Origin: Thalassospiraceae bacterium LMO-SO8
GTDB taxonomy: Bacteria > Pseudomonadota > Alphaproteobacteria > Rhodospirillales > Casp-alpha2
Direction of reading: 5' to 3'
DNA length: 64,000 nt
NCBI GenBank assembly: GCA_031655335.1
Contig: CP134226.1
Coordinates: 124,001 to 188,000, forward strand
The notes below the pieces were generated by a model. It saw nothing but the letters and a program-made list of their open reading frames with translations, had not been told where the DNA came from and searched no databases. The position numbers and the translations under genes are program-made. Of this stretch, positions 1 to 64,000 are shown piece after piece (within the stretch, counting starts at the first letter, position 1; every line of letters starts with the position of its first letter).

Positions 1-1016
1 AGGGCACCCGACGCGGGCGGCAATCCGCCCTGCCCTTCGGCGTGCAGAAACGCCTGGGCCATGAAGCGGCCGTAGGCATCGTCCGGGCCCGCCAGGCGGG
101 GCGAAATCAGCACCCGTTCCGGCTGCGCCGCCGCGTCGCCCACGTCGAACAGGACCGGGCGGAACCCTTCCTGGACCAGGGTCCGTGCCGCCGCCCGCCC
201 GGCAATGCCGCCGCCGACCACGGCGACCGAGGCGCCGGGATCAAGAGGAACCGGGGGTGCGTACCAAGGGGGCGTATCATCGCCAGGGGGCAGCCCGTCG
301 AAGCGGCCCGCCAGACATTCCAGTTTACCGGCGAACCCCGGGCGCTTTGTCATGACGAACCCGGCCGCGCCCAAGCCCCGGCGCACGGCGCCGGCGGCGG
401 AAAAGGTCGCGACGCGGGCGCCCGGGGCGCTCAGGCGCGCAACCTGACGGAACACGGCGTCGGCCCACATGTCCGGATTGCGCCGAGGTGCGAAACCGTC
501 GAGAAACCAGGCATCGGCCCGGGCCGACAGCCGTTCCAGCATCTCTGCGACCGGGCCGAACAGCAGGGTCAGGACGACCCGGCCGCCGTCGAGCCGAAGG
601 CGGTGAAACCCCGGCACGCGGCGCGGATAGGCCGCCCGCAGTTCCGTCGCCAGGGGTCCGAGTTCGGGAAACGCCGCATGGGCGGCGGCCAGATCGCCCG
701 GTTCCAGGGGAAAGCCTTCGACCGAGACGACATGCAGGCGCGCGTCCGCCGGGGCCGTGCGCCGCCAGGCGTCCCACAGAGCCAGCACGTTCAACCCCGT
801 GCCGAACCCCAGTTCGCCGACCGTGAACCGGGACCGATGCCGCCAAATATCGGGCCCACCGATGCCGTCCAGGAACACGTGCCGCGCCTCGCCCAGGCCA
901 TCGATCGGTGAAAAATAGATGTCCCCGAAGTCGGCGGAACACAGCGCGCCGTCCCGCCAATCGAGCCGAACAGCACCAAAGGGGGGGGAAATCATATCGG
1001 GGTGGTCCTGTTTCAT
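1..1016 (-). CDS. mnmC: Bifunctional tRNA modification enzyme MnmC (3' end cut off)
   Basis: MnmC completes mnm5s2U at the wobble position of certain tRNAs: an N-terminal SAM-dependent methyltransferase is fused to a C-terminal FAD-dependent oxidase. The frame stays open to the window edge, giving about 338 residues, roughly the N-terminal half. The SAM-binding motif GELGFGTGLN is at residues 67-76 and LDGFAP at 172-177. A Rossmann dinucleotide-binding motif VVGGGIAG at 266-273 marks the start of the oxidase domain. Translation from the ATG at 1016 gives MKQDHPDMISPP; an in-frame ATG 21 bases downstream is an alternative start. A run of eight G lies just inside the start, a spot to check for sequencing error, although the frame is intact through it. 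The gene diverges from the small lipoprotein gene. The family call is firm. Confidence 0.93.
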   Translation of the reverse strand, partial: MKQDHPDMISPPFGAVRLDWRDGALCSADFGDIYFSPIDGLGEARHVFLDGIGGPDIWRHRSRFTVGELGFGTGLNVLALWDAWRRTAPADARLHVVSVEGFPLEPGDLAAAHAAFPELGPLATELRAAYPRRVPGFHRLRLDGGRVVLTLLFGPVAEMLERLSARADAWFLDGFAPRRNPDMWADAVFRQVARLSAPGARVATFSAAGAVRRGLGAAGFVMTKRPGFAGKLECLAGRFDGLPPGDDTPPWYAPPVPLDPGASVAVVGGGIAGRAAARTLVQEGFRPVLFDVGDAAAQPERVLISPRLAGPDDAYGRFMAQAFLHAEGQGGLPPASGA

Positions 1017-1113
1017 GCCTTTTCTATATCAGGCACGCGCCACGCGGGTGTTGATTTCCAGCCCCGCGACCAGGATAAATATCAGACTGAAACACCCTCC
1101 AAGGAGTATGCAC

Positions 1114-1305
1114 ATGAACCGGGTTTCCTCGATTTTCCGCCGCCTTCCTTTTGCCGCGGCCGCCGCCGTCCTTGCGGTCAGCGTTTTCACGGCCTGTAGC
1201 CCCGAAGTCGGCAGCAAGGAATGGTGCGAAGACCTGAAGGCGAAGCCCAAGGGTGAATGGACCGCCAACGAGGCCGGCAACTTCACCAAGCATTGCGTCC
1301 TCTAA
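1114..1305 (+). CDS. DUF3012-type small lipoprotein
   Basis: This 63-residue protein has a lipoprotein signal: a basic N-terminus, an Ala/Val-rich core and the lipobox FTAC with Cys28 as the lipidated residue. The mature part (SPEVGSKEWCEDLKAKPKGE, then a WTANEA stretch and a terminal KHCVL) matches my memory of the DUF3012 family, tiny lipoproteins of unknown function. Two Cys remain after processing and could form a disulfide. An AAGGAG ribosome site 7 bases before the ATG at 1114 decides the start over the in-frame ATG at 1108, which is only one base from it. A possible promoter (TTGATT at 1051, GATAAA at 1074, 17-base spacing) lies upstream. Function is unknown. Confidence 0.85.
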   Translation: MNRVSSIFRRLPFAAAAAVLAVSVFTACSPEVGSKEWCEDLKAKPKGEWTANEAGNFTKHCVL

Positions 1306-1430
1306 CCCTCCGCGACCGCGGTTTTCAAGGCAAACCTTAAGGCTTTTTAACCAGTTGGTAATTCCTGGCGATTTATCCTGCGCGAGGTGGTCCCAGAAGG
1401 GGGCTGAAACGCGGACGGGAGAACAGGTCC

Positions 1431-1958
1431 ATGGGAATTATTTCGAATACGCGGCTCCGACCAGGGAGCCCGCAAAACGAACGGTTCGCACGGCTATCGG
1501 TGGTCGTCGGCGACAGTCAGGATTTCTTCCTGCACCAGACGCGCCGCACCCTCGCCCAGCTTGGCGTGCGCGACATGCACCTGGCCCGTGACGGGGCCGA
1601 GGCGCTTGGCCTCGTTCGCACCCAGGAGCCGCACCTGGCCATCATCGATTGGGACCTGAAGGCCATTCCGGGCCTGGAATTCACGGCCTTTTTGCGCCGC
1701 GCCGAAGGCAGCCCGGCGCCCAACCTGCCGATCATCATGACCATGGCCTCGGTCGACCGCATGAAGATTTCCCGCGCCATGAACGCCGGCGTGAACGAAA
1801 TCCTGATCAAGCCGGTGACGGCGGATGCCCTGCTGCGCCGCATCGTCTCGGCCATCGCCGCCCAGCACAAACCGCAGGTCGCCGCCGGCGCCTACATCGG
1901 CCCCGACCGGCGTCAGACCAGCGAGCCGATCACCGAGGAGCGGCGCGCCGGCACCTGA
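1431..1958 (+). CDS. CheY-like single-domain response regulator with GPDRR tail
   Basis: A 175-residue stand-alone receiver domain with no output domain. The likely phosphoacceptor is Asp73 in IIDWD, the conserved Thr/Ser position is Thr104 in IIMTM, and the conserved Lys is Lys127 in LIKPV. The acidic pocket is reduced: the usual DD is GD (Asp28). The C-terminal tail contains YIGPDRRQ. A second receiver protein near 31.5-32.1 kb ends in the similar GYFGPDRR, so the two probably belong to one signalling family. Such proteins usually relay a phosphoryl group or bind a partner directly. No kinase is adjacent. A strong hairpin terminator follows the gene. Confidence 0.88.
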   Translation: MGIISNTRLRPGSPQNERFARLSVVVGDSQDFFLHQTRRTLAQLGVRDMHLARDGAEALGLVRTQEPHLAIIDWDLKAIPGLEFTAFLRRAEGSPAPNLPIIMTMASVDRMKISRAMNAGVNEILIKPVTADALLRRIVSAIAAQHKPQVAAGAYIGPDRRQTSEPITEERRAGT

Positions 1959-1989
1959 GCCGCTCGCCCGACCACGGCATACGGAATCA

Positions 1990-2020
1990 AAAAGGCGCCC
2001 CCGACCTGGGGGCGCCTTTT
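1990..2020. terminator. Bidirectional intrinsic terminator
   Basis: A perfect 9-bp stem, GGCGCCCCC (1994-2002) with GGGGGCGCC (2008-2016), has a 5-base loop and is flanked by AAAA on the left and TTTT on the right. It can end transcription of the response regulator on the plus strand and of tRNA-Gln on the minus strand. Confidence 0.85.
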
Positions 2021-2025
2021 CATTT

Positions 2026-2100
2026 TGGCTGGGGTGCTAGGACTTGAACCTAGAATAACGGAGTCAGAGTCCGTCGTGTTACCAATTACACCACACCCCA
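2026..2100 (-). tRNA. tRNA-Gln (anticodon CUG)
   Basis: On the minus strand the sequence folds as a 75-base cloverleaf with encoded CCA. The acceptor strand begins UGGGGUG, typical of tRNA-Gln. The anticodon arm is ACGGA / CUCUGAC / UCCGU, so U33 precedes anticodon CUG, which reads CAG. The T arm contains GGUUCAAGUCC. The bidirectional terminator lies immediately downstream. Confidence 0.95.
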
Positions 2101-2316
2101 TTGGAAAGTCCGGCGTGCCGCCCCATATGCAAGGGCCGGGTCGCGCCAAGGCGGTTATATACCGATTGGCTTTCGGGAACGCAACTGACGAGACGCGGTT
2201 TTCGTCGCATATGCCAAAACCCTAATTACGATATAGATTTGATGGACCCAGGGCCGCCGATCACTAGAATGGGCGGTCAAGCGGGAACAACCCGCAGTGA
2301 ACCGTTGGAAGTCTTC

Positions 2317-3333
2317 ATGGCCAAGTGGCCCCAAGCACATTCGCCGCACCGGCACCGCCGCCGCAGCAAGGGCACTGCGCCCTGCTTTGCGGCCATCGAC
2401 CTGGGCACGCACAATTGCCGCATGCTGATCGCCGAGCCGTCCGAGGACGGCCCCGTGGTGATCGACGGGTTTTCCCGCATCGTGCGCCTGGGCGAAGGTC
2501 TGGGCAAATCGGGCAACCTGTGCGAGGACGCCATCCAGCGGACCATTTCGGCGCTGCGCGTCTGCGCCGGCAAGATCCGGCGCCACAACGTCGTGCGGTC
2601 CCGCCATGTCGCGACGGAAGCCTGCCGACAGGCCATCAACTGCAAGGACTTCTTCCACAAGGTCGAGGCGGAGACCGGCATCCGGCTGGAAGCCATCCCG
2701 GCCGAGGAAGAGGCGACCCTGACCCTCGCGGGCTGCCTGCCGCTGCTGACCGGCGGCCATTCCCGGGCCCTGATGTTCGACATCGGCGGCGGCTCGACGG
2801 AACTGAGCTGGATCGACCTGACGACCTGCGTGCCGCATCCCATCGGCATCCTGTCCCTGCCGATCGGCGTGGTGAACATGATGGAAAAGAACGCGTCGCC
2901 CGACTGCACCGCCGACCGCTTCCAATGCCTGGTGGCGGAGGTCGACTCCCTGCTGGCCCCGTTCGACGCCGAATACGGCATTTCCGAGACCTTCGCCCGC
3001 GAAGGGGCCCTGATGCTGGGCACCTCGGGCACGGTGACGACCCTGGGCGCCATTCACCTGGGCTTGACCCGCTATGACCGCTCCCAGGTCGACGGACTGA
3101 CCCTGGACTTCACCGATATCGAACGGCTGGCCGACCGGGTCTCGGCCATGCCCTGCGAGGCGCGCAAGGCCCTGCCGTGCATCGGGCCGGAACGCGCCGA
3201 CCTGATGGTCATGGGCTGCGCGATCCTCAAGGCGATCACCAAACGCTGGCCCGCCGGACGGCTGCGCATCGCCGACCGCGGCGTGCGCGAGGGCCTGCTG
3301 GTCCGCATGATGCAGGACGCCGCCAAGCAATGA
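2317..3333 (+). CDS. Ppx/GppA family phosphatase (short form)
   Basis: A 338-residue member of the exopolyphosphatase / guanosine pentaphosphate phosphohydrolase family, in the ASKHA fold. AAIDLGTHNCRMLIAE near residue 25 is the phosphate-1 motif, DIGGGSTEL at 155-163 is phosphate-2, and GTSGTVTTLGA is a later conserved motif. It consists of the catalytic Ppx-GppA domain only and lacks the C-terminal HD-like domain of the 500-residue enterobacterial enzymes. The basic N-terminus (HSPHRHRRRSK) is not part of the fold. The ATG at 2317 was chosen because the upstream in-frame extension is non-conserved. The gene overlaps rlmE by 4 bases. Whether it acts on polyphosphate or pppGpp cannot be told from sequence. 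Confidence 0.9.
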   Translation: MAKWPQAHSPHRHRRRSKGTAPCFAAIDLGTHNCRMLIAEPSEDGPVVIDGFSRIVRLGEGLGKSGNLCEDAIQRTISALRVCAGKIRRHNVVRSRHVATEACRQAINCKDFFHKVEAETGIRLEAIPAEEEATLTLAGCLPLLTGGHSRALMFDIGGGSTELSWIDLTTCVPHPIGILSLPIGVVNMMEKNASPDCTADRFQCLVAEVDSLLAPFDAEYGISETFAREGALMLGTSGTVTTLGAIHLGLTRYDRSQVDGLTLDFTDIERLADRVSAMPCEARKALPCIGPERADLMVMGCAILKAITKRWPAGRLRIADRGVREGLLVRMMQDAAKQ

Positions 3334-4094
3334 GCACGGGTTCGGGAAAGTCAGGGTCCGGACGGTCCGGTTCGGGCCGCCCCGGCACGACGAAAACGCG
3401 CACGACGCGGTTTTCCGGGCGCGGCCTGCATAATCGCGTGAAGACCGCCAAGGGCCGCAAGACATCGTCCAAGATGTGGCTGGAACGCCAGTTGAACGAC
3501 CCCTACGTGGCCGAGGCCAAGGCGCGGGGATATCGCTCCCGCGCCGCGTTCAAGCTGTTGGAACTCGATTCCATGTTCGGCCTGCTGAAGAAGGGCGGCC
3601 GGGTGGTCGATCTGGGCGCCGCCCCCGGCGGCTGGACCCAGGTCGCCGTCGATGCCGTCGGCGCCGGCAAGGGCCCGAAAGGCGGGCAGGTCGTGGCCAT
3701 CGACATTCAGGGCATGGACCCGGTCCAGGGCGCCACGGTGATCCTTCAGGACTTCATGGATCCGGACGCCCCCGATCGCATCAAGGACGCCCTGACCGGC
3801 CCCGCCGACCTGGTGCTGAGCGACATGGCCGCCCCCGCCACCGGCCACCGGCAGACCGACCATCTGCGCATCATGGGGCTGTGCGAGGCGGCGTTCGACT
3901 TCGCCTGCGAGGTTCTGGCCCCCGGCGGCGGCTTCGTCGCCAAGGTGCTGAAGGGCGGCACGGAAAACGAGCTTCTCGCCCAAATGAAGCGGCGCTTCGC
4001 CGTGGTCAAGCACGCCAAGCCACCGGCCAGCCGCGCCGATTCCGCTGAAAGCTATGTCGTCGCGACCGGATTCCGCCCCGAAAATCAGAATTAA
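3330..4094 (+). CDS. rlmE: 23S rRNA (uridine-2552) 2'-O-methyltransferase RlmE
   Basis: RlmE (FtsJ/RrmJ) methylates the 2'-OH of U2552 in the A-loop of 23S rRNA, a late step in large-subunit assembly. This 254-residue protein has the SAM motif VVDLGAAPGGWTQV near residue 93, and the family's K-D-K-E catalytic set is recognisable (Lys in RAAFKLLE, Asp in LSDMAAP, Lys in FVAKVLKGG, Glu in DSAESYVV). The first 40 residues are a Gly/Ser/Arg-rich basic extension that probably contacts RNA. Its ATG overlaps the ppx stop (ATGA), implying translational coupling. Confidence 0.95.
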   Translation: MSTGSGKSGSGRSGSGRPGTTKTRTTRFSGRGLHNRVKTAKGRKTSSKMWLERQLNDPYVAEAKARGYRSRAAFKLLELDSMFGLLKKGGRVVDLGAAPGGWTQVAVDAVGAGKGPKGGQVVAIDIQGMDPVQGATVILQDFMDPDAPDRIKDALTGPADLVLSDMAAPATGHRQTDHLRIMGLCEAAFDFACEVLAPGGGFVAKVLKGGTENELLAQMKRRFAVVKHAKPPASRADSAESYVVATGFRPENQN

Positions 4095-4143
4095 CAAAAC
4101 ACTATCCCCACGTCCGCACGTGCAAACCTACGGGAATTATCAG

Positions 4144-4173
4144 TTGCAACGCGCATAATTTTTATGTAAAAAT
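4144..4173 (+). promoter_or_regulatory. Possible promoter of the ImmA/IrrE islet
   Basis: The AT-rich gap after rlmE holds TTGCAA at 4144-4149 and TAAAAA at 4167-4172 with a 17-base spacer. The -10 match is only moderate. It would place transcription start about 25 bases before the proposed start codon of the following gene. Confidence 0.3.
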
Positions 4174-4205
4174 CCTTAATCGTGCAACATCAGATCGAGG
4201 GTTCT

Positions 4206-4916
4206 ATGACCGCAGAGGAAATCAACGCGCAGATTGTTGGTACTTTTCCACGTGACCTTCCGATTGACCTATTGGACGCCGTTGTTGCACGGGCGCGTCT
4301 TGCTCATGAGCTTGTCCGTGACAACACAGATCTGACCGGAAGAAGTGCTCGCGGGCTTGAGGGACAAGCTCGCTTCCGCTTGATGGAGAAAGGCTTCCAA
4401 GACGTTTGCGAACGGCACGGTGGTTTGCGGTTGGATGGTGACATGATCCCAGGGACAGACCTCCGTTGCTTCCAGCCTTTTATGCGTTTCGGAGGTGATC
4501 GTCCCGGGGTTATTCTCGGCCTCGCATCGATACCTGAACGGGCAGAATTGCCGTCCAAGAACCAATCCCGACTTGCTGGCGTCACGCTGAATTATCACCT
4601 GACTCCACGCTTGGATTTTGAAAGAGATGGCCGCACGGCCAAACCGGGTGACATATTTGTTTTACTTCTCTGCGCGCGCGACCCCTCACGAGGTGGTAGC
4701 CTTCAAGAAGTTGCAATTGGGGTTATTGATGCCGATTACCAGGGCTTCCTTGTGTACAAATCGGTTGAAGCATTTCTAGCAGAATACGCACCAGACCCTG
4801 ACGGACCGGAGTCGGCGAATTCACCGCCTCTTGTTTCGTTGAAAACAGTCCGCAAAGAGTTTAAGCCTCCGGAACAACCGGATATCGAAGAGAGTGCCGA
4901 CGGTCCGGCTAAATAA
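4206..4916 (+). CDS. Hypothetical protein paired with an XRE-ImmA/IrrE gene
   Basis: A 236-residue soluble protein that I do not recognise. It has no signal peptide or membrane segment. The N-terminal third is helical and charged (AEEINAQIVGTFPRDLP). The middle looks like an alpha/beta domain (DIFVLLLCARDPSRGG, then VAIGVIDADYQGFLVY), and the last 40 residues are Pro/Glu-rich and probably disordered. The ATG at 4206 has GAGGG just upstream; a GTG 24 bases earlier is possible. It lies 12 bases before the XRE-ImmA/IrrE gene in the same direction, so the two almost certainly form one operon. The DNA is clearly less GC-rich than its neighbours, with more A/T-ending codons, suggesting transfer. 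It could be the target or substrate partner of the downstream protease-regulator; this is inference. Confidence 0.7.
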   Translation: MTAEEINAQIVGTFPRDLPIDLLDAVVARARLAHELVRDNTDLTGRSARGLEGQARFRLMEKGFQDVCERHGGLRLDGDMIPGTDLRCFQPFMRFGGDRPGVILGLASIPERAELPSKNQSRLAGVTLNYHLTPRLDFERDGRTAKPGDIFVLLLCARDPSRGGSLQEVAIGVIDADYQGFLVYKSVEAFLAEYAPDPDGPESANSPPLVSLKTVRKEFKPPEQPDIEESADGPAK

Positions 4917-4928
4917 TCGGATACGGTC

Positions 4929-7794
<2,866 letters not shown>

Positions 7795-7806
7795 AAGGCA
7801 GGCCCC

Positions 7807-8418
7807 ATGGCGCGCATCGAAACCGGACAGCAATTGCGTGAACTCTATGCCGAGCCCAAGGGCCGCGCTGTCACCAAGGTCTTCCATCGGCTGGAAGAAC
7901 AATCCCGGCGGTTCATCGCGCTTTGCCCCTTCGTGGTGATCGCGACTCAGGGCCCGGGCGGCGCCGACGTGTCGCCGAAGGGCGACCTGCCCGGCTTCAT
8001 TCAGGTGCTCGACGACGTCACCGTCGCGATTCCCGACCGCCCCGGCAACAACCGCCTCGACGGCTACGAAAACATCCTGGCGAACCCCGCCGTCGGCCTG
8101 ATTTTCCTGATTCCCGGCGTGAACGAGACCTTCCGCATCAACGGTACGGGAGAAATCCGCGACGACGCGGACCTGCTCGCCAAGTTCGAGGTTTCCGGCA
8201 AACTGCCCAAAAGCTGCCTGGTGGTCACGGTGCAGGAAGCCTTCATGCATTGCGCCAAGGCGTTGATGCGGTCCCGCCTGTGGGACCCGGAGGCCCGCGT
8301 CCCGCGCGACGCCCTGCCGACCGCGGCGCAGATGATGTGCGCCCAGACCGGCGATCAGACCATCGCCGACGAAACCAACGAAGAAGCGGCGGCACGCTAC
8401 AAGGAAGTGCTGTACTGA
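7807..8418 (+). CDS. PPOX-class FMN-binding flavoprotein (MSMEG_1061/DR2398-like)
   Basis: A 203-residue protein of the pyridoxamine-phosphate-oxidase-like split-barrel family. Diagnostic parts are FVVIATQGPGGADVSPKGD, FMN-phosphate-type contacts in DRPGNNRLDGYENILANP, and FLIPGVNETFRINGTGEI. This matches the subgroup of FMN-dependent PPOX proteins that often carry a C-terminal extension (VQEAFMHCAKALMRSRLW) with a Cys. Members are putative flavin- or F420-type oxidoreductases of unknown substrate; a true PdxH role is unlikely. It is 12 bases after guaB and probably co-transcribed. Confidence 0.85.
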   Translation: MARIETGQQLRELYAEPKGRAVTKVFHRLEEQSRRFIALCPFVVIATQGPGGADVSPKGDLPGFIQVLDDVTVAIPDRPGNNRLDGYENILANPAVGLIFLIPGVNETFRINGTGEIRDDADLLAKFEVSGKLPKSCLVVTVQEAFMHCAKALMRSRLWDPEARVPRDALPTAAQMMCAQTGDQTIADETNEEAAARYKEVLY

Positions 8419-8424
8419 GCCTGC

Positions 8425-8907
8425 CTAGCGCGGCCAGCGCGGCAACTGGTCCAACCCCATGTAGGTGATGACCGCCCCCAGGATCACCACGACAATCATG
8501 AACGCCAGCAACGTATAGCGGTGGAAATTGCCTTCCGTCGGCGACTTGATCGCATGGATTTTCTGGAACGTGGCGCTGAAATGGGTGGCCACGGCGTGAA
8601 TGCGCGCAAGCTCGTTATGCTGCCAGAACTGATAGATCACCAGCATGAAGACGCAGGCGCAGGTCATGAGAATGATGAGGCCGGTCAGCGCGCTGACGTA
8701 TCCCGCCTTGGCCCCGACCAGCTTGGCGATCACCAACAGTCCCATGAAAACCGCCAAGGTCGAGCCCACGGTCCACCATTGCTGGGCCTTGACGAACAGC
8801 AGGGCGTCGTTGGCCTTGGTATAAATCAGGGAGAGCTCCGCGCGGATCTCGTCGTCGATGGGATCGGGAACGGGTTCGTCCAGGTCGTCCGATTTGCTGT
8901 CAGCCAT
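8425..8907 (-). CDS. Small three-helix membrane protein, unknown function
   Basis: A 160-residue protein with an acidic N-terminus (DDLDEPVPDPIDDEIRAEL), then three hydrophobic segments: about 48-66, 73-95 and 132-152. Between the second and third is a helical soluble stretch (FWQHNELARIHAVATHFSATFQKIH). The start ATG at 8907 has AAAGGAG 6 bases upstream, preferred over an earlier in-frame ATG. It converges on the PPOX gene with 6 bases between stops. I do not recognise a family. Confidence 0.75.
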   Translation of the reverse strand: MADSKSDDLDEPVPDPIDDEIRAELSLIYTKANDALLFVKAQQWWTVGSTLAVFMGLLVIAKLVGAKAGYVSALTGLIILMTCACVFMLVIYQFWQHNELARIHAVATHFSATFQKIHAIKSPTEGNFHRYTLLAFMIVVVILGAVITYMGLDQLPRWPR

Positions 8908-9017
8908 GATGTGCTCCTTTGCAACTGACGCTTGATCCCGATTATCACGCAAAACCCGTGCCGATACCTCTATGACTTACGTATAGGGTATTGAATCTGT
9001 TTAATTTCTTCCGGGGG

Positions 9018-9536
9018 TCAAATTTTGAATTCCCGGGGATCGATAATGCGCGGCGGCACCTGCGGCGCCTTCAGGGGCGGCTGCGGCGGCGGTTGGATTT
9101 CCACGTTGAGGTCGCCCAGGTCTTCCGGCCCCTGCCTGGAAAACGGATTGGTGATGATCAGCACCGAATTGCGCCGGACGGCGTCTTCCAATCCGTCCTG
9201 CAACTGTTCGGCGAAACGCGGGTTCCACGGAATCGAATAGTACCGGGGGGCGGTCTCCTCAGGCAGGCGAAGCCACAGGTAGATGGCCTGGCCCTCGTCG
9301 AAATCGACGCCGAGCACGATGGCCTTGTCCCGCGTCCGTTCGTACCAGGCGTATTCCATGGGCTTGGGCCGCGACAAAAGCTCAATCAGCTGGACATAGG
9401 CCAGCGGCAGGAACAGCGAGACGGCGGCGACCGCGACGAAGCGCACCCAGGTCCGGCGCGGCGCCCATACGGCGAGCGCCCCCAGAACGAAAGCCGTCAG
9501 GGTCATCGCCGCGAAGATATAATAGATGATGTCCAT
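9018..9536 (-). CDS. Hypothetical membrane protein, last gene of an ExbB-like operon
   Basis: A 172-residue protein with two N-terminal transmembrane helices (about 4-24 and 32-52) and a soluble C-terminal domain, YAWYERTRDKAIVLGVDFDE through NPFSRQGPEDL, ending in a Pro-rich tail (EIQPPPQPPLKAPQVPPR). The family is not recognised. It follows the 200-residue membrane-anchored protein by 22 bases on the same strand as the ExbB/MotA-like gene, so the three probably work as one complex. A Pro-rich tail on a channel-associated protein recalls TonB-like spacers, but no TonB domain is visible. Confidence 0.72.
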   Translation of the reverse strand: MDIIYYIFAAMTLTAFVLGALAVWAPRRTWVRFVAVAAVSLFLPLAYVQLIELLSRPKPMEYAWYERTRDKAIVLGVDFDEGQAIYLWLRLPEETAPRYYSIPWNPRFAEQLQDGLEDAVRRNSVLIITNPFSRQGPEDLGDLNVEIQPPPQPPLKAPQVPPRIIDPREFKI

Positions 9537-9558
9537 GGCCGGTTTCCTTGCCTGGGCC

Positions 9559-10161
9559 TCAGTGCAATTCGGTGATCAGGGGCTTGCGCAGCTTACTAAC
9601 GCTGCCTTCGACCAAGTGCCCCTCGCCGTCCAGGCGAAACCGGAAGGCTGTCTCCTCCTGGTTCTTGCCGCGCAGTTCGACCGTGGTTGCGGCGATCTGT
9701 TCCGCTTCCTCCAACGGCCGCTTGACGCTCACGACCACCCGCACCGGCACCGTCACCCCCCTGGGCAGCGGGCCGTACATATGAACGTTGACCACGTATT
9801 CGCCGGCGGGGACGCCGCGGCTGTAGGTCATTTCGTAATTGCGGTCCGTGGCGTCGCCTTCGATCCCAAGGTCGTCGCGCAGCAGGTTGAAGGTCAGGCC
9901 CGACTGGTTCCAGAACCCGACGGGCAGTTCGTTCGGCGCCTTGACCCACAGATCGACGTCGTAGGGCATGTCGTTCGGCCAATGCATTTCGACCATCACG
10001 TTGCCGGGCGCCTTGGCCTCTTCCCGCTGTTCCTGGGGTGGCTGCAAATGCGGCAGCAGCATCACCACCATGGCGACGAAGCCGATCAGGGCCAGCAGGA
10101 TGACGTCCCGGAAAACGGTGCCGGCGGTATCTTCGTCGTCGAAAGTATCGAGTTCTTCCAT
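9559..10161 (-). CDS. Membrane-anchored periplasmic protein (ExbD position, DUF2135-like domain)
   Basis: A 200-residue protein with an acidic cytoplasmic start (ELDTFDDED), one transmembrane helix at about 19-40 and a periplasmic domain. It occupies the place of ExbD/MotB after an ExbB/MotA-like gene but is not recognisably ExbD. The periplasmic part contains PYDVDLWVKAPNELPVGFWN and GVPAGEYVVNVHMYGPLPRG. This DVDLWV ... GEYxVxVxxYG pattern resembles the beta-sandwich DUF2135/YfaP-like domain (my inference from motif memory). The start is placed at the ATG before EELDTF; upstream sequence in the same frame overlaps the channel gene antisense-like and is rejected. It lies 35 bases after the channel gene. 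Confidence 0.75.
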   Translation of the reverse strand: MEELDTFDDEDTAGTVFRDVILLALIGFVAMVVMLLPHLQPPQEQREEAKAPGNVMVEMHWPNDMPYDVDLWVKAPNELPVGFWNQSGLTFNLLRDDLGIEGDATDRNYEMTYSRGVPAGEYVVNVHMYGPLPRGVTVPVRVVVSVKRPLEEAEQIAATTVELRGKNQEETAFRFRLDGEGHLVEGSVSKLRKPLITELH

Positions 10162-10196
10162 GACGCTGTGTGGCGGCGTGCCGCCCCTTCCCCCGT

Positions 10197-10883
10197 CTAT
10201 TCGGCGGCCCGGCGCCGGGTGGCGGCGGCAGGCAACGGGGCCTGCAAGGCGGCGGTCAGCAGCCGCACCGTGCCCGTGGTCAGAATGCGGTGATTGACGA
10301 TGAGCCAGACATAGAGGATCGAGCCGACCAGCGTCGTGTTGAGCGCCACGGACATACCGCTGATCAGGGTCGCGACCATGGCGCCGACCTTGTTGGCGTC
10401 GGACGCGGCCGTCGGATCGACGCCCGACAGCGCGATGATGAAGCCGATGACCGTGCCGATCAGGCCCAGCAGGACCAGGGAATTGGCGATGTGACGGACC
10501 ACGACGATGCGGTTGGACAGGGTCAGGCGCAGGATCTGCGCCGCGCGGTCGGCCTCCCGATCGTCGTCGGCGGCAAGGGCGGCCATGTAGGCCACGGCCG
10601 GTGACCCGGCCGACAGGCGGCCGTCCTCGACCTCGACCGTCTGGCGGCTGGTCTGCCACACCTTCCACGCCGCCAGCGCCGTGCCGTAGGCGAACACGGC
10701 GCAGATCACGCCGGTCAATTCGAGAAGCGGAGCATCGATGATGGGATCGAGCCAGCCCTGAAGATAAGCGGCCCCGACAAACCCGAGGGCGATCACGTTG
10801 ACCAAAAGGAAATGCGCGACAAGCAGATATCGGTACAGCACCGTCAGACCACTCCCCTGCATCGGGGGTGCGGTCATCCGCAC
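10197..10883 (-). CDS. MotA/TolQ/ExbB proton-channel family protein
   Basis: A 228-residue inner-membrane protein with four hydrophobic stretches. Two N-terminal helices are at about 19-42 and 52-72. The characteristic TolQ/ExbB pair follows a cytoplasmic region, LANSLVLLGLIGTVIGFIIA-type (HIANSLVLLGLIGTVIGF) and VATLISGMSVALNTTLVGSI. Such proteins couple proton flow to work in the periplasm through a partner (ExbD, TolR, MotB). The next gene has the topology but not the sequence of that partner. The start may be the ATG at 10883 or the one 6 bases on (MTAPP). It diverges from the rsmB-like gene across about 190 bases. Confidence 0.85.
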   Translation of the reverse strand: MRMTAPPMQGSGLTVLYRYLLVAHFLLVNVIALGFVGAAYLQGWLDPIIDAPLLELTGVICAVFAYGTALAAWKVWQTSRQTVEVEDGRLSAGSPAVAYMAALAADDDREADRAAQILRLTLSNRIVVVRHIANSLVLLGLIGTVIGFIIALSGVDPTAASDANKVGAMVATLISGMSVALNTTLVGSILYVWLIVNHRILTTGTVRLLTAALQAPLPAAATRRRAAE

Positions 10884-11074
10884 CCGGGAACGCCGCCCTT
10901 ATACCACGATCTTCTCATGCAGATCGCGATTTCAAACGCACCTCACGCAATTGCGATCCGCCGTCGTCCTTTCCCCCGCCGATGGAAATCCTTGGCCCCC
11001 GGGCGGGGCGGCGGGTAATCTCTGGCGCAAAGAAGAACACGTCAACAATCCAGCGACACCAGGGAGCGCGATCC

Positions 11075-12418
11075 ATGACGCCGGGCGCCCGCGTACAGGC
11101 CTGCATTGAACTGTTGGCGCAGATCGCCGCCGAGGCGCAGGACGCCAGCGCCGTCATCGACGCTTATTTCCGCACCCGCCGCTATGCCGGGTCCGGCGAC
11201 CGTCGCACCGTGACACACCGCGTCTATGAAAACCTGCGTCATCGCGCGCGTCTGGACTGGTGGATTCAGCGCACGGGCGTGGCCCTCGATTCAACACCGC
11301 GCACCCGCGTGCTGGCCCAGATGGCGGTCTACGAGCGGGTGTCGCCGGACGAGTTGGCGCGCCAGTTCTCGGGCACCCGGCACTGTCCGCCGACCCTCAA
11401 CAACCGGGAACAGGAACTGGCGGAATCCCTTTACGGCCGCCCGCCCATGCACATCGACATGCCCGACTGGGTGCGCCTGGAATACCCGTCCTGGATGGGG
11501 CCCTCCTTACGCGCCATCTTCGGGCCGCGGCTGGAAATGGAACTCCAGGCGCTGAGCCAGACCGCGCCCGTGGACCTGCGCGTCAACACCTTGAAGGCGA
11601 CGCGGGAACAGGTGCAGGCCGCCTTGACCGGCGACGGCATCGAGGTCGAACCGACGCCGCTGTCCCCCCTTGGCCTGCGCTTGCAATCCCGCGCCCGGCT
11701 GGGCGGCACCCATGCCTTCAAGCACGGCCTGTTCGAGGTTCAGGACGAGGGCTCGCAGCTCATCGCGCTGCTGGCCGGCGTGCGTCCGGGCATGACCGTC
11801 ATCGACTATTGCGCCGGGGCCGGCGGCAAGACCCTGGCCATGGCGGCGGCCCTGGGCCCGGCCGCCAGGTCGGAGGCGGAGGCCGGCGCGCCGCGCGGCC
11901 GCCTGATCGCCTGCGACGTATCGCGCTACCGCATGGACCGCATGGCGCCGCGCCTGAAACGCGCCGGCGCCGACATGGTGCGCCGGCAGGTCGTCGCGGC
12001 ACGCGACGACAGCTGGGTCAAGGCCAACCACGAAATGGCCGATCGGGTGCTGGCCGACGTGCCCTGCACGGGCACGGGGGCCTGGCGGCGCAACCTGGAC
12101 GCCAAATGGCGGTTCCGCCCCGACGACCTGGAACACCTGATCGAAATGCAACGCCTGATCATGGTTCAGGCGGCATCCCTGGTGGCGCCCAAGGGCCGGC
12201 TGATCTACGCGACCTGCTCTCTCCTGCGCGAGGAAAACGAGGAACAGATCGACTGGTTCATGGCCGAGGTTCCCGGTTTCCGGGTTCTGCCGCTGGCCGA
12301 GGTCTGGACGGAAACCGTCGGCGGGCCGCTGCCCAACGAAGGCGATTTTTTACGCCTGTCACCGGCATCAACGGGAACCGATGGATTTTTCTGCGCAGTT
12401 CTGGGAAAATCAGCTTAA
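11075..12418 (+). CDS. RsmB/NOP2-family rRNA (cytosine-5) methyltransferase
   Basis: A 447-residue SAM-dependent RNA methyltransferase. The N-terminal NusB-like helical region (about 5-130) is followed by a PUA-linked region and the Rossmann core with DYCAGAGGKTL near residue 245. Both family cysteines are visible: the release Cys in DVPCTGTGAWRR and the catalytic Cys in IYATCSLLREENEEQ. Members methylate C5 of cytosine in 16S rRNA (RsmB acts on C967). The substrate here is inferred from the family. The ATG at 11075 follows AGGGAGCG; longer in-frame upstream sequence is not conserved-looking. A GntR-type palindrome begins 2 bases after the stop. Confidence 0.9.
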   Translation: MTPGARVQACIELLAQIAAEAQDASAVIDAYFRTRRYAGSGDRRTVTHRVYENLRHRARLDWWIQRTGVALDSTPRTRVLAQMAVYERVSPDELARQFSGTRHCPPTLNNREQELAESLYGRPPMHIDMPDWVRLEYPSWMGPSLRAIFGPRLEMELQALSQTAPVDLRVNTLKATREQVQAALTGDGIEVEPTPLSPLGLRLQSRARLGGTHAFKHGLFEVQDEGSQLIALLAGVRPGMTVIDYCAGAGGKTLAMAAALGPAARSEAEAGAPRGRLIACDVSRYRMDRMAPRLKRAGADMVRRQVVAARDDSWVKANHEMADRVLADVPCTGTGAWRRNLDAKWRFRPDDLEHLIEMQRLIMVQAASLVAPKGRLIYATCSLLREENEEQIDWFMAEVPGFRVLPLAEVWTETVGGPLPNEGDFLRLSPASTGTDGFFCAVLGKSA

Positions 12419-12420
12419 CA

Positions 12421-12430
12421 TTGTATACAA
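12421..12430. promoter_or_regulatory. GntR-type palindrome upstream of the TauD-like gene
   Basis: TTGTATACAA is a perfect 10-bp palindrome fitting the general GntR-superfamily operator form (half-sites TGTA/TACA). It lies 25 bases before the dioxygenase start codon, where a repressor would block the promoter or early transcription. An identical core recurs at 24596-24605. Confidence 0.5.
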
Positions 12431-12454
12431 AACTAGTCTGCCGGAGAGGAAACC

Positions 12455-13480
12455 ATGCCCACCACGACCAACGACAACCTGCAACCCGCTCAAGGTGCTT
12501 CATGTTGGACCGGCCCGCAGTTGGCCGGATCCCGTTCCTGGATCGTCGAAATGTCCGACGCGGACCGCACCGCCGTCATGGGTGCGCTTGACGCCAGCGC
12601 CGGCTGCGATCCCTTGACGATGACCGCCGATGATTTTCCCGTCGGCGCCTTTGCCGAGAACCTGGCCGACCTGCGCCGCGAGGCCGCCTTCGGCACCGGA
12701 TTCTTCCTGTTGCGCACCGGACTGGGGAATTTGGACGAGGAACAGGCCCGGCGGATGATCTGGGGCATGGGCCAGTATCTGGGCATTCCGCAAATCCAGG
12801 ACGCCCGCCGCACCCTGCTGCACGATGTCCGCGACACCGGCGCCAACCTGCAAAAGCAGGCCGACGTGCGCACCTATCAGACCAACGAGGCACAGCCCTT
12901 CCACAACGACGGCGGCGACATCTTCGCGCTGCTGTGCCGGCGTCAGTCGACGGGCGGCGGCAAGTCCCTGATCGTCAGCGCCCATACCGTGTTCAACGAA
13001 ATCCTCCGCCGCCGGCCGGACCTTGCCAAGGTGTTGACGGAGCCGTTCTATTTCGACGCCCGCGGCCAGGCCCTGCCCGGCCGGCCCTGGTATCAGGCCC
13101 TGCCGATATTCCAATTCCATGGCGGGCACTGGTTCGTCATGTACAAGCGCCATTACATCGAACTGGCCCAGCGGTCCGACGAAATCCCGCGTCTGACCGA
13201 CGCCCAGATCGAAGCCATGGACCTTTTGGACGCGCTTTGCGACGACCCGGCGTTCCATCTGTCGTTCGAAATGTCGCCGGGTGACCTGGTGGTCGGCAAC
13301 AACTTCACCACCCTGCACGCCCGCACCGCCTTCACGGACCCCGATCCGGCGTCCGGCGAGAAACGGCACATGTTGCGCCTGTGGCTCGGCATCGAAGACG
13401 GCCTGGCCTTGCCCCCGGCCTTTGCGGAAACCCGGGAATTCGGCCCCCTTTTCGAAACGACACATCGCATCGCGATATAA
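12455..13480 (+). CDS. TauD/TfdA-family Fe(II)/2-oxoglutarate dioxygenase
   Basis: A 341-residue protein of the TauD fold. The iron-binding His and Asp are in PFHNDGGD (HxD), and the distal His and the 2-oxoglutarate-binding Arg are in NFTTLHARTAFTDP and KRHMLRLWL. The family hydroxylates small organic acids or sulfonates using 2-oxoglutarate and O2; taurine, gamma-butyrobetaine and chloropropionate-type substrates are all known, so the substrate cannot be named. GGAGAGGAAACC precedes the ATG. The gene is preceded by the GntR-type palindrome, which suggests inducible expression. Confidence 0.87.
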   Translation: MPTTTNDNLQPAQGASCWTGPQLAGSRSWIVEMSDADRTAVMGALDASAGCDPLTMTADDFPVGAFAENLADLRREAAFGTGFFLLRTGLGNLDEEQARRMIWGMGQYLGIPQIQDARRTLLHDVRDTGANLQKQADVRTYQTNEAQPFHNDGGDIFALLCRRQSTGGGKSLIVSAHTVFNEILRRRPDLAKVLTEPFYFDARGQALPGRPWYQALPIFQFHGGHWFVMYKRHYIELAQRSDEIPRLTDAQIEAMDLLDALCDDPAFHLSFEMSPGDLVVGNNFTTLHARTAFTDPDPASGEKRHMLRLWLGIEDGLALPPAFAETREFGPLFETTHRIAI

Positions 13481-13928
13481 AATTTCTTCCGTTGACACAA
13501 TACCGGAACTTTATTATCGAGATTAACGGTTCGTTATGGTATTGTTGCTACGCTACCAGAAGGTGGAAACGCCTTGTGTGGCGGAGACGTCGGACGAGGC
13601 ATCGGCGCCAGGGTTTGGAACCTTGGCCCGGGTTGTTCGTTCATCGGGAGAAGACAGATGAAACAGGCCCAGCACACGCAAGCCCCCCGCGAAAGCGATC
13701 ATCCGTTGGAAGGCCCGCACCCGACCGACTGAGGCCGGGGCCGTTCTTTCCGGATGTTCCCACGTCCGGGCTGCGCTTTAACCGATTCCGGCACGCCGCT
13801 TCAACGCTGACGTCAACCGGACAAGTGGGTTCATCACGGGGCCACCGCCGCATCGTCCGCCGGTGCAGACATTCTCCCGCCTTTCCGCTAAAAATCTCAA
13901 ACGAGGCCCAACACCCAGGGAGCACGCC
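13481..13928. other. 448-base intergenic region with promoter-like sequence and hairpin
   Basis: No convincing gene. It begins AT-rich with a perfect -35 hexamer TTGACA (13492-13497) and TATTAT or TTATCG 14-16 bases on. It contains an 8-bp hairpin (13750-13757 with 13762-13769, one G-U pair, loop TCCC). A 24-codon reading frame starting at 13658 (MKQAQHTQAP...) has GGGAG before it, but nothing else supports it. A small RNA or leader is possible. Confidence 0.4.
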
Positions 13929-14261
13929 ATGAGTTCCTTCGAAGACGACCTGCGCCGCCAGCAACAGTTCCTGCGCAAGGCGGAGATGCTGATTTCCCAG
14001 GCCAACCGCGAAATCATCGGCCCGATGATTCCCGAAATCACCGAGGCCCGGGTCATCAACTTCGCCCGCGCCGTCGCCCATCTGCGCGGGCGCTACCTCC
14101 AAGCGGCCTTCAATATCTCCAACGTCGCCGACGGCGAAGCGCCCTCCGACGCCGAGATCACCAACCTGCGCAAGTACCGCGACATTTACGAAGAAGCCAA
14201 GAAGGCTTATGAGGAACTCACCCACGCCATCGAACGCGGCTACATCCACATTGCCGAATAA
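13929..14261 (+). CDS. Conserved hypothetical protein (110 aa)
   Basis: A 110-residue, largely alpha-helical soluble protein with no signal or membrane helix: EDDLRRQQQFLRKAEMLISQ, then REIIGPMIPEITEARVINFA and a C-terminal helix ending AIERGYIHIAE. The ATG at 13929 follows CAGGGAG with suitable spacing. It lies 30 bases before the alpha/beta hydrolase gene and may share its transcript. The family is not recognised, but codon use matches the neighbours and it looks like a real gene. Confidence 0.75.
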   Translation: MSSFEDDLRRQQQFLRKAEMLISQANREIIGPMIPEITEARVINFARAVAHLRGRYLQAAFNISNVADGEAPSDAEITNLRKYRDIYEEAKKAYEELTHAIERGYIHIAE

Positions 14262-14291
14262 GACCAGCCCGAAAGACTGAATTCTCCCATC

Positions 14292-15155
14292 ATGGACCAC
14301 GCAGCCCTTGCCCAAGACGTGGCGGCCCTCGCCGCCAAAGCCCAACGCCTGGAAACCCCCGGCCCCAACGGCCCCGCGGTCTGGCACCGCTGGGAAGGCG
14401 GCGGCCCGACCCTCGTGCTACTGCACGGCGGATGGGGGTCGTGGACCCACTGGTACCGCTCGATCCCCCTGCTGACCCCCCATTTCACGCTGCTCGCTCC
14501 GGACACCCCCGGCTTCGGCGACAGCGGCGCCCCGCCCAAGCCGACCGCGCCGGACGACATCGCCGATATCCTGGTCGCCGGCCTGGACCAGCTTGTGCCG
14601 GCGGGCGAGACCTTCCATCTGGCCGGGTTTTCCTTCGGCGGCCTGATCGGCAGCGTCGTCGCGTCGAAGACGCCCGGCCGCTGCCGCAGCTTCGTCATGG
14701 TCGGCGCCAGCGGCTTCGGCGTGCTGCACGCCCCGCCCCAGGGCACGGCCCTGGCCGAGGACGGCATGACCGACGACGAGATCGACGAATTGCAGCGCCG
14801 CAACCTGCAAATCCTCATGATGCGCGACCCCGCCAACATCGACGATCTGGCCGTGCACATTCATCGCCGCAACCTGGAACGCGGGCGCATCCGCTCGCGA
14901 CCGATCTCGCTGACCGACCGGCTGCTGCGCGCCCTGCCCGACATCAAGGCATCCATGGCCGGCATCTGGGGTGAATACGACATCACGGTGATGGGCCAGG
15001 AAGGCCTGGACAAGCGCCGGGAAATCATCCGCAGCTTCCAACCCGAGGCGCCCTTCCACGTCATCAAGGGCGCCGGCCATTGGGTGATGTACGAAGCGGC
15101 GGAGGAATTCGCCGACACCCTGACGGGCACCCTGAAGACCCTCGCCCCCTACTGA
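14292..15155 (+). CDS. Alpha/beta hydrolase
   Basis: A 287-residue alpha/beta-hydrolase-fold enzyme. The oxyanion-hole motif is LLHGGWGSW, the nucleophile elbow is GFSFGG (Ser nucleophile), and the catalytic His is in GAGHWVMYE near the C-terminus. The acid is probably the Asp of WGEYDITV. DTPGFGDSG after strand 4 is typical of the esterase/C-C hydrolase group (MhpC-like). No signal peptide, so cytoplasmic. The substrate is unknown and neighbours give no clear pathway. Confidence 0.87.
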   Translation: MDHAALAQDVAALAAKAQRLETPGPNGPAVWHRWEGGGPTLVLLHGGWGSWTHWYRSIPLLTPHFTLLAPDTPGFGDSGAPPKPTAPDDIADILVAGLDQLVPAGETFHLAGFSFGGLIGSVVASKTPGRCRSFVMVGASGFGVLHAPPQGTALAEDGMTDDEIDELQRRNLQILMMRDPANIDDLAVHIHRRNLERGRIRSRPISLTDRLLRALPDIKASMAGIWGEYDITVMGQEGLDKRREIIRSFQPEAPFHVIKGAGHWVMYEAAEEFADTLTGTLKTLAPY

Positions 15156-15231
15156 CCCGCCCTTAAGCCGTTGCGTCGTCCCCGTCCTCGGCCAATAATC
15201 GAGGCGAGGGAAGCAACGGAGGCATTGGGCG

Positions 15232-15708
15232 ATGGCGGGCGTGCTCGACACCCTGACGGATTTGTATCGGGAGCAGATGGCGCGTCATCAGAACCGCCCA
15301 TTCCTGGAGGCCGTGATGTCGGCCGCCGCCCTGGTCTGCGCCGCCGACGGGCAGGTCACCTTTCCCGAACGCATGCGCCTTGACCAGATCGTCGAGGCGA
15401 TCAAGCAGTTGCAGGTGTTCGACCCGCATGAGGCCGTCGATCTGTTCAACGACTACACGGCGGACATCCAGGACGATCCCAAAACAGGGCGCGAGGCCGC
15501 GTTCCGGCGCATCGAACCCGTGGCCGACAACCCCGAAACGGCGTCGCTCATCCTGCGCGTCTGCATGGGCATTCTGGAGGTCGAGGGCGAAGACAACCTG
15601 ACCGAACAGATCGAGGTCGTCAGCCTGTGTTCGCGCCTCGGCATCGACCCGAAGGACCTGGGCCTCTACGTCGACGACCTGCCGCACATCCCGGACGAAA
15701 AGGCGTAA
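15232..15708 (+). CDS. TerB-like protein
   Basis: A 158-residue all-helical protein with the TerB/DjlA signature: MSAAALVCAADGQVTFPERM, and in the second half ILRVCMGILEVEGEDN. The two acidic A-D-G-x and E-x-E-x turns are the metal-binding positions of TerB folds. Named for tellurite resistance, most stand-alone members are of unknown function and sit near membranes. It precedes a DUF4126 membrane protein by 21 bases, likely co-transcribed. Confidence 0.8.
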   Translation: MAGVLDTLTDLYREQMARHQNRPFLEAVMSAAALVCAADGQVTFPERMRLDQIVEAIKQLQVFDPHEAVDLFNDYTADIQDDPKTGREAAFRRIEPVADNPETASLILRVCMGILEVEGEDNLTEQIEVVSLCSRLGIDPKDLGLYVDDLPHIPDEKA

Positions 15709-15729
15709 TCCGCCCATGGAAGCGATAAC

Positions 15730-16488
15730 GTGGAACCGTTGACCGCCCTCGCCGTCGCCCTGGGCTCCGCCTGGGGCAGCGGGCTGAACCTTTACGCCAC
15801 CGTGCTGGTGCTGGGCGGGCTCGACGCCTTCGGCGTGATCTCCCTGCCCGACAGCATGGCCGTGCTGTCCTCGACCTGGGTGCTGGCGGCGGCGGCGCTG
15901 TTGTATTTCATCGAGTTCTTCGCCGACAAGATCCCCGGCCTGGATTCCATCTGGGACCTGATCCACACCTTCATCCGCATCCCGGCGGGCGCGCTCATGG
16001 CGGCGGGCGCCGTGGGCGGGCTGGATTTCATGAACGACGAATTGCAGACCGTGGCCGCGTTGCTCGGCGGCGGCATGATCGCCGCCGGGACCCACGCCGC
16101 AAAGGCGGGGGCGCGGGCCGTCATCAATACGTCGCCCGAACCTTTTTCCAACTGGGGCATGAGTCTGTTCGAGGATGTCCTGGTGTTCGGCGGCCTGGCG
16201 CTCGCCCTGTTCAACCCGGTCGCCTTCCTGATCGGGCTCGGCCTGTTCGCCCTGCTGGTGATCTGGCTGGTGCCCAAGATCTGGCGCGGCATCGCCCGGT
16301 TCTTCGGCGGCTACAAGGACCCGGAAAGCCTGCGCCATCCGAAGGAAAGCATGGCGGGCATGGGATCGGCCGGGTTTTCCGGCGGCCCCGGCGACTGGGC
16401 GCCGCCCGATGGCAGCGGTCCCGGGGACGCGCCCACCGCCGGCACGACAGACATCGCCAAGCGGCCCGGAACGGATCCTGCGCCTTAA
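15730..16488 (+). CDS. DUF4126 membrane protein
   Basis: A 252-residue membrane protein of the DUF4126 family: SAWGSGLNLYATVLVLGGLD at the N-terminus, FFADKIPGLDSIWDLIHTFI in the centre, and about five hydrophobic segments up to LVPKIWRGIARFFGGYKDPE. The last about 45 residues are Gly/Pro-rich and probably disordered. The start is a GTG; the nearby ATG at 15716 is out of frame. Function unknown. Its stop overlaps that of the convergent dehydrogenase gene by 4 bases. Confidence 0.82.
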   Translation: MEPLTALAVALGSAWGSGLNLYATVLVLGGLDAFGVISLPDSMAVLSSTWVLAAAALLYFIEFFADKIPGLDSIWDLIHTFIRIPAGALMAAGAVGGLDFMNDELQTVAALLGGGMIAAGTHAAKAGARAVINTSPEPFSNWGMSLFEDVLVFGGLALALFNPVAFLIGLGLFALLVIWLVPKIWRGIARFFGGYKDPESLRHPKESMAGMGSAGFSGGPGDWAPPDGSGPGDAPTAGTTDIAKRPGTDPAP

Positions 16489-17441
16489 ACCACGTTGGTC
16501 GGCGATCCCTTTTTGAAATTCTCGATGTTCTGGATCAACTGTTCCGCCATGGCCGCGCGGGCCGTGTTTCCGGCCCAGGCCGTATGCGGCGTCAGGATGA
16601 AATCGGGCCGCCCGACCAGGGCCATGAAGGGGTGATCGGCGGGCGGCGGCTCGCTTGACACCACGTCCATCCCCGCCCCTGCGATCAGGCCGTCGGTCAG
16701 GGCCCGGACCAAGGCGTCCTCGTCGATCAGCCCGCCCCGGGCCGTGTTGATGACCAGGGCCGTGCGCTTCATGCGCTTGAATTCATCCAGCCCGATCATG
16801 CCGCGCGTTTCCGGCGTCAGGGGGCAATGCAGGGTCAGCACGTCCGCCGTCTCGATCGCCTCGTCCCAGGGGATCAGGGGGGCTTCCGGCGCCGCCACGC
16901 CCTTGCGGCCGACGAACACGATCTCCATCCCGAAGCCCTTTGCAATCGTGGCGACGCCCTGGCCGAGCGAGCCCCGCCCGACGACGGCGAGCCGCGTGCC
17001 GTACAGGTCGCGCAGTTCGTGGGTGAAAAAGGTGAAGGTGCCGGCGTCCTGCCACTTGCCCGCCTTGACGTCGGCGAGATAGCCGATGATCTGGCGCCGC
17101 AGGGTGAGGATCAGGCCGAAGGCGTGTTCGGGCACCGAATGTTCCGCATAGCCGCGCACGTTGCACACGGTAATGCCCCGCGCCTTGGCCGCCGCCAGAT
17201 CGATGATGTCCGTGCCCGTGGCGCAGACGGCGATCAGCTTCAACCCCGGTGCCGCGTCCATGTCGGCGGCCCCCACCTTGACCTTGTTGGTGACGACGAT
17301 GGCCGCGTCCTTGATGCGGTCCGCGACCGCGCCCGGCCTGGTTTCGTCGTGATCCACCCATTGATGGGGAAAACCGGGGGCGCGTAACGTCGTGCCGGGG
17401 GCAAGGGACCCGTGGTCGAGAAAGACGATGGTATCGGTCAT
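16485..17441 (-). CDS. D-2-hydroxyacid dehydrogenase (glycerate/hydroxypyruvate type)
   Basis: A 318-residue NAD(P)-dependent dehydrogenase of the D-isomer-specific 2-hydroxyacid family. The Rossmann motif is VVGRGSLGQGVA. The catalytic Arg is in VINTARGGLIDEDAL, the Glu in DVVSSEPPPADHP, and the His in LTPHTAWAGN. IVFLDHGSLAPG at the N-terminus is typical of glycerate/hydroxypyruvate dehydrogenases. I used the ATG that starts this conserved segment. A GTG 27 bases upstream (17468) overlaps the preceding stop as GTGA and would fit the coupling seen in the rest of the operon. Last of a four-gene operon. Confidence 0.87.
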   Translation of the reverse strand: MTDTIVFLDHGSLAPGTTLRAPGFPHQWVDHDETRPGAVADRIKDAAIVVTNKVKVGAADMDAAPGLKLIAVCATGTDIIDLAAAKARGITVCNVRGYAEHSVPEHAFGLILTLRRQIIGYLADVKAGKWQDAGTFTFFTHELRDLYGTRLAVVGRGSLGQGVATIAKGFGMEIVFVGRKGVAAPEAPLIPWDEAIETADVLTLHCPLTPETRGMIGLDEFKRMKRTALVINTARGGLIDEDALVRALTDGLIAGAGMDVVSSEPPPADHPFMALVGRPDFILTPHTAWAGNTARAAMAEQLIQNIENFKKGSPTNVV

Positions 17442-17464
17442 GGCGGGGACTTTCAGGCTGGGAA

Positions 17465-18547
17465 TCACACCCCGTACTTATCGACGGCCCGGTCGTTCCA
17501 TTCAATGCCGATGCCGGGTTTTTCCGCAGGGTGGCAATGGCCGTCGACCACCGGCAGCCCCTCGACCAGGACCGGTTCAGCCCAGTCCACGTATTCCAGC
17601 CAGTGGCGGGTCGGCGTCGCGGCCAACAGGTGCACGCTGACTTCGGGGTACAGATGGCTGGAGATCGGCAGGTGGGCCGCCGCCGCCAGCTTGGCCGCGC
17701 CCAGCCAGCCGGTGACGCCGCCGATCTTGCCCGCGTCGGGCATGAAGTAATCGCAGGCGCCGGCGGCCATGCATTTCGCCATTTCGCCGGGGAACCAGCA
17801 GTTCTCGCCGGTCTGGATTTTCGTCTTCACCACCGCGCGCAGCGCCGCATGGCCGTAGAAGTCGTCGTAATGGACCGGCTCCTCGACCCAATAGAGCCCC
17901 TCACCGTCCAGCGCCTTGACCCGGCGGATGACCTCTTCCACGTCCTGGCTTTGGTTGTAGTCGCTCATCAGGGGCGCGTCGGGGCCGATCGCGGCCTTGA
18001 CCGCGCGGGTCACGGCGACGTCTTCCGCCAGCGTCGGATAGCCCAGGCGCAGCTTGACCGCGTTGAAGCCTTCGTCGAGAAGCGCCCGCGCCTCCACCGC
18101 CGCCGCCTCGGCCCCGATCATGCCGAGGCCCTTGGAGTTGTAGGCGGGGATCGCCACCGCCTCGGCCTCCAAAAGCCGATAGAGCGGCAGGTTCCGGGAT
18201 TTCCCGAGAGCATCCCACAGCGCCATGTCGAGGCCGGAGATCGCCTGCCCCGCCACCCCCTTGGCGCCCAACAGGCGGAAGGCGGCCCAGAGTTCCGCCT
18301 GAACCGCCCGAGGGTCGAGCGCCTTGCCCGTCACCTTGTCCGCCAGCACCTCGTACATGGCCATGATCGGTTTCAAGGCCCAGGTGTGATAGGCGAAGGA
18401 ATAGGCGCGACCGACGATGCCCGATGCCGTTTCCACGTCGACCAGCACCAGAGGGGCCTCCGACACGGCCCCGCCCGCCGTCGCCAGCGGCCGGCGCATG
18501 GGCACGACCACGGGCCGGGCGGTCAGGCGTGCGATGGTCTCGGTCAT
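17465..18547 (-). CDS. Mandelate racemase/muconate lactonizing enzyme family protein
   Basis: A 360-residue enolase-superfamily enzyme. The N-terminal capping domain is followed by a TIM barrel with KLRLG (KxR at the second-strand position), metal ligands Asp in MSDYNQ, Glu in WVEEPV and Glu in TGENCWF, and the general-base His in ISSHLYPE. The KxR and His pair resembles mandelate-racemase/sugar-acid dehydratase subgroups. The likely reaction is proton abstraction alpha to a carboxylate (racemase or dehydratase). It starts 4 bases inside the fetB-like stop (ATGA), and a 2-hydroxyacid dehydrogenase follows, consistent with sugar-acid or hydroxyacid catabolism. Confidence 0.88.
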   Translation of the reverse strand: MTETIARLTARPVVVPMRRPLATAGGAVSEAPLVLVDVETASGIVGRAYSFAYHTWALKPIMAMYEVLADKVTGKALDPRAVQAELWAAFRLLGAKGVAGQAISGLDMALWDALGKSRNLPLYRLLEAEAVAIPAYNSKGLGMIGAEAAAVEARALLDEGFNAVKLRLGYPTLAEDVAVTRAVKAAIGPDAPLMSDYNQSQDVEEVIRRVKALDGEGLYWVEEPVHYDDFYGHAALRAVVKTKIQTGENCWFPGEMAKCMAAGACDYFMPDAGKIGGVTGWLGAAKLAAAAHLPISSHLYPEVSVHLLAATPTRHWLEYVDWAEPVLVEGLPVVDGHCHPAEKPGIGIEWNDRAVDKYGV

Positions 18548-19353
18548 TGGTCGGTCTCCTGAAAACGATCAAGGCGCAGGCGATGGCGCGGATCGGTGAT
18601 ACGCCAGACGGCGGCATAGATCGCCAGGGTGGCGCCGATGCCGGTCGCCCCGCCGATCAGGAACATGACCAGCAATTGATACTTCACGGCCTCGACCGGG
18701 TCGGCGCCGGCCAAAATCTGGCCCGTCATCATGCCCGGCAAGGCCACCACCCCCGTCGCCGCCATGGAATTGATGGTCGGCATCAGGGCCGTCTTGAGGG
18801 CCCGGCGAACGAAGGGCCGAAGCGCCACCTCGCGCGGGAAGCCCAGGGCGATCTGCGCCTCGACCGCCCAACGTTCGCGCACGACCGTGTTGAACAAGGT
18901 GTTGAGACCCAGGCTGATCCCGGTCATCGCGTTGCCCAGGATCATGCCCAGGATGGGCACGGCATAACGCGCATCCCACCAGGGGTCGGGCTTGAGCTGC
19001 GTCGTCAGCGCCAGGCAGGTCACCGAAATGGCGGCGAAGGTCATGGTCGAGACGCCGATGCCGTAGGACCACCAGCCGGTCAGCTTGCGGTCCTGGCGGT
19101 TCATGATCTCGTAGCCGGCGAAGCCGACCATGATCGCCACCACGCCGAGCGTCAGCCAGGGCGACTGCTGCGCGAACAGCGCCTTCAGGACCAGGCCGAC
19201 CAGCAGCAGCTGCACCGTCATGCGGAGCGCCGCGATGGCCAGGGAGCGGGTGATGCCGAGGCCGAGCCACAGGGAGATCCCGCCGTTGAGAACCAGCAGC
19301 AGGGCCGCCAGGGCGAGGTCGAGCGCCGACAGGGGAATGGCCTGGCTGGTCAT
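18544..19353 (-). CDS. FetB/UPF0014-type ABC transporter permease
   Basis: A 269-residue permease with seven or so hydrophobic segments and the UPF0014 hallmarks LRMTVQLLLVGLVLKALFAQ, LGMILGNAMTGISLGLN and MAATGVVALPGMMTGQILAG. Family members (E. coli FetB, plant ALS3/STAR2) are linked to iron export or to aluminium tolerance. The ATP-binding gene upstream overlaps it by 4 bases, and it overlaps the enolase-family gene downstream by 4 bases. Because of that coupling its cargo might be an organic acid or a metal chelate rather than free iron; this is inference. Confidence 0.88.
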   Translation of the reverse strand: MTSQAIPLSALDLALAALLLVLNGGISLWLGLGITRSLAIAALRMTVQLLLVGLVLKALFAQQSPWLTLGVVAIMVGFAGYEIMNRQDRKLTGWWSYGIGVSTMTFAAISVTCLALTTQLKPDPWWDARYAVPILGMILGNAMTGISLGLNTLFNTVVRERWAVEAQIALGFPREVALRPFVRRALKTALMPTINSMAATGVVALPGMMTGQILAGADPVEAVKYQLLVMFLIGGATGIGATLAIYAAVWRITDPRHRLRLDRFQETDQ

Positions 19354-19937
19354 GCGGACAGCCTGCCTTCCTTCATGGTCAACAGCCGCTTACCGAGCCG
19401 CGCCGCCTGTTCCTTGGCATGGGTCGCCAGAATGACGATGCCGCCGTCCATCAGGAAATCATGGATCACGCCTTCGACCAGGGCCGTCGCTTCCTGGTCC
19501 AAGGCTCCGGTGGGCTCGTCCATCAGCAGCACCCGGGGCCCGCGGTCGAAGGCCCGGGCGATGGCCAGGCGCTGGCGCTCGCCGGTCGACAGGCGCGACA
19601 CGGGCCAGGTCAGGGCGTCGGCCTTGAAGCCCAGGCGTTGCAGCACGCCGGTGACCGCCTCCGGATCCTCGAAATGGTCGCCGACCCGGTCTTCCCACCA
19701 GCCCGATTCCGGGCCGACGTACATCACCTGGCGGCGCCACTCGGGCCCGGTCATGGACATCCGTTCGCGGCCGTCCAGGGTGATGTCGCCCTCCGCCGGG
19801 TCGAGGTCGGCAAGCGCCCGCAACATCAGGCTTTTGCCCGAGCCGGACGGCCCCATGACGGCGATGCAGTCGCCCGCGTCCAGGTCCAGGTCGTCGACCT
19901 GCACCAGACGCGCGCGGAGATTTCGGATCGACAGCAT
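19350..19937 (-). CDS. FetA-type ABC transporter ATP-binding protein
   Basis: A compact 195-residue ATPase. Walker A is GPSGSGKS (about 29-36), the signature is LSTGERQRLAIARA, Walker B with D-loop is VLLMDEPTGALDQEA, and the H-loop is ILATHAKEQA. Length and partner match FetA/YbbL. Its stop overlaps the permease start (ATGA). It is the first gene of the operon, with only about 55 bases before the end of the thermonuclease-like gene's reading frame, so the promoter must lie in that gap or further upstream. Confidence 0.9.
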   Translation of the reverse strand: MLSIRNLRARLVQVDDLDLDAGDCIAVMGPSGSGKSLMLRALADLDPAEGDITLDGRERMSMTGPEWRRQVMYVGPESGWWEDRVGDHFEDPEAVTGVLQRLGFKADALTWPVSRLSTGERQRLAIARAFDRGPRVLLMDEPTGALDQEATALVEGVIHDFLMDGGIVILATHAKEQAARLGKRLLTMKEGRLSA

Positions 19938-19991
19938 GGGAGGGATATTAGGGGGCGGCCCGGAACGTGGCGACAGAATAATCGGCGCGGT

Positions 19992-20486
19992 TTATCTGGC
20001 GCCCGTCTCCCACAGGCCGCGGCGCTGGGCCTTGGCCTGCGCCTCGTGGCCGGTATAGCGTTCGGTCGCCAGGGCATCGGCCCGGGCAAAGCCGTGGGCG
20101 ACCATGTACTGGCCGATGTCCTCGTCGCCGAGGAAGCATTGCGCCGAGATCACGCCGCCGAATTTGCTTTCCTTCTGCTCACAGCGGATCTCTCCCGTCT
20201 TCACTTTTTCCTGCAATTGCGCGGCGGCATACAGGCCGCAGCGGATCATCCGGCCCGACGGATGCGGGCACAACTGGTCCAGGCCGAACGCCGTGATGCC
20301 CCAAAGATCGACGATCTGGCCGTCGACGCATTTCGTGTGGCGGCGCGTGCCGCCGATCATCAGGGTGTCGCCGTCCATCACGCAGGCGCGCCCCTTCAGC
20401 CCCCCGTCGTCGCCGTCGGGCGAACAGGCGACCACCAGAAGCAACAGGCAACCTGTTACGGCCAAAGCATTTTTCATGGCGGACAT
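19992..20486 (-). CDS. Thermonuclease-fold lipoprotein with degenerate active site
   Basis: A 164-residue protein with a lipoprotein signal: hydrophobic core then VVAC with Cys21 as lipidation site. The remainder aligns by eye with staphylococcal-nuclease (SNase) domains: CVMDGDTLMIGG, VDLWGITAFGLDQLC, MVAHGFARADALATERY and a final AKAQRRGLW. The first metal-binding Asp of DGD is kept. The usual RLWGIDAPE segment is DLWGITAFG here, so the Arg, Asp and Glu that correspond to catalytic residues are replaced. Nuclease activity is therefore doubtful. Several extra Cys may form disulfides. The start may instead be the ATG 9 bases downstream. It diverges from the thiC leader. Confidence 0.82.
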   Translation of the reverse strand: MSAMKNALAVTGCLLLLVVACSPDGDDGGLKGRACVMDGDTLMIGGTRRHTKCVDGQIVDLWGITAFGLDQLCPHPSGRMIRCGLYAAAQLQEKVKTGEIRCEQKESKFGGVISAQCFLGDEDIGQYMVAHGFARADALATERYTGHEAQAKAQRRGLWETGAR

Positions 20487-20586
20487 ATTACCAGAATCCG
20501 AAATAATCGGCGATATGACCGAAGGCCAGCCCCATCCGCGGGCGGAATTCCTTGACCTCGCCCACGTTAACCCCCAGATTCCCCCT

Positions 20587-20714
20587 GTTCCGACGGGGGG
20601 CCCCGATAGGGGGCTGAGATTCCGACGGCCGCGCCGTAGCCAAACTGGCGAAGGCGGGCAACGCGGTGACCCTTCGAACCTGATCCGGAGCAATGCCGGC
20701 GTAGGGAACGGAAC
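20587..20714 (+). promoter_or_regulatory. TPP riboswitch (THI element) of thiC
   Basis: All hallmark blocks are present: CTGAGA at 20614-20619, GACCCTTCGAACCTGATC at 20668-20685 and GCCGGCGTAGGGAA at 20695-20708. The closing helix P1 pairs GTTCCG (20587-20592) with CGGAAC (20709-20714). Thiamine pyrophosphate binding represses thiC in this class of element. The thiC start codon is 97 bases downstream. Confidence 0.95.
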
Positions 20715-20739
20715 CCCCAAAGGGGCTCTTCTATTTTTT
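20711..20739 (+). terminator. Possible riboswitch-controlled hairpin
   Basis: GAACCCC (20711-20717) can pair with GGGGCTC (20722-20728) with one mismatch and a CAAA loop, followed by a T-rich stretch ending in TTTTTT (20734-20739). Its left arm shares bases with the 3' strand of riboswitch helix P1, so the two cannot fully form together. The T-run is about 8 bases away, so termination may be weak. Confidence 0.35.
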
Positions 20740-20807
20740 CTCCCACGCGCCGTTATTCGCCGGACCGTTTGAGCGACCATTCGATAACGCGACCTTGGGA
20801 GTCCTGA

Positions 20808-22655
<1,848 letters not shown>

Positions 22656-22689
22656 CCGCCACCCCCCTCCTCTCCACCGAATACGAAAA

Positions 22690-22712
22690 GGCCGGGCATT
22701 GCCCGGCCTTTT
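22690..22712 (+). terminator. thiC intrinsic terminator
   Basis: A perfect 8-bp stem GGCCGGGC (22690-22697) / GCCCGGCC (22701-22708) with loop ATT is followed by TTTT and preceded by AAAA. Confidence 0.85.
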
Positions 22713-22810
22713 CCTTTGCCCACTCTCCGCATGACCTCGGTCAATGCGGTTTCCCTCGCTCCGGGCGATGCTGCGCGCTCCATCGAAGCAAGAGACGAGG
22801 CCCCGAGGAC

Positions 22811-23395
22811 ATGTCCGCATCCGAACAAGCGAAGAAGATCAGCCGCTATCCCGTGCCCGAGGTGATCGACCTGCCGGACGACCTGCGCGAGATGATCCTC
22901 GCCGTGCAGGAAAAGGCTGGGTTCATCCCCAACGTGTTCCTGGCGCTGGCCCACCGGCCGGAAGAACTGCGCGCCTTCATGGCCTACCACGACGCGCTGA
23001 TGGAAAAGGACGGGGGCCTTTCCAAGGCCGAGCGCGAGATGATCGTCGTCGCGACCTCGGCCAAGAACGATTGCCTGTACTGCGTGGTCGCGCACGGTGC
23101 GATCCTGCGCATCCGGGCGAAGAACCCCTTGATCGCCGACCAAGTCGCCGTGAACTACCGCAAGGCCGACATCTCGCCGCGCCAGCGCGCCATGCTGGAT
23201 TTCGCCATGAAGGTCTCGCAAGACGCGGGTGCGATCGAGGACACAGATCTGGCAGCCCTGACAGCCCATGACTTCGACGACGAGGACATCTGGGACATCG
23301 CCGCCATCGCCGCGTTCTTCGCGCTGTCAAACCGCATGGCAAATTTCACCGCCATGCGACCCAACAATGAATTCTATACCTTGGGGCGCGGGTGA
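22811..23395 (+). CDS. AhpD-like peroxidase-related protein (carboxymuconolactone decarboxylase fold)
   Basis: A 194-residue protein of the AhpD/CMD superfamily, closest in layout to the peroxidase-related subgroup. The redox motif CLYCVVAHG (CxxC plus the following His) sits near residue 97, preceded by the helix LSKAEREMIVVATSAKNDC. PVPEVIDLPDDLREM and FIPNVFLALAHRPEELRAF are typical N-terminal parts. Members act as alkyl-hydroperoxide-type thiol oxidoreductases. No partner is adjacent. It converges on the decarboxylase-like genes. Confidence 0.87.
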   Translation: MSASEQAKKISRYPVPEVIDLPDDLREMILAVQEKAGFIPNVFLALAHRPEELRAFMAYHDALMEKDGGLSKAEREMIVVATSAKNDCLYCVVAHGAILRIRAKNPLIADQVAVNYRKADISPRQRAMLDFAMKVSQDAGAIEDTDLAALTAHDFDDEDIWDIAAIAAFFALSNRMANFTAMRPNNEFYTLGRG

Positions 23396-23405
23396 TCGCG
23401 GCGCG

Positions 23406-23987
23406 CTAAGCCCCCAAATACGCCCTCCGAAACGCGATCCGGCATTCCGCCGGGTTGAAGTTGCGTTTGAAGGCCGTGGGGTCACCGGGCAGGACGCGGC
23501 ACCACAGGAAGCGGGGGCCGGGGGCCGTGCGGATGAAATCGTGGGCGTCGGCGATCTGGTCGGCGGAGGTGATTTCCTTCACGCTGGGGAAGCCCGCGCC
23601 CTGGGCGATCAGGCCCAGATTGGTGCGGTGGACCGTGTGGCCTTCCTGGCCGCCCGTTTCCCCATGCGTGCCGTTGTCGATGCAGACGACGGTGAGGTTC
23701 GCGGGCCCCTGGGTCGCTACCGTGTTGAGAGAGCCCAGGCCCATCTGCAATTCGCCGTCGCCGGTGATGACGGCGACCTGCTTTTCCGGGGCCGAGAGCG
23801 CCATGCCGAGGCCGGTGGCGACGGCGGAGCCCATGCAGCCGGCCATGGTGAACAGGTTGGGGCCGTCGTTGGTCAGCCCGGCCGCGTCCTTGGACGAGCC
23901 CGCCAGGCCCGAGACGAACAGCCACTTGTCCTGATCCGGAAACAGGGGGGCCAGAAGCGCGCGGCGGTCGAGGGTGATGCTTGCCAT
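23406..23987 (-). CDS. Thiamine-diphosphate enzyme, beta subunit (sulfo/phosphonopyruvate decarboxylase-like)
   Basis: A 193-residue protein matching the C-terminal, cofactor-binding half of ThDP decarboxylases. GDGELQMGLGSLNTVATQGP and CIDNGTHGETGG form the GDG-(x)n-N diphosphate/Mg2+ site. It resembles ComE, the beta subunit of sulfopyruvate decarboxylase, and the C-terminal half of phosphonopyruvate decarboxylase. GGAGAGACATATC precedes the ATG. It follows the alpha-subunit gene by 17 bases. The substrate (sulfopyruvate, phosphonopyruvate or another 2-oxo acid) cannot be settled from sequence. Confidence 0.83.
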   Translation of the reverse strand: MASITLDRRALLAPLFPDQDKWLFVSGLAGSSKDAAGLTNDGPNLFTMAGCMGSAVATGLGMALSAPEKQVAVITGDGELQMGLGSLNTVATQGPANLTVVCIDNGTHGETGGQEGHTVHRTNLGLIAQGAGFPSVKEITSADQIADAHDFIRTAPGPRFLWCRVLPGDPTAFKRNFNPAECRIAFRRAYLGA

Positions 23988-24004
23988 GATATGTCTCTCC
24001 CCGA

Positions 24005-24526
24005 TCAGAACGCTTTGGCGCCCAGAAACTTCTGGGTCAGGATCAGGGCGGCGCCCTGACAGTTGCGGAAGGCGGCGTTGATGGCGGCCTGGGCCGCGCC
24101 CTCGAGCTCGTCGCGGCGGTCGACGCGGAAAATCGCCACGCCCATGGCTTCCAGGATCTTGTCCACGGCCTGGCCCATGGGGTACTGCCAGGGGTTCTGT
24201 TCGCCATAGTCGCCGCGCATGGACACCATCATCAGGCAGGGAAAGTTCCCGCCCTTGGAAAAGCTGAGGTAGTTGGGGCAGTTGCCCACGCCCGACGACT
24301 GCATCATCAGGACCGACTTCTTGCCGACCAGATCGGCGCCCGCCGCCATGGCGACGCCCTCTTCCTCGGTGGTCAGCAGGACCAGGCGGGTTTCGTTGTC
24401 TTCCTCGGCCAGTTCGGCCAGGCGCGCGTTGCCGGCGTCGGGGATATAGGTGAACAGGTCCACGCCCGCGTCCTTGAACTGACGGAACAGAACCTGCGAC
24501 CACTCGTCGTGGGGATGCTTGGACAT
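24005..24526 (-). CDS. Thiamine-diphosphate enzyme, alpha subunit (sulfo/phosphonopyruvate decarboxylase-like)
   Basis: A 173-residue protein corresponding to the N-terminal Pyr domain of ThDP decarboxylases. The cofactor-activating Glu is in TTEEEGVAMAAGADLVGKK, and MQSSGVGNCPNYLSF and GDYGEQNPWQYPMG are typical of the ComD/phosphonopyruvate group. Split subunits make a ComDE-like enzyme more likely than a fused Ppd. Its upstream region contains a GntR-type palindrome identical in core to that before the TauD-like dioxygenase gene. Confidence 0.83.
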   Translation of the reverse strand: MSKHPHDEWSQVLFRQFKDAGVDLFTYIPDAGNARLAELAEEDNETRLVLLTTEEEGVAMAAGADLVGKKSVLMMQSSGVGNCPNYLSFSKGGNFPCLMMVSMRGDYGEQNPWQYPMGQAVDKILEAMGVAIFRVDRRDELEGAAQAAINAAFRNCQGAALILTQKFLGAKAF

Positions 24527-24594
24527 CTCGATTGTTTCCTCCCTAGTCCGGCGTTGCGCCGGTCGCGGGCGTTATGGGCCGCCCTTCGAAGGTT

Positions 24595-24606
24595 ATTGTA
24601 TACAAT
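24595..24606. promoter_or_regulatory. GntR-type palindrome upstream of the decarboxylase genes
   Basis: ATTGTATACAAT is a perfect 12-bp palindrome, 69 bases before the alpha-subunit start. The 10-base core is identical to the site at 12421-12430 and fits the GntR operator form. Confidence 0.5.
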
Positions 24607-24720
24607 CCCTGCGGGCGGCGCGGAACCCCCCTCGTGGCCCGCATCACCTATCCGGTTTCCGCCTGCGCACACCCGCGCTACCATGGGGCATTGATGACAT
24701 TGAAAGACGGGAGCCGCCCC

Positions 24721-25053
24721 ATGAAACGCCTGTTCGCCGCCCTGGCCGTCGCCGCCCTGATCTTCGCCCTGCCCGCCACGGTCAGCGCCCATGACACGGG
24801 CAAGCTGCACTTCCACGGCGAACAATTGGGCCAAGCCCCGGGCCATGTCTGTTTCAGCAACTGCATCGAACAGAACGGTGCGGACGCCAAGGCCTCCTGC
24901 GCCATGCAATGCGGCGTTGCAGGTAATTCGGGATCGGGCATGGGCCAGGGGCAGAAGGACTGCGGGGCATTGTTCAAGCAATGCCGCAAGGCCTGCGGGT
25001 CCGACAAGGCCTGCCAGACCCAGTGCCGCGACGCGCGCAAGCAGTGCTATTAG
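24721..25053 (+). CDS. Secreted cysteine-rich small protein
   Basis: A 110-residue protein with a clear Sec signal peptide (MKRLFAALAVAALIFALPAT, probable cleavage after VSA at about 23). The mature part has ten cysteines in about 87 residues, arranged as CFSNC, C-A-M-Q-C, then DC, QCRKAC, ACQTQC and QC. The spacing suggests a disulfide-stapled helical bundle or metal-binding protein in the periplasm. It is preceded by GGGAG. Between the two Cys clusters is a Gly/Ser/Gln linker. I do not recognise the family. Confidence 0.75.
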   Translation: MKRLFAALAVAALIFALPATVSAHDTGKLHFHGEQLGQAPGHVCFSNCIEQNGADAKASCAMQCGVAGNSGSGMGQGQKDCGALFKQCRKACGSDKACQTQCRDARKQCY

Positions 25054-25074
25054 GCTGAGGCGAACGCCCGCCGA

Positions 25075-26016
25075 TCACTTCCCGCCGGAGAGTATCTCTT
25101 TGCAGATCACCGCCATCTCGCCCATGGCGGCGTCGTTCAACGGCTGGCCGTTGAAGGTCATGGCGCCCGTGTTGATGTTGAAGCGCACGGTGCCGACGTT
25201 CAATTCCATCCCGGCACTTTTCGCCACGGTTTCCCGCGCCGCGAGCGCCGCCGCGTCGGCGGTGGCCGAGGCCGAAGCGGCGGTTGACGCCTTCGTGCTG
25301 GCCGACTGAGCCGTGGCGTCGGGGGTGTAGCCGGCGGCTTCGGCCGCCGTTTTGGCCGCGTTGGCGCCGGACAGCGCCGCCGACACATCGTTGGCGGCGG
25401 CGGCGTTCTGGGTCGCGGTGTAATAGGTCTGCGTCGCCGCAAGACTGGTCTGCGCCGATGCGGCGGTCGCGGTCGCCGTGGCGGCGGCGGCGGCCAGGGC
25501 CGCGTCATTGGGCGCGGCGGCGGCGGCGGCGGTGGCGGCCTCGGCGGCGGCGGCGGCCGTGGTATAGGCGTCCTGCGCCCCCGACACGGACAATGCCGCC
25601 GAGGACACGGCGGCATCGGTCGCGGCGGCCGATTTCTCGGCGGCCAGGGCGGTGGCCTTGTCGGCGGCCAGTTGGTCCTCGGCCCCGCCCAGATAGGCGG
25701 TCAGGTCCTTGGTCACGTTGAATTCGAACACGTCGGGCAGGACCATCTTGAACCCGCCCGACAGGTCCGCCGGAGCCACCGCCTTGCCGCGCGCGTCGAC
25801 CCCGGGTTTGTAGGCGACGTCGCCGCTGGGCTGATGGCGAAGCAGCCGGCGGCAGTCCCGTTTCGAGATCCTCGCCTTCGCTTCCGCCGGGGCCGCCGGG
25901 GCCGCCGCCGGAGCCTGCGCCGGGGACTGTGTCTGCGCGGCGGCGGGGCCGGCCAGCAGAACCGCCGCCAGCACGGCGGCGGCAGGCGCGCAGGTGGTGA
26001 ATGTCGATGTCGTCAT
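25075..26016 (-). CDS. Secreted protein with long alanine-rich insertion
   Basis: A 313-residue exported protein. The signal peptide ends near AGPAAAQ, followed by a Pro/Ala linker. A folded segment then starts (ISKRDCRRLLRHQPSGDVAY, KPGVDARGKAVAPADL, VFEFNVTKDLTAYLG). About 150 residues follow that are nearly all Ala, Thr, Ser and Asp (about 120-265), likely a helical coiled coil. The C-terminus returns to ordinary sequence, LNVGTVRFNINTGAMTFNGQ, PLNDAAMGEMAVICKEIL. The two outer parts may be halves of one domain separated by the insertion. The DNA in the insertion is repetitive GCC/GGC. Function unknown. Confidence 0.72.
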   Translation of the reverse strand: MTTSTFTTCAPAAAVLAAVLLAGPAAAQTQSPAQAPAAAPAAPAEAKARISKRDCRRLLRHQPSGDVAYKPGVDARGKAVAPADLSGGFKMVLPDVFEFNVTKDLTAYLGGAEDQLAADKATALAAEKSAAATDAAVSSAALSVSGAQDAYTTAAAAAEAATAAAAAAPNDAALAAAAATATATAASAQTSLAATQTYYTATQNAAAANDVSAALSGANAAKTAAEAAGYTPDATAQSASTKASTAASASATADAAALAARETVAKSAGMELNVGTVRFNINTGAMTFNGQPLNDAAMGEMAVICKEILSGGK

Positions 26017-26161
26017 GGCTATGGTTCCGTTCCCGGCAGGGTCTCGATCATTTTCAAGGGCGCCGGTGTCGATTCCGTTAACGGCCGGCCCCGGGCCGCG
26101 CTGCTCGGCACAAGATATATGGGCGTGAATTCAACAATTTACATCACTGAGCAATTCCTTA

Positions 26162-26175
26162 GTTCAAAAGTGAAC
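26162..26175. promoter_or_regulatory. Inverted repeat GTTCA-N4-TGAAC in a divergent promoter region
   Basis: A perfect 5-bp inverted repeat with an AAAG spacer in the AT-rich gap (26017-26258) between two divergent genes. It could be an operator. It does not fit the alphaproteobacterial direct-repeat LexA box. Confidence 0.3.
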
Positions 26176-26258
26176 AGCACCGCATATGATTGAGTGATAA
26201 TATTAACCATATCCCTCCGTTGGATGCGGGGGGAGGGCATTGGATAAGGGGAGCATCG

Positions 26259-26735
26259 GTGAACCTTTATTTTGCAGGGGCCGCCCTCGGCACAACGATG
26301 TCGGCGGCCGTTACGGCCGTCTGGATTCTCGGGCCTGGCGGCTCGATTGACGGCGTCGGCGCGCAATCGGCGGCGCGCACCGGTCAGGTCTATGACATGC
26401 AGGTCTCACCCTATTTGGCGCGGGTCGATTACCAGGGCGGATCGTCGGCCCTGGTGCCCATTTCCATCGCCTTCCGGGTGACCGACAAACAGGCGGGCGC
26501 GGAGTTCTGCCGCGACCTTGCGCGCGTCCAGATGGAAGTGAAATCCTTCATGCAGGCCAACGTGCGGGGGCCGTTCTCCTGGCCGAACGTCGCCGCCTCG
26601 GGCCTGGACAAGCAGTTGGCCGACCGCATCAACGGCGTGCTCGGCCGCCACGTGATCGACCGCGTGTTCATGGCCGCCGGCGACCAGGGCGTGGGCGACC
26701 GCCCGACCAGCTGCGCCCGCCTGGCGCGCATGTAG
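26259..26735 (+). CDS. Hypothetical single-pass membrane protein
   Basis: A 158-residue protein starting at a GTG with GGGGAG 4-9 bases upstream; an in-frame TTG 69 bases earlier is possible but has no ribosome site. A transmembrane helix at about 2-22 (YFAGAALGTTMSAAVTAVWI) is followed by a periplasmic domain: ARVDYQGGSSALVPISIAFR, EFCRDLARVQMEVKSFM, DKQLADRINGVLGRHVIDRV. The layout recalls FliL-like or ExbD-like anchored proteins, but no family motif is certain. Function unknown. Confidence 0.62.
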   Translation: MNLYFAGAALGTTMSAAVTAVWILGPGGSIDGVGAQSAARTGQVYDMQVSPYLARVDYQGGSSALVPISIAFRVTDKQAGAEFCRDLARVQMEVKSFMQANVRGPFSWPNVAASGLDKQLADRINGVLGRHVIDRVFMAAGDQGVGDRPTSCARLARM

Positions 26736-26834
26736 GCCGGACACGGCCCGCCGCCGTTTTTCCTGCGAATTTTTCCGATGTATCGGGACATCTCCGGGCG
26801 TGACTCAGGGGTGGGTTCGCGATAGAAGCACCCC

Positions 26835-28427
26835 ATGTCTCAAGCGTCACACAACGATCTTCACGCGGAAAAAATCCTGATCGTCGATTTCGGCTCCCAG
26901 GTGACGCAATTGATCGCGCGCCGGGTCCGGGAATCGGGCGTTTACTGCGAGATCCACCCCTTCAACACCGTCGACGAGGCCTTCATCCAGGCGTTCGCGC
27001 CCAAGGGCGTTATCTTGTCGGGCGGGCCCGCCTCCGTGCACGAGCAGACGACCCCCAGGGCGCCCCAGGCCCTGTTCGACGCCGCGTCCGCCGTGGGCAC
27101 CCTGCCCGTGCTCGGCATCTGTTACGGCGAGCAGACCATGGTCGCCCAGACCGGCGGCGAGGTGGAGCCCTCCAACCACCGGGAATTCGGCCGCGCCTTC
27201 ATCCAGGTGACCGAGGACTGCCCCCTGTTCGCGGGCGTATGGGCCAAGGGCGAAAAACACCAGGTGTGGATGAGCCACGGCGACAAGATCATCCGCGTGC
27301 CCGACGGCTTCCGCCCCGTGGCCGTATCCGACGGCTCGCCCTTCGCCGCCATCGCTCACTCTTCGGGCCGCATGTTCGGCGTGCAGTTCCATCCCGAGGT
27401 CGTGCACACCCCCGACGGGGCCAAGCTGCTGGCCAATTTCGTGCACAAGATCGCGGGCTGCGCCGGCGACTGGACCATGGCCGCGTTCAAGGACGAGGCG
27501 ATCCAGAAGGTCCGCGATCAGGTCGGCGACGGCCGGGTGATCTGCGGGCTGTCGGGCGGCGTCGATTCATCGGTCGTCGCCGTGCTGCTGCACGAAGCGA
27601 TCGGCGATCAGCTGACCTGCGTGTTCGTCGACCACGGCCTGATGCGCGAGGGCGAGGCCGATCAGGTCGTCTCCCTGTTCCGCGACACCTACAACATCCC
27701 GCTTGTCCACCGCGATGCCTCGGACCTGTTCCTGGGCGAACTGGACGGCGTGACCGACCCCGAGATCAAGCGCAAGACCATCGGCAAGCTGTTCATCGAC
27801 GTGTTCGAGGAAGAGGCCAAGAACGTGGGCGGCGCCAAGTTCCTGGCCCAGGGCACGCTCTATCCCGACGTCATCGAAAGCGTGTCGTTCACGGGCGGAC
27901 CCAGCGTCACCATCAAGTCCCACCATAACGTGGGCGGCCTGCCGGAACGCATGGACATGGCCCTGGTCGAACCCTTGCGCGAACTGTTCAAGGACGAGGT
28001 CCGCGCACTCGGCCGCGAACTGGGCCTGCCCGAGACCTTCGTCGGCCGCCATCCCTTCCCCGGCCCCGGCCTGGCGATCCGCATTCCCGGCGCCATCTCG
28101 CGCGACAAGCTCGACATCCTGCGCAAGGCCGACGTGATCTACCTGGACGAGATCCGCAACGCCGGGCTGTACGACACCATCTGGCAGGCCTTCGCCGTGC
28201 TGCTGCCGGTGCAGACCGTGGGCGTGATGGGCGACGCCCGGACCTACGATTTCGTCTGCGCGCTGCGCGCCGTGACCTCGACCGACGGCATGACCGCGGA
28301 CTACTACCCCTTCGACCACGAATTCCTGGGCCGCACGGCCAACCGCATCATCAACGAGGTCAAGGGCATCAACCGCGTCGTCTACGACGTGACGTCCAAG
28401 CCGCCCGGCACCATCGAATGGGAATAG
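26835..28427 (+). CDS. guaA: GMP synthase (glutamine-hydrolysing)
   Basis: GuaA aminates XMP to GMP with ATP and glutamine. The N-terminal class-I amidotransferase domain carries the nucleophile Cys in GICYGEQTM and the His/Glu in FHPEVVHT. The ATP-pyrophosphatase domain has the P-loop LSGGVDSS. The C-terminal dimerization domain ends in the conserved [10 protein letters not shown]. The 530 residues are the usual length. The gene stands alone; guaB lies upstream in the window at 6.3-7.8 kb. Confidence 0.97.
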
Positions 28428-28464
28428 CCGAGCGCGACCGGCCCGCCAACCGGAGCGAACAGTC

Positions 28465-29769
28465 TTGCCAACGCCCCTCAGAAAGGCCTACACCGCCGCA
28501 CCGTTCTGGTTTTTTTCCGCCTGCATAAGCGGTGCCGCCGCAATCGCCGTCTTCGTTTTTCGCGGCGATCTCCTGTGGCTTGAATATCAGCCTGCGACCC
28601 TTGGCGAGATTTACGCCCCGCCCCCCTCAGCAGGGGCCCGCATTTCCGGTTTCGACAAAAACGGCCACCGCCTGACCGTCCTTCTGACCAACGCCGGCAT
28701 GTGCGGGCGTTGGCGGGTTGTCCGCAGCGACGGCACAACGCAAACCATCGACAGTCCGGTTCCTGTCATCACCCTCGTGCCGGGCCGCCACATATATCGG
28801 GTTGATCCCCAGGGTTGCCCGGGTTTGATCATTCCGCACCCCCTGGAATTCGATATCGCCTTTACGCCGCAGGCCGATGCACCGACAGATGCGCCGCACC
28901 CGGATTTGATCAATCTATATCGCGCGCCTCTGGAGGTCGCACAACAGGCCGGCCCCGATTTCACACGCTGGATACCACCGCTTGAGGATTATCCCGCCGC
29001 TGACACGGCACAGGCCCAACAGTTCCTCAAACGCATTGGTGTCACGCCGAACATGACATCGCGTGAGAAAATAACCGCCGTCTCGGTCGGCCTTACTGCG
29101 CGCATAAAATCAGGCCAACCTCCCGCCGATCTGGACACCATGTCGCCGATGCAGGTTCTGAATGTGGCCGAGGGGAAAGGAATTCCCCTGTTCTGCCGTC
29201 AACGCGCCTTGATGAAAGCCTTTCTGTTGAACGTTGCCGGGGTTCCAACACGACTGGTGTGGTCCGGGAGGACCATCGACGGCGTCCTCATGAGCAGCCA
29301 TGCATTCACCGAAAGCTTCGTTGCAGAACAAGGCCGCTGGGCCTATTCGGATTTGAGCCACAACATCGACTACCTGACCGATCCCGACGGCCGCGTGCTG
29401 AATGCCGCCGACATGCTGTTCCTGGTATCCGGCGGCGCCCTATCCGCAGCAGCCGCGAAATGGCCGACCCATCAAGCCGTCCCCGGGGAAGTCCGCCTCC
29501 CGCTTTCCGCCGATGCGCGCCACAGCCTCGCAGGCGTATTCACCCGCAATGCAACCCTGCAGTATTGGGGTGCGCACGACCGGTTCATTCATCAAATGAA
29601 CCCGCCGTTTGCGACAAAAATTGCATACCGCCTGCGGCGTTATCTGCTTGAACCGACGCTGTATATCGGATTGCAACGGGGCTACACGTTCCATTGGCTG
29701 CGCTGGGCAACCATCTTGGCCGCGTTTCTCAGCGCCGTCATGGTGCTTGTCCGGACTCTCCGTCGATGA
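28465..29769 (+). CDS. Membrane-anchored transglutaminase-like cysteine protease-fold protein
   Basis: A 434-residue protein with an N-terminal transmembrane helix (about 12-32) and a second one near the C-terminus (about 408-428). The first periplasmic part (about 40-150) is beta-rich (LTVLLTNAGMCGRWRVVRSD). The second is a transglutaminase-like fold with a readable triad: Cys244 in PLFCRQRAL, His279 in SSHAFTES and Asp296 in YSDLSHNID. The start is a TTG preceded by CGGAGCG. Codon use is somewhat more A/T-rich than in the neighbours. Bacterial relatives act on peptides or cell-surface proteins; the target here is unknown. Confidence 0.72.
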   Translation: MPTPLRKAYTAAPFWFFSACISGAAAIAVFVFRGDLLWLEYQPATLGEIYAPPPSAGARISGFDKNGHRLTVLLTNAGMCGRWRVVRSDGTTQTIDSPVPVITLVPGRHIYRVDPQGCPGLIIPHPLEFDIAFTPQADAPTDAPHPDLINLYRAPLEVAQQAGPDFTRWIPPLEDYPAADTAQAQQFLKRIGVTPNMTSREKITAVSVGLTARIKSGQPPADLDTMSPMQVLNVAEGKGIPLFCRQRALMKAFLLNVAGVPTRLVWSGRTIDGVLMSSHAFTESFVAEQGRWAYSDLSHNIDYLTDPDGRVLNAADMLFLVSGGALSAAAAKWPTHQAVPGEVRLPLSADARHSLAGVFTRNATLQYWGAHDRFIHQMNPPFATKIAYRLRRYLLEPTLYIGLQRGYTFHWLRWATILAAFLSAVMVLVRTLRR

Positions 29770-29823
29770 CCCTCGCTTCCGTGTATCATCGCCATTTCCG
29801 ACCGTATTATCTAAAGTCTTTCA

Positions 29824-30411
29824 ATGACATCTATTGAACGGCTTTTAATATTAGGCATCCTGTTCCTCGGCGTCCTGCGGGTGCTTCTCGGCATCATCGT
29901 CGACCATCCGGCCGTCGTCGGCCCCCAAGTTGCGGCGGAGCCCACCATGGACGGGCCGGAAACCGCTCCGGGCGGAGATTACGACTGGAACCCGGCCGCG
30001 TTCACCCGGCGCGGCATTCCGGCCAAGCTGACCCTGACGGCGGACGGGCGGGTGCCCGACGCCATGCGCCTGACCGACACGCAAAAGGCCTTCGTCTACG
30101 CCGCGATGATCGACAGCTACGACAGCCTGCTGACCCGCGCCAAGCGCGATTGCGCCACCGACATGCGCCGCGACATCGTTCGCTGGCAGGCACGCAACGC
30201 CGCCGTCATCGCCGACGCGGCGCATATCCTCGACCGCCTGACCCCCGGCCGGAACAGCGCCCGCCAAGCCCACGACGGCATGCCGCGGGATGCCTTCGTC
30301 ACGCGGCTGTGCCCGACCATCGAGCATTACATCCGGACCGGCGCCTATGACCCTCATCCGGAAGCCGTCGGCCGCCTGGTCCACGCGGCCCGTAGCGCCG
30401 CCCAGCAATAG
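29824..30411 (+). CDS. Hypothetical single-pass membrane protein
   Basis: A 195-residue protein with an N-terminal hydrophobic segment (IERLLILGILFLGVLRVLLG) and a mostly helical extracytoplasmic part: DTQKAFVYAAMIDSYDSLLT, RRDIVRWQARNAAVIADAAH. Two Cys (in RDCATDM and RLCPTIE) could bridge. It lies 54 bases after the transglutaminase-like gene in the same direction. No recognised family. Confidence 0.65.
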   Translation: MTSIERLLILGILFLGVLRVLLGIIVDHPAVVGPQVAAEPTMDGPETAPGGDYDWNPAAFTRRGIPAKLTLTADGRVPDAMRLTDTQKAFVYAAMIDSYDSLLTRAKRDCATDMRRDIVRWQARNAAVIADAAHILDRLTPGRNSARQAHDGMPRDAFVTRLCPTIEHYIRTGAYDPHPEAVGRLVHAARSAAQQ

Positions 30412-30566
30412 GCGACAAGCACGAATCGGGTCTCTTCGGCCGGGTTCCGCTCACTCATCCGCATCCGCACGACGGACCGTCGCGGCGCGCGGCCATGCAG
30501 TCTGGGCAGACCTCATGCCCACCAACCGCATAAACACAACATATTGTGATGGATCCGTCATATTTG

Positions 30567-30624
30567 GGCCACATACACCCTATACTGAGGATATACATAC
30601 TTAAGGCCTATTGAATATGTGGCC
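30567..30624. repeat. 9-bp inverted repeat in the SOS-gene upstream region
   Basis: GGCCACATA (30567-30575) and TATGTGGCC (30616-30624) are exact inverted copies 40 bases apart in an AT-rich stretch. They may be paired operator sites or the arms of a cruciform. They lie just upstream of a DnaA box and the LexA-controlled promoter. Confidence 0.45.
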
Positions 30625-30636
30625 TCGCAAGCGTAG

Positions 30637-30645
30637 TTATCCACA
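30637..30645 (+). promoter_or_regulatory. Consensus DnaA box
   Basis: TTATCCACA is an exact match to the strict DnaA-box consensus, located 5 bases before the -35 hexamer of the predicted SOS promoter. About half a match per 64 kb is expected by chance, so its position is more telling than its presence. Confidence 0.4.
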
Positions 30646-30650
30646 GGCTC

Positions 30651-30679
30651 TTGACTTAAGAACAAAAAGAGAACATTTT
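30651..30679 (+). promoter_or_regulatory. Probable promoter of the SOS-controlled small gene
   Basis: TTGACT (30651-30656) is a good -35. The best -10 is weak (CATTTT, 30674-30679, 17-base spacer). The LexA box fills the spacer, a typical place for repression. Confidence 0.45.
30660..30674. promoter_or_regulatory. LexA binding site (alphaproteobacterial SOS box)
   Basis: GAAC-AAAAAGA-GAAC is a perfect GAAC-N7-GAAC direct repeat, equal to GTTC-N7-GTTC on the other strand, the established LexA box of Alphaproteobacteria. The A-rich spacer is also typical. It lies between the -35 and the ribosome site of the following 93-residue gene. Confidence 0.75.
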
Positions 30680-30701
30680 AAGAGTCAGATTGGAGTTTGC
30701 C

Positions 30702-30983
30702 ATGAACGCCCACCGCCATGCCCAAGCCCTCCCGCAGCCGGATACCGGCTTCGACACCGATATCGCCCAGCCCGACCGGGAAACGGTCGAGGTTACCTAC
30801 TATCCCGTGCTGAAGAACCGCGCGCTCGGCCGCCGCATGACGCGGACCTTCGCCGCGCGGCGGGGCGAAAACCCCTTCAAGGCCGCCGAACGGGAACTGG
30901 CGCGCCGCTACAAGGTGCGCGACTACCTGATCTTCGACGCCCATCTGGCGCAGACCGGGTTTCTTGAACGGGCTGAATTCTAA
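30702..30983 (+). CDS. Predicted SOS-regulated small protein of unknown function
   Basis: A 93-residue, basic, soluble protein. The first 30 residues are His/Gln/Pro/Asp-rich and probably flexible. The rest reads ETVEVTYYPVLKNRALGRRM, then TRTFAARRGENPFKAAEREL, ARRYKVRDYLIFDAHLAQTG: a beta strand followed by Arg-rich helices. No signal peptide or membrane helix. The ATG at 30702 is preceded by TTGGAG at 6 bases. A perfect LexA box and a DnaA box lie directly upstream, so DNA-damage induction is predicted. It does not resemble SulA, SidA, ImuA/ImuB, RecN or TisB as I know them. The basic surface would suit nucleic-acid binding; this is inference. Confidence 0.75.
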   Translation: MNAHRHAQALPQPDTGFDTDIAQPDRETVEVTYYPVLKNRALGRRMTRTFAARRGENPFKAAERELARRYKVRDYLIFDAHLAQTGFLERAEF

Positions 30984-31017
30984 GAAATACTCTTGAGGAT
31001 GCGGCAGCAGGCCGGTG

Positions 31018-31503
31018 TCAGCCGGCCTGCTGTTGCGCGACCTTGGCGCGGAACATGCTGAGAAGCTCGTGCAGTTCCTTGCTCAGGGCGCCCTGATGGC
31101 CTTTCAGGCCCTGCCGGAACACGGCCTTCATGGCCATGATGTGCACGCGGATCACGTCGAGGTCGCGGGCCTTCAGGCGCGGCCGCCCCTCCAGATACTT
31201 GCACATCGAATCACCGACCACGGAAATCAGGGGAAAGCCGAAGCTGCCGCCCTGGCCGCGGGCCTCGTGGGTCATGTCGTAAAGCTGCTTGAGCCTGAGC
31301 GGGTCGGCCCGCCCGGACCGCGAGGTCTCAACAAAGGACTGCCAGAGCTTTTCCAGGTCATCCACCGCCCAGCCCTGGTACTGGCCGATCAGGTCGTCGG
31401 CGGCATTCACCGCCCGTAAGATGGCCTGTTCCATGGATGGTCCGCCGGGGCGAACCTTCTGGCTGATGTGTTTCTGCGGTTTCAGGAAGCGGGTTTCTGA
31501 CAT
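31018..31503 (-). CDS. Hpt-like phosphotransfer protein
   Basis: A 161-residue helical protein with a motif resembling the Hpt active site (xHxxKGxxxxxG): DMTHEARGQGGSFGFPLISV, with His in THEARG as the possible phosphorylated residue, followed by the helix GDSMCKYLEGRPRL. The N-terminus is basic and polar. It starts 9 bases after the stop of the adjacent response-regulator gene, so the two are co-transcribed and likely exchange phosphoryl groups. The Lys of classic Hpt domains is Arg here. Confidence 0.7.
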   Translation of the reverse strand: MSETRFLKPQKHISQKVRPGGPSMEQAILRAVNAADDLIGQYQGWAVDDLEKLWQSFVETSRSGRADPLRLKQLYDMTHEARGQGGSFGFPLISVVGDSMCKYLEGRPRLKARDLDVIRVHIMAMKAVFRQGLKGHQGALSKELHELLSMFRAKVAQQQAG

Positions 31504-31512
31504 GGCTGTTTC

Positions 31513-32067
31513 TTATTCTCTGGCGCGCCGTTCCTTGCCGCGGAATTCCCGCCGCTTGGGCGACCGGCGGTCGGGCCCGAAATAGCCACCCGTGGATTCC
31601 ACGTACTGGCGCTTGTCCTGCACCGACGTGACCAGTCGTTTGTACAGCGACGCCGCCGAGATCGGTTTGGCCAGGAAGGAATTGATGCCGGCGTCGCGCG
31701 CTTCCTCGACCCGCTTCATTTCCGTGTAGCCGGTCAGCATGATGATCGGCACGAACCGATTGGGCACGTTGGCGCCCTTGCGGATACGTTCAACGAACTC
31801 CAGCCCCGACACGGGCGCCATGTTCCAATCGGTGATGATCAGGTCCGGATCCATATTGACCACAAGGTCATAGGCTTCCTCGGCATCCGACGACACCGTG
31901 ACTTCCTTGATCCCGAATCCCTCAAGGAACGTGCGCACGAGTTCCCGCATGTGGAAACTGTCGTCCACCACCAAGATCCGCAATGCGCTGAAATCGTATC
32001 CGTCGCTCATCGATGCTTTGTGACCGGCGGATGCCGGGGTGTTTCCCCAATTCGTTTCAAGGCTCAT
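31513..32067 (-). CDS. CheY-like response regulator with GPDRR tail
   Basis: A 184-residue stand-alone receiver. ILVVDDSFHM supplies the acidic pair, the phosphoacceptor is the first Asp of IITDWNM, Thr is in IIMLTGYTEM and Lys in FLAKPIS. The C-terminal tail YFGPDRRSPKRREFRGKERR is strongly basic, related to the tail of the receiver protein at the left end of the window. An internal ATG at 32010 (MSDGYDFSAL) is an alternative start, because the first 19 residues look non-conserved. It is followed by an Hpt-like gene. Confidence 0.88.
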   Translation of the reverse strand: MSLETNWGNTPASAGHKASMSDGYDFSALRILVVDDSFHMRELVRTFLEGFGIKEVTVSSDAEEAYDLVVNMDPDLIITDWNMAPVSGLEFVERIRKGANVPNRFVPIIMLTGYTEMKRVEEARDAGINSFLAKPISAASLYKRLVTSVQDKRQYVESTGGYFGPDRRSPKRREFRGKERRARE

Positions 32068-32288
32068 AGATCACTATCCAAACTTTTACCCCCAAGAGCA
32101 ATCCTACAGCTTAAACTGACAAAAACCTGAACACCGGGGCACGATTTCGAGCGCGTTATTTGCCGCTTGGTGCATTTGATCCGGCTTATACACGGATTGT
32201 TCGATGTCCCTTATATGACTTAAGTCGACATCGCCGCTTGCGATCCGCCCCCGCAATCCCAACTATATGAACCGATTTCTTTTTCAGG

Positions 32289-34169
32289 ATGACACTGCCC
32301 ATGCGGCGCGATCACGCGGACCCCGCCAACAGTCCCCGCCGGAACGACTGGCAAACCATCAAGACCTTGGCGCCCTACCTGTGGCCGGCCGGGGAACAGG
32401 CGCTGCGCCTGCGCGTCGTGCTCGCCATGGTTTTCCTCGCCGCGGCGAAAGGGGCCAGCGTCGCCGTTCCATACGTCTACAAACAGGCGATCGATGCCCT
32501 GGACATGAAGGGCGGCGCGGTGATCGCCGTGCCGGTCACGATCCTGATCGCCTACGGCGTCGCCCGCGTGCTGTCCCAGGCCCTGGGCGAACTGCGCGAC
32601 GCCGTGTTCGCCAAGGTCGCCCAACGCGCCATCCGCCAGGCCGGGCTCAAGACCTTCCGCCACCTGCACCGGCTCAGCCTACGCTTTCACCTGGACCGCA
32701 AGACAGGCGGCGTCAGCCGCGCCGTGGAACGCGGCACCAAGGGCATCGAATTCCTGCTCCGCTTCATGCTGTTCAACGTCGTGCCGACCCTGGTCGAGGT
32801 CGTCCTGACCTGCGGCATTCTGTGGTACCTGTTCGGTATCTGGATGGCGCTGGTCGCCTTTCTGACCATCGGCATCTACATCTTCTGGACGCTGGCCGTC
32901 ACGGAATGGCGCATCCAGTTCCGCCGCACCATGAACGACACCGACAACGAGGCCAACACCAAGGCCATCGACAGCCTGCTGAACTTCGAGACGGTCAAGT
33001 ACTTCGGCAACGAGGATCACGAGAGCAGGCGTTTCGACAAGGCCCTGGCGCGGTACGAAGACGCGGCGGTGAAGTCCAACACCTCCCTGGCCCTGCTCAA
33101 CATCGGCCAGGGCGCCATCATCGCCGTCGGCCTGACGGCGATCATGTGGATGGCGGCGGACGGCGTGGTCGCCGGTACCATGACGCTGGGCGACTTTGCC
33201 ATGGTCAACGCCTACCTGATCCAGTTGTACATGCCGCTCAACTTCCTGGGCTTCGTTTACCGCGAAATCAAACAGTCGCTGATCGACATGGAACAGATGT
33301 TCCGCCTGCTTGACGAAAACCCCGAAGTCGCCGACAGCCCCGGCGCCCAGCCTCTCGCGATCAACGGCGGCGAACTGCGGTTCGAAGACGTGTCCTTCGC
33401 CTATGACGCCCGGCGCCAGGTCCTCAACGACATTTCCTTTACCGTGCCGGCGGGCAAGACCGTCGCCATCGTCGGCCCTTCGGGTTCGGGCAAGTCGACC
33501 ATCTCGCGATTGTTGTTCCGGTTCTACGACGTGTCCGGTGGGCGCATCACCATCGACGGCCAGGACGTCCGCGACCTGACCCAGGTGTCCTTGCGCGCCG
33601 CCATCGGCATGGTCCCCCAGGACACGGTGCTGTTCAACGACACAGTGTTCTACAACATCGCCTACGGTCGCCCCGGCGCCAGCCCGGCCGAGGTCGAGGG
33701 CGCCGCCCGCACGGCGCAGATCCACGACTTCATCATGGCTCTGCCCGACGGCTATCAATCCACGGTCGGCGAACGGGGGTTGAAATTATCCGGCGGCGAG
33801 AAGCAGCGCGTGGCCATCGCCCGCACGGTGCTGAAGGCGCCGGCGATCCTGATCTTCGACGAAGCGACCTCGGCCCTCGACTCACGAACCGAACAGGACA
33901 TCGTCAAGGCGCTGAAGACCGTGTCCAAGGACCGCACCACGGTGACCGTGGCGCATCGCCTGTCGACCGTGGTCGATGCCGACGAAATCCTCGTGCTGGA
34001 AGCCGGGCGCATCGTCGAACGCGGCAGCCACCCGGACCTGCTGAAGAAGAACGGGCGCTACGCCGACATGTGGGCCCGCCAGCAACAGCAGGAAAAGGCC
34101 CGCGAGGCCCTGGCGGACGACGACATGGGCATCAGCGTGCGCGCCGCCGCCGAAAACCCGGCGGAGTAA
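32289..34169 (+). CDS. Atm1-type ABC exporter (half-transporter)
   Basis: A 626-residue ABC half-transporter: six transmembrane helices (about 40-340), then a nucleotide-binding domain with Walker A GPSGSGKST, signature LSGGEKQRVAIART, Walker B ILIFDEATSALDS and H-loop AHRLST. Atm1/ABCB7 features include the transmembrane-domain motifs NDTDNEANTKAIDSLLNFET (VKYFGNE following) and LYMPLNFLGFVYREIKQSL. Relatives export glutathione-linked sulfur or metal species, connecting the Fe-S system to other compartments or conferring metal tolerance. The gene stands alone, 5 kb from the isc cluster. The ATG at 32301 is an alternative start. Confidence 0.92.
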   Translation: MTLPMRRDHADPANSPRRNDWQTIKTLAPYLWPAGEQALRLRVVLAMVFLAAAKGASVAVPYVYKQAIDALDMKGGAVIAVPVTILIAYGVARVLSQALGELRDAVFAKVAQRAIRQAGLKTFRHLHRLSLRFHLDRKTGGVSRAVERGTKGIEFLLRFMLFNVVPTLVEVVLTCGILWYLFGIWMALVAFLTIGIYIFWTLAVTEWRIQFRRTMNDTDNEANTKAIDSLLNFETVKYFGNEDHESRRFDKALARYEDAAVKSNTSLALLNIGQGAIIAVGLTAIMWMAADGVVAGTMTLGDFAMVNAYLIQLYMPLNFLGFVYREIKQSLIDMEQMFRLLDENPEVADSPGAQPLAINGGELRFEDVSFAYDARRQVLNDISFTVPAGKTVAIVGPSGSGKSTISRLLFRFYDVSGGRITIDGQDVRDLTQVSLRAAIGMVPQDTVLFNDTVFYNIAYGRPGASPAEVEGAARTAQIHDFIMALPDGYQSTVGERGLKLSGGEKQRVAIARTVLKAPAILIFDEATSALDSRTEQDIVKALKTVSKDRTTVTVAHRLSTVVDADEILVLEAGRIVERGSHPDLLKKNGRYADMWARQQQQEKAREALADDDMGISVRAAAENPAE

Positions 34170-34183
34170 CTCCGCCTGTCCTG

Positions 34184-34211
34184 CAATGGTTCGGTGGAAA
34201 CCGAACCATTG
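34184..34211 (+). terminator. Hairpin after the Atm1-like gene
   Basis: An 11-bp perfect inverted repeat CAATGGTTCGG (34184-34194) / CCGAACCATTG (34201-34211) with loop TGGAAA, 15 bases after the stop. The following CTCTTTA is only moderately T-rich. Confidence 0.6.
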
Positions 34212-34278
34212 GCTCTTTATCCCCCGCCCGTTCCCCGTTAAGCCTGAGCCTCCATCCTCCCGACCGATACGGAACACC

Positions 34279-35019
34279 ATGGGCATTCTGGAACTCACCA
34301 TCCTGGCCGGCGCGCTTGCGGGCGGCTTCGTATCGGGGCTGACCGGGTTCGGAACCGGCCTGACGGCGCTGGCGGTCTGGCTGACGGTGATCGAGCCGGC
34401 GGTGGCCGCCCCTCTGGTCGTGATCTGCTCGCTGATCTCCCAGTTCTTCACCCTGCCCGCGATCTGGCATGCCATTTCCTGGCCCCGGGTTCTGCCGTTC
34501 ATCGTCGGCGGCGTGGTCGGCGTGCCGCTCGGCACGATGATCCTGCCGATGGTTTCGGTCGAAGGTTTCAAGCTGTTCTTCGCGATTTTCCTGGTCCTCT
34601 ATTGCGCCTTCACCCTGGCCCAGCGGTCCGCGCCCAAGCTGGCCTGGGGCGGCAAACTGGCCAACGGTATCGTCGGCCTGGGCGGCGGGGTGTTGGGTGG
34701 CCTGACCGGCCTTTCGGGACCGCTGCCGACCATCTGGGCGACCTTGCGCGGCTGGTCCAAGGACGAAAAGCGCGGCGTGTTCCAAGGCTACAACACGGCC
34801 ATTCTGTTGCTTGCCGTGGTTACCCAGGCGATCGGCGGCTTCATGACGCTGGAAGTCGGGCGGGTGGCCCTGATCGCCTTCCCGGCCACCGTCGCCGGTT
34901 CCTGGATCGGGCGCAAAATCTACAATCGCCTGGGCGACAGTTCGTTCAACCAGATCGTCCTGGCGCTGTTGATGTTTTCCGGCCTGTCGATGATCGTCGC
35001 CATCGTCTGGCTGGGCTGA
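34279..35019 (+). CDS. TauE/SafE (TSUP) family permease
   Basis: A 246-residue membrane protein with about seven or eight helices and the duplicated TSUP motif: AGGFVSGLTGFGTGLTALAV in the first half and GLGGGVLGGLTGLSGPLPTI in the second. The family exports or imports small sulfur-containing or organic anions (sulfite, sulfoacetate and others). The ATG at 34279 starts the membrane core; the upstream in-frame extension overlaps the preceding terminator. The cargo is unknown, though a TauD-like enzyme and a ComDE-like enzyme elsewhere in the window make a sulfonate link conceivable. Confidence 0.87.
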   Translation: MGILELTILAGALAGGFVSGLTGFGTGLTALAVWLTVIEPAVAAPLVVICSLISQFFTLPAIWHAISWPRVLPFIVGGVVGVPLGTMILPMVSVEGFKLFFAIFLVLYCAFTLAQRSAPKLAWGGKLANGIVGLGGGVLGGLTGLSGPLPTIWATLRGWSKDEKRGVFQGYNTAILLLAVVTQAIGGFMTLEVGRVALIAFPATVAGSWIGRKIYNRLGDSSFNQIVLALLMFSGLSMIVAIVWLG

Positions 35020-35052
35020 GCCACCGACCTGGTGCCTCGCATCCGATAGGCT

Positions 35053-35580
35053 CTAACCTAGATCCAGCTTGGCCATATCCTCCGGGCACAGCTCGCATCT
35101 GAACTGAAACGCCCCAATCACGTGCCGGTCCGGCTGGTCGTCGCCGTCCAGGCGCAGGAAAACGCCCTCGAAGAAATTCAGTTCGGATTTTTCCACGTAC
35201 CCCAGATTGCCGATCAACCGCACCGGCCGCTCGGAGGCCAGGGTCTTGCGGTAGATTTCCAGAGTATTCCTCACACCCGAAGGCGGATAGGTCTCGGAAA
35301 TTCGCTTGCCGGTGCAGTCGACGCCGTACAACTCGGTCAGCCGCGTCCCCCAATAACGGCAAAGAAAGTCGTCCTCGCCCGGGATGACGTCCCGCACGCA
35401 GAGGTACGGCACGATGCCGCGGATATCCATGAGGTTGATGTCCCGCCAACGCGGGCGAGGACGCTCACCGCGTTTCAACTTCCAGTATTCATATAGCTTG
35501 ATCGTATTCGGAAACGTGAAGTCTTCCGATGTTTCGGCATGTAAGGTCATGCCCGTCAGTATGAGCCGGTTTGCCTGCAT
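35053..35580 (-). CDS. PAS domain protein (PAS_5 type)
   Basis: A 175-residue soluble protein forming one PAS-like domain: LYEYWKLKRGERPRPRWRDI, NLMDIRGIVPYLCVRDVIPG, FLCRYWGTRLTELYGVDCTG, KRISETYPP. This is the alphaproteobacterial PAS_5 arrangement, in which the start is W-x-x-x-R-G and an R-Y-x-G-T core follows. It ends without an output domain. The ATG at 35580 is preferred over the TTG 9 bases upstream. It could sense a small ligand and signal by protein contact. It converges on the TauE gene. Confidence 0.8.
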   Translation of the reverse strand: MQANRLILTGMTLHAETSEDFTFPNTIKLYEYWKLKRGERPRPRWRDINLMDIRGIVPYLCVRDVIPGEDDFLCRYWGTRLTELYGVDCTGKRISETYPPSGVRNTLEIYRKTLASERPVRLIGNLGYVEKSELNFFEGVFLRLDGDDQPDRHVIGAFQFRCELCPEDMAKLDLG

Positions 35581-35744
35581 AGCAGCCAACCTATTGATAT
35601 TTATACTGAATTATAAAATATGCCCACAAATTCAACCATTCTGAAGTATTTGGCCAGATACTTGCCCGTAGTGCAACGAACAGATTCCGGGCGCATGCCG
35701 ATCAACAGGCCGTCTGAAAAGGGATATGCCGACCGCGTTGCGGA

Positions 35745-36872
35745 CTAAGAAGCCGTGTTCCGCGCGATCCAGCCGCCGCCAAGCACCCGGTCGCCCTGAT
35801 AGAACACGCAGGCCTGGCCGGGCGCGACGCCGTTCTGGGGCGCATCGAAGGTCACGGCGGCGGTATCGTCGCCGGTGCCGAACAAGGTGGCGGACACCGG
35901 CTTGAACATCGACCTGATCTTGACCTCGACCCGATGCGCCTTGGCTCGCAGCGGGCCGTCGCCCAGCCAATTGACCTCGTGCACGTTCAGGCTCTCGCGG
36001 CCCAATGCCGCCTTGGGCCCGACAACAACGCGCCGGGTTTCGGGCTCCAGCCGAAGCACGTAAAGCGGGTCGCCCATCCCGCCGATGCCGATGCCCTTAC
36101 GCTGGCCGACGGTGAAATGGATGATGCCGTCGTGGCGGCCCAACACGGTGCCCGCCTGATCGACGATGTCGCCGGGGTCATGGGCTTCCGGGCGCAGGCG
36201 CTCGACGATGCGCGCATAATTGCCGTCGGGCACGAAGCAGATGTCCATGCTTTCCGGCTTGTCGGCCACGGCAAGCCCTAGGCGCGCCGCATGGGCGCGG
36301 GTTTCCGCCTTGTCCATCGACCCTAGGGGAAAGCGCAGGAAATCGAGTTGTTCGCCCGTGGTCGCGAACAGGAAATAGCTCTGGTCTTTCGTGGCGTCGG
36401 CGGCGCGGTGCAGTTCCGAGCCGGAGCCCCCCTGCACACGGCGCACGTAATGGCCGGTCACCAGGGCGTCGGCGCCCAGTTCGCGGGCCTGGCCCAGCAT
36501 GTCCTTGAACTTCACCGTCTGATTGCAACGCACGCAGGGAATGGGGGTTTCGCCGCGCAGGTATGTATCGGCGAAGTCGTCCATGACCTGGTCCTTGAAC
36601 CGGCTTTCATAGTTCAGGACGTAATGGGGAAAGCCCAATTGGTCGGCGACGCGCCGTGCGTCGAAGATGTCCTTACCGGCACAGCAGGTCTTCTGCCCCG
36701 GGCTGGGTTCGCCCTGATCGTAAAGCTGCATGGTCATGCCGACCACGTCATAGCCTGCTTCCCGGACGAGCGCGGCCGCGGTCGAGCTATCGACGCCGCC
36801 TGACATGGCGACGACGACGCGGCAGTCCTTGGGATCCTTGCCCAGGCCCAGATCGATCACGGGGGTGCTCAT
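35745..36872 (-). CDS. mnmA: tRNA-specific 2-thiouridylase MnmA
   Basis: MnmA adds sulfur to C2 of wobble uridine in tRNA(Lys,Glu,Gln), taking sulfur from IscS through a relay. The 375-residue protein has the PP-loop AMSGGVDSS, the catalytic Cys pair in [12 protein letters not shown] and [10 protein letters not shown], and [11 protein letters not shown]. In the same window are two cysteine desulfurases that could supply sulfur, MnmC, which finishes the same modified base, and a tRNA-Gln, though its CUG anticodon has no wobble uridine. The start is the ATG of MSTPVIDLG. Confidence 0.96.
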
Positions 36873-36925
36873 GGGGCGGAATATAGGGTTTTCCCCGGGC
36901 GACGCAAGGTAGGCACGCCTGGGAC

Positions 36926-37693
36926 CTAGGCCAGCGGCGGCGTGCGCTGGGCCTTCGCGTCCGCCGCCGCATCGTCGGCCGCGCCCAGTTCCGCCAGAGT
37001 CTTCAGCGTCACGGAGCGGAAATCCCGGCGGTAGAGCACCAGCAGCACCCAGACGGTCGTGCCAAACAGCATCAGCGGATGGATGAACCAGGGCAACAGG
37101 GCCAACGCGAAATAATAGGACCGGAGGCCCCGGTTGAAGTTGTCCTGGGCACGGGACAGGATCGTCGCCGCGCGGGGCGGAAACTGGGTCGTGATCGCCG
37201 CATCGCATTGCCCCGCATGGGGCGCCGCCCCGATCATGACCAGGGTGTAGTTGAACTGCCTGAGGCACCACGCGAACTTGAAGAAGGCATAAACGAACAC
37301 CAGCACCAGGATGAACACGCGGAACTCCATCAGCCGCCGGGACGCCGGCTGGGCCATGGAGATGTCGTGAATGATGACGCGCAGATCCTCGATCTGGCCC
37401 AGCAGGGCCACGATCCCGGCCAGCACCAGCAGGGTCGTGGAAATGAACAGGCTGCCCGAGCGGATGTAGGAATTGACGATCTGCACGTCGGCCATGCGGT
37501 TGTCGCGCTCCAGCATGCGTTCCATCCAGCGCAGGCGGTAATCGTGCAACACCACCGCCATCGGCCGTTTGCCCCAGGCAATCTGGTCGGCGAGGGCCGT
37601 ATAGAGCGCCGCCCCGGCGAGAAACCAGGCAAGCGCCAGGGCGTCCAGCAACGGAATGGACGTGTTGAACAACATGGTCTCGCTTAGCGACAT
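36926..37693 (-). CDS. DUF599 membrane protein
   Basis: A 255-residue inner-membrane protein of the DUF599 family: [75 protein letters not shown]. Four or five transmembrane helices are visible (about 13-34, 82-104, 125-146 and 200-225). The acidic C-terminal tail is unconserved. Function unknown. It lies 53 bases upstream of mnmA on the same strand. Confidence 0.85.
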
Positions 37694-37801
37694 GAAACCC
37701 CCTCATCAACTGGAACGTCGACCTGCACTATCGGTCTATGTCATTCGGTCTGCAAATAGGTTACATACGAATTCGGCCCGATGCAGGTCTAAGAGGCCTT
37801 T

Positions 37802-39454
37802 ATGCCAGGGAAGAACGAGCTCCGGAGCCTGACAAAAGCCGCGCTGATCGACAGGGTCCAGGCCCTGGAGACCGAACTTGCGCGGATTCGCGCCCATGCC
37901 AGTTCACAAAGCACTCCCCCGCCCGCCACGGGCCGCCCCGACGGGCATACCGTCTCCGCCCTGATCGACGCCCTGGAACGGGTCGATGACGGGGTCGTGC
38001 TCTATGACGTCGAGGATCGCCTGGTTTTCGTCAACAAGGCCTACCTGCGACACCTGCCCGAGGATCTAAAGGCGCTTTATGTCCCGGGTGCTGTGTTCGA
38101 GGACCTTGTCCGCGCCCATACGGACCGCGGCCTGATCGATCAGGCGATCGGCCGCGAGGAGGAATTCATCCGCATCCGTCTGGACCGCCATCACAACGCC
38201 ATGGGACTGCCGGCCCATCGGTTCTCCAATGGAACCTGGTACGAACTCATGGAGTACCGCCTTCTGGACGGGGGCATCCTGACCATCCGCCGCGACGTCA
38301 GCGAATGGATCGCCGTCACCACGGCGCTGCGCGAAAACGAGGAACGGTTCCGCGATTTCGCCGAGGCGTCCCAGGACTGGCTGTGGGAGATGGACGCGAA
38401 CTTGCGGTTCTCCTACTTCTCCGACCGCTTCTATTGGGCGTCCGGCGTGCGCCCGGAACAACTGCTGGGCCGGTCGCGCCGGGAAACCCTGTGGGACAAC
38501 CCGGACGAGGAACCCTGGAAAAGCCATATCGCCGACCTGGAGGCCCATCGCTCGTTCCGCGACTTCATTCATTCCCGCGTGCGGCCCGACGGCGAGATCA
38601 ACTATCTCGCCATCAGCGGCAAGCCCGTCTACGACAAGGACGGCGTCTTCAAGGGATACCGCGGCACGGGACGCAACATCACCAAACAATGGCACGCGGA
38701 CCGTGACCTGGCCCTGGCCAAGGACGCGGCCGAACGCGCCAACCGCGCCAAGACCGAATTCCTCGCCAACATGAGTCACGAGTTTCGTACGCCGCTGAAT
38801 TCGATCATCGGATATTCGGAACTTATCGGCATGGGCACTCTCGGCCCCCTGGGCAACGAGAAATATGCCGAGTATATCGCCAACATCAAACAGTCGGGCC
38901 GCCATCTGCTGGAATTGATCAACGACGTACTGGATATTTCCCTGATCGAGGCCGGCGAGGTGCAGTTCCAAGAGGAACTTTTCGACATCGGGGCCGCAGT
39001 AAAGGCCTGCGTCACCCTGATGGAGGAAGAGGCCAAACAGGCGAACATCACCCTGGAATCCCACCTGACGGCGATGCCCCCGTTCATGGGCGACGAGCGG
39101 CGGTTGCGTCAGATCGTCATCAACCTGCTGTCGAACGCGATCAAGTTCACGCCCGACGACGGCACGGTGCGGGTCGATCTTGAAAAGACCGCCGAGGGCG
39201 GCCTGCTCGTCCGGGTTTCCGATACAGGCATCGGCATCGCCAAAAAGGACCGGGAAAAGGTCCTGAGCCCCTTCGGCCAGGCCGAAGGCCCCTTTGCACG
39301 GCGCTTCAAGGGCGTCGGCCTGGGATTGCCGCTGGTCAAGAACCTGACGGAAATGCATGACGGCACGTTGGAATTGGACAGCACCCCCGGCAAGGGCACG
39401 GCGGTCACCATCCGCTTTCCGCCGGCGCGCCTTCGGATCATGGAAAGCGGCTGA
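37802..39454 (+). CDS. PAS-domain sensor histidine kinase
   Basis: A 550-residue soluble kinase. A short N-terminal coiled coil (about 4-25, KAALIDRVQALETELARIRA) is followed by two PAS domains (about 55-165 and 175-300, with a PAC segment GVFKGYRGTGRNIT). The HisKA helix has LANMSHEFRTPLNSIIGYSE, phosphorylated His326. The HATPase domain has an N box INLLSNAIKF, a G1 box DTGIGIAKKD and a G2 box GVGLGLPL. No transmembrane helix, so it senses an intracellular cue. No receiver domain is attached and no response regulator is adjacent, so it is an orphan kinase. Confidence 0.92.
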   Translation: MPGKNELRSLTKAALIDRVQALETELARIRAHASSQSTPPPATGRPDGHTVSALIDALERVDDGVVLYDVEDRLVFVNKAYLRHLPEDLKALYVPGAVFEDLVRAHTDRGLIDQAIGREEEFIRIRLDRHHNAMGLPAHRFSNGTWYELMEYRLLDGGILTIRRDVSEWIAVTTALRENEERFRDFAEASQDWLWEMDANLRFSYFSDRFYWASGVRPEQLLGRSRRETLWDNPDEEPWKSHIADLEAHRSFRDFIHSRVRPDGEINYLAISGKPVYDKDGVFKGYRGTGRNITKQWHADRDLALAKDAAERANRAKTEFLANMSHEFRTPLNSIIGYSELIGMGTLGPLGNEKYAEYIANIKQSGRHLLELINDVLDISLIEAGEVQFQEELFDIGAAVKACVTLMEEEAKQANITLESHLTAMPPFMGDERRLRQIVINLLSNAIKFTPDDGTVRVDLEKTAEGGLLVRVSDTGIGIAKKDREKVLSPFGQAEGPFARRFKGVGLGLPLVKNLTEMHDGTLELDSTPGKGTAVTIRFPPARLRIMESG

Positions 39455-39457
39455 CGG

Positions 39458-39658
39458 TCAGTCCCGTTCGTCAAGCCAGGCCATCTGGATGGCCTCCAGG
39501 ACTTTTTCGTTGGATTTCTGCGGATCATCGTCAAAACCGGGCAGTTCCTGAACCCATTTCCACAGGTCCGTGAACCGCAGATTGACCACGTCCGCGTCGG
39601 GATGGGCCTCTTCCAGTTCGATGGCGATGTCGACGGTGTCGGTCCAGCGCAGTCCCAT
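39458..39658 (-). CDS. iscX: Fe-S assembly protein IscX
   Basis: A 66-residue acidic protein matching IscX along its length: GLRWTDTVDIAIELEEAHPD, RFTDLWKWVQELPGFDDDPQ, and EKVLEAIQMAWLDE at the end. IscX (YfhJ) binds IscS and iron and modulates sulfur transfer. It lies 14 bases after fdx as the last gene of the isc operon and ends 3 bases from the convergent kinase gene. Confidence 0.93.
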   Translation of the reverse strand: MGLRWTDTVDIAIELEEAHPDADVVNLRFTDLWKWVQELPGFDDDPQKSNEKVLEAIQMAWLDERD

Positions 39659-39672
39659 GGCCGTTCCCTCCC

Positions 39673-40023
39673 TTAAACTTTCCGGTCGACCATCATGTTG
39701 CGGGTCGCCTTCGGCAGCGTCACCTTCAGGCCGTCCAGGTCCTCGCTCATGACGATCTGGCAGCCGAGGCGCGAGGTATGGGTCAGGCCGAAGGCAAGGT
39801 CGAGCATGTCCTCTTCGTTCTCGCTGGGTTCGTCCAGCTTGTCGAAGTAGCTCTGATCGACGATCACATGGCAGGTCGAGCAGGCCAGAGAGCCTTCGCA
39901 AGCTCCCTCCAGGTCGATGCCGTTGCGGTGCGCGACCTCAAGGACGGACAGGCCCTCCGGCGCGTCGACTTCCTTGGGCGTGCCGTCGGGCAGCACGAAG
40001 GTCATCTTGAACATCTTGGTCAT
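39673..40023 (-). CDS. fdx: ISC-type [2Fe-2S] ferredoxin
   Basis: A 116-residue adrenodoxin-like ferredoxin. The cluster ligands are Cys42, Cys48, Cys51 ([15 protein letters not shown]) and Cys88 (SRLGCQIVM). [20 protein letters not shown] is typical of ISC ferredoxins. It supplies electrons for cluster synthesis on IscU. It lies 23 bases downstream of hscA. Confidence 0.96.
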
Positions 40024-40046
40024 GGTTTTTTTCGTTCCTCGTTCCG

Positions 40047-41987
40047 TCAGTCGCCGACGTCGGCGGACTTGCGCGCATGGTTGTAATCGCGCACCACATC
40101 GTCCCGTTCGTGAGCAGCCTCATCCAGGCGGTCGACGTCGACACCGCGCAGGGCCGCGCGAATGCCGCGGTCCATGCGTTTTTCGGCGAAGGGCCTGGTA
40201 CCTTCTTCCAATTTCTCGACCGCGCCGTTGATGGCGTCGCGGTCGTCGCCGGCGATCGCCGCCTCCGTCGCCGACAGAAGCGCCGTGATCTCCGCGCGCT
40301 CGCCGTCTTCCAGAAGGTCGCCGTCGATATCCATCGCCGCCTTGACCGCGCCCACGGCGCGCCCGGCCTCGACCCGCGCCTCGGCGATCAGGCGTTGGGT
40401 CATGTCTTCCTTGGCGTTCTTCATGCTGTCGTAGAGCATCTGCGACATCTCGTCCTCGGACAGGCCATAGGACGGCTTGACCTCGATGCTCTGCTCGACC
40501 CCGGTGGTTTCCTCGCGGGCACTGACCGTCATCAGACCGTCGGCGTCCACCGCGTAGGTCACGCGGATACGCGCCGCACCCGCGACCATGGGCGGGATGC
40601 CGCGCAGGGTGAAGCGGGCCAGGGACCGGTTCTGGTCGACCATTTCCCGCTCGCCCTGGACCACATGCACCGCCATGGCGGTCTGGCCGTCCTGATAGGT
40701 CGTGAATTCCTGTGCCTTGGCCACGGGGATCGGCGTGTTGCGGGGGATGATCTTTTCCGTCAGCCCGCCCATGGTCTCGATACCAAGGGACAATGGCGTG
40801 ACATCGAGCAACAGGGTGTCCGAGCCGACGGTCAATGCCTCGGCCTGTAATGCCGCGCCCACGGCAACGACTTCGTCCGGGTCGATGTCGGCCAAGGGCT
40901 CGCGCCCGAACAGGTCGGCGACCTTGCGGCGGACCAGAGGAACGCGGGTCGAGCCACCGACCAGAACCACGCCCTTGACGTCGTCCGGCGTGACCTCGGC
41001 ATCGTCCAGCACGTCCTCGCAGATGCGCAGTGTCCGCGCCACCAGGGGGGCGATCAGGGATTCGAAAGCCGCGCGGTCGAGAGAGAACGACTGCTGCTCG
41101 CCGCCCAGCTCCAGCGCCCAGGTGCCGCCTTCGGCCGTGCTCAGGTCTTCCTTGACCTGACGGGCGATGGCGATGGCCTGCTTGACGGCACCGGCACCCG
41201 GCGTCTCGCCGGTCCAGTCCTTGAGGAAATGTTCGGCGATGGCATGGTCGAAATCGTCGCCGCCAAGCGCCGCGTCGCCGCTTGTCGCCAGCACCTGGAA
41301 CACGCCCTTTTCCATGCGCAGCAGCGAGATATCGAAGGTACCGCCGCCCAGGTCGTAAACGGCGTAAAGCCCCTCGGCCTCCTTATCCAGGCCGTAGGCC
41401 AGCGCCGCCGCCGTCGGCTCGTTGACCAGGCGCAGAACCTCGAGCCCCGCCAAGCGGGCCGCGTCCTTGGTCGCCGTGCGCGCCGCGTCGTCGAAATAGG
41501 CGGGCACGGTGATGACGGCGCGGGTGACCTCGCGGTCGAGCACGCCTTCGGCCCGTTCCTTCAGGGCCGCCAGGATATGTCCGGAAATCTCCACCGGCGT
41601 CAGCTTGCGGCCGCCGACATTGATGCGCACCATGGCGGCGCCGTCTTCCGACGGCTCGACCTGGAACGGCAAATGTCCGGCCACGGCCTTGATGTCGCCG
41701 ATACCGCGGCCCATCAGGCGTTTGATGGAGCTGACGACGCTGTCCGGGCGCATGGCGATCAGGCTTTTCGCCAGCCCGCCGACGATGGGTGAGCCGTCAG
41801 GCGCGTAGGCGACGACGGAAGGCACCAGGGCCTGTCCGTCCTCGTCGCGCAGCACTTCCGCCTTGCCGTCGACGGCAACGGCGGTCACGCAATTGGTCGT
41901 CCCCAGGTCGATGCCGACGGCGACGGTAGCGTCGCCTTCATGGGGGGCCGGGGTTTCGCCGGGCTCGTGAATCTGCAACAGCGCCAT
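40047..41987 (-). CDS. hscA: Fe-S assembly chaperone HscA
   Basis: A 646-residue Hsp70-family chaperone specialised for IscU. The nucleotide-binding domain has [32 protein letters not shown] and [16 protein letters not shown]. The substrate-binding domain begins [20 protein letters not shown], with HscA-like shortening relative to DnaK. It works with HscB to release clusters from IscU. Only 3 bases separate it from hscB. Confidence 0.96.
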
Positions 41988-41990
41988 GGC

Positions 41991-42653
41991 TCAGCCCCTT
42001 CCCCGCAGTTCGGCGCGGCGGGCGCGCGTGTCGTCGGCCAGCTTGCGCAGGTATTTCAGGCGCGTGATCAGGGCCGCCGCCTGGTCCAGGTCGTCCGCGG
42101 CAAAGGCGCCGGACAGTTCGCTTTCACAGTCGGCGATCTCGCCCTGGGTGTGCTTGGTCATGGCGGTCAGGTCCTCGGCGGTTTCCGCTTCGGCCAGGGC
42201 TTCGCGCATTTCCATGGCTTCCATCAGGATTACCGGATCGCTCAGCGTGTTGCAGCCTTCCTTCAGAACGTCCAGCCCCTTCAGGTGCGCCAGATACACG
42301 GCGCGGTCCAGCGGGTCCTTGAGAGTTTCATAGGCATCATTGAGGCTGGTCGCCTGTTGCTGGCTCAGAATCTTCTCCTTGGGCGTTCGGGTGGCGAAGC
42401 GGTCGGGGTGCAGCAGGCGTTGCATCCGGAAATAGGACGTCTCAAGCGCCGCCGTATCGATCTCAAACCCGCGCGGCAGGCCCAAGCGTTGGAAGTGATC
42501 CGCCTGACCGGGCGCTTGCACGGCCTTGCAGCTTGGGCAGAAAGGGTCGCCCGCCGCCACCGGCCCCTGACAGGACCAGCAGGCCTCGACGATCCGTTCT
42601 TGGGCGGCCTCTTTGACATCACGTCGGGCCGCGCCGTCTGCTCTCGCTTGCAC
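41991..42653 (-). CDS. hscB: J-domain co-chaperone HscB with N-terminal zinc ribbon
   Basis: HscB delivers IscU to HscA and stimulates its ATPase. The 220-residue protein has a J domain with the HPD triad at 82-84 (RLLHPDRFATR) and a C-terminal three-helix bundle for IscU. Before the J domain is CWSC-x10-CPSC (Cys25, 28, 39, 42) followed by KAVQAP, a CxxC-CxxC zinc ribbon as in human mitochondrial HSCB; E. coli HscB lacks it. I chose the GTG at 42653, preceded by AAAAGGAAAG. Another GTG at 42728 overlaps the iscA stop (GTGA) and would add 25 residues. Confidence 0.93.
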   Translation of the reverse strand: MQARADGAARRDVKEAAQERIVEACWSCQGPVAAGDPFCPSCKAVQAPGQADHFQRLGLPRGFEIDTAALETSYFRMQRLLHPDRFATRTPKEKILSQQQATSLNDAYETLKDPLDRAVYLAHLKGLDVLKEGCNTLSDPVILMEAMEMREALAEAETAEDLTAMTKHTQGEIADCESELSGAFAADDLDQAAALITRLKYLRKLADDTRARRAELRGRG

Positions 42654-42724
42654 CAGCGTTACTTTCCTTTTCGCCAATATTCCGAAGTTGCATTCATGCG
42701 CCGGGGATGGCCCCGGGCGGGCGA

Positions 42725-43066
42725 TCACACGTGGAACGACTCGCCGCAGCCGCAGCGCCCCTTTTCGTTCGGGTTCTGGAACACGAAGCCGGATTCCAGC
42801 TTGTCCTCCACGAAATCCATCTGGGTCCCGATGATGAACATGGTGGCCTTCGGGTCGATGAAGACGCGCACGCCCTTGTCCTCGACGATTTCGTCGAACT
42901 CGTTCTTGTCGTCCGCGAACTCGAGGGTATAGGACATGCCCGAACAGCCCTTCGTCCGGATGCCGATGCGCACCCCGGCGGACGGTTTGCCACGGCTGGC
43001 CAAAAGCGCTTTCACGCGCTCGGCGGCCTGATCCGTGATGGTCATCATTTGCGGTCGTTCAGTCAT
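42725..43066 (-). CDS. iscA: A-type Fe-S carrier IscA
   Basis: A 113-residue A-type carrier with the three ligand cysteines Cys41 (RTKGCSGMSYTL), Cys105 and Cys107 (GRCGCGESF). It accepts or transfers clusters or iron between IscU and target apoproteins. The start is the ATG of MTERPQMM, whose N-terminal extension of about 10 residues is ordinary for the family. It lies between iscU and hscB in the standard order. Confidence 0.95.
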   Translation of the reverse strand: MTERPQMMTITDQAAERVKALLASRGKPSAGVRIGIRTKGCSGMSYTLEFADDKNEFDEIVEDKGVRVFIDPKATMFIIGTQMDFVEDKLESGFVFQNPNEKGRCGCGESFHV

Positions 43067-43149
43067 GGTCGCCTGCTTCTTTCTGGGCCGTTTCCTTAAC
43101 CCCGCCGGCGTGCAGGAGGCAAGCCCCCCTGCCGTCCCGGCGGATCGGA

Positions 43150-43533
43150 TTAAGCGCCCTTCTTGGCCTTGTAGTCGGAGATCGCCGCCTTGATGGCGTC
43201 TTCCGCCAGCACGGAGCAATGGATCTTCACCGGCGGCAACGCCAGTTCCTCGGCGATCTGGGTGTTCTTGATCGACCCGGCTTCCTCGATGGTCTTGCCC
43301 TTCACCCATTCGGTGATGAGCGACGACGAGGCGATGGCCGACCCGCAGCCGAAGGTCTTGAACTTGGCGTCTTCGATGATGCCGTCCTCCGAGACCTTGA
43401 TCTGCAGCTTCATGACGTCGCCGCAGGCGGGCGCGCCCACCAAGCCGGTGCCGACGCTGGTGTCGTTCTTGTCCAGCGTGCCGACGTTGCGCGGCTTTTC
43501 GTAATGGTCGATGACTTTTTCGCTGTAGGCCAT
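43150..43533 (-). CDS. iscU: Fe-S cluster scaffold IscU
   Basis: A 127-residue scaffold protein. The three cluster cysteines are at exactly the classic positions, Cys37 (GAPACGDVM), Cys63 (FGCGSAIAS) and Cys106 (IHCSVLAED), with Asp39 beside the first. The chaperone-recognition motif LPPVK precedes Cys106. AGGAGACT precedes the start. It is separated from iscS by 60 bases. Confidence 0.98.
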   Translation of the reverse strand: MAYSEKVIDHYEKPRNVGTLDKNDTSVGTGLVGAPACGDVMKLQIKVSEDGIIEDAKFKTFGCGSAIASSSLITEWVKGKTIEEAGSIKNTQIAEELALPPVKIHCSVLAEDAIKAAISDYKAKKGA

Positions 43534-43593
43534 TTTAGTCTCCTGTTCCTAAGAACTTATTCTAGTTGGTTATTGTGGTCGTTTGTGGGCGGA

Positions 43594-44859
43594 TCAATGT
43601 TCCGCCCATTCGATGGAGGAGATGTCGATCCCCTCGTTGTGCATGTCCCAAAGCGGGCTCATTTCCCGCAGACGTTCGACCTCGCGGATGATGCATTCCA
43701 CGGCCTCGTCGACTTCTTCCTCGGTCGTGAAGCGGCCGAAACCGATGCGAAGCGAGGTATGGGCCATTTCGACCTCGACGCCGAGGGCGCGCAGCACGTA
43801 GCTGGGCTCCAACGAGGCCGAGGTGCAGGCCGACCCCGACGACACGGCCAGATCCTTGATCCCCATCATCAGGCCCTCGCCTTCGACGAAGGCGAAGGAG
43901 ATGTTCAGGTTGCCGGGGATGCGCTGATCCATGTCGCCGTTGAGATACACCTCCGGCAGGCGGCCGACGATCGACTGATACATGCGGTCGCGCAGACGGC
44001 GCAGGCGTTCGTTCTCCGCGCCCATTTCCTTCTCCGCGATGGCGCAGGCTTCGCCCAGGCCGACACACAGCGGCGTCGGCAGGGTGCCGGACCGCATGCC
44101 GCGTTCCTGGCCGCCACCGTTGATCATCGGCACCAACCGGACCCGTGGGCGGCGGCGCACGTAAAGCGCGCCGATGCCCATCGGGCCGTAGATCTTGTGG
44201 CCCGAGATCGACATCAGGTCGATGTTCATCTCTTCCACGTTGAGCGGAATCTTGCCCACGGCCTGGGCGCAGTCTGTGTGGAAGAAGGCCCCTTTCTCGC
44301 GGCAGATGGCGCCGATTTCCTTGAGCGGCTGGATCACGCCGATCTCGTTGTTGACGCCCATGACCGACACGATCGAGGTGTTGTCGGTGACCGTCTCGCG
44401 CAGCACGTCCAGGTCGATCAGGCCGTTTTCCTTGACCGGCAGATAGGTGACTTCGAAGCCTTCCTGTTCCAGGTGGCGGCAGCTGTCGAGCACGCATTTA
44501 TGTTCGGTCACCACGGTCACGATATGGTTGCGCTTTTCCTTGTAGAAATGCGCCACGCCCTTGATCGCCAGGTTGTTCGATTCCGTCGCCCCCGAGGTGA
44601 AGATCACTTCCTTCGGGTTGGCGCCGATGATCGAGGCGACCTGTTCGCGCGCAATCTCAACCGCGTCTTCCGCTTCCCAGCCGTAAAAATGGCTGCGCGA
44701 ATGCGGGTTGCCGAACTGCTCGGAGAAGAACGGCAGCATTTTTTCCACCACCCGAGGATCGGTCGGCGTCGTCGCCTGGTAATCCAGATAGATGGGCGCT
44801 TTCCGATTCTTCAGCGTGTGCGGAAGTTCGTTCTTTTCTTGTGTTGTCATGGCGCTCAT
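43594..44859 (-). CDS. iscS: Cysteine desulfurase IscS
   Basis: A 421-residue PLP enzyme that removes sulfur from cysteine as an enzyme persulfide for IscU, MnmA and other acceptors. The PLP Lys is in [12 protein letters not shown]. The active-site Cys is in [19 protein letters not shown], on the long flexible loop of group I enzymes. The C-terminal [20 protein letters not shown] is the IscU-binding tail of true IscS. AAGGAAT 8 bases before the ATG at 44859 sets the start; it is about 20 residues longer at the N-terminus than E. coli IscS. Confidence 0.97.
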
Positions 44860-44899
44860 AGCGTCAATTCCTTCCAGGTGTCGTCGTCTTGTTACTGCG

Positions 44900-46039
44900 T
44901 CAGGCAGCCAGGCTGCCTCCGCCGATACGGGCATGAAGGCCCTTCCAGGCGGCGGTGAATGTGTCAATGTCGTCCGCGGTCGTGGTCCATCCCAGGCTGA
45001 CCCGGATGGCCGATTTCAAGTCGTCTTCGTCCACGCCCATGGCCGTCAGCACATGGCTGGGCGCCACCTTGCCGGACGAACAAGCCGCCCCGGCGCTGAT
45101 CGCGATCCCGGCCAGGTCGAAGGCCATGACCTGGGTCTCCGACGACACGCCCGGCATGGTCAGGCAGCTTGTCGTCGCAAGGCGGTCGCGGTCCTTGGCG
45201 AAAACCTTGGCGTCCGATGCGGCGGCCGTGATCTCGGCCTCCATGCGGTCACGCAGGGCGGCCAGACCCTGCAGACGGTCGATGTCGGCCTTGGCCGCCT
45301 CGGCCGCGCGGCCGAAGCCGGCGATGCCCGGCACGTTTTCCGTGCCGCCCCGGCGCGAGCGTTCCTGACCCCCGCCGCGGATTGCCGCGGTGGCCTGATG
45401 GCCGGGGGCCACGATCAGCGCGCCGACGCCCGGCGGTCCGCCGATCTTGTGCGCCGACAGAGTCATCATATGGGCACCCAGGGTGGGGAAATCGATGGCC
45501 AGCTTGCCCGCCGCCTGGACCGCGTCGCAGTGGAACACGGCGTCGTATTCCGCCGCCAGTTCGGCGACCCGCGCGATGGGCTGGATCACGCCGGTTTCGT
45601 TGTTGGCGAGCATGACCGACACCAAGGCACGGCCACCCTCGACCCGGTTCAGCGCATCCTTCAAGCAGGTATCGAGTTCCACCAGATCAACCACGCCGTC
45701 GCCGTCGACGGGGACCTGGATGACGTTGTCGGTGCCTTCCAGGACCGACACATGCTCGACCGCCGAGGCGAACACGGGCCCTTCGGCTCCGCCCTTCGGC
45801 GCGTTGGCGAGAGCCAGGTTGTTGGCCTCGGTCCCGCCGGAGGTAAAGATCACGTCCTCGGCCCGCGCACCCACCAGCGCCGCGACCTGTTCGCGCGCAT
45901 CCTCGACCAGCATGCGCGCCCGGCGGCCGGCGCCGTGCACCGACGACGGATTGCCCGTCGCGGTCAGCGCCGCGGCCACGGCCTCGGCCGCTTCGGGCCG
46001 GACCGGGGTGGTCGCGTTATGGTCGAGATAGATGGTCAT
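44900..46039 (-). CDS. Second cysteine desulfurase (NifS/IscS-like)
   Basis: A 379-residue class V aminotransferase-fold desulfurase distinct from IscS. It starts [20 protein letters not shown]. The PLP Lys is in [16 protein letters not shown] and the active Cys in [19 protein letters not shown]. It lacks the C-terminal IscU-docking tail of IscS and has the shorter NifS-like end. It lies 29 bases after iscR and 40 bases before iscS, so it belongs to the isc transcript. It may feed sulfur to another acceptor (thiamine, Moco or tRNA thiolation) or act under different conditions; this is inference. Confidence 0.92.
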
Positions 46040-46068
46040 CGGGGTCTCGAACTCGCCTTCTGCTCTGA

Positions 46069-46551
46069 CTATTGGGCCGCGACGGTCGCGGCGCTGTTGC
46101 GTTCCTGTTCCTGCTGGTACAGGCGGCCGGAAGTGCCCAGCACCTTCTTGTCGACCACGTCTTCCAGCGACACGGACGACAGGTACAGGTAAATCTGATT
46201 GCCCAGTTCCTCCCACAGGTCGTGGGTCAGGCAGCGCGCCCGGTCGGCCTGACAGCCCGTGGGCTGGCCCGGGGTGCAGCGCGTGGTCTTGATCGGCTCG
46301 TCCACGGCCATGATGATGTCGGCGACGCGGGTATCGGCGGCGCCATAGGCCAGAAGATAGCCGCCGCCCGGGCCGCGCACGCTCTTGACCAGACCGGCCT
46401 TGCGCAGTTTGCCGAACAGCTGTTCCAGGTAGGACAGAGAAATGTCCTGCCGGTCGGCCACGTCGGCCAGCGCCACGGGCTTCGCCGACGCATTGGCGGC
46501 GAGATCGACCATGGCCATCACGGCGTATCGGCCTTTTGTACTGAGTTTCAC
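46069..46551 (-). CDS. iscR: Rrf2-family Fe-S cluster regulator IscR
   Basis: A 160-residue repressor with the winged helix at the N-terminus (KLSTKGRYAVMAMVDLAANA) and the [2Fe-2S] ligands Cys92, Cys100, Cys107 and His110 (in RCTPGQPTGCQ and RARCLTHDLW). Loop spacing is slightly longer than in E. coli. With a cluster bound it represses the isc operon. A matching site lies upstream of cysE, the gene before iscR, with only 67 bases between cysE and iscR, so the operon probably starts at cysE. Confidence 0.95.
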   Translation of the reverse strand: MKLSTKGRYAVMAMVDLAANASAKPVALADVADRQDISLSYLEQLFGKLRKAGLVKSVRGPGGGYLLAYGAADTRVADIIMAVDEPIKTTRCTPGQPTGCQADRARCLTHDLWEELGNQIYLYLSSVSLEDVVDKKVLGTSGRLYQQEQERNSAATVAAQ

Positions 46552-46618
46552 GTTCCGTCTCCTTCAAATATCGTTCCGTGCACGGCGTCTCCGCGCGCGG
46601 CGTCGATCGCGTTCCCCG

Positions 46619-47356
46619 CTACTTGTCCCCGGCGGCCGCCTTGGGCCGCGCGTCGTTGTCCGCATCCCGCTGGGCGGGTTTTTCGTGCTCTTCCAGTTCG
46701 GCGACCCGATCCATCAGCACGTTCAACTGCGAGCGCAGGTTTTCGATGGTCTGCATGACCGGATCCTGACCGTCGGTCGGCGTGCCGTAAGCCTGGAACG
46801 CCTTGGCCCGCTCCTTGTCCTTGGGCAAAACCACCTGGGCCGGGTTGCCGACGGCGGTGACGCCCGGCGGCACGTCCTTGGTGACCACCGCGTTGGCGCC
46901 GACCCGCGCTTGCTGGCCGACGGTGATCGGGCCCAGAATCGCCGCCCCGCAACCGATGATGACGCCGTCAGCGACCGTCGGATGACGTTTCTGACCGCGC
47001 TGAGCATCCGAATCGACGGAGGGCGCGACACCGCCCAGGGTGACCTGGTGGTAGATCGTCACATCGTCGCCGACGACCGCCGTCTCGCCGATCACCACGC
47101 CGCCGCCGTGGTCGATGACCAGACGCTTGCCGATTTGAGCACCCGGATGGATTTCGATCAGGGTGACCCAGCGCGCGAAATTGGAAATCAGCCGCGCGAC
47201 GAAGAACAGTTTATGGCCCCACAGCCAGTGCGCGATGCGATGCCAGACGACCGCGTGGAAGCCCGGATAGGTGAAGAAGATGGCCAGCGGCCCCTTGGCA
47301 GCCGGGTCGCGTTCCTGAAAGGCGCGGATATCTTCTTGAATATTCTTGAAAATCAT
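46619..47356 (-). CDS. cysE: Serine O-acetyltransferase (CysE/EpsC type)
   Basis: Acetylates serine to O-acetylserine, the precursor of cysteine. The 245-residue protein has the short N-terminal helical region (IFKNIQEDIRAFQERDPAAK), then left-handed beta-helix hexapeptide repeats: EIHPGAQIGKRLVIDHGGGV, VIGETAVVGDDVTIYHQVTL, GCGAAILGPITVGQQARVGA. The catalytic His is in VIDHGGG. About 45 C-terminal residues (VAELEEHEKPAQRDADND) are an extra charged tail. The ATG at 47356 is used; a GTG 9 bases upstream is possible. It leads the isc operon, tying cysteine supply to desulfurase demand. Confidence 0.95.
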   Translation of the reverse strand: MIFKNIQEDIRAFQERDPAAKGPLAIFFTYPGFHAVVWHRIAHWLWGHKLFFVARLISNFARWVTLIEIHPGAQIGKRLVIDHGGGVVIGETAVVGDDVTIYHQVTLGGVAPSVDSDAQRGQKRHPTVADGVIIGCGAAILGPITVGQQARVGANAVVTKDVPPGVTAVGNPAQVVLPKDKERAKAFQAYGTPTDGQDPVMQTIENLRSQLNVLMDRVAELEEHEKPAQRDADNDARPKAAAGDK

Positions 47357-47434
47357 GGGCTTCACACTATGTTATCGGGGCTTTCCGCAAGGCGCGCTCA
47401 CACGCCCCTGGGCGCCCCAGGCGTCGGTACCCGG

Positions 47435-47463
47435 AATATAAGATGCCCGACTAATCCTATCAA
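47435..47463 (-). promoter_or_regulatory. Sigma-70 promoter of the cysE-isc operon
   Basis: On the minus strand, TTGATA (47463-47458) and TATATT (47440-47435) are separated by exactly 17 bases, each matching the consensus at 5 of 6 positions. The start of transcription would fall about 70 bases before cysE. A probable IscR site covers the -35 and the spacer. Confidence 0.7.
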
Positions 47464-47467
47464 GTAT
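47443..47467 (-). promoter_or_regulatory. Probable IscR type 1 binding site
   Basis: Read on the minus strand, this 25-base element (ATACTTGATAGG followed by ATTAGTCGGGCAT) agrees with the E. coli type 1 IscR consensus as I recall it at about 21 of 25 positions, including the GA ... AGTCGGG halves. It overlaps the -35 and spacer of the cysE promoter, the same geometry as the autoregulated E. coli iscR promoter. Confidence 0.6.
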
Positions 47468-47482
47468 TTCCAGGAAATCGGC

Positions 47483-47513
47483 GGCTTAATTAAGGCTGCA
47501 TGCATATTAAGCC
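47483..47513. repeat. 8-bp inverted repeat between cysE and the hydrolase gene
   Basis: GGCTTAAT (47483-47490) and ATTAAGCC (47506-47513) are exact inverted copies with a 15-base loop in an AT-rich divergent region. It may be an operator for the plus-strand hydrolase gene, which starts 57 bases on. Confidence 0.4.
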
Positions 47514-47569
47514 AGACCCTGACGCTCGGATATTAACCGAAAGAACCCTTTCAAGGACGTTTATCACCC

Positions 47570-48220
47570 ATGCCAGAAGTCATTTTCAACGGGCCTGAAG
47601 GCCGCATCGAAGGCCGTTATCACCACGCCAATGACCCTAATGCGCCGGTCGCTCTGTTGCTCCACCCCCACCCGGAGTACGGCGGAACCATGAACAACCG
47701 GGTCGTCTATGCCATGTATCAGGCCTTCGTGAAGCGCGGATTCTCGACCCTGCGCTTCAATTTCCGGGGCGTCGGACGGTCCCAGGGCAAGTTCGACAAC
47801 GGCCAGGGCGAACTGAGCGACGCCGCGACGGCGCTCGACTGGATGCAGGGCCACAATCCCAATGCCTCGACCTGCTGGATCGCCGGATTTTCCTTCGGCG
47901 CCTGGATTTCCATGCAGTTGATGATGCGCCGGCCGGAAATTTCGGGCTTCATTTCGGCCTCACCGCCGGCGTCGATCTACGATTTCTCGTTCCTCGCCCC
48001 CTGCCCGGCCTCGGGCCTGCTGATTCACGGCAAGGCCGACGAAGTCGTGCCCGTGGGCTCGGTCGACAAGTTGGTGGAAAAGCTGTCGTCGCAGAAGAAC
48101 ATCGAGATCGACTACCGCACCATCGACAAATGCGACCACTACTTCTCGGAGCACCTGGACAACCTGCTGAAGCATGTCGAGGACTACCTGGACAAGCGCT
48201 TGGTGGAAAAAGCGGCCTAG
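47570..48220 (+). CDS. Alpha/beta hydrolase (COG2945-like)
   Basis: A 216-residue alpha/beta hydrolase of the small COG2945-type group. LLLHPHPEYGGTMNNRVVYA, TLRFNFRGVGRSQG and the nucleophile elbow AGFSFGAWIS are the family signatures. The acid is Asp in GKADEVVP and the His is in KCDHYFSEHL. It has no signal peptide. Relatives are described as hydrolases or esterases of unknown natural substrate. It diverges from the cysE-isc operon. Confidence 0.88.
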   Translation: MPEVIFNGPEGRIEGRYHHANDPNAPVALLLHPHPEYGGTMNNRVVYAMYQAFVKRGFSTLRFNFRGVGRSQGKFDNGQGELSDAATALDWMQGHNPNASTCWIAGFSFGAWISMQLMMRRPEISGFISASPPASIYDFSFLAPCPASGLLIHGKADEVVPVGSVDKLVEKLSSQKNIEIDYRTIDKCDHYFSEHLDNLLKHVEDYLDKRLVEKAA

Positions 48221-48236
48221 GCCCTAGGCTACGCCT

Positions 48237-49343
48237 CTACCCCTCGGCAGGATACAGGCGGCCGCCCGACAGCGGCTCGCCCACGCCCGTGGTCCCCGGA
48301 TAGGTCAGCGCCAGCCCCTTCAGCGCGCGCACGGCAAGGAAGGCGAAGGCCTCGGCCTCCAGCGTGTCGCCGCGCCACCCCGCGTCCTCGACCGGCTGAA
48401 CCTCGGCCCCCAGTGCCCGGCGCAGCCCCTGCATCAGGGCCGCGTTGTGCCGCCCGCCGCCGGTGACCAGCCAGCGTTTGGCGGGCTGCGGGAAGAACTG
48501 CGCGGCGCGGGCCACGGACGCAACCGTAAAGGCCGCCAGCGTCGCCGCCCCGGCGGCCGTCGAAAGCCCCTGAACGGGGGCCAGGTCGAACGCGTTCCGG
48601 TCCAAGGACTTGGGCGGCGGCATGTCGAAATAATCGTGGATCATCAAACTCTTAAGAACGCTCTGATCGGCCACGCCTTGGGCCGACACGGCCCCGTCCC
48701 GGTCCATGGGCTCCCCGATTTTTTCCTGCATCCAGTCATCGAGAAGCGCGTTGCCGGGGCCCGTGTCGAAGGCCAGCAGCGTGCCGCCGTTGCCGATCTC
48801 GTCGGGTCCAATCCAGGTGACGTTACCGACCCCTCCCAGATTGAGAACCGCGAGCGGCCTTTCCAGGCCCCGCGCCAGGGCGCGGTGGTAGACGGGCGCC
48901 AGCGGCGCGCCCTCGCCGCCTGACGCCACATCGTTCAGGCGCAGGTCGCCGGCCACGTCGATCCCCGTTTCCCGCGCCAGCCGCGCGGCATCGCCGATCT
49001 GCCGCGTCACCCCCAATTCGGGGCGGTGAAGCACCGTATGGCCGTGAAAGCCGATGACGCGGATGTCGCCGGGCGATTTTCCCGCCTCTGCCAGCAGGGC
49101 GCGGACCGCGTCGCGGTGACGGTCCGTCAGGCGGCCGATCAGGTCGTTTTCCGGCGCCCGGATCAAAGGATCATGGCCGAGGGCGTCGCGCAGATCGCGG
49201 CGGAAATCGGCGTCATAGGGATGGGTCAAGGCCGGGCCGCGCCAAATCACGGCCTCGCCGTCCGTCTCGATCAGCGCCGCATCGACGCCGTCCATGGACG
49301 TGCCGCTCATCAGCCCGACGGCTAGGCAGGTGTCTTCTGGCAT
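48237..49343 (-). CDS. anmK: Anhydro-N-acetylmuramic acid kinase
   Basis: AnmK phosphorylates and opens 1,6-anhydroMurNAc from peptidoglycan turnover, feeding cell-wall recycling. The 368-residue ASKHA-fold kinase has the hallmark [19 protein letters not shown] at its start, [29 protein letters not shown] and [16 protein letters not shown]. It diverges from tyrS across about 120 bases and its stop converges on the hydrolase gene. A class A PBP lies at the right end of the window, but there is no local recycling operon. Confidence 0.95.
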
Positions 49344-49464
49344 GGGTTCCCCCCGGAAAAGATGCGCCGGATTGTGTCGGCCCGTTCCGGCCCGGGCAAG
49401 GCCAGAATGCCCGGCACCGCCAAGGGATTATTGCCCAACCCGCGCGGGCGCGGTAAAAGCCGCC

Positions 49465-50715
49465 ATGACCAAGCTGAAATCCCAATTTCTGAACGACGCC
49501 CAGACGCGCGGATTTATCCATCAGTGCACCGACATGGACGCGCTGGACGCGCTGGCGGCGGCGAAAACGATCACCGCGTACATCGGATTCGATTGCACGG
49601 CGCCATCCCTGCACGCGGGCCATATGGTCTCGATCATGACGCTGCGCCTGTTGCAACGCTCGGGCCACAAGCCGATCGTCCTCATGGGCGGCGGGACGAC
49701 CAAGGTCGGCGACCCGTCCGGCAAGGACGAGATGCGCAAGGCCCTGACCGACGACGACATCGCCGCCAACATGGCCGGCATCAAACAGGTGTTCGCCAAG
49801 TTCCTGACCTTCGGCGACGGGCCGACCGACGCGGTCATGGTCAACAACGCCGACTGGCTGGACCATCTCAACTACCTGGGATTCCTGCGCGACGTGGGCC
49901 GGCATTTCTCCATCAACCGCATGCTGACCTTCGATTCGGTCAAGCTGCGGCTGGAACGGGAACAGCCGCTGACCTTCCTGGAATTCAACTACATGATTCT
50001 CCAGGCCTATGATTTCCTCGAACTGTCCCGCCGCCACGATTGCGCCCTGCAAATGGGCGGATCGGACCAATGGGGCAATATCGTCAACGGCGTCGAACTG
50101 GCCCGCCGGGTCGACAACCGGGGCCTGTTCGGCCTGACCACGCCGCTTTTGACCACCGCGTCGGGCGCCAAGATGGGCAAGACCGCCGCCGGGGCCGTGT
50201 GGCTGAACGAAGACATGCTGAGCCCCTACGACTACTGGCAGTACTGGCGCAACACGGAAGACGCCGACGTCGGCAAGTTCCTGCGCCTGTTCACGGACAT
50301 GCCGCTGGACGAAATCGCGCGCCTGGAAGCCCTCGAAGGGGCCGAATTGAACGAAGCTAAGAAGATCCTGGCGACGGAGATCACGCGCCTGTGTCACGGC
50401 AACGACGCCGCCGAGAGCGCCGCCGAGACGGCGCGCAAGACGTTCGAGCAGGGCGCCCTCGGCGACGACCTGCCGACCATCGACGTGCCGGCGGCCCGCC
50501 TGAACGCCGGCGTGCCCGTGTTCGAGCTGTTCCGCGAGGCCGGTCTGGCCGCGTCCAACGGCGAGGCGCGGCGCCTGATCAAGGGCGGCGGCGCGCGCCT
50601 CAATGATGAGAAGATCGCGTCGGAAACGGCGACCGCCGGATCGGGCGATCTCAAGGACGGGGTCCTCAAGCTCAGCGCCGGCAAGAAGCGCCACGCCCTG
50701 GTGCGGGCGGTCTGA
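49465..50715 (+). CDS. tyrS: Tyrosyl-tRNA synthetase
   Basis: A class I aminoacyl-tRNA synthetase of 416 residues. The HIGH-type motif is in [13 protein letters not shown], the tyrosine-binding region is [15 protein letters not shown], the KMSKS-type motif is KMGKT, and a C-terminal S4 RNA-binding domain ([20 protein letters not shown]) is present. The start ATG (MTKLKSQFL) is 121 bases from the divergent anmK start. A glycosyltransferase gene follows after 8 bases. Confidence 0.96.
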
Positions 50716-50723
50716 CAGGCCCG

Positions 50724-52271
50724 ATGGCGGAAAGCGCGTCGCGTCTGTCCCGCCTGCTTGACCGCAACCTCGCGATCCTGACCGACCAGCCGGGCCCGCC
50801 CCTCGTGGTCGGCGTGATCATCCTGGCCATGGCCCTGATCCGGGCCACCCTGTTTCCCGGCACCGGTGGGGACGACGGGGAACAGCTGATCTTCTCGCAA
50901 TTCTTCGCCTGGGGCTATCAGGTCCGCAATCCGCCGCTCTACACCTGGCTGGTCATGGCCGTGTCCCAGGTCACGGGGCCCGGCCTGTGGGGGGTCAACA
51001 TCGTCAAGTTCGGCCTGCTGTTCGCCATGTACATGTTCCTGTGGCGGGCGGCGCTGCGCCTGTTCGCCACGCGGGCCCTGGCCGGGCTGGCGGCCCTGGC
51101 GCCGGTGCTATTCTATTTCGTGGCCTGGGAAGTCGTCACCGGGTTCAGCCACACGGTCCTGACGGCCTGCCTCTATGCGGCGGTTCTGTGGCTTTTGCTG
51201 CGCCTGCGCGACGATGCGGCCGGCCGCTTGTCGGACTATGCGCTGCTCGGCCTCGCCATCGGCCTCGGCGGGCTCGCCAAATACGCCTTCTGGATTTTCC
51301 TGGCCTGCCTGCTGGCGGCGGCGATGACGGACCGCGACCTGCGCCGCCGGATTTTATCGCCCTGGCTGCTTCTGACCCTGGCCGTGGCGGCGGCGGTCCT
51401 GGCCCCCCATTACCTGTGGCTGGCCGAGCGCCTGGACATTCTGGCCGCGCAAGCAGGCGAAACGGCCGCCGCCCATGGCGGGTTTTCCCTGACCGGCCTG
51501 GGCCACGGCGTGAAGGCGGCGGCGGGTTTCCTGTCACCGTTCTGGCTGATCGCGCTGATCTGTTTTCCGGCGGCGTTCCGCCCGTTGCAGACGTCCGCCC
51601 ATCCCATGGCTCGGGTTCTCGGCCTCTACATGATCCTGGTCCTCGCCGCGACCGCCGTCGGCACCCTGATCCAGCCCGAGTTCCGCATCCGCACCCATTA
51701 CATGTTCGTGCTGCTGTTCGCGCCGGTCTGGGTGCTGCTGCGGGCCGAGGCGGCGGGTGCACCGATCCCCCGCCAACGAACACTCGCGGCCTTGATCACC
51801 CTGGTCCTCTGGGCCCAGCCCTCGGCCCTGATCGCCAAGTATCTGTTCGAGCCGCTGTCCTGCGGACGCTGCCAGCACCACATCCCCTACGCCGACCTGG
51901 CCGCCAGGATTAAAGCCATGGGATTCACGGGCGGTACCGTCGTCGCCTATTGGCATCCGGACCCGCTGCCCGGCAACCTGCGCGCGGCCCTGCCGGATGC
52001 GCGGGTCATCAGCCTGAAGCATCCCGACGTCCTCCCGCCCCTGGCGCCCGGGGCCGCCGGTCAATGCCTCGTGGTCTGGTCGGCGGACGCCGCGCGCGAC
52101 AACCGGCCCACCGCCATCGCCGGCGCCAACAGTCTGCTCGATGCCGGCATCGCCCCGGACACGCCACAGCGTCTGGTGATTTCACCGCTGGAGGGATTGC
52201 CGATGTTGACCGGCGGCAAGACGGCGGCGCTCGGCGTGATCCTGACCCCCGGCGCGGGCGACTGCCGCTAA
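50724..52271 (+). CDS. GT39-like membrane glycosyltransferase (copy 1)
   Basis: A 515-residue protein with about 10-12 transmembrane helices and the ArnT/PMT-like arrangement: an acidic pair in the first periplasmic loop (GTGGDDGEQL), then QVRNPPLYTWLVMAVSQVTG. A soluble C-terminal part begins at CGRCQHHIPYADLAARIKAM and continues GGTVVAYWHPDPLPGNLRAA. Such enzymes transfer a sugar from a polyprenyl-phosphate donor to lipids or proteins in the periplasm; the substrate is unknown. It is a clear paralog of the convergent gene downstream. Confidence 0.85.
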   Translation: MAESASRLSRLLDRNLAILTDQPGPPLVVGVIILAMALIRATLFPGTGGDDGEQLIFSQFFAWGYQVRNPPLYTWLVMAVSQVTGPGLWGVNIVKFGLLFAMYMFLWRAALRLFATRALAGLAALAPVLFYFVAWEVVTGFSHTVLTACLYAAVLWLLLRLRDDAAGRLSDYALLGLAIGLGGLAKYAFWIFLACLLAAAMTDRDLRRRILSPWLLLTLAVAAAVLAPHYLWLAERLDILAAQAGETAAAHGGFSLTGLGHGVKAAAGFLSPFWLIALICFPAAFRPLQTSAHPMARVLGLYMILVLAATAVGTLIQPEFRIRTHYMFVLLFAPVWVLLRAEAAGAPIPRQRTLAALITLVLWAQPSALIAKYLFEPLSCGRCQHHIPYADLAARIKAMGFTGGTVVAYWHPDPLPGNLRAALPDARVISLKHPDVLPPLAPGAAGQCLVVWSADAARDNRPTAIAGANSLLDAGIAPDTPQRLVISPLEGLPMLTGGKTAALGVILTPGAGDCR

Positions 52272-52282
52272 GGCCAAGCCCG

Positions 52283-53827
52283 CTAGCGGCAGGTGCCCTC
52301 GCCGTCCAGCACCACGAAGGACCAGGACAGACGTTTGTCCGGATTGCCCGGCAAGGGATGCGTGCTTCGGCGGAAGATCGTCTGCTTCGGCACGGGGATG
52401 CCGCCCCGCAGGTCTTCGACCAGCATCCGCCCCTCCCCGCCCTCGGACGGCCCACCGGACCAGATCAGCGCGCATTTGCCGCCTTCCCCCGCCTGCCCGG
52501 CGGCGTTCAGGGGCGGCATGTAATCGCGCCACCGGGTACTGATCACGCGGGCATGGGGGAAATAGCGGCGCAAATTTCCGGCGATCTGGTTCGGACGATC
52601 CACGGCGACGATGGTCCCGGCGCTGAACCCGGCGACGGCCAGACTGCGGGCAAGCTCCTCGTAAGGGACGAAGAAATTGCATTTGCGGCAGGTCTGAGGA
52701 CCCAGAATGCCCCGCCCGACAAGGCCCGCCGGCACGGCAAGCGTCACGACCAGAAGGGCGGCCGTGAACCAATGCAGACGGCGTTCCGCCCCGTCGGCAT
52801 CCGTGAACACCTTGATGCGCAGCAGCAGGTAAAGCGGCAGCGGGAACCACACCACCACCCAGTTGTTGCGCACGTCCGCCGCCCCCGTGACCAGGATCGC
52901 CGCGACGCAAACCACCACCAGCACCAGCAGATAGGTTTCCAGGAATCGTCCCGAATTGATCAGACGCGCCGACGGACGGGGCAGCGGCGCCAAGGCCCCG
53001 GGGAACATCCCCAAGGCGAACGGCAGGAACGGCGACACCAGACCGAGGGTCGCCAGGGTGAATTGCCCAAGCCCCCGGCCCGCCGCCGCCAGCCGGTCAT
53101 CGACCACGGGGAACAGGCGCCCGGCCCCGGCGGCGGCGGCCAGGGCGTCGGCATCGGTCAGGAAATGAACCAGGGGAAGCGCCGCGATCCCGGCGGCCAG
53201 GATCATCGCCGCCAGAAAGCGCAGACCAAACACGCGGCCCCGCAGCCCCGGATGCCGCCACGCGGCGGCCAGCAGCGGCACCAAGAACAGGATGAAATTG
53301 TATTTCGCGAGCAGGCCCGTGGCGACCGCCAGGGCAACCCACAGATAGTCCAGCCATCCGAACCGTGTTTCCAGACGCAGGACCAGCCAGAACGCCGCCG
53401 CCATGGCCGCCAGCAGCAGGACCGTATGAGAATAGCTGACGACCGTTTCCCAGCCGATGAAATAACAGGCGACCAGCGACAGCGGCGCCAGGGCGGCGAA
53501 CAGGCTGTCCGTGAACAGCCGCCGCGCGGCCTGATAGGCAAAGACATAGAACGCGGCGAGCAACGCGTATTTGACCCCGACCACCGCCCCCATGGCGGGG
53601 CCCATGATCTCCTCTGCCGCGCGGATCAGCCAGGCGTAGAGCGGCGGCTGGCCCGTCTTGTAGGCGAGCGCCCAGGACTGTGTGTAATAAAGGATTTCCG
53701 CGTCATCGTCGGAGCCCCCCGGAAACAACGACAGACGCAGGACCAGCAGAACCGCCACATAGGTCGCCAACGCCACAGCCAACCGGCCCGGGCCGGCGGC
53801 AATGATCCGGCCGGTCAAAGCGTTCAT
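52283..53827 (-). CDS. GT39-like membrane glycosyltransferase (copy 2)
   Basis: A 514-residue paralog of the preceding gene in the opposite orientation; the stops are 11 bases apart. It has the same order: acidic first loop (GGSDDDAEILYYTQ), KTGQPPLYAWLIRAAEEIMG, many transmembrane helices, and a C-terminal domain starting CRKCNFFVPYEELARSLAVA with GGNLRR-like IAGNLRRYFPHARVISTRW. A conserved CxxC occurs in both copies. Its start overlaps the AsmA-like gene's stop by 4 bases, so the two are coupled, hinting at an envelope-lipid role. Confidence 0.85.
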   Translation of the reverse strand: MNALTGRIIAAGPGRLAVALATYVAVLLVLRLSLFPGGSDDDAEILYYTQSWALAYKTGQPPLYAWLIRAAEEIMGPAMGAVVGVKYALLAAFYVFAYQAARRLFTDSLFAALAPLSLVACYFIGWETVVSYSHTVLLLAAMAAAFWLVLRLETRFGWLDYLWVALAVATGLLAKYNFILFLVPLLAAAWRHPGLRGRVFGLRFLAAMILAAGIAALPLVHFLTDADALAAAAGAGRLFPVVDDRLAAAGRGLGQFTLATLGLVSPFLPFALGMFPGALAPLPRPSARLINSGRFLETYLLVLVVVCVAAILVTGAADVRNNWVVVWFPLPLYLLLRIKVFTDADGAERRLHWFTAALLVVTLAVPAGLVGRGILGPQTCRKCNFFVPYEELARSLAVAGFSAGTIVAVDRPNQIAGNLRRYFPHARVISTRWRDYMPPLNAAGQAGEGGKCALIWSGGPSEGGEGRMLVEDLRGGIPVPKQTIFRRSTHPLPGNPDKRLSWSFVVLDGEGTCR

Positions 53828-56800
53828 TTCGGCGTCGGGACGGGATTTAGGTCTTTGGGCGCCGACGGTGAATCCCCGAACACGCCGAACAGTCGGCGCA
53901 GGAACCCGGGGGCGAGTGCCGACAGCGGATTGACATCGACCTTTGGATCTTCCTGCGGGCCGGTCATGCGGAAGTTGGCGGCGAACAGACCGCTGCCCTT
54001 CTCGCCGCCGGTGAAGATGTTGCCCAGGATCGGAATGCGCCCCAAGGCCGAATTGATGGCATAGGCCGGCACGACCGTGCCTTCCAAGTCGACGATATCG
54101 GCATGGGTATAGACCGTGCCCGAGGCCGTGAAGCCGAGCGACGCGCCCGCCGCGCGGGCGTCGGCAATTTCGACCACGCCCGAGCGCATGGTGAAGGGAA
54201 TGTCGAGCACGGCGAAGCCCAGGCCGTCGCCTTGCAGCGCATCCAGGATGCCGGTCAGCGCCATGATGCTGACCAGATGGGCCAAGGCCGGTGCCTTCAG
54301 AACGCGGTAATCGCGGATCAGCAGACGGCCTTTCAGGGGATGATCGGGTTGGCTGTCGTCGAAGGTGCCTGTCAATTGCAGGGCGCCGCCCTGCATGTTG
54401 TCGTAGAATCCCAGCGTGCGCAGCACGATGCCCGCGTCGGCGGTGCTGATATCAACCGTGCGGTTGCCGCCGTTCGGTCCCGGCTTGAGTTCCACGTTCA
54501 ACGCCGTGGCGCCGTCGAGTACCGATTTCAGATAAACCGTGCGCCAGATATCGCCTTCACGCTGGAACGTGCCGGACACATCGCTCAGGGCCCGTTTGTC
54601 GTCGATCCAGACCTTGTCGAATTCGGCGGCGAGCACGAAGTCCCCCAGCAACTCCCCGCCCTTGCTTTCGGTCAGTTCCTTCCACACCGGCGACAGGTCG
54701 AGCCCCGCGCCATGGAACCCCAGGTCCCAGGCGCCGTCGGCGCGGCGGATCAACGCCCCCTTCATGTCCGTGCGGCCGTGGTTGATGCGCGTGAAATCGA
54801 TGCGTTGAACGGATTTTCCGTCGTCCTCGAACGTCCCCCGCCCGGCGACGGCCAGATCCTCGGCATAGAGCGCGAAATGGGTGATCTCGCGCGCCTTATC
54901 CTGCTTGAAGGTGATGTTCATTTCCGCCCGGCCGGCGGCCCCAAAGGGTTTCTTCCATTTCACCCGGTCGACGGCCAGTTGCGCCTCGGCCAGGTCGGCG
55001 CGGACCTCGACCCGCGTTTCGCCGTCGTTCAGCACCGTGAAGCGCAGGTTGGCACCGACGGCGCCGCTGACGTATTCCTCGTTCAGAAGGCCGACGTTCA
55101 GGCCCAATTGGCGGATGCGCTCGACATCGGGAATCCGCCCGGACAGGTCCAGGATCGTGCGGAAGGCGACCTTCTCGCCGAAGTTCTCGCGCCAGGAAAT
55201 ATCCGCCGGCATGCCGGCGACGATGCCGTTGCCCTTGACCTCCATGCCGCGTTTGTCGATGGACATGGTCAGGTCGGCCGCGTCCAGATCGAAGCCGTGC
55301 AGGGCATGGGGAATCGCGGCGTCGCGCAGGCGCGCGTCGGCGGCGATGTTCACGTCCGCCAGCTTCAGATCGAGGATCAACGGAAACGCGATGCGCAGAC
55401 GGACCTTTGCCGCCCCCTTGGTGCCCTTGGGATCGACCTCCATCTTGGCCGCATAGGCCAGCGGCGGATGGTCGATCAAGGCCAGCGCCTTGTCGAGCTG
55501 ACCCGCGATCGTGGCCTGGATTTCCGCCTGTTCCCGGTCGGTCGACAGGCCAGTGATGAACAACTGCCCTTCGCTGAGCGTCATCCCGCCCGATTTCCCC
55601 TGGCTGACGAAGACGTCAAAGCGTTTGTGGGTAAAGGTCGATTTGCCCGCCAAGTCCGTGATGTCCGGCATGCCGGGAAGATAGGACAGGACCGTGTCCC
55701 GGAAATCCATGTCGCCAACCACCGAGGTCAGCGCCCAGCCGCCTGCCCCGCCGCTGACGTGGACCTTCATGTTGAGGCGCGGCACCACGCCGTCCTTCAC
55801 GTTTTCCGTCCACCAGTTGTAGACATCGGGCGCCCACTCCGGGGCCCAGTACTTCCGGATGTCCTTCAGCGGGGCGTTCTGAAGCGCCACGTCGAAGGCG
55901 CCCACGGCGCTTCCCGTCGCGTCTTCCACGGTGCCGGTCAGCGTGGCCTGCGGGCCGCCCGTGTCGACGGCAAGCCGCGAGATTTCCAAGCGATCGTCAT
56001 CCATCCAGTATTTGCCGGAAAACTGCAGCCCGGCGACCGGCAGGCGGTGCGCCGCCGAGCCCGGAGAACGCACGCTTTCCCCTTCCTTGGTGACAACGGT
56101 GAAATCGTGGACTTCCGCCGTCCGGGCGCGGCCGTCATAGCGCCCGGCAAGAACAAGGGATTTGACCGCGATCGCTTCCTGATACGGATCCGGGGTGCGT
56201 ATCTCGCCCTCGCCACCTGTGAAGCGGAAGCCGATATCCTCGGGCGGGCCGTTGACGGTCATGCCCAGGGTAACCGTGCCCTTGAGCGGAAGCTGAATGC
56301 TTTCGAACCGCTTGAGGGATTCGTGGAAACCGGCAAGCGCCTTCGGATCCAGATCGGTGAAGGCGACGCTGACGGCCAGGCGCCCCTCGTTGACGAGATA
56401 GCTGCCCTTGGCCGTGACCTCGGACCGGCGGCCGTTCATATCCATCTGCAAGGCGACCTCGCCCTGAATCCCCGCGCCGTCGCGGACCAGGCGAATGTCG
56501 GCGACCGGCGCGGTCCATCGCCGGCCCAGGATTTCATCGACGATCACCGTTTCCGCGCCGATGATGTTGAGACGCGACAGATAGGCCAGTTGCGCCCCCG
56601 CATCCGGACCGGCCCCGGCCTTGGCGACCAGCAGGTCGAGCAGCCCGCTGCCCAACCCCTTGCCGTCGGAAATATCCTTGCCGTCGGATTGGGCGTTGCC
56701 CAGATTGACCTCGAACGTGCCGTCGGCGCCGCGCCGCAGAACCAGGCGTGGGCCGAACAGCTCGACGCTTTTCGGCACGATCGCGCCACGCCGGATCAGG

Positions 56801-57171
56801 GCCTGACTGGACAGCGAGAACGAAACTTCGGGGATCGCGGCGACGATGGCGCCCGCGCGGTCGTAGACCAGAACGTCGAGCACACGGATGTCGAGGGCGC
56901 GCTCCCACCCGGCCCAGGTCAGGATGGTGTCGCCCAGTTCGACCTGCATGTCGGGGCTGCGTTCGTTGAGCGCCTGTTCGATATAGGGCGTGAGGAAGCT
57001 GAGGGAGATCGGCCCCTTGGATAATTGCCACGACAGCAGGCCCGCGACGATGGCCACGCCCGCCAGCAGGCCGCCGGCAAGATGCGCGGCACCCCGGCAC
57101 CACCGCTTGAGATGGCCACCCGTCCGATTCTCACCCTGCCCGCCGTGTTGTTCGACGTCGTTTGCCACCAC
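53824..57171 (-). CDS. AsmA/YhdP-like large envelope protein
   Basis: An 1115-residue protein with one N-terminal transmembrane helix (LAGGLLAGVAIVAGLLSWQL) and a long periplasmic part. The part after the helix, SFLTPYIEQALNERSPDMQV and LDVLVYDRAGAIVAAIPEVS, matches the DUF3971/YhdP type. The C-terminal AsmA-like region contains ALQLTGTFDDSQPDHPLKGR and LSALAPGFLRRLFG. Bacterial AsmA-like proteins are repeating-beta-groove bridges thought to move phospholipids between membranes. The start is one of two adjacent GTG codons behind GGAGG. It diverges from glnE. Confidence 0.87.
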   Translation of the reverse strand: MVANDVEQHGGQGENRTGGHLKRWCRGAAHLAGGLLAGVAIVAGLLSWQLSKGPISLSFLTPYIEQALNERSPDMQVELGDTILTWAGWERALDIRVLDVLVYDRAGAIVAAIPEVSFSLSSQALIRRGAIVPKSVELFGPRLVLRRGADGTFEVNLGNAQSDGKDISDGKGLGSGLLDLLVAKAGAGPDAGAQLAYLSRLNIIGAETVIVDEILGRRWTAPVADIRLVRDGAGIQGEVALQMDMNGRRSEVTAKGSYLVNEGRLAVSVAFTDLDPKALAGFHESLKRFESIQLPLKGTVTLGMTVNGPPEDIGFRFTGGEGEIRTPDPYQEAIAVKSLVLAGRYDGRARTAEVHDFTVVTKEGESVRSPGSAAHRLPVAGLQFSGKYWMDDDRLEISRLAVDTGGPQATLTGTVEDATGSAVGAFDVALQNAPLKDIRKYWAPEWAPDVYNWWTENVKDGVVPRLNMKVHVSGGAGGWALTSVVGDMDFRDTVLSYLPGMPDITDLAGKSTFTHKRFDVFVSQGKSGGMTLSEGQLFITGLSTDREQAEIQATIAGQLDKALALIDHPPLAYAAKMEVDPKGTKGAAKVRLRIAFPLILDLKLADVNIAADARLRDAAIPHALHGFDLDAADLTMSIDKRGMEVKGNGIVAGMPADISWRENFGEKVAFRTILDLSGRIPDVERIRQLGLNVGLLNEEYVSGAVGANLRFTVLNDGETRVEVRADLAEAQLAVDRVKWKKPFGAAGRAEMNITFKQDKAREITHFALYAEDLAVAGRGTFEDDGKSVQRIDFTRINHGRTDMKGALIRRADGAWDLGFHGAGLDLSPVWKELTESKGGELLGDFVLAAEFDKVWIDDKRALSDVSGTFQREGDIWRTVYLKSVLDGATALNVELKPGPNGGNRTVDISTADAGIVLRTLGFYDNMQGGALQLTGTFDDSQPDHPLKGRLLIRDYRVLKAPALAHLVSIMALTGILDALQGDGLGFAVLDIPFTMRSGVVEIADARAAGASLGFTASGTVYTHADIVDLEGTVVPAYAINSALGRIPILGNIFTGGEKGSGLFAANFRMTGPQEDPKVDVNPLSALAPGFLRRLFGVFGDSPSAPKDLNPVPTPK

Positions 57172-57253
57172 GCCTCCGTTAGCGCGCTTGACCCCAGTTT
57201 TTGCTTACCGCAGTGTTCAGGCCCCCCCAAGGCCTGAGAAACAAGTGATTAGT

Positions 57254-60200
57254 ATGCCTGAAAATTCGGCCTTCAGCAGTAAACCCGATCTGCCAAGCCC
57301 GGGAAACCCCGAATCCCTGGCAGTTGCCTGGGAACATTGGGATTCCGCCGTTTCCCGCGCCGCCGATCCAGGCACCGAATCGGCGGCGGCGGAAATCGCC
57401 GGCGGCGGCCCGGGCAAGGCTCTGCTGGACGCGGTATTCGCCCATAGCCCGTTCCTCGGCCGCCTCGCCTCGAGCGACCCCGCGTTCACCCTGCGCATTT
57501 TGTCCGACGGCCCCGACGCGGTCCTGGCCGGCGTCCTGTCGGACATTGCCGGTGCCCCGGAGGGCGAAACCGAACCCGCCATAAAGACGCGCCTGCGCGT
57601 CGCCAAAAAGCGCGCGGCCTTGGCCATCGCCATGGCCGACATCGGCGGCGACTGGTCCCTGGAACAGGTCACGGGCGGGCTCAGCGACGTCGCCGAAGCC
57701 TGCCTCAAGGCCGCCTGCGATTTCTGTCTCGGTGAAATGGCGCGGCGCGGCGCCCTGGAACTGGCCGATCCCGCATCGCCGTCGCAGGGGTCGGGCCTGG
57801 TCGTGCTCGGCATGGGCAAGCTGGGCGCGCGCGAGCTGAACTATTCCTCGGACATCGACATCATCGTGCTGTTCGACCCCGAGGTCATGCGCACGGCCAA
57901 GCCCGACGACCTACAGCCGGCCATGGTCCGCATGGTCCGCCAGATGCTCCGGATCATGGATGAGCGGACGGCCGACGGCTACGTGTTCCGCACGGACCTG
58001 CGCCTGCGCCCGGATCCCAGCGCCACGCCATTGGCGATTTCCGTCCTGGCCGCCGAAAGCTATTACGAGAGCCTGGGCCAGAACTGGGAACGCGCCGCCA
58101 TGATCAAGGCCCGCGCCGTGGCCGGCGACCTGGAGGCCGGCACGCGGTTCCTGGAATGGCTGCGCCCCTTCATCTGGCGCAAGCATCTGGACTTCGCGGC
58201 GATCCAGGACATCCATTCGATCAAGCGCCAGATCAACGCGCATCGCGGCATCGGCGCGATCAAGGCGCTGGGCCACAACGTCAAGCTGGGCGGCGGCGGC
58301 ATCCGCGAGATCGAATTCTTCGCCCAGACCCAGCAGTTGATCTGGGGCGGGCGCATCCCGGAACTACGCCTGTCCGGCACCAAGGCCGCCATCGACTGTC
58401 TGGTCACCCTGGAACAGGTCACGCCCGAGGCGGCGGCGGACATGAAGGCCGCCTATGACTTCCTGCGCCAGGTCGAACATCGGCTGCAGATGGTCAACGA
58501 CGAACAAACCCACATCCTGCCCGACGAACCGGAAGCCTTCGACGCCTTCGCCGGTTTCATGGGCTATGCCACGGGCGCCGCCTTCGCCGAGGTTCTGACC
58601 AGCCACCTTGAGCGGGTGCAGACCCATTACGGGGCCCTGTTCGGCGACGCGCCGGCGCTCAGCGCCGAGGCGGACCAGGACGGGGCCGGCGGCAATCTTG
58701 TGTTCACCGGCGGCGAAGCCGATCCGGACACGCTGGCGACCATCCGCAAGATGGGGTTCGAGGAACCGGCCCGCGTCGACGCCCAAATTCGGGCCTGGCA
58801 CCATGGACGCTACCGGGCGATGCGGTCGACCCGGTCCCGCGAATTGCTGACCGAACTGATGCCCGTGCTGCTGCGCGCCATCGCCAAGACGCCGGAACCG
58901 GACAAGACCTTTCTGCGCTTCGACAGCTTCCTCAAGGTGCTGCCCGGCGGCGTGCAGCTGTTTTCCATGTTCCATTCCAACCCGCACCTGTTGTCCCTGG
59001 TGGTCGAGATCGCCGGCAAGGCGCCCAAGCTGGCGGAGCATATGGGCAATCACGCGTCGATCCTGGACAGCGTGCTGACCGCCGATTTCTTCGACCCACC
59101 CCCGGATATTTCGGGCCTGCACGACGAACTCGAAGCCCAGTTGAAGGCCTGCCGAGATCTGGAGGACGTGCTGATCACCTGCCGGCGCTGGGCCAACGAC
59201 CGCCGCTTTCAGGTCGGCGTGCAGCGCCTGGATGCCCGGATCGCGCCGCTGGATGCCTCGTGCGCACTCTCGGACATCGCCGAGACGGCGTTGGGCGCGG
59301 TGCTGGCCCGCGTCGCCGACGACTTCGCCGCGGGCCACGGCCGCATCCCCGGCGGCGAGATCGCCATCGTGGCGCTCGGCCGCCTGGGCAGCCGGGAAAT
59401 GACCGCGGCCTCCGACCTGGACCTGATCTTCGTTTACGACGCCGCCGACGACGCCGAGGAATCGGACGGCGGGCGGCCGCTTGCCCCGGCGCAGTATTTC
59501 GGCCGCCTGACCCAGCGCACGATCAACGCCGTCACGGCGATGATGGTGGAGGGGCCGTTGTACGAGGTCGACATGCGCCTGCGCCCGTCGGGCACCAAGG
59601 GGCCGCTGGCCACGTCGCTGACCGCGTTCCGCAAGTACCATGATGAATCGGCCTGGACATGGGAACGCATGGCCCTGGTCCGCGCCCGCGCCGTGGCCGG
59701 CACCGGCGATCTGCGCGGCCGGGTCGAGAATGCCATCGCCGCCATCCTGGGCGATCCCGTGGACCCGGTGAAGCTGCTGCGCGACGCCGCCGACATGCGC
59801 CAGCGCATCGCAAAGGAAAAGACGTCGGACTGCATCTGGGACGTCAAGAATCTGCGCGGCGGCCTGGTCGACATCGCCTTCATCGTGCAGTACCTGACCC
59901 TGCGTCATATCGGCGACCATCCCGATATCCGCGACGCCAACACGGCCGCCAGCCTGGACAAGCTGAAATCGGCCGGCGTGTTGGCGACCGCCCATTGGCG
60001 AACCCTGATGCGGGCGCAGCAGCTTTGGATGGGTATCCTCGGCCTGCTCGCCGAAACCATCGAGGGCACCCTGACCAAGGAAAAGGAAGATCTGATTTCC
60101 GGCGCCCTGGCCGACGACCTGGTGCGCGTCGCGGGGGCGGACGATTTCACCGGCCTGAAACGCTTGATGATGGAAACGGCCCAGGCCGTGTTCGATATCT

Positions 60201-60262
60201 ACCAGGACCTGATCGACGGCCCGGCGGCGGACCTGCCGCCCGCCGATGACGAGACCGAATGA
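57254..60262 (+). CDS. glnE: Glutamine synthetase adenylyltransferase/deadenylylase
   Basis: GlnE adds or removes AMP on glutamine synthetase according to the nitrogen state signalled by PII. The 1002-residue protein has two nucleotidyltransferase domains: GMGKLGARELNYSSDIDIIV (deadenylylase half) and LGRLGSREMTAASDLDLIFV (adenylylase half). Conserved segments include KLGGGGIREIEFFAQ and TRSRELLTELMPVLLRAIA. About 55 residues longer than the E. coli enzyme, mainly at the N-terminus. The ATG at 57254 (MPENSAF) was chosen; it diverges from the AsmA-like gene. Confidence 0.96.
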   Translation: MPENSAFSSKPDLPSPGNPESLAVAWEHWDSAVSRAADPGTESAAAEIAGGGPGKALLDAVFAHSPFLGRLASSDPAFTLRILSDGPDAVLAGVLSDIAGAPEGETEPAIKTRLRVAKKRAALAIAMADIGGDWSLEQVTGGLSDVAEACLKAACDFCLGEMARRGALELADPASPSQGSGLVVLGMGKLGARELNYSSDIDIIVLFDPEVMRTAKPDDLQPAMVRMVRQMLRIMDERTADGYVFRTDLRLRPDPSATPLAISVLAAESYYESLGQNWERAAMIKARAVAGDLEAGTRFLEWLRPFIWRKHLDFAAIQDIHSIKRQINAHRGIGAIKALGHNVKLGGGGIREIEFFAQTQQLIWGGRIPELRLSGTKAAIDCLVTLEQVTPEAAADMKAAYDFLRQVEHRLQMVNDEQTHILPDEPEAFDAFAGFMGYATGAAFAEVLTSHLERVQTHYGALFGDAPALSAEADQDGAGGNLVFTGGEADPDTLATIRKMGFEEPARVDAQIRAWHHGRYRAMRSTRSRELLTELMPVLLRAIAKTPEPDKTFLRFDSFLKVLPGGVQLFSMFHSNPHLLSLVVEIAGKAPKLAEHMGNHASILDSVLTADFFDPPPDISGLHDELEAQLKACRDLEDVLITCRRWANDRRFQVGVQRLDARIAPLDASCALSDIAETALGAVLARVADDFAAGHGRIPGGEIAIVALGRLGSREMTAASDLDLIFVYDAADDAEESDGGRPLAPAQYFGRLTQRTINAVTAMMVEGPLYEVDMRLRPSGTKGPLATSLTAFRKYHDESAWTWERMALVRARAVAGTGDLRGRVENAIAAILGDPVDPVKLLRDAADMRQRIAKEKTSDCIWDVKNLRGGLVDIAFIVQYLTLRHIGDHPDIRDANTAASLDKLKSAGVLATAHWRTLMRAQQLWMGILGLLAETIEGTLTKEKEDLISGALADDLVRVAGADDFTGLKRLMMETAQAVFDIYQDLIDGPAADLPPADDETE

Positions 60263-60290
60263 GACCACGACGAACAAGGAGACCCGAACC

Positions 60291-60755
60291 ATGACCCTTT
60301 CCACCGGCGACAAGGCCCCCGATTTCACCCTGCCCGCGGACGGCGGCGGCATGCTGGCGTTGAAGGACCTGAAGGGCAAGAAGGTCGTGCTGTACTTCTA
60401 CCCCAAGGACGACACGCCGGGCTGCACCACCGAGGCCCAGGGTTTCCGCGACGCGATCAAGGCGTTCGAGAAGGAAGGAGCCGTGATCGTCGGCGCCTCC
60501 AAGGACTCGGTCGCCCGCCACGACAAGTTCAAGGCCAAGTACGACCTGCCCTTTCATCTGGTGTCGGACGAGGACGGCAGCCTGTGCGAAAGCTACGGCG
60601 TATGGGTCGAAAAGAACATGTACGGCCGCAAGTACATGGGCATCCAGCGCGCAACGTTTCTGATCGACGAAAAGGGCGTGATCCGCAACATCTGGCCCAA
60701 GGTGAAGGTCAAGGAACACGCCGACGAGGTGCTGGCCGCGGTCAAGGCGCTCTAG
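60291..60755 (+). CDS. bcp: Thiol peroxidase Bcp (atypical 2-Cys peroxiredoxin)
   Basis: A 154-residue peroxiredoxin of the BCP/PrxQ group. The peroxidatic Cys is in FYPKDDTPGCTTEAQGFRD, and the conserved Arg is in MGIQRATFLID. The usual second Cys five residues after the peroxidatic one is Ala (CTTEAQ), so resolution must use another thiol (Cys of GSLCESYG is possible) or an external reductant. GGAGACCCGAACC precedes the ATG. It lies 28 bases after glnE and may be read from the same transcript. Confidence 0.95.
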   Translation: MTLSTGDKAPDFTLPADGGGMLALKDLKGKKVVLYFYPKDDTPGCTTEAQGFRDAIKAFEKEGAVIVGASKDSVARHDKFKAKYDLPFHLVSDEDGSLCESYGVWVEKNMYGRKYMGIQRATFLIDEKGVIRNIWPKVKVKEHADEVLAAVKAL

Positions 60756-60891
60756 GCGCGCTTCGCTGGATCGCTGAAACCTCGACCATTGGGTGGTTTT
60801 GACGGCGCGGATTTTGCGCTAGTCTCCGCCCTCGATAAAATCGAGTCCGGCCCGATGCACCGTCGGGTCCACGTCCTCTGGGGAAATATCG

Positions 60892-61491
60892 ATGGCCGAC
60901 AAGACCGACGAAATCGACGACGACGAGGAATACGAGGACGACGAAGAGCTTGAGGACGGCGAGGAGTGGGAGGACGACGACGAAGAGTGGGAGGACGACG
61001 AAGACGACGAACCCACCGAGGAAGAGCTCAAGGCCGCCAAGAAGAAAAAGATCCTCAAGATCGCGGCCATCGCCGGGGTTCTGCTTGTCCTGATCGGCGG
61101 CGGCTTTACCGCCCATATGCTGGGCGCGACCGAAGCCATCCTCGGCAAGCCCGCGATCACCGAGGTGACCCTGGAAATCGGCAAGCCGGTCATTCACCAG
61201 TTGCCGGAAATCCGCACCGACCTGAAGAAGGTCGGCAAGCGCAATCATTTCATCAAGCTGAACCTGATCGTGCAGGTCGATGAACACGACCTGCCCGCCC
61301 TTCAGGACGAGGCGAAAATGGCGCTGGTGGTGGACAACATCAAAACCCAGCTGCGCGACCTGGAATACAAGGACGTGATCGGCAAGGAAGGCTCGGAGCG
61401 CCTGCGCTTCGAGTTGCTGAACGTCATCAATTTCGCGATCGCCCCGGTCAAGGCCCATACGGTCCTGTTCAAGGACCTGATCATTCAGTAG
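60892..61491 (+). CDS. FliL-like membrane protein with acidic N-terminus
   Basis: A 199-residue protein. Residues about 6-45 are almost entirely Asp and Glu (EIDDDEEYEDDEELEDGEEW), followed by a Lys patch (KAAKKKKILK) and a transmembrane helix at about 57-77. The periplasmic domain (EIRTDLKKVGKRNHFIKLNL through RLRFELLNVINFAIAPVKAH) has the FliL layout. FliL tunes the flagellar stator. No other flagellar gene is in the window, so an orphan or non-flagellar role is possible. The negative-then-positive flank sets the in/out orientation. Confidence 0.78.
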   Translation: MADKTDEIDDDEEYEDDEELEDGEEWEDDDEEWEDDEDDEPTEEELKAAKKKKILKIAAIAGVLLVLIGGGFTAHMLGATEAILGKPAITEVTLEIGKPVIHQLPEIRTDLKKVGKRNHFIKLNLIVQVDEHDLPALQDEAKMALVVDNIKTQLRDLEYKDVIGKEGSERLRFELLNVINFAIAPVKAHTVLFKDLIIQ

Positions 61492-61581
61492 CCGCGAATT
61501 CCGAGGGCACCTTTCGATCCCCTTTTTAACTCAGACAAGAGTACGCGGGGCTGCGATGATGATGGCGGCGCCGATGCATGC

Positions 61582-61609
61582 GGCGAAGGTCTGCATTGTG
61601 ACCTTCGCC
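61582..61609 (+). terminator. Hairpin between the FliL-like gene and prfB
   Basis: A perfect 10-bp stem GGCGAAGGTC (61582-61591) / GACCTTCGCC (61600-61609) with an 8-base loop, followed by TCTTTAA on the plus strand. It probably ends the FliL-like transcript; on the other strand no T-run follows. Confidence 0.55.
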
Positions 61610-61635
61610 TCTTTAACGGTGAGCCGAGCCGACGG

Positions 61636-62758
61636 TCATCCCGCCGCCCCTTCGTCACCACCCTTGACCCGTTGGGCCAGCGCGGCCGCCATGAACTCGT
61701 CGAGGTCGCCGTCGAGCACCGCCTGGGTATTCGACGTTTCCACGTTGGTGCGCAGGTCCTTGACCATCTGGTAGGGCTGCAACACATAGGAGCGGATCTG
61801 GTGACCCCAGCCGATGTCGGTCTTGGCGTCAGCCTGGGCCTGGGCCTCTTCCTCGCGCTTGCGCAGTTCGAACTCGTACAGCCGCGCCTTCAGCATGGCG
61901 AAGGCCTGGGCGCGGTTCTTGTGCTGCGAGCGGTCGTTCTGGCACTGCACGACGATGTTGGTCGGCAGGTGGGTGATGCGGATGGCGCTGTCGGTCTTGT
62001 TGACGTGCTGCCCGCCCGCCCCCGAGGCGCGGTAGGTGTCGATGCGCAGGTCCTTGTCCTCGATCACCACTTCGATGGTGTCGTCGACCACCGGATAGAC
62101 CCAGGCCGAGGAAAAGCTGGTGTGGCGGCGCGCACTTGAATCGTAGGGCGAGATGCGGACCAGCCGGTGCACGCCGCTTTCGGTCTTGAGCCAGCCATAG
62201 GCGTTATGGCCGGAAATCTTCAAGGTCGCCGATTTGATGCCGGCCTCTTCGCCCGGGCTTTCTTCCAGCCATTCGACCTTGTAGCCATGGGCCTCGGCCC
62301 AGCGCGCGTACATGCGCAGCAGCATTTCCGCCCAGTCCTGGGCCTCCGTGCCGCCGGCCCCGGCGTGGACTTCGAGATAGGCGTCGTTGGCGTCGGCCTC
62401 GCCGGACAGCAAGGTTTCCAGTTCCGCCGCGTCGGCCCGCACCTTGAGCGCCGTCAACGCCGCCTCGGCCTCGGCGACGACGGCATCATCGCCCTCGGCC
62501 TCGCCCAGTTCGATCAGGTCAACGTTGTCGGCAAGTTCGCGCTGAACCACGTCGATGGATTTGATTCCGGCTTCCAGACGGTTGCGCTCGCGCATCAGGG
62601 CCTGGGCTTTTTCCGGCTTGTTCCACAGGTCGGGGTTTTCCGCCTGGGCGTTCAGTTCCTGAAGTTTGAGAACGGCATCATCGTAGTCAAAGATGCCTCC
62701 TCAGCAGTTCCAACGACTGCTCGATGTCCTGAACGATGCTGGTGATTTCGGCGCGCAT
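61636..62758 (-). CDS. prfB: Peptide chain release factor 2, made by programmed +1 frameshift
   Basis: RF2 recognises UGA and UAA. The first 23 codons ([20 protein letters not shown], then RHL) end at an in-frame TGA within CTT-TGA-C, preceded by AGGAGG. A +1 shift at CTT continues as [15 protein letters not shown] into the long frame, giving 373 residues in all, the normal RF2 length. The GGQ peptidyl-hydrolysis motif is in [10 protein letters not shown]. The stop-codon-reading tripeptide is SPY in [15 protein letters not shown], where E. coli has SPF. The frame change is the known autoregulatory device, not an error. It converges on the FliL-like gene. Confidence 0.95.
62686..62701 (-). other. 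prfB programmed frameshift site
   Basis: On the minus strand the order is AGGAGG (internal Shine-Dalgarno), CAT, CTT, TGA, C. This matches the canonical RF2 shift site, in which slow termination at UGA and the SD-like stimulator push ribosomes +1 on CUU. Low RF2 raises the shift, so RF2 controls its own synthesis. Confidence 0.93.
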
Positions 62759-62846
62759 GGCGGGGGTCCGTGGATTCCTTATGGTGGATCGGCAGGGGGT
62801 TGTAGCGGACGCGGGCCGCCGGATCAATATGGGCGCGCGGCCACGG

Positions 62847-64000
62847 TCAGTACAGCCCGCCGGTGCCGCCGAAGGGTTGCTGGGTGGCGTCACCGTTCCC
62901 CGACATGTCCTGGCCGGCGGAAATGATTTCCGTGTCCTCTTTCGGCACGGTGCCGGGCTTGAAGCTTTCCCAGATCACGTCCTCGGTCTGGCCGATCAGG
63001 GCCGGCAAGCCGGTCTGCGCGTCGACGCGGACCAGGCGGATGCCGGGCGGAATTCGGAACGGGATCGCGGGCGTGTTCTTGAGCGCCTGCTTCATGAACT
63101 GGGCGAAGATGGGTGCCGCCACGGACGAGCCCGTTTCCCGCCGCCCCAAGGTTTCCGGGCTGTCGTAGCCGACGAACACGCCGACCGTCAGGTCGGGCGA
63201 GAATCCCATGAACCAGGCGTCGCGGTTCTTGTTGGTGGTGCCGGTCTTGCCGGCCAGGGTCTTCTTGACCTCCTGGCCGATGCGCGCCCCGGTGCCGCGC
63301 TTAACCACGCCTTCCAGCATGGACACCATCTGGTAGGCGCTGGCCGGGTCGGCGACCTGTTCGCGGATGTCGGGCACGTCGGGCACCTGTTCGCCGCCGG
63401 TCCAGGCCCCCGTGCGGCACTGCGGGCAGGGCCGCTCGTCGTGGCGGAACACGGTGCGGCCCTTGCGGTCCTGGATGCGGTCGATCAGGGTCGGTTCGAT
63501 CCGCCTGCCGCCGTTGACCAACATGGCATAGGCGGTGGTCAGGCGCAAAAGCGTCGTCTCCCCAGCGCCCAGGGCCATGGACAGGGCCCGCGGCAGGTGA
63601 TCGACGATGCCGAAGGCTTCGACATACTTGCAGACCTGTTCCATGCCGATGGTCTGGGCCAGGCGCACGGTCATCAGGTTGCGCGATTTTTCGATTCCCA
63701 GGCGCATGGTCGACGGCCCGTAGAACTTGTTGGTGTAGTTGCCGGGCCGCCATTTCGGCAGACCGGGGCCCTGATCGACCACAAAGGGCGCGTCGAGGAT
63801 GCGCGTCGACGGCGTGTACCCTGCGTCCAGTCCGGCCAGATAGACGAAGGGCTTCACCGCCGAGCCGGGCTGCCGCCAGGCCTGGGTCACCCGGTTGAAC
63901 TGATTGATCTGGAACGAATAGCCCCCGACCATGGCAAGCACGCGGCCGGTGTGCGGGTCCATGGCGACGATGCCGCCCTGAACCTCGGGCAACTGGCGCA
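62847..64000 (-). CDS. Class A penicillin-binding protein (PBP1A-like), 5' end cut off
   Basis: The frame runs off the right edge, leaving the transpeptidase half: about 384 residues beginning RQLPEVQGGIVAMDPHTGRV. The SxxK active site is in PGSAVKPFVYLAGL, the SxN-type motif is KSRNLMT and the KTG motif is LAGKTGTTNKNRDAWFMGFS. YAMLVNGGRRIEPTLIDRIQ is typical of PBP1A. The glycosyltransferase domain must lie beyond the window. It polymerises and cross-links peptidoglycan in the periplasm. An insert with CPQC (DERPCPQCRTGAWTGG) before the SxN-to-KTG region is worth noting. Confidence 0.93.
   Translation of the reverse strand, partial: RQLPEVQGGIVAMDPHTGRVLAMVGGYSFQINQFNRVTQAWRQPGSAVKPFVYLAGLDAGYTPSTRILDAPFVVDQGPGLPKWRPGNYTNKFYGPSTMRLGIEKSRNLMTVRLAQTIGMEQVCKYVEAFGIVDHLPRALSMALGAGETTLLRLTTAYAMLVNGGRRIEPTLIDRIQDRKGRTVFRHDERPCPQCRTGAWTGGEQVPDVPDIREQVADPASAYQMVSMLEGVVKRGTGARIGQEVKKTLAGKTGTTNKNRDAWFMGFSPDLTVGVFVGYDSPETLGRRETGSSVAAPIFAQFMKQALKNTPAIPFRIPPGIRLVRVDAQTGLPALIGQTEDVIWESFKPGTVPKEDTEIISAGQDMSGNGDATQQPFGGTGGLY

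Follow-up and report, generated by a model that had tools for sequence, protein, structure and literature searches.

A small gene with a predicted LexA operator inside its promoter lies on the + strand of the stretch of DNA analysed here, which we refer to as the window and which comprises 64,000 nucleotides (positions 124001-188000 of a single 3.98-Mb contig). An earlier reading of the letters by themselves, the sequence-only reading, had described an open reading frame of 93 residues under a GAAC-N7-GAAC motif, with the motif placed between a good -35 element and a ribosome-binding site, and these coordinates were confirmed on the + strand. The features of the locus are given below, where carriers are the 13 genomes in which the gene was found and the genus is that of the window.

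30637..30645, + strand: TTATCCACA, five bases before the -35 element; kept in 7 of the 8 carriers of the genus and in 0 of the 5 others
30651..30656, + strand: -35 element TTGACT; TTGAC kept in 13/13 carriers
30660..30674, + strand: predicted LexA box GAACAAAAAGAGAAC, from motif search, ortholog conservation and matrix rank
30674..30679, + strand: presumed -10 element CATTTT, inferred; 17 bp from the -35 element and sharing its first base with the end of the box
30692..30695, + strand: ribosome-binding site GGAG; ATTGGAGTTTGCC identical in 7 of the 8 carriers within the genus
30702..30983, + strand: putatively SOS-controlled gene with a 93-residue product; ATG at 30702, stop at 30981-30983

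The presumed -10 hexamer is weak in the window's genome and reads CATACT, CATATT or CATAAT in some orthologs; the promoter scan gave a sole candidate, on the minus strand, and the pairing of TTGACT with CATTTT was absent from its output. As the box takes up the spacer that separates TTGAC from the -10-like hexamer, bound LexA would be expected to block RNA polymerase.

Elsewhere around the small gene the window holds a weakly transglutaminase-like gene, a response regulator, an ABC transporter and a gene that we take to be guaA. Convergent with the small gene is a gene for 161 residues (31018-31503, - strand), whose product has no match in Pfam or NCBIfam and which adjoins a CheY-like response regulator, the pair spanning 31018-32067 of the window. 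Motifs of both proteins are found beside the small gene in 8/8 carriers of the genus. An inverted repeat, CAGCAGGCCGG / CCGGCCTGCTG, occupies positions 31005-31032 at the convergent ends of the small gene and the 161-residue gene, where the terminator scan listed no terminator.

The element TTATCCACA is presumably a DnaA-box consensus, and in 7/8 species of the genus both it and a conserved sequence lying farther upstream, ATACTTAAGGCyTATTGAAT, are retained. Perfect copies number 9 in the genome, compared with 17 in the backward control, and one of them is at this locus. Together with the AT-rich upstream region the element had suggested that the locus might be a replication origin; this was rejected because the GC skew changes sign elsewhere. 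In 20 sampled 10-kb segments it becomes positive between 1.3 and 1.5 Mb and returns to negative values between 3.3 and 3.5 Mb (a single sample of the positive arm, that at 2.49 Mb, falls slightly below zero), while the locus lies at 0.155 Mb. Dual control of the small gene by DnaA is a possibility that the element raises.

Distribution of the gene

A protein search of 100 genomes, including that of the window, found the gene in 13: 8/8 in the genus, 5/40 elsewhere in the family (three further genera) and 0/52 in the rest of the order. Profile searches of 317 genomes of the order and of a 398-genome sample of the phylum returned no credible member beyond these 13 carriers, and in a sample of 385 genomes of the class they matched the window's own genome only. 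Three candidates are left out of the carrier count, namely L112 (E 6.5e-4) and L113 (E 1.8e-3) from the order search and L161 (E 6.2e-4, inside a 276-codon frame) from the phylum sample; they were rejected as relatives, being unlike the family by eye and having no perfect box in the sequence fetched for each. Within the genomes searched, the gene is seen only in four genera of one family, and its carriers are a few related, mostly uncultivated bacteria.

Conservation of the operator

Taken bare, the motif GAAC-N7-GAAC is weak evidence. It occurs four times in the window, compared with an expectation of 2.1, and 18 of 100 shuffles also reach four, so that the count alone is not above chance; genome-wide there are 130 occurrences, compared with 71 for the pattern read backward. 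Sites of the class with an AT-rich spacer, GAACAWWNNNNGAAC, are rarer and enriched (12 in the genome, 3 in the backward control). The copy at 30660-30674 stands out by its AT-rich spacer, by its position inside the promoter and by its retention in all 13 carriers.

This retention extends beyond the box itself, since TTGAC-N4-GAACAAAA-N3-GAACA precedes the gene in 13/13 carrier genomes at protein identities down to 33%. Absence of the box upstream of orthologs had been named in the sequence-only reading as an outcome that would speak against it, and no carrier shows such an absence. When the 13 carrier loci were aligned, 20 of the 25 operator columns were invariant, as against 0/40 columns just upstream and 1/40 just downstream; 14 of the 25 are fixed by the anchor pattern used to align the loci, and the weight therefore rests on the six further invariant columns and on the near-uniqueness of the operator in the order. 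Sought in the 317 genomes of the order, the 25-bp operator is present in 15, once in each, and 13 of these are exactly the carriers; the backward control gave 0 among the matches listed.

The other two genomes, G036 and G191, hold the operator in front of other genes. That in G036 is a frame which we take to be haloacid-dehalogenase-looking, and that in G191 encodes an 81-residue protein (L128:1223-1465) that, compared by eye, shows no sign of belonging to the family of the window protein. The 81-residue protein has matches in 11 of the 148 genomes around G191, itself included. Among 12 loci of its family that were fetched there is one perfect box, there are two one-mismatch boxes close upstream (L130 and L140, the two 77%-identical copies in G158), and the remaining nine have no box close upstream. 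The 81-residue protein is possibly the product of another small SOS gene.

Relation to lexA, recA and other boxed genes

A lexA gene above the family cut-off was found in 12 of the 13 carriers, the window's own genome included, the remaining one being G007 (83% complete), and upstream of lexA all 12 loci have GAAC[TC]AAA[GA]TAGAAC in the same orientation. A perfect box precedes recA in 8/8 genomes of the genus, 178 bp upstream in seven and 238 bp upstream in G004; within 1.5 kb upstream of recA there is none in the five carriers outside the genus, and G004 has a further, partial recA match that likewise lacks a perfect box.

The sequence-only reading had proposed scanning the genome and ranking the site against those of lexA and recA. 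Using a matrix built from the 12 lexA and 8 recA boxes, with which 102 of the 130 own-genome sites were scored, we find the site at 30660-30674 in second place, below lexA only and above recA, and this rank is unchanged when the matrix is built without one lexA box and one recA box of the own-genome type. With the lexA boxes alone the site is again second, and with the recA boxes alone it is eighth. The top seven matrix sites also include L031, L033, L032, L037 and recA; the small gene's site outranks those of the S24, vsr, tag and recA genes. Pfam families at the boxed loci are Peptidase_S24 (L031), Vsr (L032), Adenine_glyco (L037), UPF0047 (L033) and Glyoxalase (L035), and the S24 peptidase gene behind a high-ranking box is presumably UmuD-like.

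Two observations on these loci may be recorded in their own right. The vsr gene (L032, own-genome position 1330512) and the tag gene (L037, 3193577) lie directly behind high-ranking LexA boxes, which suggests SOS control of very-short-patch repair and of 3-methyladenine glycosylase in this genome. The box at L034 (1902776) is flanked by a 120-residue frame with no Pfam match and, divergently, by an S24 repressor-like gene, whose protein has a marginal HTH in Pfam; of the 7 genus loci of the matching gene that were examined, that of the own genome included, 6 retain a similar box, compared with 0/2 outside the genus.

Could the box be bound by another regulator, or be a chance motif, so that the small gene stands outside SOS control? 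The abundance of GAAC-N7-GAAC in the genome and the missing recA boxes of five carriers would be in keeping with this, but they are set against conservation in every carrier, an operator found once per carrier genome, and membership of the same class as lexA's own box, and we consider this reading highly improbable. The small gene very probably belongs to the LexA (SOS) regulon.

Membership of this regulon would also suit an accessory factor of a repair or mutagenesis protein, such as a protein that modulates RecA, a translesion polymerase or a helicase in the manner of DinI or UmuD. The small gene shares its box class with the lexA, recA, S24 (UmuD-like), tag and vsr genes, and its product is of a fitting small size; on the other hand, no repair gene was recognised among its neighbours in the window, and no DinI- or UmuD-like family was matched in Pfam or NCBIfam. 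We judge such an accessory role to be rather improbable.

Sequence of the product

Fifteen ortholog pairs were compared for dN/dS, of which three were saturated at synonymous sites; ten comparisons with the window copy gave 0.16-0.35 and two other pairs gave 0.08-0.10, values which support purifying selection on the coding sequence in the sampled pairs. The 13 orthologs are 64-101 residues long and share 13 invariant columns (V31, P35, K38, N39, L42, G55, E56, A62, R64, L66, D74, Y75 and I77). The earlier description of the product as basic holds for the core, which has a net charge of +4 to +8 and a pI of 9.9-11.4; it does not hold for all full-length orthologs, whose pI ranges from 6.6 to 11.5, with two of the 13 at 6.6. 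No hydrophobic segment was found in any of the 13 by the Kyte-Doolittle scale, the highest 19-residue mean being 0.46.

Against PHROGs and PADLOC the window protein scores nothing below E 0.001, and in Pfam and NCBIfam it reaches no cut-off; neither it nor its 12 orthologs match SulA (PF03846), which agrees with the statement of the sequence-only reading that the product resembled no SOS protein known to it. A sequence search of the PDB gave one match, at E 1.5. Three sub-threshold resemblances were treated as chance: Pfam YmdB (window protein E 0.19; seen in 3/13 orthologs with a best E of 0.047), the VapC-type NCBIfam TIGR00028 (E 0.11; score 12.7 bits, cut-off 73.6) and PHROG 9778 (one ortholog, E 0.2). 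Neither the gene nor a Rhodospirillaceae SOS regulon is described in the titles and abstract openings among the matches listed in the literature searched. The protein family appears to be new within these libraries and this literature, and to be lineage-restricted; small SOS genes of unknown function are, as a kind, already known.

LexA often controls genes of toxins and mobile elements, and the small gene might be one of these, prophage-like or part of a toxin-antitoxin pair, with borrowed LexA control. The sub-threshold VapC-type resemblance would speak for this. Against it, no relatives were found in phages, plasmids or viral contigs, the viral and defence libraries (PHROG, PADLOC) are without a match to the window protein, and the same convergent genes accompany the small gene throughout the genus; we give this origin very little credence.

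Predicted fold

AlphaFold2 models the window protein as a strand (27-36), a second strand (46-52), a helix (58-69) and a third strand (75-83), with a mean pLDDT of 73.8, a pTM of 0.55 and 37 of the 93 residues at pLDDT 90 or above. The blocks from residue 31 to 80 all average pLDDT 88-93, and residues 4-23 and 86-93 are under 50; orthologs of the window's genus have an extra N-terminal tail, which is poorly conserved. The model of a 64-residue ortholog has the same order of elements (mean pLDDT 87.5, pTM 0.68). The product is thus predicted to be built on a basic beta-beta-alpha-beta minidomain of 55-60 residues.

In Foldseek and VIA-align comparisons the nearest folds are RNA polymerase epsilon (YkzG), phi29 p6 and ribosomal proteins, the last of which we take to be of the eL20/LX type; all of these resemblances are weak and non-significant, with PDB matches at E 0.2 or worse and Z up to 6.2. 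YkzG is the first Foldseek match of the 64-residue ortholog (E 0.2, Z 4.8-5.4, 14-18% identity; not significant), and phi29 p6 compares with the window protein or ortholog at Foldseek E 0.21-0.34, Z 5.2-5.8 and 12-19% identity (not significant). The best match in the viral fold library has an E of 0.025, and the matches there are mostly uncharacterised phage proteins. A shared fold by itself shows no function. The pI of the core and the weak fold resemblances would fit nucleic-acid binding, and because all three of the nearest folds act on nucleic acid or its machinery and the core is basic, we favour a role there, with modest confidence.

A different partner is conceivable for a small SOS-induced protein: it could be an inhibitor of cell division or replication that takes the place of SulA or SidA in this lineage, its target being a divisome or replisome protein and not nucleic acid. 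The 29-residue SidA is reported as the main SOS-induced division inhibitor of Caulobacter (PMC4211646). A SulA-family gene was found in 0/13 carriers (the control search matched E. coli only, 1/14), and tight conservation of the operator suits a harmful product. The small protein, however, has no hydrophobic segment, unlike SidA, which is described as an inner-membrane protein (PMC4211646), the window protein has no SulA match, and its basic core and predicted fold offer no link to FtsZ or FtsW. We regard this possibility as unlikely.

Discussion

We propose that the small gene encodes a soluble damage-induced factor that acts on DNA, RNA or RNA polymerase. In the undamaged cell LexA would sit on GAAC-N7-GAAC inside the TTGAC promoter and keep the gene off. 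DNA damage would lead to RecA-stimulated self-cleavage of LexA and thereby to release of the gene, whose small, soluble and basic product would act stoichiometrically, through binding to DNA, to RNA or to a machine that works on nucleic acid (RNA polymerase, for example), for as long as the damage persists. Taken as a whole, that is LexA control together with binding of nucleic acid or polymerase by the product, the proposal is tentative and falls a little short of an even chance.

A perfect box is kept in front of the small gene in 13/13 carriers, compared with 8/13 for recA. Retention of the operator beyond that of recA and its high rank point to an important, tightly silenced effector. A protein family that stays below the cut-off of every library searched has retained an operator that ranks among the best LexA sites of its genome. 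SOS-induced genes are reported to differ between bacteria, with many lacking a known function (PMC13384398). The small gene offers a defined target for studying how these Rhodospirillales handle DNA damage. At its most far-reaching, and we consider this doubtful, the gene could represent a new family of SOS effectors: a LexA-repressed mini-protein with a fold like that of p6, epsilon or Gp2, which after damage would coat DNA or bind to RNA polymerase, might also be timed by DnaA through TTATCCACA, and would give the lineage a checkpoint of transcription or of the nucleoid not known elsewhere.

Comparison with known systems

The closest regulatory parallel is with the LexA regulon of Caulobacter and other Alphaproteobacteria; in Caulobacter 47 genes are reported to be directly regulated by RecA-LexA, with the motif GTTCN7GTTC (PMC12700426). 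The small gene has the same operator motif in its promoter, and its box is of the same class as that of lexA in its own genomes, but it differs from the regulon's genes in that its product reaches no family cut-off in the libraries searched and is seen in one bacterial family only. With SidA and SulA it has in common a small product and apparent SOS control; SidA, however, is described as a 29-residue inner-membrane protein (PMC4211646), whereas the window family has 64-101 residues and no hydrophobic segment, and SulA differs in that PF03846 is matched by neither the window protein nor its 12 orthologs. Phi29 p6 resembles the predicted fold in having a helix placed between the final two strands of its beta sheet, but its core is described as having four strands, together with flexible dimerising and oligomerising regions (PMC10899789). 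RNA polymerase epsilon (YkzG) is alike in its length of about 60 residues and is reported to be structurally related to Gp2 of phage T7, although it differs in being described from Firmicutes (PMC7722741).
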